Shown here piece after piece: positions 1-33,544 of a stretch of 33,544 bases of DNA. This DNA comes from Saprospiraceae bacterium. GTDB lineage: Bacteria > Bacteroidota > Bacteroidia > Chitinophagales > Saprospiraceae. The notes beneath the pieces are model-generated. The model saw only the letters and a list, made by a program, of their open reading frames with translations. It was not told where the DNA came from and made no database searches. Each line of letters begins with the position of its first letter. The first letter of the stretch is position 1. The position numbers and the translations under genes were made by a program. The stretch is taken from contig JAAUTG010000011.1 in the NCBI GenBank assembly GCA_012031785.1, positions 1 through 33,544 of the forward strand, written 5' to 3'.

Positions 1-1435
1 TCGAGCGGAGGGTGAACCTACGCCTCCAGGGGCGATCCGTTGCGCTGGTCTTGGTATCCAAAAATCGAACATCCAATTGTAGGGTAGGGTGGTTGCTTCT
101 TGCCATCATCGTCAAGCCGTAACCATCAGCAACTAATTTGGATAAATCCTTATTTGGTTTGAAATTAAATCCGATAATACCATATTGTTCCGCAACCGCC
201 CAGTTGATGCAGTAATTGCCCTCAAAGGGTTGGTTTTTGTTGTAAAAATCCAATTCACTTGACCCGTAGCTGGATTCTAAGATATACTGCTCAATGCAGT
301 CTCGAAAAATGGGGAAACCAATACTGTCTGGACGTTGCACGTAAGGAGTTTGCGGCGGAACATTCAAGCCCAAGGCTTCGAGAAGCGGCACATTCAAGTC
401 GTGGTCAAAAAAGTCGTTACCGTTGGGTTGGTACAAGCCAAAACCACCGTGATAGTCCCAAATCGTCCAAGCAATATTTTTTTCTTCCAAGTAATTTCGC
501 ACCAAGTTGTACCAATTTGTCCTTTCTGTCGGATTGCTGTTGGGGATATAAACGCCAAATTCTCCACAAAATATTGGAACATTGCGCGTAGTGCTAAAAT
601 TAGCGGCAATGTCAATTAATGACTTTACTTTTTGGGCAGTTCCGTCGGTTGGATAGCTATTGTAAGCAAATTCTATCCAAGTTCCTCTAACCGAATTGGG
701 GACGGATGGCATTCTGTTGGCTTGATAGGGAAACGGAATATTGGTGACAGGTTCCATGGAAGGACCAACCCACGACGCACCTTGGTGCGTAAAAAGAAAC
801 GGGTCGTAGAAATGGAAAGTGTAAATCAAATTGTTGTCGTCGTAGTTGGGCATTGCCCAGAGGTTATTGTAGCTGTTCCAACCTGCTGGACCAATAATAA
901 TAGTATGTTTGGTATCAACAGTTCGGATAGCTTTCACGACTTTTTGTTGAATCTGATTCCAAAGCAAATCAGATATGCCATGCGGTTCGTTTAGCACTTC
1001 GTAATAAATGTAATTGGAGCGATTCTTGTAATGGGCTGCCATCTGCGTCCATACTTTTTCCAAAATAATGCCAACATTTGGGTCGGTGTCTGTGCCAACA
1101 TCAAAAGTGTGGTTATCGAATATCAAGTGCATTTGTAAGTCCTCCGCCCAGTTTACGACTTCATCTAAAAAACCTAAAAACACGGGGTCGAGTTGATAAT
1201 TGGGTGCGCCATCGGTCATAAAATGCAAATTGATGGGTAAGCGAATGACATCGAAGCCTAAACTTTTTATTTGTTCAAAATCTTTTTTGGTGTATTTTTT
1301 AAACTGAATTTGGCGAGCACTCCCCACTTGAAACCAGCCTGTCAAGTTTACGCCGCTATGAAATGGTACTTGCGGTTGACCAAAGGCAGCGAAAAAGAGC
1401 ATACAAACAAAAAGGCACAGCGTTATTTTTTTCAT
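1..1435 (-). CDS. Secreted GH5 family glycosidase (endoglucanase-like), 3' end cut off
   Basis: A single open frame runs 478 codons from the ATG at 1435 to the window edge without a stop, so the C-terminus is missing. Residues 1-19 are a signal peptide (basic MKKI start, hydrophobic core, small residues before GQPQ). Residues about 20-370 match the GH5 (beta/alpha)8 barrel. The acid/base Glu lies in NEPHG (E150) and the nucleophile Glu in CGEFG (E292), with RLPINLHF in an early strand. From about residue 372 a second, probably beta-sandwich domain follows that I cannot name; such accessory domains are common behind Bacteroidota GH5 domains. The family hydrolyses beta-1,4-linked glucans or mannans outside the cytoplasm; the exact substrate cannot be read from the sequence. 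An ATG at 1440 is followed at once by a stop, so 1435 is the start. No frameshift was seen here. Family assignment is firm. Confidence 0.88.
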   Translation of the reverse strand, partial: MKKITLCLFVCMLFFAAFGQPQVPFHSGVNLTGWFQVGSARQIQFKKYTKKDFEQIKSLGFDVIRLPINLHFMTDGAPNYQLDPVFLGFLDEVVNWAEDLQMHLIFDNHTFDVGTDTDPNVGIILEKVWTQMAAHYKNRSNYIYYEVLNEPHGISDLLWNQIQQKVVKAIRTVDTKHTIIIGPAGWNSYNNLWAMPNYDDNNLIYTFHFYDPFLFTHQGASWVGPSMEPVTNIPFPYQANRMPSVPNSVRGTWIEFAYNSYPTDGTAQKVKSLIDIAANFSTTRNVPIFCGEFGVYIPNSNPTERTNWYNLVRNYLEEKNIAWTIWDYHGGFGLYQPNGNDFFDHDLNVPLLEALGLNVPPQTPYVQRPDSIGFPIFRDCIEQYILESSYGSSELDFYNKNQPFEGNYCINWAVAEQYGIIGFNFKPNKDLSKLVADGYGLTMMARSNHPTLQLDVRFLDTKTSATDRPWRRRFTLRS

Positions 1436-2018
1436 TACATAGAATTTTATTATGAATTATTGACTTTGAAATTGAATGTAATATAGGTAAATATAGTTAA
1501 TTTAAAAAGAATTATGAATATTTTGTTGTTAAAGTGATGTAAATAAGAACATATCGGGAAATTAAATTTGGTTTCAAGTAATAATTCGTTGTGTCCAGGA
1601 CTTAACGCGCTGCCCTTTAGCCTGTGGTAGCAGGCTTTACTCTTTTTAACCCTTTGTATGTGTTTGCCTTCGGCGATTTTTTTTTGATGGATGGAGTTTC
1701 CTAGCTCCATCCGCAGGTATTTTTTGCGTTTCCTAGCGCATGTGGCGGCTGGCGCGTTAGGAAACGAGCAGGATAGGTTGCGCCGATGTGAAGAAACATC
1801 GGCAATCGGTTTTTTGTCTTTTGTAAGCCCCATGTTTCAATTCCGCCAGTGTAATTAAATACCAATCGTTCCAAGTTTTAGTAGCATTGTTTTGAATTAA
1901 ATTTAAGTATGAACGATTCTGTATTGATTCAAATCCCCTTCTCTTTGTGTTTTCAGCTTTCGCCACACGCTGAACCAGAAAACATCACCTGCTATGGCAA
2001 TAGCGGTGAGCAATAAAT
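1436..2018. other. Gene-free stretch between GH5 gene and sbcC, with hairpin cluster
   Basis: No credible gene was found. Frames that stay open across 1450-1966 are of low-complexity, non-coding character and include the artificial extension of sbcC past its true stop. The part from 1619 to 1815 contains several stable stem-loops, described separately. The rest (1436-1560) is AT-rich upstream DNA of the GH5 gene, without a clear TAnnTTTG box. Confidence 0.6.
1619..1815. repeat. Cluster of four strong stem-loops, unknown role
   Basis: Four GC-richer hairpins occur within 200 bp. They are AGCCTG/CAGGCT (1619-1624, 1631-1636), GGATGGAG/CTCCATCC (1689-1696, 1705-1712), a 13-bp stem with one G:T pair (1727-1739, 1754-1766), and GCCGATGT/ACATCGGC (1782-1789, 1796-1803) followed by T6 at 1810-1815. 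The second hairpin's loop and the third's stem share the string TTTCCTAG. No plus-strand gene ends here, so a simple terminator does not explain them. They could be REP-like repeats or a structured RNA; I do not recognise the family. Confidence 0.5.
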
Positions 2019-5000
2019 CTATCCTACTACTTTGACTTCGCTGAATCCATTGGCTTTTTTTTTGTACTTGTATTTGAGTGGAAATGCGTTCTTTGAGCGC
2101 TTTTACGTGCGAAATGATGCCTATGGTTTTGCCGGTAGCTTGTAAATTCTCTAGTGTAGTGATGGCGATTTCTAAGGTGGCTTCATCCAAAGTGCCGAAG
2201 CCTTCGTCAATGAAAAGTGAACGAATTTGAGTATTATGTCCCGCCAAGTCGGAAAGTCCGAGTGCCATTGCTAGGCTAACTAGAAAACTTTCGCCACCTG
2301 ATAGGGTCTTCATGGAACGAGTGTGGTTGGCTTGAAAAAGATCAATAATGTCTAGTTCTAAGGCTTCCCCTTCGCGCTTGCGAATGTAGTAGCGGTCATT
2401 TAATTTTTTTAGGTGCTGATTGGCGTAATGAACAAGTTGTTGCAAGGTAAGGCTTTGTGCAAAAACTCGGAATTTTTTTCCGTTTTTCATTCCAATCACG
2501 TCGTTTAGCTTTTTCCAGCGTTGGTATTCTATTTTTTGTTGCTCGTACTTACTTTGTAGTGTTTTCAATTGCTCGATGAGGGTACGTTGCTGCTCGAGTT
2601 GTTTTTTCAGGCTGCCCACATTTTGCAGCGATTGCTGGTAGCTTTGTTCTAGTTCGGTTTGTTTTGTCAAGATTGTATTTTCTGATGCTGAAGTCAGTGT
2701 TTTGGCTTGTTCTTGCACAAGTTGTTGCTGGGTTTGTTGTAGAAGTTGTTGAGAATGGGTGTATTGTTGACTTAATTTTTCTTTTTGCTGTTGTAGGTTG
2801 TTAGCTATTTCTTCAGAAAGCAACGCGGCTTTTACTTCATTTAATTGATGGAATCCGTTGGCTTTGATATTGGTTAATAGGGTGTTTTGTAGTTGTTGTC
2901 CTTGCGCTTGGAGTTGCTGTAACTGTGTATTGTGAGTATTTTGAGTAGCTTGTAGCGCGGCGATTTCTCGCTGGTGCGTTTGAGTTTGGATGCGCAAATG
3001 CTCGCAGTGTTGCTCGGTGGCTTGTAATATTTGTTGGAAAGCCTTTTTTTCGTGCTGTGGGTCTTTGTCTCCTAACAATTGAGTGCGCTCGCGTTGTGTT
3101 TCTAGCAAAAGCGTTTCTAAAGTTTGCGTTTGTTGCTGAAGTTGTTGTAGGTTTTCGCTGCGTTCTTGTAGTTGTTGAGCAATGGATTGGAGTTGTTGTT
3201 GTTGTAGGCTTCGCTTTTCTTTTAATTGCCGAGTCTGCTCGCGGGTGGCTTTAAATTGAGCGAGTTGTTCCTGTAATTTTGAGTGTGCATTTTGCAGATT
3301 TTGGTCTGTTGCACGGTATTTTGATAAGTAGGTTTGAGCCGTAGCTAGAACGTTTCGTAACTCTGCATCTGCCTCTTGTTGTTGTTCTTTTAGTTGTTTG
3401 AATTGTTTAATATCTGCTTGAATGGCGGCTATCAATTCTTTTTGTTTGTTTTCTGCACTAGCTTGTCGGGTTTTCTTGTACTTCCAGCCGTGCGTTCACT
3501 TCTTGTAGTTGCGCGAAATTTTGTTCCAATCGCACGATTTGGATTTGATAATTTTCAATTTGGGTGTGCAAAGCATCTAATTCCCAAAAAATGGTCTCGG
3601 TAATGGCTGCTTCCTGAATGTGTTGTTGAAGTTGAAGTAGTTTGATGGACTTGGTATTCAGGGCTTCAGTTAAATGGGTTAGTTGATTGGTTGCCACTGC
3701 TTTTGCTTGCTCCGAAGCAATCAATTGCTTTTTCAGGTTTTCCAGTGCTTTTTCTGCCGTCTTTAACTTGTTTTTTGGCTTCATCCACGTAGGTTTCATT
3801 CCAATCGAGGTCGCGGAATGGATGTTGTGTGGAACGGCAAACTGGGCAAGGGTCGCCAGGTTCTAGTTTACTGCGTTCTCGCTCCAAGTTAGTGCTGGAA
3901 AAAGCACGCTCTAACTCGTAATGGCGTTGGCTAATTTCGTATTGCTTTTGGAGGTTAGGTAATTGTGCTTCTTCTATTTTTAAGGTAACTAGGGTTTTAT
4001 CTAGGGTTTGCTGAACGCGCTGCATCTGTTTGTCTAAATCATCCAATTCAGATTGGGTATCGGCATATCCTTGTAGGCGGGTTACAAATTCTTTTATTTG
4101 TTGTATTTGCGCTATTTTTATAGGTTATTAAGTGGGTGCGTTGCGGGAATTTTTCTAGTTCCTGTGGCGTGACGATTTTTAATAAATCTTTCATGAAATC
4201 TGCTACACAAGCCTTTGCGTCCGAGACTTCTTTTGCTAGGAGGTGTTCCGATTTTTCCTTTTCGAGAAGGGATTTGCCCAACGTCTCTTGAGATTGTTTT
4301 TGTTTGGCAATAGTGGTTTCCAAGTAGGTGGCTTGCTGCAACTGCAATGCTAAAGTAGGTAAATCTTGTTCTAAATCCTCGCAATCACGGTTCTTGTTTA
4401 GCCAAATTTCTAGTTCAAGAATTTGATTTTCAGTATTTTGATGGGTTTCAAAAAGTTGTTGCTGTTGTTGTTGTTCTTTTTGTTGTTTGTTGTTTTTAGT
4501 CGTCCAATCTTTTTGTAAATGGGTGAGTTCCAATTTTTTCTGCTGCAAATTAACATCGAGTTGAGTTACTTTTTCAAAGCGTGCCAATTGCTCGTCGCGT
4601 TGACTTTGTAAAGTATCAAGTTGTTGGTGGGCGGCATCAAATTTTTCTTGTACTTCTTCCAATTGCTGTTGCAGTACGGTTTGGGTGTTTTTACTTTCTG
4701 CAATCGTTATTTTTAGCTGGTCGCGTTCTGCAATCATTTCGTTCAAACGTAGAAGCTGTGCTTGGAAGGGGCTTGCCTTTTGGTGCTTTGCTAATTTTTC
4801 AAACTGGTTGGCTTGAGCGTGTTGGGCTTCCTGCACTTGCTGAATCTGGTTGTTTAATTCTTCTACTTTTGCTTGAAGTACAGACAGATTTTGCAACCAT
4901 TGGAGTTGTTGGCGTAATTCTTCCAATGCTTTTTTGTGCAACGCTGCTTGTTGTGTAAAGGTATCGAGTTGTTGCTGTATTAAGGAAGGGTCGTCGGTTT

Positions 5001-5655
5001 GTAGCGCATGAAGTTGTTGAAACTGGTCTTTATATTGGTTTAGTTGCTTTTCTTCTTCTGCGTGTCGCTCGAAAGCTGCCTGAGAAAGTTTGGTGTAGTA
5101 TTCCGTACCCGTGATGCGCTCCAAGAGTTCGCTTCTTTCTTTTTCATCTGCCCTCAGGAACGCAGCAAAATCGCCTTGTGCCAGTAAAACTGATTTGCAG
5201 AACTGGTTGTAATCCAGCCCTGTGATTTCTTGTATTTTGATTTCGTAATCCCTGGCGCGGTCGTAAATAATTTTAAAGTTGCTTGTTTGTGCGTCCCAAC
5301 GAGAAAGTTCTCTTTTGGCAGGCTGTACATTGCCATCTGTTTTGTTGCGCGATTTCCATAAAGTCCATTTAGAGCGATAAATATGTTTATTTGACTCAAA
5401 CTCTACTTCTGCCAGACTTTCTGTACTGCCATAGGACATAATTTCTTTTTCGTTGTCGTTGCGATGTACCTTGCCGTATAAAGCTAAGGTAATAGCATCC
5501 AAAATGGTTGTTTTTCCTGCACCTGTGTCGCCCACAATAGCGAAAATACCCGCATAATTCAGAGGGGCAGTAGTAAAATCAATCTGAATGGTTCCAGTTG
5601 TTTGGGTAAGTCTTAACGAGTTGAGGTTACGAAGTGTTATCTTTCTGATTCTCAT
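2019..5655 (-). CDS. sbcC: SbcC/Rad50-type nuclease ATPase subunit (four probable indel errors)
   Basis: ATPase subunit of the SbcCD double-strand exonuclease, which clips hairpins and blocked DNA ends. Walker A (GDTGAGKT, residues 42-49) lies near the N-terminus. Two very Gln-rich coiled-coil arms flank the zinc hook CPVC at about residue 602, almost exactly mid-protein. The C-terminal half carries the ABC signature (LSGGES) and Walker B (LFIDEGFGTLDE). The frame is broken four times by one extra base, each in an A tract of the coding strand: 4115-4119, 3771-3776, 3471-3474 and 2055-2063. Removing one base at each gives about 1210 residues ending in a typical QKKANGFSEVKVVG tail and a TAG at 2019-2021. 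No sbcD lies next to it, which is unusual because sbcD normally precedes sbcC. The upstream neighbour is a kinase-like gene. Identity is certain; whether the gene is intact depends on the indels being errors. Confidence 0.9.
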
Positions 5656-5736
5656 TTTGTTACAGCTAAATATTTTGGAAAGATTGCCGTTTAAATGCTT
5701 GGTTCTTCTTCTCTGTTCGTCATATTCCTAAGTAGG

Positions 5737-6787
5737 TTAATATTTTTCTGCGTCAAAGGTTTCCACTGCTAGTAAATAGGTTTCATAGGCTTCGCGTTGT
5801 AGTTTAGTCGCATAAATTTCGTGAAAAAAATACCGCCCGTCTTTAATCACATAATTGAGAATAAAAAAGCGATAGATTTCAGGTAGCAATCTAATTTCTG
5901 CTTCTAGGAGTGGATAGACTGATGATAATGTTTGAGGAAAAATAAAAACCGTTCCTCCATTAAGGTTTCAATGTTGTAGCTAAAAACTGTGCGGTCGCCT
6001 ACATTGGAAACTATACGGCTCAAAAAGTAAAAGTCTAACATTCGGCTACTCATTCTAAACCAATCATAGTCCCAGCGAGAAAAAAGTTTATTTGATCTGT
6101 CACAGAAAAATTACCAATATTCCAATCTACAAATACAGGAATTTTGTCTAAGGTGTTTAGTCCTAAGCGTTCTGTATGTTCAAAAAATAAATCACTTTGT
6201 CCTTTAATCAGCTCTATTTTTCCGCGATGCTCGTATTTTCCATCTCTAGTTTCTAAAATTTCTAAAAGATGTTCTATGTCCGTGTAGAGCGTTTTGGAGG
6301 AAGTGGGGAGTGTATTTTTTACCTCGTAGCAAGATTGATGGAAATGCGCAAACTCTTCCCCTAAAGTGCTGATATGCGTAGCGTCCAAGCGGCGAGGTAG
6401 CATTTTTTGGATGTGCATCGGGCGATAAAAAACAACCCAAGCATCTATCAAGCTATTCTTAATGCGATGGACGAAAAGTTCGTTTTGTCGAATTAAGGAG
6501 CGCGCCAGAAAATTCTCAAATGGCGTAGGTAAATTATTTGCCAGCACATTGATAATGGTATGGTCTTCCACAAAATGCTCATACTTTCCGAAGTATGACA
6601 TCTTCGCAATCACAAAATCGTTATTAGTGAAAATGATTTTATATACATGGTTCGTAGAAACCTTCGCACTGATGTCACTAACCGACTTAATTTCGCGGGA
6701 AGAATCGTAAGCTATCCAAGCATATTTGACAATTGTAATAAAATCAATATGGTGCATGATATAGGGATTAATGATGAAACGTGGCAT
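5737..6787 (-). CDS. Divergent aminoglycoside-phosphotransferase-like kinase (two probable indels)
   Basis: Restoring one base in the six-A run at 6080-6085 and one in the five-A run at 5938-5942 gives a continuous 350-residue protein ending at a TAA (5737-5739). It has the layout of the APH/choline-kinase fold: an ATP-site Lys (K62 in VIAKMS), then FVDWNIGNF at 219-227. In the latter, D221 and N226 keep the DxxxxN spacing of the Brenner motif, but the usual His-Gly before the Asp is replaced by Phe-Val. RWDYDWFR follows at 238-245, where D240 or D242 could be the metal-binding Asp. No signal peptide or membrane segment was seen. It lies downstream of treS on the same strand, but two palindromic elements and about 450 bp intervene, so co-transcription is doubtful. 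The substrate is unknown: a sugar or other small-molecule kinase is my inference. Antibiotic resistance is not indicated. Confidence 0.6.
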
Positions 6788-6829
6788 TTAATGATTGATG
6801 AGGGCGATTAAATACTTATATTATTCAAT

Positions 6830-6962
6830 CGGTTATTTGGTATTGAAATTGTTTTGTAAAATTATATTTGATAACGGAGTAAAAGACCAAATAAATTTTA
6901 AAAGATAGTTTGATATAACGCCTCTAAACAAACATACATATCTCCTAGCCAATAACCAACCA
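6830..6962 (-). repeat. Palindromic intergenic element, copy E1
   Basis: The ends GGTTATTTGG (6831-6840) and CCAATAACC (6949-6957) are imperfect inverted repeats. On the minus strand it carries the family core. The 15 bases at 6915-6929 (ataacgcctctaaac) are the exact reverse complement of 10577-10591 in copy E3, and the flanking bases align as well. It lies between the kinase-like gene and treS. Confidence 0.6.
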
Positions 6963-7036
6963 CATAACATCTGTTATTGGTACATAGAACGTTTTATCGC
7001 TTTCAAGGTTTAGCTTGCCATTTTACACTATGAAAC

Positions 7037-7218
7037 TGGTCTTTAGTAGCTAGTTTTAGTTGCACTAAAATATTCTAACACTGCTGTTGTTAAAACTTAC
7101 GTTATGCTATTGCCTGCTGCCTTTGGTTCTTAGCTATAACAGCTAGTTATCCAGTCTTACTTTACAAAAAACTTCAAGTAAGGCAGCTAAAAACCCAATA
7201 CTAAACTGCTAAAGACCA
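7037..7218 (+). repeat. Palindromic intergenic element, copy E2
   Basis: The terminal arms TGGTCTTTAGTAG (7037-7049) and CTGCTAAAGACCA (7206-7218) are complementary at 12 of 13 positions. A nested CTTACTT/AAGTAAG stem lies inside. The interior has a weaker version of the family core, ending in ACGTTATGCTA. The element ends 18 bp beyond the stop codon of treS. It is the most diverged of the five copies. Confidence 0.5.
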
Positions 7219-7236
7219 AATATCATAAAACTTTTT

Positions 7237-10200
7237 TTATTTAGATACCAAACTTAAAATACCTTTTAATGGAATCGTCAGGTTATCTGGGCGATGGCTC
7301 AATTCGTATTGTAATTCTTTCAAAGCGCGTTCCAGCATAAATACTTCCAACATAATGCTGAAATCTGCTGTATTATCAGGTATAAATTCTGGAATGTTAG
7401 CGGCATCTACCTCCTGACGATAGGTTTGCAAGAAGAAGCTACATACACTTTCGTACCAAACTGGTAGCAGCGCAGTCACCGCAGCATGGTCATTGTGCTG
7501 GTTTTCAACACTGGACGCAGCATAGTGAATAGAGCGCAGCATGGTAGCTACATCCACTAAAGGTGATTTTCTCAACTTGCGTTCGCTGAAAGCTCGGTCG
7601 TAAGTGCCATCAAAATCATCAATCATTAAGTCGTCGCCTACCATCATTACTTGTTCCAAGTGAAAGTTGCCGTGAATGCGAATTTTGGAAGCTTCAAACT
7701 TATGAACATAGATACGATTGAAGTCGCTTAATATCTTTTCCTCTACTCCGATGACCTGGTTAGCTAAAGTTTTTTTGATGCCCGTCTAGGCTCGGCATAA
7801 TTGCTTTGAGGGCGCTCATTGCTGTTCTGACTAGAGATTTGAGTGCTGAATACAAAGAGCGTTGATAATGCAAAGAATACAATTCTGGCTCAAATGAAGC
7901 GTCCCCGTGTTTGGATAAATTTACTAAGGAAAGGTGCATCTGTGCAGTGCGCGTTGCTAATTGTTGTATTTTCGCTACGAAGGAATAGTCCATCACGGAT
8001 TGCAAAAACGCTGGGAGTGTTTCGTAAGTGAGGGTATCGAATTTGCTAATATGAGTGGGGCTAAGTGTAAGTTTATCTGCATTAACCATCACTTTTTCCA
8101 CCATGCGTTTGATACTATCCGTCACATAGTCCCAACCATAGCCCTGATGCGCAATCAAAGGCTGAATAACTGCCAATGAAGTGTGGTAGCCTGTTTTTTT
8201 GAACATTAGGCTTCCCAGTAATTCTGGTGCAGCAGGGAATACTTTTTTATGAGTTAGCCAATAATTAAGCTCATAGTCAGGATTAGGTTGTTCATCCACG
8301 CGGCGGTAAAACTTTACAAAATAGCCTTCTTTATAAGCGATAGACACATACTGGGCAGTGGCGCGGCGAATCGTGGAATCTGTCACTGTTAAACCATCGG
8401 GGAAGGTTACAATCAAGTCCTTGTGATTCAACAAAGCATTAGCGTGATTTAAAAAACTTAAACGGAATTGTTCATCGTGGAAAGCATCTAACAAAATACC
8501 ACTTTGCGAACCCACAGAGGCAATCCCAATTACTTCTTCTTTGCGCCAAACATCGTCTTCTACGCCTAATGGTTTGAAACTAACGGGTAGCTGGTAAAGT
8601 TCGGGAACACCTGTCCTGAATGTAGCCTCCACTAACAAGATAGCATAATCATCGTTCAATTGGATTTGCTCCTTCAAAGTAACCACCTCAATGGTTCTAT
8701 CTTTATTACCAAACCAAGCGGCGCGACGGAAATACTTTGGTAATACTTCTTTAGTCAATGCTTTTTGTTGCAATAACGCTTTAAAACTGGCGGCAGAAAT
8801 TTCTGGAGACTTCAGCATTTTATCGGTAATCGCAAGCATTTCTACAGGTTTTAGTAAAAACCAATAATAACCATGCGGTGCTACCGACAGAAAATAAGGT
8901 TCTTTAGCAATATGTTGGAACGTGGTTTCTCCAAAAATTTCTACTGGAGAATATCCCTCATAAGCCGACAAATCCAAGTAAACTCCTTCCACAAAACGCG
9001 ATAAATTGGCTACAACCAAGATGGTTTGGTCTTGATAAGTCCTTAAAAAAGCCAGCACTTTGCTATTGGCAGGAGTCAAAAACTCTATTTCACCTCTTCC
9101 AAATACTTCTTTGTAATTTTGGCGCGTTGCCATTGTGCGTTTCATCCACCACAACAGCGAGTTCGTGTTGCGCTGCTGGCGTTCAACATTGATATATTTG
9201 TAGTCATATTCAGGGTCAATGATGACAGGAAGATAGAGAGATTGCGGATTTGCTTCCGAAAAACCTGCATTTTGGTTAGCGTTCCACTGCATGGGTGTTC
9301 TTACGCCGTCGCGGTCGCCTAAGTAAAAATTATCCCCCATCCCAATCTCATCTCCATAATACAACACAGGCGTACCTGGCAGAGAGAACAATAAAATATT
9401 CATTAACTCAATGCGTCTGCGGTCATTATCCAACAGAGGGGCAAGACGACGACGAATCCCTAAATTGATGCGCGCTTTTGGGTCAGCGGCGTAGTATTTG
9501 CGCATATAGTCGCGCTCTTCGTCCGTCACCATTTCTAACGTCAATTCATCGTGGTTACGTAAACATACCCCATTGGCAGTTTTCTGGAATCTTTGGCGTT
9601 TGCTCAAAAATATCTGTGATTGGATGGCGTTCTTCCATTTTCAGCGACATATACATACGAGGCATTAAAGGAAAATGAAAATTCATTTGGCACTCATCGC
9701 CATCACTGAAGTAGGAAGCAGAATCTTCTGGCCACATGTTCGCCTCCGCCAAAAAGAGTACATTCTCGTAATTGTCGTCCATGTGCTTGCGCAACTTCTT
9801 CAGAAAGGTGTGCGTTTCGGGTAGGTTTTCACTGTTTGTGCCCTCTCGTTCATACAGGTAAGGAATTGCGTCCAAACGAAAACCATCCATACCCATCGCT
9901 GCCCAGTAGTCCATGATTTTAAAAATCTCTTCTTGTACTGCTGGATTATCATAGTTCAAATCTGGTTGGTGGGAATAAAAACGATGCCAATAATAAGACT
10001 TTGCTACAGGGTCCCAAGTCCAGTTGGAGGTTTCAAAATCTTGAAAAATAATACGCACATCTTTATACTTAGTTGGGTCGTCGCTCCATACATAATAGTC
10101 GCGCTCCACGGAACCTGCTGGTGCGTTTCTGGCTCGCTGAAACCACTCGTGTTGGTCAGAAGTATGATTAATCACTAACTCTGTGATTACTTTTAGATTT

Positions 10201-10496
10201 CTTTTGTGGGCTTCATCCAAAAATTTCTTAAAGTCACCTACATCGCCATAAAATATGGATTGATATTGTAGTAAGTCTGCTATATCATAGCCATCGATGC
10301 GTAGCGGAGAAGGATAGAAAGGCAGTACCCAGAGCGTGGTAACGCCTAGAAATTCGAGATAGTCTAGTTTGGAAATTAATCCTTTAAAATCGCCAATACC
10401 ACTACCTGTGCTGTCACAAAAACCTTTAATATTTAACTCATAGAAAATCGCGTCTTTGTACCATAAAGGCTCGCGTTTGTAATTGTTAGCCGACAT
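7237..10496 (-). CDS. treS: Trehalose synthase-maltokinase fusion, TreS/Mak (two probable indels)
   Basis: Bifunctional protein of trehalose/glycogen metabolism. The GH13 domain interconverts maltose and trehalose, and the C-terminal kinase makes maltose-1-phosphate for the GlgE route. GH13 motifs: nucleophile D209 (DGFRLDAIPYL), acid/base E251 (FLAEANMWPEDS) and NHDELTLEMV after the first frame break. A beta-sandwich follows, then a maltokinase with a cap region and HGNFHLEQV...DDFDGTYDR...SPLVDVATMLRS. One G is missing at 9568-9571 and one A is extra at 7770-7776. Correcting both gives about 1085 residues, the usual length of such fusions, with stop at 7237. The catalytic HGD of maltokinases reads HGN here, so kinase activity deserves a test. 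No glgE or glgB is in the window. Palindromic elements sit on both sides, and no clear promoter box was seen upstream. Confidence 0.92.
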
Positions 10497-10537
10497 AAAT
10501 GAATCGTTTTGCTAAAAAACCTGCTATTATTGAATGA

Positions 10538-10715
10538 TGTTACACAACTGGTTATCTGTTAGGATATTAGAGGTTCGTTTAGAGGCGTTATGCCAAACCA
10601 TTTTCTAAAAGTTATTCGTTTATTTGGTGCATTTGTACCATAATCTCCAGAAGTTATCCTTTCAAAAAAATACAACGTTATCAAATAACCTTACAACCAA
10701 ATAACCAGTTGTAAC
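10538..10715 (+). repeat. Palindromic intergenic element, copy E3
   Basis: The left arm is TGTTAC-AC-AACTGGTTAT (10538-10554). The right arm, ATAACCAGTTGTAACA (10700-10715), is its exact complement apart from the two-base AC insertion. The core starts with GTTCGTTT at 10573-10580 and ends near AAAAGTTATTC. It lies about 40 bp upstream of the treS start. Confidence 0.7.
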
Positions 10716-10934
10716 ATGAGTTATTAAAAATCTCCCAAAGAAAAGAAAAATTTAGTTGAGATTTTATCTAAAATAGGGAACAAATACGATAAAATTATTT
10801 TTCAATTTGTAAAAGTTGAATTTTTGTCCGCTTTTGATTGGATTACGCTTAATTTTATTTGGAATTATTTAAGTAAAGAAGTGATTTTAGGCAATATAGA
10901 AGTAGAAGATAGGTGGAGAGGCGAAAGTATATAG
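10716..10934 (+). pseudogene. Possible small ORF with stop at codon 4
   Basis: An ATG directly abutting element E3 is in frame with a TAG 72 codons later, but codon 4 is TAA and there is no other in-frame ATG. The remaining 68 codons look protein-like (for example AFDWITLNFIWNYL, then a charged GNIEVEDRW tail). They match nothing I know. It may be a decayed gene, a sequencing error at codon 4, or chance in AT-rich DNA. A stem-loop (10933-10964) overlaps its end. Confidence 0.2.
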
Positions 10935-10964
10935 CGGACAAACGGCTTTGCTCGTCTGTCCGCT
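10933..10964. terminator. GC-rich stem-loop, weak terminator candidate
   Basis: AGCGGACA (10933-10940) pairs perfectly with TGTCCGCT (10957-10964), and a further ACGG/TCGT pairing lies inside after one mismatch. The stem is strong, but no T tract follows on either strand. Its role as a terminator for the RND operon reading leftwards is therefore only a guess. Confidence 0.3.
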
Positions 10965-10990
10965 GTAGTTCTGTATCGTATTGATTACAG

Positions 10991-11135
10991 AGGTTACGCA
11001 ACTGATTGCTTAGTGGTAAGGTTGTTCAACAAAGTTGTATTATTGAAAGGAATAACTTTCAATAAATGGTCTAGCATAAGACTTTAAAACGAACGCTTAA
11101 TACCCTTACAAATTACCAATCTAACTGCGTAACCT
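10991..11135 (-). repeat. Palindromic intergenic element, copy E4
   Basis: The ends AGGTTACGCA (10991-11000) and TGCGTAACCT (11126-11135) are perfect inverted repeats, and weaker complementarity continues inwards. The minus strand carries the core: GTTCGTTTTAAAG is the reverse complement of 11082-11094, followed by TTATGCTAGACCATTT and GAAAGTTATTC. The element starts six bases after the stop codon of the RND pump gene, in the same orientation as that gene. Confidence 0.65.
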
Positions 11136-11141
11136 TAGTGA

Positions 11142-14100
11142 TTACGCTGTTTTTGCATATTTCCCACCGCGTAAGTAAGATTTTAAGCGGTAGAATAACC
11201 AAAATAAAACTGGCACAACTACCAGCGTCAAGAATGTAGCAAAAGTCAAACCATAAATTACAGTCCAAGCCATTGGTCCCCAGAAAGAAGCATTATCCCC
11301 ACCAATAAAGATTTTTGGGTCCGATTCTGATATTAGGGTAAAGAAGTTGAAATTGAAACCTATGGCAAGTGGAATCAAACCAAGTATTGTAGTGATAGCG
11401 GTCAAAAGTACAGGACGCAAACGTGTTGAACCTGCCTGAATTACTGCTTGTTTCACATCCTCTTTTGCCAACTGTAACGGATGATTCAAACCGAGTTCAT
11501 CTAGTTTTTGCTTAATGAGCAAGTTAGTATAATCCAACAGTACGATGGCATTGTTCACCACCACTCCTGCTAAGGAGACAATTCCAACGCCTGTGAATAC
11601 AATCGAAATATTACCACCAAACACTGCGTAACCAATTAAAACTCCAATGGTACTGAAAAGTACAGTCAATAGAATGATAAATGGAGCAGAAAGGGAATTG
11701 AACTGCAAAACAAGAATGATTAAAATTAGGAATACGGCTATCAATAAAGCTGCGGAAAGGAAAGCAGAAGTCTCTTCTTGCTGCTCTTGCTCGCCTGTAA
11801 ACTCATAAGAAAATCCAGTAGGCAATGGATAATTCTCCATAGTGGCGCGCAATTCATTCACAATTTCATTGGCGTTGTACCCTGCTACCACGTTGGAATA
11901 AATCGTCAACACACGCTCCAAATCCTTGCGCTTGATGGCACTGTAAGTGGAAGTGTATTTTACACTTGCTACGGAAGCAATTGGAATTTGAATTAGTTTA
12001 CCCGTGTTGTTGCGGAACGTCAAACGCTGATTTAATAAGTCATCCACATTGTTGCGGTACTTTTCATCGAGTCTCACCGTGATAGGATATTCATCTTCTC
12101 CTTCTTTAAATTGCGACACTTCTCGTCCAAATACCGCAGTGCGGATGGCACTAGATATTTGGAAGGTGGATAATCCATAGCGACGCGCTACTTCTCGGTC
12201 AATATTGATTTCCAATTCAGGTTTACCTACTTGGATGTCGCTCTTCAATTCTTGAATGCCTGGAATGTTCAAATTGTTGAAGTGATTAATAACTTCTCCA
12301 CCTAACGTCACTAGTTGATTGATATCATCCCCTCGAATTTCAAGGTTGATGGGCTTACCTGTTGGAGGACCTTCCGCATTTTTATCTACCACAATTTGAA
12401 TACCAGGATAACCTTGCAAGGCTTCTCGTATCTTATTCATAATCTCGAAGGTAGATATGCCGTCGCGCTCTTGAGCAGCCACGAATTGAACCGTAATACG
12501 TGCCTTATTCGGTGAAGAACCTGGTTCTGGTGGTGCGTTTGGATCGGAAGTATTTTCTCCAATTTGAGTTAGTACGGCTTCCACCACTTTTCCATACGGC
12601 GTGACCACTTTTTCAATATTCTGCTCTAAATTTTTGATAGCCAAGTCAGTAGCTTCAATATCTGAACCTAGTGGCAATTCTACAAAAGCATTTACATAAA
12701 GTGGGTCAGCAGATGGGAAAAATTCAATTTTTAGCGTTCTAATGCTAATAAGGTATATAGAGAAAATCAATAACAGGAATACGCCTAGTAATACTAATCC
12801 TGGCACTCGTAAAGCACCTTTTACAAAAAATCTATATCCATTTTCCAGCAAAGGCAAAATATTGTTTTGGAAATAGAACGAAGATGGGCGTAGCAAGAAA
12901 AAGTTGAATAACGTTACTAGACCTACGATTAAAAAGGAATTTCTTGCCCACATCCAAGAAGATGCTGTGCTAGTATCAATCAGATGAAATACGCCTGCCA
13001 GCAGTAAAGTTCCAATACCTGTTATAAGCGCGTTTCTCCTGCGCTTTCTTCGGATTGCTATATCGTCTGCGCGTGCGTCAATTTTCATAAATTGAGCAGC
13101 TACGGCTGGATTGATTGCTAATGCCACAAAAAGGGAAGATGTCAATACAATAATCAAGGTGAATGGCATATAGTACATAAACTCACCTACTAAGCCGGGC
13201 CAAAAGGCTAACGGTAAGAATGCGGCTAAAGTAGTAGCAGTGGAAGAGATAATCGCTACTGCCACTTCTCCTGCGCCAAATTTGGCAGCCTCTTTTGCAG
13301 AGTACCCTTCCTGCATGTAGCGGTACATATTTTCTACTACCACAATACCATTGTCCACAAGCATTCCGAGTGCAAGAATCAAACCAAATAAAACGACGAT
13401 ATTGATGGTTACGCCTGTTTGGCCAAGTATTAAAAAACCCATCAACATGGAAAGCGGAATCGCCAATCCTACTAAAGACGCATTGCGTAAACCTAGAAAA
13501 AACAATAAAACCAAAACCACTAGGATTACGCCAGAAATAATACTATTCTCTAGGTTACTCACTTGGTCGCGCGTATTGACCGACTGATCGTTGAAAAGGC
13601 TGATTTTTAAATCTGAAGGTAATGATTTTTTGCATCTTCAATTATGGCATAGATTTGGTCAGCAGCAAAGAGCAAATTTCTACCTTTGCGCTTGATGATG
13701 TCCAAAGAAATAACTGGCAATTGGTCAGAACGAGCAATACTGGTGCGGTCTTGATAGCTGAAGTTTACTTCTGCAATGTCGCGCAGATAAACAGGTCGCT
13801 GTTCTTCGCTTTTTACAATCAAGTTCTTCAACTCTTCTACATGCTCAAATTCTCCTTTCACGCGAATGGCGCGGCGAAAGTCATTGGTCACGATTTCACC
13901 AGCAGAAAGTGTTACGTTTTCACTTGTAATGGCATTCTCCACGTCGCCATAACTGACTTCGTAGCTACTCATTTTAAGTAAATCTAAATCCACTTTCACC
14001 TCGCGTTCCAGCGCGCCCTTGAGTTGTACTTCCGAGAGTTCGTCAATATCCTCTAATTTATCTTGCAAAAATTCTGCATACTTACGTAATTCATCCACAG

Positions 14101-14599
14101 GATAATCTCCAGAAACGTTTACCGAAACGATAGGCAATTCTGAAAAATTGATGTCCAGCACCAATGGGTCTTGGTCTAAGTCGTTAGGTAAGTCACTTTT
14201 GGACTTGTCCACTGCGTCTTTCACGCGGCGTACCACTTCGTCCAAGTCCTCATCGGCTTCAAATTCTACGGTAATTACCGAGTAATCTTGCACCGAAGTG
14301 GAGCGAATGGATTTCACCCCTTCCACACCCTGCACTTCTTTTTCTATGGGGCGAGTGACCAAATTTTCAATATCTGGCGCGGAGTTACCAAAATAAGGGG
14401 TATTGATATAAACGGTTGGTAAAGAAACTTCTGGAAATTGCTCCTTTGCAATGTTGTTGTAAGTCCAAACTCCAAAAATCCCGATAACAAGAATAAGCAA
14501 AAAAACAGTAGTGATGTTATTGACAGACCAAGTGGATAAGAAAAATTCCCTTTGTTGGTCGTTTTTCTTATCGAGTAGGTTAGGTTGTTGTTGTTCCAT
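11142..14599 (-). CDS. RND-family inner-membrane efflux pump (one probable indel)
   Basis: AcrB/HAE1-like proton-driven transporter. TM1 is near residues 30-50 (NITTVFLLILVIGIF), the first periplasmic porter domain follows, and a bundle of membrane helices includes the TM4 motif LGMLVDNGIVVVEN, whose Asp belongs to the proton relay. A second large periplasmic domain and a second helix bundle follow, ending in a basic cytoplasmic tail. One A is missing in the run at 13626-13631. Restoring it joins the two halves through AKKSLPSDLKISLFNDQS into about 1152 residues, slightly longer than AcrB. TM4 has VDN where AcrB has VDD; this is common in related RND proteins. The start lies 39 bp after the adaptor gene, so the two are co-transcribed. 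The substrate (drug, detergent or metabolite) cannot be told from sequence. Confidence 0.93.
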
Positions 14600-14638
14600 A
14601 AAATTTTAGTTATTGACAATCTATAATTTAAAGATGGG

Positions 14639-15789
14639 TTACTGAACGACCTCTATTAATGCGTTATCCACTAGGGTTTGCGCACCTTTTACCACCAATT
14701 CTTCGTTGCCTTGTAAACCCTTCTCAATGACTACATTATTTTTGTAAGTGCGTCCAGTTTCTACATACACTTTTTGGCGATTCTACCGCTACCGTTGGTT
14801 TCCACTACAAACACAAAGTCTGCTCCCCCAATTTCCTGCTGTACCAACTCAATCGGAATCACGATGGCATCTTTCTGTTCGTAATCCTTTATTTGCATGG
14901 TTGCCAATAAATTAGGTTTTACCAAACCACCGCTGTTCGTAATTTCGGCTTCTACTTGTAGTGTGCGGTTGTTTTTATCAATAGTTCTAGCAATTTCAGT
15001 GACTGTTACTGTATTCTCCCAATCCAAAGCAGGAATAGTTGCTTGTACTTTTTCTCCTTTGCGAATTGCTCGAATCAATGTTTCTGGTACATCTGCCACG
15101 ATTTTTACTTTGCTAGTATTCAAAATCATAGCAATTGGCGCACCTGGTGCTGCAATCTCACCTGTCTTGGTGTTCAGCATTTCTACTACACCCGAAATAG
15201 GTGCATAGACGCTAGACTTACTCAATTGCAACTTGATGGTTTCTAAGCTTTTGTCTAAGCGTTCTTTATTGTTCTTGGCTTGCAAATACTGTACTTCAGA
15301 ACCAATTTTTTGTTCCCACAAACGTTGCTGACGAGTGTATAATTCGTTTGCTAATTCCAATTGTGTTTCCAGTTCTGCAATTTGCTTTTCTACGGATTCC
15401 AAATCTACTTTTGCCACCAACTGTCCTTTATTGACGTTTTGTCCTTCTTTGATGCGCAATTCTAAAATGCGTCCACCTGTTTCGCTGGCAATAGTCACTA
15501 AATCGTCCGCTTCAATAGAGCCTTGCACTTCCGTGTAGTGTGTAAAAGTGGTTTTTGTTAACGGTTGTGTTGTGACTGCAAAGGATTTGTCTGCCACCGT
15601 TGAATCTAATGCTTCAATTTCCGATTCCAATTGTTTAACGACTTCTGAAATAGCTTTCAGCTCGCCCTGTTTTTCTTTCAATAAAGTACGTTTACCTTCC
15701 AAATCTTGAGGGTAGGTCTCCTCTGTTGAGGACGTACCACAAGCATAAAGGAAAGAAAATAATATGATAATAAAGAATATTCGATTCAT
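14639..15789 (-). CDS. RND periplasmic adaptor lipoprotein (one probable indel)
   Basis: Membrane fusion protein linking the RND pump to its TolC channel. The signal peptide ends in a lipobox (FLYAC, Cys17), so it should be lipid-anchored. Residues about 25-65 form a coiled coil. The barrel-sandwich (lipoyl) halves flank an alpha-hairpin: EGQNVNKGQLVAKVD leads into it, and the second half contains SSVYAPISGVVEMLNTKTGEIAAPG. A beta-barrel domain and a membrane-proximal domain follow. One A is missing at 14771-14775. With it restored the end reads KKVYVETGRTYKNNVVIEKG and on to a TAA at 14639-14641, about 383 residues, normal for the family. The tolC gene lies 213 bp upstream and the pump gene 39 bp downstream. 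Confidence 0.92.
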
Positions 15790-16002
15790 TTTAATTAATG
15801 ATTAAAAATAGAAAAATGGATTAACGCCTTATAAACAGGCTTGGAATAATTAAAAAATAAAACTTTTATTTCGTCCAATAAAGGTTTTTCTTTATTGTTG
15901 ATACGAAGTCGAATTTATTTTATGAACTTTGCCAAGCAAGCGTTTTAACTTCTTTGGATTTTGTTTTTGATACCTTCTTTTCAGGTATCAACTGTCGGTT
16001 CA

Positions 16003-17331
16003 TTAAAATTTTCCCAATGCTTTCTCTAAGTCAGTTTTAGCCACCAGCAAATCATACAGTGAAGTGATGTAATTCCCTTGCGCTTGGTACAGGTCAGCTT
16101 CTGCTTGTGTCACTTCCAAACTTGAGCCTACTCCCTCACGGTACTTCACTTGTGTAGTGGTATGGATGGATTGTGCTAAATCTAGGCTGTTTTGGCTAGT
16201 CGTGACATTGCGTTTTGCGTTCAAATACGAAATTTTTGCGTTGGCATATTCCAAATTAGTAGCATTGACAAATTCTTCGTATTGAATTTGTGTTTTTTGC
16301 AAGTCCACCTCTGCTTGTTGCAGCTTGTATTTTCTAGTGTGGTCAAAAATTGGAATTTTCAACTGTGCGCCCACAATAGTAGCATTCAACCATCCAGGTT
16401 GGTCGCCGTCAAAAACATTATCACGCTGCAAGGTAAGTTGCTGGGTACCAAAGGCATATAAGCTAGGTAGCTGTCCTGCTTTGATGGATTGAAGATTCAT
16501 TTCGTTGAGGGTTTGCCCTGCTTTTATCACATCGTATTCTGGACGCTTTGTAATATCCAGTTGGTTTTCAGCTACATTGATGTCTTCTACCAACGTGTTA
16601 CCCACTAAAATATCAATATTGTCTGCCAGCTCAATGGCTTCTGTAAGCGGCATTCCCATTTGAAATTTTAACAAGTTGTGACTAAGAACAATAAATTGAC
16701 CTACATTTTCAGCTTGCGCCCTCAAGTTGTTTAATGAAAGTTCTAAACGATCCACATCTAGTTTTTCGATGAACCCTTCTTTGTAGAAAGCCTGCGTTTC
16801 ATTGAGTGTAGCCTCCAAATTGCTGATATTTTTATCGAGCACTTCCTTATTTTTTTGTGCAATCAAGGCAGCTAAATAAGATTTTGCTACATTGTAGCGC
16901 AACTCGGATTTGGTTTGATCTATTTGTTTCACCACCAATTCTCGATACACTTTTGCAGCTTTTAATCCAACAAATACACTAGGGTCGAAAATAATAGCAT
17001 TGGCATCGAGTGTAGCGGTCAAGTTATTTTTCAAGCCAAACTCTACCACTGCAAATTCCCCCTCGGGTCCACCAAAGGCAGACAAGGGCAACAAACTTTT
17101 AGGGAGATCAATAAAATATTGGTACTGTACATTAGCTGCCAACGTTGGGATAGCGGAAGCACGAACTTCTTGAATCTGTGCCTCTGCATCGGTCAAATCC
17201 ATTTGAGCCAACCGAACGTTGTTGCTATTCTGTACTGCATACTGAAGTGCCTCTTCCAAAGAAAGTGAACGCTGAGCATTCACTGCCAAAGAGAGGCATA
17301 GAACAATAACAGTCAAGTGAATAAACTTCAT
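16003..17331 (-). CDS. TolC-like outer-membrane efflux channel
   Basis: Outer-membrane factor of the tripartite pump. The 442-residue length is usual. The signal peptide is MKFIHLTVIVLCLSLAVNAQ. Two OEP repeats follow, each starting with the LxxAlxxAlxxN type of pattern (SLEEALQYAVQNSNNVRLAQMD near residue 25; the second around the KRPEYDVIKAGQTLNEMNL segment). Long heptad-rich helices lie between, and VKYREGVGSSLEVTQAEADLY near the C-terminus is a hallmark of the family. The frame is intact. It sits between the TetR gene (51 bp upstream) and the adaptor gene, in the order regulator-channel-adaptor-pump. A hairpin (TTGATACC/GGTATCAA around 15967-15990) follows the stop, but no T tract lies behind it on this strand. 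Confidence 0.93.
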   Translation of the reverse strand: MKFIHLTVIVLCLSLAVNAQRSLSLEEALQYAVQNSNNVRLAQMDLTDAEAQIQEVRASAIPTLAANVQYQYFIDLPKSLLPLSAFGGPEGEFAVVEFGLKNNLTATLDANAIIFDPSVFVGLKAAKVYRELVVKQIDQTKSELRYNVAKSYLAALIAQKNKEVLDKNISNLEATLNETQAFYKEGFIEKLDVDRLELSLNNLRAQAENVGQFIVLSHNLLKFQMGMPLTEAIELADNIDILVGNTLVEDINVAENQLDITKRPEYDVIKAGQTLNEMNLQSIKAGQLPSLYAFGTQQLTLQRDNVFDGDQPGWLNATIVGAQLKIPIFDHTRKYKLQQAEVDLQKTQIQYEEFVNATNLEYANAKISYLNAKRNVTTSQNSLDLAQSIHTTTQVKYREGVGSSLEVTQAEADLYQAQGNYITSLYDLLVAKTDLEKALGKF

Positions 17332-17382
17332 AATTATGGATGATTTAGATGATTTATTTTTACTTTTAAGGGTGATGAATTG

Positions 17383-17996
17383 CTAACCAATACCTTTTTC
17401 AAGGCTGTAAAGTTCCAATAATGCAAGACCTTGTGGCGAGGCAATGCCATGAATATGATAGTTCATAAACATTTCTACCACTTTATATTTTGGATATTCT
17501 TGAAGCGGAAAAATCTCATCTCCTGCTATAATCATTGCAGTTGTCACATATATTTTTGAAATAATATCTGCATCAATTTCTTTGCGATACAAACCTTCTG
17601 CCAGCCCTCTTTCAAGATTGGATTTGATTTGTGTGTAGATATGTGCTTTGCGCAAATCATTCATCGTACACCAACTTTCGTGATGGTATTTTTGCAAATC
17701 ATACATCAGCGCAGGCGATACCTTGCGCAAGGTATGGATCACATGCTTTGCGATTTCCAGAATTTCTTTTACAGCATTATCGGATAGGGTGCGAATTTGG
17801 ACGAATGCCTCCAAATCTTGCTCTACTTTGGCAAGCATAATCTGTTGTATCAATTCTGACTTGTTGGAAAAGTATTGATACAATGTTTTTTAGATATCCC
17901 TAAATTTCCAGCGATCTCATCCATGGTTACGCTACGAATACCGTAACTTAGGAAAAGCTCGCCGGCTTTTACCAAAATCTCATTTTTAATTGTCAT
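17383..17996 (-). CDS. TetR-family transcriptional regulator (one probable indel)
   Basis: Probable local repressor of the efflux operon. With one A restored in the run at 17886-17891 the protein is about 204 residues from the ATG at 17996. The N-terminal helix-turn-helix reads GIRSVTMDEIAGNLGISKKTLYQYF and on into SNKSELIQQ, the classic TetR_N pattern. The remaining helices form a ligand-binding and dimerisation domain without a recognisable ligand type. It is first in the operon, 51 bp before the tolC-like gene. A TACCTTTG box 19 bp upstream suggests a promoter for the whole unit, where autoregulation could act. Without the correction the DNA-binding domain would be split. Confidence 0.9.
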
Positions 17997-18014
17997 CGAG
18001 TGATTTCTTCAATG

Positions 18015-18022
18015 CAAAGGTA
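18015..18022 (-). promoter_or_regulatory. Promoter -7 box of the efflux operon
   Basis: TACCTTTG matches the Bacteroidota -7 consensus TAnnTTTG and ends 18 bp before the tetR start. No good TTG -33 element was seen at the expected distance. Confidence 0.45.
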
Positions 18023-18120
18023 AACACAAAAAACTTTAATAGGTTTCATAGTTTCCTGAGAATTTTTCTCTTTTCGACGAATGCTTATTTTTAAAAGATA
18101 AAAGTAGGGTAGAAGAGCTT

Positions 18121-18151
18121 AAAAAAAAGGGACTACCTCACGGTAGCCCCC
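18121..18151 (-). terminator. Intrinsic terminator of the Asp-box protein gene
   Basis: On the minus strand a GC-rich hairpin (GGGGCTACC / GGTAGTCCC with one internal mismatch, loop GTGA region) is followed directly by eight T residues (18121-18128). It lies about 80 bp beyond the stop at 18228 and ahead of the tetR promoter, so it separates the two units. Confidence 0.8.
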
Positions 18152-18227
18152 ACAGGGATATATTGCATGAATATTGGGAAACTTCTTCTGTAAAAGGTAA
18201 AGTATTTTATTTTGCTAGTTCAATAGA

Positions 18228-20074
18228 TTATGGCTGCACAACTAATTTTTTGGATGCTATACCTTGTGCCGTGCGAATAGTAACTAAATAATTACCTGCA
18301 CTCCACCCATCCATTTCAAAGGTATGATTACCTGCTGGTAGGATGTCATCGAATAGTATTTTTACAAGTTTCCCTTGCTGGTCAAAGATTTGAATAGCGG
18401 CTTTCGCACTTTGCTTCATCGTCACTTGCAAACTTGCGCTACCTGATGTTGGGTTTGGGGTTGGACCTTCCAACACAAAATCAGCTTCTAGGGTCTGAAT
18501 TGCAACCACGCCTCCAGCTTCTCTGAAAGGGACAAAAGCAATGTAAAGATCAATGTTGCCATCGTTGCTGCGTCCGTCAGACCAAATGGGAATACCATAA
18601 GTCGTAGTAGCAAGGGTTTGTGTATATTCTCCAATGCCAAAGCCACCATTTTTTTCTCCAATTTTTGAGAAGTCAGCAGCCTCTGAAGATACCGCAAAGT
18701 TAGGTGCGAAAGTGCTGCCTCCATCTTCTGAATAGGTCATGTAATAGCGTGTTTTGCAAATTTTCAGCGTCTTCGCGGCGGTCGTACCAAGTTACTACTA
18801 AAGTACCCTTGGACTTACGGCAATAGCTTGGGATAAAATTGGTGGCTATCAGGAAGTTGGTCATCGTTGAGGACGTATGCTGCCTCCCAAGTGTTTCCAC
18901 CATCTTTAGAGCGCGAAAAGTAAATATCTAATCCTTCGGTTTTCTTTTGTGCTGCGCCATTTGCAGTCCAAACCGTGTACAGATAGCCATCATAATTACC
19001 GCCAGATTTATCCACTACCGTATGCGGACAAGGGTACAATCTATCTTGATCCACACCTACCACGTTGCTTTCGGGTTCATCACCAGAAAGGCGCGGAATA
19101 TGGAAGTCCGCAATTTTGGCTTCTGGCGTAAAAGTTTCGCCTCCATCTTTTGATTTGGCGTAGTAAAGGGACCAATTTAATGAATCTAAAGTGCCAGCAA
19201 AAGTAACGTGAATCTGCCCTTTGCTATCCACATCCATACTTGTAAACTGGACTAGTTTGTAGGCGTTGCTATTGACATGAATTGCAGAATCTTGAAAATT
19301 AGTAGCAGTTGGTGTTTTCTTTTTGAATGTAATGTTAGTTGCTAAGCTGTCTCCAAAAGATTGAATCGTCAAGTAGGCAGCGTAAATATTATTGCGATAG
19401 GGAGAATCAGAATGGTCTATTGCCAACCATTCCTTATCCACAAATTTACTGAAATCGCCACCAACTGCATCTAGTAAGTCCCCTGAATCAATAGGGGTAT
19501 CGCTTTCTTCCCAAGTTTTTCCACCATCTGTGGAAGTGGCAAATCGCAGGTCAATTCCAAAATTCAAAGGCAACTGAAACCTCAAAGTAAGCCAGCAAAG
19601 ATAGGCAGTTCCCTCTGTATCAAATACTAAAATGGGGTCACCACCACCCAGTATAAAGTCGTTTGCTGAAGTGCCATTAAAATCACTAAGTTGCCAAGTT
19701 GCGCCAAAATCGTTGGTATAATAAATTGGGAAGGTCAGTGGAGCAACTAGGTTGCCAGGGTCGTTGCGCATGGCACAAACAATAATATTGTTCGTGTCTC
19801 TCGGATTGATAGCAGCGTGTAGTTCTGATTCTGCTTCTGGCGTAACGTCCAAAAAATTATCGTTACTTCTGGACTCTATAGAAGGAAGTGACGAATTTAC
19901 ATCAGTAGGTAATTTTAAAGCTTCATTTTCAAGATGATACGCTACAAAATCTTTTAAATTGGTACGTAGTTTATGCGTTATGAAAGCGCGTTTTAACGCA
20001 TTGGATTGAGCATTAAGGTTGTTGGTAAGGCATAAACAAAGGATTCCTACAACGATTAACAATCGCTTACTCAT
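18228..20074 (-). CDS. Secreted Asp-box (BNR/sialidase-like) protein with T9SS sorting domain (three probable indels)
   Basis: A cell-surface or secreted beta-propeller of about 615 residues. The signal peptide is residues 1-22 (MSKRLLIVVGILCLCLTNNLNA). Five Asp-box-like turns are visible: TNDFGATWQL, STDGGKTWEE, SKDGGETFTP, SKDGGNTWEA and, after the frame breaks, SEDGGSTFAP. The C-terminal 85 residues from GPTPNPTSGSASLQV are a type A Por/T9SS sorting domain ending in KKLVVQP. One base is missing in each of 18827-18832 and 18805-18812, and one is extra in 18752-18755. Correction gives a continuous VSP-G-TLVVTWYDRREDAENLQ then TRYYMTYSEDGG. Such proteins are often labelled exo-alpha-sialidase, but I do not see the catalytic FRIP arginine motif. 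Enzymatic activity is therefore unproven. Confidence 0.82.
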
Positions 20075-20269
20075 GTTGATAAATTTAAGTTTTTAATGCT
20101 TTGAACGCAAGCAAAGCGATTGGTCGTTCCACCTCTCGACTTGCGGCTCAAAACCTAATCGGTTTAAAAAATCAAAAAAATGTAGGGAATTGAAAAAAGG
20201 AAGATTAGTTGTGTATGAACTGGTTGCTATTGGAATGTATTGCTGTGTATAACACGTCAATACAGGATG

Positions 20270-20277
20270 CAAAGATA
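20270..20277 (-). promoter_or_regulatory. Promoter -7 box for the Asp-box protein gene
   Basis: TATCTTTG on the minus strand fits TAnnTTTG exactly. No clear -33 TTG was found. It lies about 195 bp before the ATG at 20074. Confidence 0.4.
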
Positions 20278-20363
20278 ATTTTTTATTCTTACATGATGCC
20301 TTTTTTTGATATTTTAAGTGTTAAATTTTTTAATTCAACTGTTTTAAACTTCTCAAAATAGGT

Positions 20364-20371
20364 TATCTTTG
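20364..20371 (+). promoter_or_regulatory. Promoter -7 box for adk
   Basis: TATCTTTG matches TAnnTTTG, about 200 bp before the adk start. The -33 region is not consensus. Confidence 0.4.
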
Positions 20372-20569
20372 TTGCTTGAGGCTTTTGAAGGCTCAAATAA
20401 TTTTCAAACAGGAAAGATAATACCTGATTTATAACTTATAACTCAACCACAAGCTGCTGAAAAACATTTCAACAAATCGTAAAACCTTTTGATTGTGAAT
20501 ATACTCAAACGCTTGCGCTTTATTACAAATTTTTTATTTTCGCCTATTCATCAACAAACAAAGTCAAGA

Positions 20570-21148
20570 ATGACGAATATTATTCTTTTCGGACCTCCTG
20601 GTTCAGGAAAAGGAACTCAAGCACAGTTACTAGTAGAACGTTTCGGACTGTTACACATTTCAACAGGTGATTTATTTAGATATGAAATTGGAAATAAGAC
20701 TCCACTCGGCATTGAAGCAAAAAGTTACATAGACCGTGGGGCGTTAGTGCCTGATAGTGTGACTATTGGAATGTTGAAAAATAAAATGGATGCCAGTCCA
20801 GAAGTCAAGGGTATCATATTTGATGGCTATCCACGAACAATTCCACAAGCAGCAGCTCTTGATAATTTATTGAGTGAAAGAGGGAGCGCAGTTCATGCCA
20901 TCATTGCTTTGGAAGTGGAAGAAGAAGAAATTGTGAAACGCCTGCTGGATAGAGGAAAAACCTCTGGTAGAACAGACGATAATAACGAAGAGGTGATTCG
21001 CCACCGTATTCAGGTTTATCATAACGAAACCTCTCCTGTATTCAATTATTACGATGAAAAAGGAAAGGGCTTTAAAGTCGCTGGAATGGGTAGTATTGAA
21101 GATATTGCGTCCAGATTAGCTGGTGTAATGCACTCTATTGATAAGTAG
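20570..21148 (+). CDS. adk: Adenylate kinase, short-LID type
   Basis: Catalyses ATP + AMP = 2 ADP in the cytoplasm. From the ATG at 20570 the protein is 192 residues and begins MTNIILFGPPGSGKGTQ, so the P-loop is at residues 8-16 as in other Adk. The AMP-binding region reads HISTGDLFR, and GYPRT stands where most have GFPRT. The LID is the short form without zinc cysteines (LLDRGKTSGRTDDNNEE), followed by RIQVYHNETSPVFNYY. The frame is open upstream to 20489 (non-ATG), but the extra 27 residues have no counterpart in the family, so I start at 20570. A palindromic element begins 13 bp after the stop. Confidence 0.96.
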   Translation: MTNIILFGPPGSGKGTQAQLLVERFGLLHISTGDLFRYEIGNKTPLGIEAKSYIDRGALVPDSVTIGMLKNKMDASPEVKGIIFDGYPRTIPQAAALDNLLSERGSAVHAIIALEVEEEEIVKRLLDRGKTSGRTDDNNEEVIRHRIQVYHNETSPVFNYYDEKGKGFKVAGMGSIEDIASRLAGVMHSIDK

Positions 21149-21160
21149 CTCATCTCGAAC

Positions 21161-21320
21161 AGTTAGTTATTTGGTTAAATTGGTTATTCGATTATTTGCA
21201 GGATGTAAAAAGTTCGTTTCAAGGTATCTGTACCAAATTATTTGTTTTGAAAGTTATTTACCATCATTTACAGTATCGTTTCCAAAAGATTCTTGTCAGA
21301 AAAGAACCAAATAACTAACT
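21161..21320 (+). repeat. Palindromic intergenic element, copy E5
   Basis: The terminal 16-bp arms AGTTAGTTATTTGGTT (21161-21176) and AACCAAATAACTAACT (21305-21320) are perfect inverted repeats 128 bp apart. The core begins GTTCGTTT at 21212 and ends GAAAGTTATTT. It lies 13 bp downstream of adk, in the same orientation as that gene, and 36 bp before the end of the ALDH remnant. Confidence 0.7.
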
Positions 21321-21355
21321 TTATAGTGTCAGATATGAATTATAATAATTGGCTT

Positions 21356-21760
21356 TTAACGCAATAGCCAACGAATAATCTTAATTCCCAACTGCGAATA
21401 AGGTGGATAGCAAAACTTAAAGCTGTCTCAAGTCGCTGCAAAAGTGATGCTCTTGAAATGACTAAAATGGTCAAAACTAGCTTTACCATGATAATGCCCT
21501 AATCCAATGTGTTGCGTAAAGGCATCCGCATTAATTTTGGTCAATACAGTAGAAGCTACCTATAATTCGCGTACATCGGTTTCTCCACCAATCACAATCT
21601 TGCCCTTTGAAGAGCTTTAAGTAAACTGGCTTCCATTTGTTTGACTTGAGATTTTAGTTTTCTCAACTGTTCCATTCTAAATTCATTGATGAAGTTAAAA
21701 TAGTATTTAAACCTCTGATTTGTGAACAAAAATCGTTCAATTAAATGAACTATTACGCCT
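21356..21760 (-). pseudogene. Decayed, internally deleted aldehyde dehydrogenase (ALDH3 type)
   Basis: No long frame survives, but reading the minus strand gives pieces of one ALDH3 protein in the right order. The N-terminal part is ERFLFTNQ...EFRMEQLRKLKSQ and so on to SLLKAL. A middle scrap reads GKIVIGGETDVREL, then a stop, then VASTVL. The C-terminal end is LGHYHGKASFDHFSH...YPPYSQLGIKIIRWLLR with a stop at 21356-21358. An intact enzyme has about 460 residues; roughly 115-130 codons remain. Large internal segments, including the catalytic Cys region, are therefore gone, and two in-frame stops (TAG, TGA) plus a frameshift are present. This is genuine decay, unlike the single-base slips elsewhere. 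The upstream end is approximate. Confidence 0.75.
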
Positions 21761-21921
21761 GATTGTGATTAATTGTTGGTTTTGAATGGCTTTAAGTGTA
21801 CCTAGTTGAGGTGATAAGCCTTAATATTACAACAAGTCAAATAAAAGTGGTTTGTTACTTCAATTTTAAATAGAATATAATGCCAATTTGTTTAATCCGA
21901 AATAAAAACCTATAATTAATT

Positions 21922-22367
21922 ATGGAAAAAGAAGAAATACTTTTTGTCAATCCAATTGATAAGGATAAGATTGCCGAAAATCCACATTTGTTGCCTTACG
22001 CCCACACAGTGGGTGGTGCGGTGATAAAACCGATTGATAAAGGTAAGGTCAAAGGTCTAGCAGTGTCTGCTATGCACGAGCAGACAAATATGCAACTAGA
22101 CCAAATTCGCCAACAGGTAGAATTATTGGTAATACAAGCGCAAGCCATCCATAAGCGGGTAGAAATATCTGAAAAGATTTATCTCTCTGACATGAATTTT
22201 GATCCGCTTATTGGTAAAATTTACCATCTTACCAGCGTAGCAATGGACAAAATGTACTTTCCATGGTTGCGCCTTACGAATGGGGTAGAAAAAAACCTTT
22301 TGAGTTCGTCGCAACCGTGAAATTGCTCGCGGATCACACTTGGGAAATCATTGAAGAAAATGGATAA
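21922..22367 (+). CDS. DUF2452 family protein (one probable indel)
   Basis: Small cytoplasmic protein of unknown function, typical of Bacteroidota. The N-terminal stretch NPIDKDKIAENPHLLPYAH, then TVGGAVIKPIDKGKVKGLAV, is the family signature. Next comes an amphipathic helical part (MQLDQIRQQVELLVIQAQAI) and a beta-rich C-terminus. One T is missing at 22229-22230. Adding it restores YHLYQRSNGQNVLSMVAPYE, WGRKKPFEFVATVKLLADHT and WEIIEENG with stop at 22365-22367, 148 residues. Without correction the frame ends early at 22320 in unrelated sequence. The stop overlaps the start of the next gene (ATGGATAA), suggesting translational coupling. No signal peptide was seen. Confidence 0.8.
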
Positions 22368-22722
22368 AATGTTATTTTACGTACTACTTTTTCCTTTGTT
22401 TTACACTTTGACATTGGAAAACATTACTTGGCTTACTTCCGATACGCACGACTTTGGTACTTTCAAGTCTAAAGAAGTCAGGTACACATTTTCTTTCCGA
22501 AATGACACCGATCAACCTGTGTTGATTGAGGGAACAAGAACCACTTGCGGCTGTACCGTACCAGCTTGGGAGGAGTCTCCTATTTTGCCAGATTCTACTG
22601 GAAGTATTGAAGTGACTTATGACGGTAAGCGTCGCGGCTATTTTCACAAGAAAATCATGGTATTTTTTAACCATCAGCGCAAACCAGAAAACCTCTGGAT
22701 TACAGGTTATGTAGAGGATTAA
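22360..22722 (+). CDS. DUF1573 family exported protein
   Basis: 120 residues from the ATG at 22360, which overlaps the stop of the preceding gene. A TTG nine bases earlier is possible but less likely. Residues 1-20 are hydrophobic (MLFYVLLFPLFYTLTL) and look like a signal peptide. The rest is one DUF1573 Ig-like domain: HDFGTFKSKEVRYTFSFRN, then the hallmark TTCGCTVPAWEESPI, then GSIEVTYDGKRRGYFHKKIM. The two Cys in CGC are conserved in the family. The function is unknown; the fold is that of ASPM/Hydin-like beta-sandwiches. It ends convergently with the sigma-54 activator, 147 bp away. Confidence 0.85.
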   Translation: MDKMLFYVLLFPLFYTLTLENITWLTSDTHDFGTFKSKEVRYTFSFRNDTDQPVLIEGTRTTCGCTVPAWEESPILPDSTGSIEVTYDGKRRGYFHKKIMVFFNHQRKPENLWITGYVED

Positions 22723-22869
22723 GCGATGAATAATAAGCTGTGGCTTACAGGCTGCTGATTGGTTGTTGAACAATTAATGAGTTGTAAAAGTAAAACGATA
22801 CTTTATTATTCATTTGCTCGGGAATGGAGTGATGTGGAAAAAAAATTACTGATTCAATCTTGGAGCGAT

Positions 22870-24180
22870 CTACAAATCGTATTCTTTGATTTTTCGATAT
22901 AGCGTGCGTTCCGAAATTCCCAGTTCATCGGCGGCATCTTTCCTGCGCCCATTATATTTTCGCAATGCCTTTCGGATAAGATTCTTTTCGTTGTCCGTCA
23001 AAGACAAACTATCTTCTAAATTATCATTATATAGCTCTGTATTATGTTCAATTAAAATAGGTTTACCGTCACTATCGCTATTGTAGTAGGTTTCTTCTTC
23101 AATATCGCTAGACGAAGTAGCTTCCTCATGGTTGGGTTTCGTAGGCATATTGGAAAACACCTGACTTTGTACAGGAACAGGCATGTTGGAGGCTAAAGTG
23201 GAAGGCTGTAATTGTTGCATGCTTCTGATGTCTGGCACACTGAGGTTGTTGCGGCGAATCAGTTCAAACACTAAATTTTTTAAATCATTCAAATCGCCTT
23301 TCATATCAAAAAGTAACTTGTAGAGAATCTCGCGTTCATTCATTGTAGCGCCCTCCTTTCCGTCATGCTCTGGAATCATAGGCAAATTCCGCTTTAAGGC
23401 ATTAGGAATGTAAGTCAGCAAATCCTCTAAACCAATTAATTTATTTTCAGAAAGCACAGAAATTTGTTCTGCAATATTTCTTAATTCTCTCACGTTGCCA
23501 GGAAAAGAATAATGTTCTAAAGCTGCCTTTGCTTTATCATCTAATTGGACAGGTGTGGTGCGGTATTTTTCAGCAAAATCTATGGCAAATTTTCTAAACA
23601 ACAAATAAATATCTTCTCTTCTGTTGCGCAAAGAGGGTACTTCAATTGGCACTGTATTTAAACGATAGTACAAATCTTCTCTAAATTTTCCTTTCTTCAC
23701 CCGTTCCATCAAATCCACATTTGTCGCAGCTACTACTCGCACATCTGTGGTGAGTGTTTTAGAAGCACCCACGCGGATGAACTCGCCACTTTCAAGGATG
23801 CGCAGCAAAAACGCCTGAGTATCAAGGGGCATTTCTCCAACTTCATCCAAGAATATAGTTCCTCCGTTTACAGTTTCAAAATAGCCTTTTCGCTCGGTGG
23901 CTGCTCCTGTGAAAGAGCCTTTTTCATGCCCAAAAAGTTCTGAATTAATAGTACCTTCTGGGATGGCACCGCAGTTAACTGCAATGAAATTATTATGTTT
24001 TCGATTGCTCAAGGCATGAATGACTTTTGAGAACGCTTCCTTCCCCACGCCACTTTCCCCTGTGATAAGTACCGAAAGATCGGTGTTGGCTACGCGAACC
24101 GCAGTGTCCAAAGCCCTATCTAATGCTTCTGAACGACCGATGATACCGAAACGTTGTTTTATTGATTGAAGACTTGTCAT
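22870..24180 (-). CDS. Sigma-54-dependent transcriptional activator without receiver domain
   Basis: An NtrC-type bacterial enhancer-binding protein of 436 residues. The AAA+ domain starts almost at the N-terminus: Walker A GESGVGKE (41-48), the sigma-54 contact loop as GSFTGA (88-93, Ser for the usual Ala), Walker B GGTIFLDE (106-113), then RVVAATN and FREDLYYRLN. A low-complexity, acidic linker covers about 280-390. A Fis-type helix-turn-helix ends the protein (RRKDAADELGISERTLYRKI). There is no input domain, so control must come from partner proteins or expression level. It lies downstream of miaB on the same strand, a pairing I recall from other Bacteroidota. The upstream DNA holds a 158-bp palindromic element. 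Its targets are unknown. Confidence 0.92.
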   Translation of the reverse strand: MTSLQSIKQRFGIIGRSEALDRALDTAVRVANTDLSVLITGESGVGKEAFSKVIHALSNRKHNNFIAVNCGAIPEGTINSELFGHEKGSFTGAATERKGYFETVNGGTIFLDEVGEMPLDTQAFLLRILESGEFIRVGASKTLTTDVRVVAATNVDLMERVKKGKFREDLYYRLNTVPIEVPSLRNRREDIYLLFRKFAIDFAEKYRTTPVQLDDKAKAALEHYSFPGNVRELRNIAEQISVLSENKLIGLEDLLTYIPNALKRNLPMIPEHDGKEGATMNEREILYKLLFDMKGDLNDLKNLVFELIRRNNLSVPDIRSMQQLQPSTLASNMPVPVQSQVFSNMPTKPNHEEATSSSDIEEETYYNSDSDGKPILIEHNTELYNDNLEDSLSLTDNEKNLIRKALRKYNGRRKDAADELGISERTLYRKIKEYDL

Positions 24181-24196
24181 TATTTTAAGAAGAAAG

Positions 24197-24354
24197 TGTT
24201 AACTGATGTCATGCAATCTGCTTTTACTCGCCTTTTACCTAAATATAATGATTTTGACCATCCTCAATTTGTAAGATTTTCATGCAAGCATGAAAAAAAA
24301 TCTAAAATCAAATAGCCAAATGCGAATAGCGCGCTGCACGACATCAGGTGTTAA
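24197..24354. repeat. Palindromic element E6 upstream of the sigma-54 activator
   Basis: GTTAACTGATGTCATGCA (from about 24198) and TGCACGACATCAGGTGTTAA (to 24354) are imperfect inverted repeats, differing by one mismatch and a two-base insertion. They enclose about 120 bp. The size matches elements E1-E5 but the core is not recognisable. It lies between miaB and the activator gene. Confidence 0.45.
24277..24296. promoter_or_regulatory. 18-bp palindrome, possible operator
   Basis: TTTTCATGC-AA-GCATGAAAA is a perfect two-fold symmetric site with 9-bp arms and a two-base centre. It lies about 100 bp before the sigma-54 activator start and near the middle of element E6. The symmetry suits a dimeric DNA-binding protein, but it could equally be the tip of the larger palindrome. 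Confidence 0.4.
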
Positions 24355-24405
24355 GTATAAATGATTGGTTTCTTGTGTGTTGATGTTAGAGTTATCGCAT
24401 GATGG

Positions 24406-25847
24406 TTACTTAATTTCCACCATCTTGCCTTTCAAAGTTGCGCTAGTTGCATCATCCACTTTTACCCAAACATAGTCTCCCACCTCATAGCCAGCTACTT
24501 TTGGAAAAACAATCATCTTGTTTTGGGAGTTACGCCCCTTGAAGTCATCTGTGGATTTCTTTGAGTCGCCCTCTATCAGCACTTTGAACGTTTTGCCAAT
24601 GTCTGCTTGGTTGTGTTGGAAAGATACCTGCGTTTGAAGGCGAATAATCTCGTTCAAGCGTCGTTTTTTGGTTTCTATTGGAATATCGTCTGCATATTTT
24701 TTTGCAGCAAGCGTACCAGGTCGTTCGGAATAGAAAAACATATACGACATACTGTAATTGGCTAGACGAATCATGCTCAAAGTTTCTTCATGTTCTTCTT
24801 CTGTTTCGGTGCAAAACCCTGTAATCATATCCGACGATATAGCACAATCAGGCATAATTTCATAAATACGCTGTACCTTATTGATGTACCATTCACGGTT
24901 GTAAGTGCGGTTCATCAGTTCCAGCACTCGACTATTTCCTGACTGGACTGGCAAGTGGATGTATTTACAAATATTTTCGTACTTTGCCATCGTAAAAAGA
25001 ACTTCATCAGTGATGTCTTTTGGATGGGAAGTTGAAAAACGCACTCGTAAGTTCGGATGTACTTGGGCAACCATTTCTAATAGTTGCGCAAAAGTCACCA
25101 AGTTGGATGTTTCTGGATTTTCCCACTTGTACGAATCTACATTTTGTCCTAGTAGCGTCACTTCTCTATATCCATTTGCAAATAAATTTTCTGCTTCTGC
25201 CAAAATGCTGAACGCATTTCGACTGCGTTCTCGTCCGCGCGTGAAGGCACTACACAAAAAGAACACATATTGTCGCAACCGCGCATGATGGAGATGAAAG
25301 CCGTCACGCCATTAGAATCCAAACGCAAAGGGCTAATATCTGCATAAGTTTCTTCACGACTTAAAAAGACATTAATTCCTTTTTCTCCGTCTTCCACCGT
25401 AGCTATTAAATTAGGCAAATCGCGATAAGCGTCTGGACCTACTACAATATCTACTAATTTTTCTTCTTCCAAAAACTTTGATTTGAGCCGTTCTGCCATA
25501 CACCCTAGCACGCCTACCATTGTTCCAGGACGATGACGCTTGATAAGGTCAAAGTCCCGAAGCCGCCTGCGGACGGTCTCCTCTGCTTTTTCTCGAATAG
25601 AGCAAGTATTGATGAGTATCAAATCCGACTCTTCCACATTGCGCGTTGGTGCGTAGCCCACTTCTGAAAGGATAGATGCCACAATTTCACTATCGCTGAA
25701 GTTCATTTGGCAGCCATAACTTTCTATATAGAAGAGCTTACTGCCTTTGGTTGGTTCTTCTTTTTCCCAAAAAAGTACCTCTCCCTGACGATTTGTCAAG
25801 ATGTGTTTATCTATTCCCTCTAAGGTTGGATTATTGTCGTACATCAT
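24406..25847 (-). CDS. miaB: tRNA-2-methylthio-N6-dimethylallyladenosine synthase MiaB (one probable indel)
   Basis: Radical-SAM methylthiotransferase that adds the 2-methylthio group to i6A37 of tRNAs reading UNN codons. The UPF0004 domain has its three cluster-binding Cys in [23 protein letters not shown] and LGCMAERLK. The radical-SAM CxxxCxxC is [10 protein letters not shown]. The substrate domain and a C-terminal TRAM domain (ending [20 protein letters not shown]) follow. One T (A on the plus strand) is missing at 25244-25245. Restoring it yields [19 protein letters not shown] and a protein of about 480 residues, the normal size. The start [12 protein letters not shown] is chosen as the first ATG. 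A TATCTTTG box lies 240 bp upstream. Confidence 0.95.
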
Positions 25848-26516
25848 TATTCGCGTTTGCTTTGAGGTGTATTTGTTATTTGATGACTTCTATTGTAGGG
25901 TAAGCTGCTGGTGCCAATATTTACTTGTTGCTGTGAAAGCAAAAAGTTAACAACCAATAACTTACCACCTACTTAGTGGTCATTCAAGACGAACACCTGT
26001 TAATTTATCTTTATACTTTTGATTCTCAAGGCACTAAACTTTAATTCAAGCTAAGCAATCAACCCTCAAAGTACAAAGGATGGCAAAGATAATACAACAA
26101 ATGTCAAAATGGCAGGAAAAGTTCAAGTTTCCTCAAACAAAATTGGTTGGCAAAAAAGAATAAGCCCAATCCTTAGCAACTACACCAATTTTGGCGTAAT
26201 TTTTTAACTCCAAAAGAATTATGAAAAAAGCCTAATCAGTGTTCTTAAATCTACTTATATTACGCTCAAAATGGTAAGGATAATTATTCTACTTGTGAGC
26301 AACTAACCTTACAGAGTTGGGGCTTGAACTTTGGAGGGAATAATTTTACTACATTTTGATTTTCGTAGCTGAATGATAAATTTATGATAAAATTTATCTG
26401 TTAAAATGTTCAAAGTAATTGAATATTTTACCTGTTTTAGTCGTCCAGCTTCTAATTTTCCCCTATTCAAAAATTCTATCAAAGCAAAAATTACAGACTA
26501 CACTCAATTAGAAAAT
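25848..26516. other. Divergent intergenic region, miaB / gpsA
   Basis: About 670 bp without a credible gene. On the minus strand TATCTTTG (26084-26091) fits a -7 box for miaB. The part at 25900-26050 contains strings resembling the E-element core (GTTCGTC and AAGTTATTGG on the minus strand), but no clear inverted ends, so it is at best a worn-out copy. Nothing else was recognised. Confidence 0.4.
26084..26091 (-). promoter_or_regulatory. Promoter -7 box for miaB
   Basis: TATCTTTG on the minus strand matches TAnnTTTG. TTTGAC-like strings lie upstream but at short spacing, so the -33 element is uncertain. Confidence 0.35.
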
Positions 26517-27533
26517 ATGGCATTAACGAATCCTGTAAGAGTTGGTGTGATTGGTGCAGGTAGCTTCGGTACAGCAATAGCTAGTTTGTTGGCACACAAT
26601 GTAGAAGTATTAATATACAGCCGAAAAGAAGCATTGGTACAACAAATTAACCAAACGCACCAAAATTTTAATATTTTATTTCCCGATCATGTGTTTGCTA
26701 CTAGTAACCTACAATTGATGGCAAGCACCTGCCACGTACTTTTCCCCATCGTAGCTTCCGCCCATTTCAGAGAGGTGATGCAGCAAATATCTCCATTTCT
26801 CACGCCTGAACATATTTTAATTCATGGTACAAAAGGGCTAGACATTGCAGACGTGGATGAGGCAATACCTTTTTCTGCCCGGCAGGTGCAAACCATGAGT
26901 CAAATTATTTTGAAAGAAACCAATTGTAAAAGAGTGGGATGTCTTTCTGGACCTAACTTAGCAACAGAAATTTTATTAGGACAACCCACTGCCACAGTAG
27001 TTGCAAGCCAATACAAAGAAGTGATTGACATTGGCAAAAAAGTATTAGCTAGTTCTAAGTTTCACGCCTACGGTAGCCACGATGTACTAGGGGCGGAATG
27101 GGCAGGAGCATTAAAAAACGTAGTTGCCATAGGTTCAGGACTTTTGAAAGGCATGGGATATGGTAAAAATTTACAAGCGGTACTGATTACCAAAGGTTTA
27201 CAAGAAATGATTGAGTTTGGTAAAGCTGTGGGTGCAAGTGAGCAAGCGTTTTACAGTATGGCTGGCATAGGCGACTTATTTGCTACTACTACCAGTAAAA
27301 AAAGTAGAAATTACACTTTTGGCTACCGAATCGGACAGGGAGAGCAAGTGGAAGATGTAATAGCCAGTAGCCTAGAATTGGCGGAAGGCAGGCGAACCAT
27401 AAAAATTTGCAGACAATTAGCTATTTACTATCGTTTGCAAGTACCTGTATTTGAGGCGCTTTACTACATCATTGTAGAAAAAGCCAGCACCCTGTCTATC
27501 GTTAATACGCTGATAGAACATCGCCAACTGTAA
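26517..27533 (+). CDS. gpsA: NAD(P)-dependent glycerol-3-phosphate dehydrogenase
   Basis: Reduces dihydroxyacetone phosphate to sn-glycerol-3-phosphate for phospholipid synthesis, in the cytoplasm. From the ATG at 26517 it has 338 residues, the family length. The Rossmann motif is GVIGAGSFGTA (10-20). SGPNLATEI matches the family SGPSxAxE, the active-site Lys lies in EWAGALKNVVAIGSG, and GMGYGKN and AGIGDLFATTTS follow. The frame is open upstream to an ATG at 26406, but that adds 37 residues before the Rossmann strand with no family counterpart, so the later start is preferred. The frame is intact. It converges on the large secreted protein gene with a shared terminator between them. Confidence 0.95.
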   Translation: MALTNPVRVGVIGAGSFGTAIASLLAHNVEVLIYSRKEALVQQINQTHQNFNILFPDHVFATSNLQLMASTCHVLFPIVASAHFREVMQQISPFLTPEHILIHGTKGLDIADVDEAIPFSARQVQTMSQIILKETNCKRVGCLSGPNLATEILLGQPTATVVASQYKEVIDIGKKVLASSKFHAYGSHDVLGAEWAGALKNVVAIGSGLLKGMGYGKNLQAVLITKGLQEMIEFGKAVGASEQAFYSMAGIGDLFATTTSKKSRNYTFGYRIGQGEQVEDVIASSLELAEGRRTIKICRQLAIYYRLQVPVFEALYYIIVEKASTLSIVNTLIEHRQL

Positions 27534-27597
27534 AAACAGAAAGCTACTTGAAGTCCCAAAACCTCAAATAGCTTTCCATCTGTAAGCAATTTTTTAC
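27533..27597. terminator. Bidirectional terminator between gpsA and the CHRD protein gene
   Basis: GAAAGCTA-c-TTGA-a-GT pairs with AC-c-TCAA-a-TAGCTTTC across a short CCCAAA loop. On the plus strand TTTTTT follows after a few bases (27590-27595); on the minus strand TTTTT follows the stem (27533-27537). The genes converge with only 70 bp between them, so it can serve both. Confidence 0.75.
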
Positions 27598-27603
27598 TAA
27601 GGC

Positions 27604-30600
27604 TTAATTCATTTTCACAAACTGCCAACTGCTTCTAGTAGCGTTCTTTGCACCTACCCAGATGGTATAAGTGCCTGATACTAAAGCACGAATATCAAAA
27701 GTAAGGATATTTACGCCTTTCGTAACCGTTACTTGTTGTTTTTGAGCTACTGCACCTGACGAAGTGACTATTGCTATTTCTGCGTTCTGTTCTTTTTCAG
27801 ATTCCAGATGTAGCGTGATGTAGTCGTGAGCTGGCACTGGATATACTTTGCCGCCCTCAAAAGAAATTTTTGCAGGTGATGCAAGCAAACCTGGTGTAGC
27901 AACAAGATTACCAATCGTAATGCTGGCTTCGTCATCCTCTTTTGGAATACCATCAAAATTATTGTTCGGCGAAGAATCTGGGTCAATTTGGTCAGATTCA
28001 ATAACCTGTGCAAAGTAAGTGATTGGTGTTTGACGGGCTAAAGTAAAAAGATTTAGCTTTAGCGTGTGTGATTCACCTGCCTCCAGATAAGGGACAAACC
28101 AGTATTGGAAAAAGTTATTCCAAGTACCTATGGACGCGGCTTTGCTGGTAAACGCTAGACTATCTGGTAGCTGTGCATCCACAAAAATATTAGCAGCAGC
28201 ATCTGGTCCCTTGTTAGTAAGCGTAAAAGTATAAATATAATTCGTAAAAACTTCGTAATTGTCTCTATCTATGGCGATTTGTAGTTCCAAGTCAGAGGTA
28301 TCGCCGCCCATAATACCGCGTGTAGGCGTAATGACTGCGTTGGCTTCGTCATCTTCGTCCGGCACGTTGTCCAAGTCGTTAGCGGGTGTAGAATCTGGGT
28401 CGGTTTGGTCACTTTCTATGACTTGCGCAAATAAGATAATTGGTCGTCCTTCCACCAAACTGAACAGTACAAGTTCTAATCGGGCAGTTTCACCGCTTCG
28501 TAAAAATGGAATAACCCAGTCTTGCGGCACAATTCGATAGCTTCCAATACTAGCATTAGCACTGGTGAATGCCATACCTTCTGGAATAAGTGCGCTAACC
28601 TTTATATTAGCAGCACTATCAGGTCCGTTATTGGTCAGTTCTAACAGGTAAGTCGTGTTACTAAATACCGTAAAATTGTCTTGAGTGGTTCGAATAGTCA
28701 AAGACAAGTCCGCTGTATCTCCTCCTACAATAGCTGGTTCTGTGAAAATGGTAACTACAGCTTCATCGTCTTCTCTTGGGGTTGGCGCTTCTCCATTGTC
28801 GGGTGTGGAGTCTATATCTTGCGGCAATGCGCCAATAACTTGCACGAAATTGGTAATTGGTTCGTCGTCTTTTAATGTAAAAAGCGTTAGATTCAAAGTA
28901 GCAGTATCTCCCACCTCTAAACGAGCCAACTGCCACCATCTAAAAAACGAGTTGTAGGTTCCTTGTGTAGCTACTGCTCTTGTAAATGCCATTCCTCTCG
29001 GAATGGGGGCGGAAACAAAAATATCTCTAGCGGCTTGTGGTCCTTTATTGACAAGGGTGATGACATACGGAATTTCTTGAAAGCGTTCGTAGAAGCCTTG
29101 CGGTGCAGTGATACTGATCTCTAAATCCGAACCCAAAGCCCTGACAATATTGCCTCGCTTTACCGTAACAAAGTTGCCTTTCCCGATTGTACTTAACGCG
29201 CCATCAGAGGCGATAAAGCGATAGTATCTTGAAATAGAATCTCCGAGTGCCAAACCTTTGTTAATCAAAAAACTATCCAATTGGGCAAGAGAAAAGTCTA
29301 GTATCCCATTCCTTTGAGTCACTATATCCTCGTCATCAATAGCTCGGAAGTCAATAAACTCAGAGGTTTGAAAGATATAATAAAGTTGATTGTTATCCTT
29401 CGGCACGCTCCATTTAGCTCTGATCATTGCAGTGGGGTCGCCTTGTGATTGTATCACTTCTCCATCCAAAGGCAATTCAAATGTAGTAATTCCGACGGGT
29501 GCTGCGTTAGGTTCGTGAAGAATTTGTCCTCTGATTTCACCCGTTGGATTTGCCTCCGTTTGAATATTTAAGTACATTTTTTCCTGCTCTAACGCACTCA
29601 ACTGTGCTGGAGTGAGGTGGAAAATATTATCACCTGATTTGAACACACCTCCATTGCTACTGCCTTCCGCAAGAAAATCAAGCGGCAACGCAAAAGCACC
29701 GTTAGTTCCAGGCGCACCTACGTAAAGCGCAGCACTCGTATCAGCAATCACGCCAATACTATCAAAACTACCCGATATGGTCAAACGATTGCCTAACAAG
29801 TCGAGTTTCAATGCTCCTACACCATTGCTAGTGTAAGGTAGCACTTGATTAAATCCCGAAAGTGTAGTCGTAAAGTAATTATTGGCGAAAGGTAATAATT
29901 GCCCTCTAATAGCTCCACTTGGATACTGCGCGGAATGAATATTGATGTATTGCTCTCGGCTTTGCAGTTTCGCTACTACTTCTTCAATGAGGGTGTATTG
30001 ATTACTCTCTGCCTCAAAGCTACCAGACCTGCTGTCCGCGGCTAATCTTACTTGAAGTGGTGTAAGTACCTCTCCTGATCTTCCTGCGATACCGTTGTGG
30101 ATATGCGCACCACCAGCTATATTTATATTGAAATCGCTTTCCAAGTTATTAAAACTTCCACTCACTGTGATTTGTGTTTCACGTAGTTCCAGAATAACTT
30201 GTCCGTTGCCTGTGGTGTTCACTGGCTGTGCTTGGCTTGCACCAGACAGCGTTGCGATAAAATACGTATTTGCTTCTGGTAGTAACTGTGCGCGCAACTC
30301 TCCGTTAGGAAAATTGTTGGAAGGTATGTTAATGTGCATAGCTCTTGCAAGAAGTTGCGCCACTTGCTCTTCTGTTAAGGTAAAGGTGTTATTTGAGGAT
30401 TCAAAACGTCTGCTATTGTTAGTGTTTCCATCGGAAGGTGTCAATGCAAATAACGAATCCGCCGATATACCTGCTAAGCCAATTCCTATCACTGGACTGC
30501 CGCTTGCTTGTCCGTTCAAATTCTGATAAGTTCCTGAAATGACCAATTTCCTGTCCATTAGCTCGGCTTGCAAATTACCTGTGGCAGAAGAGTTAGCAGT

Positions 30601-31872
30601 AGGGACGGTCAGTACGCCAGACAACATACCAGTTAAAAATACCTGTGATTCTGGAAGTAATTGCCCTCTTAATTCACCCGATAAATTTGCTAATGAACCG
30701 ATGTTGACGTAAAGTCCTCTACCAAACAACGCTCTTGCTGCCTGAGTATTCATTAAGTAAACGTTATTGGTCGCTTCAATATTAGCATCTGTGTTGCTAA
30801 GTGCAGAGAGGTTAATAGGAAAGGTGAACACCCCTTCCTCTCCAGATAAACCTGTGTAAACACCTGGACGACTGCTAGAATTGGCGATAAATGGACTGGA
30901 TAAATTAGTGAATCCACCAGAGACAATTAAAAGCGTATCACTATACGCCTCCGCGAGTATTACTCCTTGACCACTGCCGTTCACCATAGGTACGGTTTGG
31001 TTCGGTGATAAGTAAGCGCGGAAGGTATGACTAGCTTCTATTGGCACTAACTGTCCACGCAATTCTCCAGAAGGATATTTTGTAGAATAAATATTTAAGT
31101 AGATTTTTCTTTCTCCTAACGCAATCAGTTGATTAGTAGAAATAGTAAAAGTGTTGTTTTCAGCAGTAAACACACCACTTTTCAAATCGGGATTGACCGT
31201 AGGGTTGAGGTTGAGGGTAACGTTTCCAATTTTTCCCACCAAACCAGTGTGCAAGTTAGCACCTCTAGGATCAAGGTTGCCTTCTAAATTTTGGAACGAC
31301 CCTGTGACAACAATTTGAGTAGGGGAGATAAGTTCGACTAGAAGTGCGCCTGTTCCTAAGGAAGGTACACTTGGTACTTGGTTGCTCCCGAAAAAGTTAG
31401 CAGCAAACGCCGTTAACCCTTGTGTAGTCAATTGCCCTCTGATCTCTCCGTCAGGATAAAGCTCGGTGCGAACAACCAGGTGTAGCTGTCGAGCTTGCAA
31501 TTGCGCGATGACGGTTTCGCTCACTGTAAAAGTGTTGAGGGAAGCATCAATAGTACCCGCAGTCCCATTTTGATTTAGCGTGGGGATTATGCCAAATACG
31601 ACCTGACCATTTTGACCTGCAAGCCCCAACTGAATGTTAATACCATCTTCCAGCACTGGGCTGCTCAATTTTCTAAATTTTCCAGTCACAACCAGTTGTG
31701 TGCCTTCAAGCCTAGCATTAATATCTCCAATCGCAGGCGTAAGGACAGGCTGAACGACGTGTCGTCCATTTAATATAGCTTTGAAAATAGAGGTTTCTTG
31801 CGCACTAGAGCTGCCTAATACAAATAATAGGCTAAATAATAGATAAATTCTAATGTACAGGGACAACTTCAT
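27604..31872 (-). CDS. Giant secreted protein: six CHRD repeats, three DUF11-like repeats, T9SS sorting domain
   Basis: 1422 residues in one intact frame. The signal peptide is residues 1-24 (LFSLLFVLGSSSAQ). Six CHRD (chordin-type) domains occupy about 28-148, 153-275, 281-405, 411-531, 536-660 and 666-785. Each ends in a YPSGELRGQL-type motif preceded by a YLNI/HLVV strand. Residues 790-908 form a spacer domain (RAKWSVPKDNNQLYY). Three DUF11-like repeats follow at 915-1042, 1054-1180 and 1194-1322, recognised by the repeated VNKGPQAA / TNNGPDSA / TNKGPDAA and by acidic, Asp-rich linkers such as DPDSTPANDLDNVPDEDDE. A type A T9SS C-terminal domain (VYPVPAHDYITL... to KMN) covers about 1340-1422. 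Export across the outer membrane by type IX secretion and surface attachment or release are inferred. The ligand is unknown; the acidic linkers could bind calcium. Confidence 0.9.
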   Translation of the reverse strand: MKLSLYIRIYLLFSLLFVLGSSSAQETSIFKAILNGRHVVQPVLTPAIGDINARLEGTQLVVTGKFRKLSSPVLEDGINIQLGLAGQNGQVVFGIIPTLNQNGTAGTIDASLNTFTVSETVIAQLQARQLHLVVRTELYPDGEIRGQLTTQGLTAFAANFFGSNQVPSVPSLGTGALLVELISPTQIVVTGSFQNLEGNLDPRGANLHTGLVGKIGNVTLNLNPTVNPDLKSGVFTAENNTFTISTNQLIALGERKIYLNIYSTKYPSGELRGQLVPIEASHTFRAYLSPNQTVPMVNGSGQGVILAEAYSDTLLIVSGGFTNLSSPFIANSSSRPGVYTGLSGEEGVFTFPINLSALSNTDANIEATNNVYLMNTQAARALFGRGLYVNIGSLANLSGELRGQLLPESQVFLTGMLSGVLTVPTANSSATGNLQAELMDRKLVISGTYQNLNGQASGSPVIGIGLAGISADSLFALTPSDGNTNNSRRFESSNNTFTLTEEQVAQLLARAMHINIPSNNFPNGELRAQLLPEANTYFIATLSGASQAQPVNTTGNGQVILELRETQITVSGSFNNLESDFNINIAGGAHIHNGIAGRSGEVLTPLQVRLAADSRSGSFEAESNQYTLIEEVVAKLQSREQYINIHSAQYPSGAIRGQLLPFANNYFTTTLSGFNQVLPYTSNGVGALKLDLLGNRLTISGSFDSIGVIADTSAALYVGAPGTNGAFALPLDFLAEGSSNGGVFKSGDNIFHLTPAQLSALEQEKMYLNIQTEANPTGEIRGQILHEPNAAPVGITTFELPLDGEVIQSQGDPTAMIRAKWSVPKDNNQLYYIFQTSEFIDFRAIDDEDIVTQRNGILDFSLAQLDSFLINKGLALGDSISRYYRFIASDGALSTIGKGNFVTVKRGNIVRALGSDLEISITAPQGFYERFQEIPYVITLVNKGPQAARDIFVSAPIPRGMAFTRAVATQGTYNSFFRWWQLARLEVGDTATLNLTLFTLKDDEPITNFVQVIGALPQDIDSTPDNGEAPTPREDDEAVVTIFTEPAIVGGDTADLSLTIRTTQDNFTVFSNTTYLLELTNNGPDSAANIKVSALIPEGMAFTSANASIGSYRIVPQDWVIPFLRSGETARLELVLFSLVEGRPIILFAQVIESDQTDPDSTPANDLDNVPDEDDEANAVITPTRGIMGGDTSDLELQIAIDRDNYEVFTNYIYTFTLTNKGPDAAANIFVDAQLPDSLAFTSKAASIGTWNNFFQYWFVPYLEAGESHTLKLNLFTLARQTPITYFAQVIESDQIDPDSSPNNNFDGIPKEDDEASITIGNLVATPGLLASPAKISFEGGKVYPVPAHDYITLHLESEKEQNAEIAIVTSSGAVAQKQQVTVTKGVNILTFDIRALVSGTYTIWVGAKNATRSSWQFVKMN

Positions 31873-32133
31873 CTTAATATCGGTTTATGTTAAAAAATAA
31901 AACACGCTAATAATTGTAATTTTGGATAAGTTGTTAAAACTTTTGTAGGATTTCGTGGAATGAACTTAACCACAAACTTTTAGTGTATTACAAGCAACAG
32001 AAAGTTTTAAAACATCCATCCAAAAGAGACATAGTGCGTGAAAGACTAAAACTGGATAATAGCATCTAGAGCAAGCTATAACAACTAGTCTAGTATAATC
32101 TCAAAAAAAAGTAAAAATATAAGGTAGGAATAT
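31873..32133. other. Intergenic region upstream of the CHRD protein gene
   Basis: AT-rich, with no gene seen. A short AAAACTTT / AAAGTTTT inverted repeat spans about 31936-32020, without the E-element core. No convincing TAnnTTTG box was found for the large gene. Confidence 0.3.
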
Positions 32134-32201
32134 ACTGCTAAACTACTGAATAGAGCAATTGAGATGCGCCTATTCAGTAGTCTCTTACTACCTATAGCAG
32201 T
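32134..32201 (-). terminator. Two-tier hairpin terminator of rpsT
   Basis: A perfect 12-bp stem ACTACTGAATAG / CTATTCAGTAGT (32142-32153, 32170-32181) is enclosed by an outer stem ACTGCTA / TAGCAGT (32134-32140, 32195-32201). On the minus strand it is followed by T-rich DNA ending in runs of five and eight T (32101-32120). It starts 14 bp after the rpsT stop. Confidence 0.75.
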
Positions 32202-32214
32202 ACTATACGAAGGT

Positions 32215-32469
32215 TTAAGATAATTGATTCACATGACGCGCTAAACTGCTCTTTAAATTCGCAGCTTTGTTTGGATGCCAAGTATTTTTCTTGGCTAATT
32301 TATCAATCATACCAACAATGCTAGGAAGCAAAGCCTCAGCTTCTTCCTTTTCCGTGATACTACGCAGTTTCTTGATAGCCGTTCTAGCGGACTTCTTGTA
32401 GTATCTATTCTGCAACCTTTTTTTTGCATCTTGTCTAATGCGCTTCTTCGCAGACTTGTGGTGTGCCAT
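32215..32469 (-). CDS. rpsT: 30S ribosomal protein S20
   Basis: 84-residue, strongly basic ribosomal protein that binds 16S rRNA early in 30S assembly. MAHHKSAKKRIRQDAKKRLQ is the typical S20 N-terminus, followed by SARTAIKKLR and a C-terminal helical part with KNTWHPNKAANLKSSLARHV. The length is normal for the family and the frame is intact. It is a single-gene unit, with a TACTTTTG promoter box about 40 bp upstream and a strong hairpin terminator downstream. Confidence 0.97.
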   Translation of the reverse strand: MAHHKSAKKRIRQDAKKRLQNRYYKKSARTAIKKLRSITEKEEAEALLPSIVGMIDKLAKKNTWHPNKAANLKSSLARHVNQLS

Positions 32470-32509
32470 TCACTTCTTCTTTTTCTTTAAAGCTAAAAAT
32501 TTTGGAGTG

Positions 32510-32517
32510 CAAAAGTA
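32510..32517 (-). promoter_or_regulatory. Promoter -7 box for rpsT
   Basis: TACTTTTG fits TAnnTTTG, 40 bp before the ATG. A TTTG lies 16 bp further upstream, slightly closer than the usual 19-20 bp spacing. Confidence 0.5.
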
Positions 32518-32698
32518 ATTTATTTTTGATTATCAAATAGAAAAATAAAAATTAACAGAGATTTTTTTGAAATTACTTTTTTTGTGTATCTTTTTTTGTG
32601 CCTAGCAGGAAAAAAGTAAGAGGTAAAAACGGAAATTTTCCTCCCTCTTACCTAAAAATCGCCAGTAATTTTTTAAGGCAAAAAGTAGTATAAAACAA

Positions 32699-33067
32699 CT
32701 ATTGCGTTTCTTTCAAAAGGTACAAGCTGCCTATGCGTGAACTATAAGTAAAAATGACCAACTTCGCAGTAAATTCTATCTCCTCGCCATCGTCATGGGT
32801 TTTATTTGAAAGCAAGGCAACTCGATTTTCTTGACATTGAGCAGAATCTTGTGCCACAAAAGTAATAGAGCGAAACATGAAAAAATCACAACTACAAACA
32901 TGGGCTTGCACTCTAATTACCTGATTTTCATACGTTGTAGGCGCTTTTGATAGCGCGTTTAATGATATTTTGGGAGGAACTTCCTCTGTATTGGAGGGAA
33001 GTGCAAGGACTTTGATGACTAAAATTGTAAATGCTAAAAAGATGAACCAACCAATGAGCCGTACCAT
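32699..33067 (-). CDS. Small membrane-anchored protein of unknown function
   Basis: 122 residues. Residues 4-23 (LIGWFIFLAFTILVIKVLAL) are an N-terminal membrane anchor or uncleaved signal. The remainder looks like a single beta-barrel-like domain outside the membrane: YENQVIRVQAHVCSCDFFMF, then FVAQDSAQCQENRVALLSN, then IEFTAKLVIFTYSSRIGSLYLLKE. This strand order with a final bulky LYL strand resembles OB-fold proteins, but that is only an impression. Three Cys (CSC plus one further on) might form a disulfide or bind metal. I do not recognise the family. It stands alone between rpsT and the window end, and a TATATTTG box lies 80 bp upstream. Confidence 0.6.
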   Translation of the reverse strand: MVRLIGWFIFLAFTILVIKVLALPSNTEEVPPKISLNALSKAPTTYENQVIRVQAHVCSCDFFMFRSITFVAQDSAQCQENRVALLSNKTHDDGEEIEFTAKLVIFTYSSRIGSLYLLKETQ

Positions 33068-33148
33068 AATATTAATATTATTGATGATAATTAATCACAC
33101 ATCTTCGACGTGCATGAACTTGCATTACTTGTTTGGCTGATTTTATTA

Positions 33149-33156
33149 CAAATATA
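33149..33156 (-). promoter_or_regulatory. Promoter -7 box for the small membrane protein gene
   Basis: TATATTTG on the minus strand matches TAnnTTTG. No clear -33 TTG was seen. The leader would be about 75 nt. Confidence 0.35.
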
Positions 33157-33427
33157 GCAGGATGGAATGATAAAATATGAATAAAACGTGTTAAGTTATT
33201 ATTATTTTTTTGTAAAAAAAGAGTGGTGTTAAATATATTTTATTTATTATTAAAGATTTGAAATGCTTTTTTACTAAAACTTAAAACCTGTTCTTGTAAA
33301 ACTTGATTTTAAAAAGAATTGACAGTTGGTCACTGCTTCAACTCCATTTTGATTAATTTACGAATCATCAAGTTTTAATTAGACGTAATTCCTATATGTT
33401 AATTTTTTGAATTGTCGTGACTTAAAG
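33157..33427. other. AT-rich gene-free DNA near the right edge
   Basis: No frame of coding character, hairpin or repeat was recognised on either strand. The outward promoter at the end is listed separately. Confidence 0.4.
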
Positions 33428-33458
33428 TTGACAAATTGGGATTTATAAATTATTTTTG
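33428..33458 (+). promoter_or_regulatory. Bacteroidota-type promoter pointing out of the window
   Basis: TTG (33428-33430), a 20-bp spacer and TATTTTTG (33451-33458) match the -33/-7 consensus TTG-N19-20-TAnnTTTG. It is the best two-part match in the window. Transcription would start near 33465 and serve a plus-strand gene beyond 33544. Confidence 0.5.
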
Positions 33459-33544
33459 CAAACCTTTATTGAACAATACTCCAAATTTTGGTTTACTGCA
33501 TAAAAAAGGATTTTTAATTCCAAAAAGTTCCTACTGATTTCTGT

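Follow-up and report, generated by a model that had tools for sequence, protein, structure and literature searches.

A probable DGR target-gene remnant and an inverted pair of two-hairpin repeats in the intergenic DNA between sbcC and a GH5 gene of a Saprospiraceae bacterium

The DNA analysed here, referred to as the window, is a stretch of 33,544 nucleotides from a Saprospiraceae bacterium (assembly GCA_012031785.1, contig JAAUTG010000011.1). Near one end, a GH5 ORF and an ORF with an SbcC domain border, as the initial annotation had noted, an intergenic cluster of strong hairpins (1619-1815) for which no gene was apparent. The cluster had been described as more GC-rich than the surrounding intergenic DNA and measurement agrees, with a GC content of 0.477 for 1619-1815 versus 0.194 for 1436-1590 and 0.333 for 1816-1902. 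The four stems that had been listed are present at the positions given for them.

1435 (start), minus strand: GH5 ORF
1619-1636, plus strand: stem 1, the post-VR hairpin, AGCCTGT-GGTA-GCAGGCT, 7 bp with one G:T pair adjoining the loop
1689-1712: stem 2, GGATGGAG-TTTCCTAG-CTCCATCC
1725-1740: stem 3, TGCG-TTTCCTAG-CGCA
1782-1803: stem 4, GCCGATG-TGAAGAAA-CATCGGC
1903-3435, minus strand: ORF with an SbcC Walker B domain

The sequence TTTCCTAG, reported as common to two stems, is indeed found in stems 2 and 3, and the stem said to contain a G:T pair is probably stem 1, in which such a pair is present; stem 2 also gains a G:T when folded as DNA. In a fold of the entire stretch, bases 1727-1739 of stem 3 switch partner to 1754-1766, forming a 13-bp stem. 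A 127-aa ORF on the minus strand that spans the cluster (1450-1833) has no Pfam match. The adjacent sbcC (2053-5655) is read in frames -2, -3 and -2 relative to the 1,207-aa SbcC of a congener, reflecting frameshifts or assembly errors, and homology to SbcC stops at 2053 whereas the ORF extends to 1903. SbcCD cuts DNA hairpins.

The region 1600-1830 folds more stably than all 200 of its dinucleotide shuffles on each strand (z = -3.58 and -2.96 for the plus and minus strands, respectively), and the z scores for 1685-1810 folded as DNA are -4.77 and -5.31. Lone short hairpins fold more weakly (z = -1.51 for 1605-1640 and -1.22 for 1655-1690). In a scan of 209 tiles of 200 nt, with 12 shuffles each, the plus strand of 1616-1815 has the lowest energy and the second-lowest z, and the minus strand has the second or equal second energy with a z outside the six lowest. 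A folding energy like that of shuffled sequence and an absence of conservation had been named as grounds for dismissing the cluster, and neither was found. A search of the genome with 1600-1830 matches 13 places, the window itself counted. There were no matches to the cluster by blastn against phages and plasmids, by exact-pattern scans of viral contigs and genome contigs or in Rfam, searched with the whole window at the gathering score and with 1430-1910 at E ≤ 1. Elsewhere in the window, 10896-11095, located between listed ORFs, also folds strongly on both strands (z = -6.48 and -5.13); the covariance model of the repeat described below finds no unit within it.

One of the 13 places, C345:2239-2301, is on a contig of the same genome that carries a diversity-generating retroelement (DGR). 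In such elements, a template RNA is copied with adenine errors and the cDNA is homed into the VR, aided by a downstream DNA hairpin. C345 has domain matches to FGE-sulfatase, bAvd and RVT_1, and a 114-bp pair consisting of VR 2129-2242 and TR 3764-3877 that has 18 mismatches, 16 at TR adenines; an RT, an accessory protein and a TR/VR pair with adenine-specific changes are therefore all in place. The FGE-sulfatase matches are spread over two ORFs in different frames and the RVT_1 match is in the second of two ORFs at the place expected for the RT, split frames that may be the result of decay or assembly error. DGR hairpins are described as having a 7-10 bp stem and a 4-nt GRNA loop, and as positioned 4-34 bp after the VR (PMC3240598). 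The C345 hairpin (2257-2274, AGCCTGC-GGTA-GCAGGCT), ~18-20 nt past the VR end, conforms to this rule, although together with its T-rich tail it could be an ordinary terminator.

The window sequence 1591-1664 aligns with C345 2229-2301 over 74 bp with 86% identity and so is homologous to the 3′-end and flank of the FGE-type DGR target gene on C345. The real query scores 86 bits, versus at most 27.4 bits for 300 shuffled queries. The homology begins within coding sequence and continues through the hairpin of stem 1, the counterpart of C345 2257-2274.

1591-1605, plus strand: end of a probable lost DGR target gene, four codons and a stop (V S R T stop), in the same register as C345 2229-2243 (V S R A stop)
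1637-1662, plus strand: T-rich stretch TTACTCTTTTTAACCCTTTGTATGTG 3′ of the hairpin, aligned with C345
1664-1685, plus strand: terminator-like hairpin of 5 bp with a run of nine T, in place and kind as C345 2313-2337

The codons are GTG TCC AGG ACT TAA in the window and GTA TCC AGG GCT TAG in C345. The terminator-like hairpin, which has the loop TTC in the window and GAA in C345, falls outside the BLAST alignment, which ends at 1664. With a 7-bp stem and a GGTA loop that fits GRNA, positioned 20 nt past the VR remnant, the window hairpin resembles, as does that of C345, the DGR target-site hairpin/cruciform of the BPP-1 type, from which the window differs in having neither a VR nor a gene body and in the G:T pair that closes the loop (PMC3240598). 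The gene body is missing 5′ of 1591, where the reading frame is closed and the GC content over 1436-1590 is 19%; because homology ends at ~1591, leaving the locus without a VR or a target gene, we refer to it as a stub rather than a target. Genome-wide at E ≤ 1, the flank is matched only by C345, its TR and the window, and with just two copies of the DGR flank, one of them that of the window, the stub status rests on one comparison. Almost all of the matched flank is beyond the VR/TR homology and cDNA homing, therefore, cannot have placed it in the window; the flank presumably arrived together with a target gene. Region 1591-1685 is thus probably a DGR target stub, comprising the codon end, stop and downstream hairpin of a gene that would once have been a working DGR target and would have been lost through deletion or replacement next to GH5. 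The earlier suggestion that the cluster is the scar of a mobile element is supported for 1591-1685 by the C345 homology, except that the source would be a DGR target gene and not a transposon. Neither an empty nor an intact allele of the site was found; in the congener G003, sbcC and GH5 are on different contigs and the sequence upstream of GH5 has no clear match to the window site.

Five relatives with a related RT were sampled, and in none of the four of these in which a scan detected a VR/TR pair was there a hairpin that conforms to the published rule. A query consisting of the VR plus flank matched 6 of 198 genomes, the source genome included, and, among the best three candidates per genome, the post-VR hairpin was covered in none of the other five. 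The relative G063 has a match to part of the C345 flank past the hairpin; by eye, the DNA around this match is different, and the stretch viewed shows no DGR. Behind the VRs of two relatives' DGRs, after 2315 in L159 and after 2274 in L160, there is, by eye, a T-rich stretch near TTTTTTACCTTTTTAC that resembles the flank in C345 and the window.

The remainder of the cluster, 1683-1810, consists of two copies of a ~60-bp unit in inverted, head-to-head arrangement, each with the order hairpin alpha, GATA-type spacer, hairpin beta, ATC. It is this part that the places matched by the genome search with 1600-1830 have in common, C345 apart, and a single kind of unit makes them up. Alpha has 5-6 bp around TTAGGAAA and beta 6-8 bp around TTAGGAAA, in some cases with a mismatch; in the window units, stems and loops have drifted. 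Both window units, with the scores given here, are among the 18 rows from which the covariance model, R1, was built.

1683-1743, minus strand: left unit, alpha 1725-1740, beta 1689-1712; R1 63.8 bits, E 9.8e-13
1750-1810, plus strand: right unit, alpha 1752-1769, beta 1782-1803; R1 67.7 bits, E 9.6e-14

Independently of R1, blastn with 1600-1830 locates the right unit region at further places in the genome, with identities of up to 88%. R1 has 20 matches in its own genome, of which 18 are the building set; the remaining two are weak matches of 38.1 and 27.2 bits. The assembly, a draft, consists of 440 contigs with 86% completeness, and 17 of the 20 matches are on seven contigs shorter than 10 kb. 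In the alignment of the 18 units, 94.4% of the cells are paired and there are 32 compensatory cells, with change at 8 of 16 pairs. None of 500 shuffles equals the alignment in paired percentage, compensatory cell count or covariation score, one reaches the count of changed pairs and 90 the number of pair types; as the structure was drawn from the same 18 sequences, it is biased in its own favour against slid controls.

Matches to R1 are present in 16 of 248 genomes of the family, the source genome included, considering the best 21 candidates per genome. Counts in the others are at least 21 in G243, 15 in G081, 14 in G302, 8 in G236, 5 in G076 and 3 in G298; weak single matches (E > 1e-4) may be chance rather than relatives. 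An earlier R1 search of 60 genomes had found the source genome and one weak match in a congener (E 4.5e-4). From 61 matched places, 40 stretches selected by the model were taken from five genomes (the six above without G076), yielding 50 matches, 47 of them distinct. In the alignment of these 47 copies, 96.8% of the cells are paired and 175 are compensatory, values reached by none of 500 shuffles, and slid controls are far lower; among the five measures, the numbers of changed pairs (148 of 500) and of pair types (240 of 500) do not go beyond the shuffles, and the alignment, having been fitted to R1, leans towards the model. The spacer contains GATA in 15 of 18 own copies and 39 of the 50 others (ATA in 18 of 18 and 48 of 50), and most loops are NGGA (35 of 50 in alpha, 43 of 50 in beta). 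The sequence flanking the unit is not conserved in 20 copies of G243 or in 16 own copies, and the unit is, therefore, discrete. Inverted pairs are seen in G081 as well as in the window. A crude ORF caller provided a gene context for 45 of the 50 matches, with 25 between unidirectional, 6 between convergent and 6 between divergent genes, 3 inside an ORF and 5 unresolved. The unit thus constitutes a repeat family, a searchable two-hairpin DNA unit common to several genera of the family.

The 12-base core CGTTAGGAAACG, which has 23 matches in the source genome, one each in 23 others and none in the rest of 298, was considered as a sequence private to the genome and rejected; the apparent privacy is misleading because other genera retain GTTNGGAAAC with different stems. 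GTTAGGAAAC alone, though clustered, is not commoner than its reversed control (33 versus 34).

Across the 18-unit and 47-copy alignments together, Watson-Crick pairing accounts for 991 cells, G:U for 7 and other mismatches for 40, so that 7 of the 998 cells with a standard pair are G:U. The share of G:U among the non-Watson-Crick cells is 11% and 17% in the two alignments versus 17% in shuffles. A constrained RNA should tolerate such pairs, and an excess of them over shuffles is not seen; this points towards a structure that is used, or maintained, at the level of DNA, on either strand, and stem compensation in the repeat accordingly looks DNA-level, not RNA-level. Hairpin-templated repair could give such compensation without selection. 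Given also the lack of an Rfam match and the mixed gene contexts, the proposal that the cluster is a structured RNA was not borne out.

A REP-like array had also been proposed, and for 1683-1810 this is correct in part. As in REP/BIME, the unit is small, palindromic, mostly intergenic and dispersed, its stems vary between copies and it is paired head-to-head or tail-to-tail; it differs in having two different hairpins in a fixed order, a GATA-type spacer and a terminal ATC, and in the absence of a RAYT beside the sampled copies (PMC3733652). REP/BIME are known as GTAG and CGTC families (PMC3733652). Within the unit plus 6 nt on each side, GTAG is nearly absent (none of the 18 own copies and 1 of the 50 others, 1 of 68 in total) and GTGG is present in 5 of 18 and 4 of 50 (9 of 68), a minority that is the weak point in concluding that the unit has no hairpin-foot tag of the GTAG/GTGG or CGTC kind. 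CGTC is found in 10 of 18 and 20 of 50 copies (30 of 68) and, on inspection, lies within the stems and not as a tag at their foot. The literature searched, to the extent that its text was accessible, contains no description of an alpha-GATA-beta-ATC repeat. A possible likeness to integron attC was also considered.

A phmmer search for Y1 genes beside the sampled copies, in which two Y1 proteins were compared with 1,074 ORFs from 61 loci, some overlapping, that carry or surround units or weak matches, gave no match. As controls, the Y1 transposases encoded on C99 and C102 of the source genome were recovered and the interrupted gene on C219 was missed, and broken or distant Y1 genes would, therefore, escape the search. 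The Y1 genes on C99 (L083 2231-3091) and C102 (L084 3000-4100) adjoin arrays of other short hairpins, near which TTTGTAG occurs. Their motifs resemble those of subclass 1.2, Y1 transposases that are described as generally without IS200-type ends (PMC6006769). For a reading of the repeat as a MITE or IS200-IS605 derivative, no parent element was found. With no Y1 ORF among the 61 loci, the participation of an HUH transposase acting in trans is no more than an inference.

The hairpins could all be ordinary 3′-end architecture, terminators or stabilisers of mRNA ends, with the C345 likeness due to a shared terminator cassette. The nine T behind the hairpin at 1664-1685 and the T-rich stretch behind 1619-1636 fit such an origin, but we consider it unlikely, as the C345 homology starts within coding sequence and in register with the stop, and the repeat units have no conserved T-run behind them and are in mixed gene contexts. 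The NGGA loops and the strong covariation of the stems would suit a regulatory RNA, as paired hairpins with such loops are taken here to resemble a CsrA sponge; with G:U not above shuffles, Rfam without a match and unit flanks unconserved, a sponge-like RNA is very improbable. A further concern is that the short contigs bearing most of the repeats are binning contamination and that the window copy was transferred from the contaminating organism, and stretches from six of the seven have GC contents of 0.39-0.46 (window 0.395). Repeats, however, break assemblies and would also give rise to short contigs, two copies are on the 33.5-kb contig of the window and a congener has the one weak match; contamination is thus distinctly unlikely.

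The explanation that we prefer, and consider probable, is that 1591-1815 (plus strand) is a composite intergenic scar of a DGR target-gene stub and an inverted pair of a two-hairpin DNA repeat. Its first part would derive from a second, stand-alone target gene of the genome's own DGR, as a 3′ stub retaining the coding end, stop, post-VR hairpin and terminator; with the VR and the rest of the gene gone, the hairpin has nothing left to serve. The second part is the head-to-head repeat pair, with the stub on one side and the 3′-end of sbcC on the other, and the repeat may spread as single-stranded DNA hairpins, perhaps through an HUH (Y1) transposase acting in trans. The parts of this composite are ordinary in kind; the architecture of the repeat is new. 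In Thiohalocapsa PB-PSB1, hairpin-forming MITE-like arrays replaced DGR components (PMC10907252), and in the window, similarly, hairpin-forming repeats occupy the place of missing DGR parts; the PB-PSB1 repeats correspond to the termini of IS elements present in that genome (PMC10907252), whereas a parent of the window repeat was not found. A bolder reading, improbable in our estimation, is that alpha-GATA-beta-ATC is a new family, within Saprospiraceae, of minimal hairpin DNA transposable elements, with half of a putative ssDNA transposase dimer bound per hairpin, that its arrays invade DGR loci and dismantle them and that the stub is broken at the 3′-end of the VR because DGR cDNA integrates there. 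As the probable composite scar, 1591-1815 is an example of an apparent DGR target gene reduced to its homing hairpin, and the repeat, if mobile, would serve as a test case for hairpin elements that lack the usual REP tags. At one further locus (L174, G052:C95), the clustered weak R1 matches consist, on inspection, largely of a beta-like hairpin that belongs to a larger repeat; the three ORFs listed there do not look transposase-like, and the array adjoins a small ORF that gives the impression of an antitoxin.
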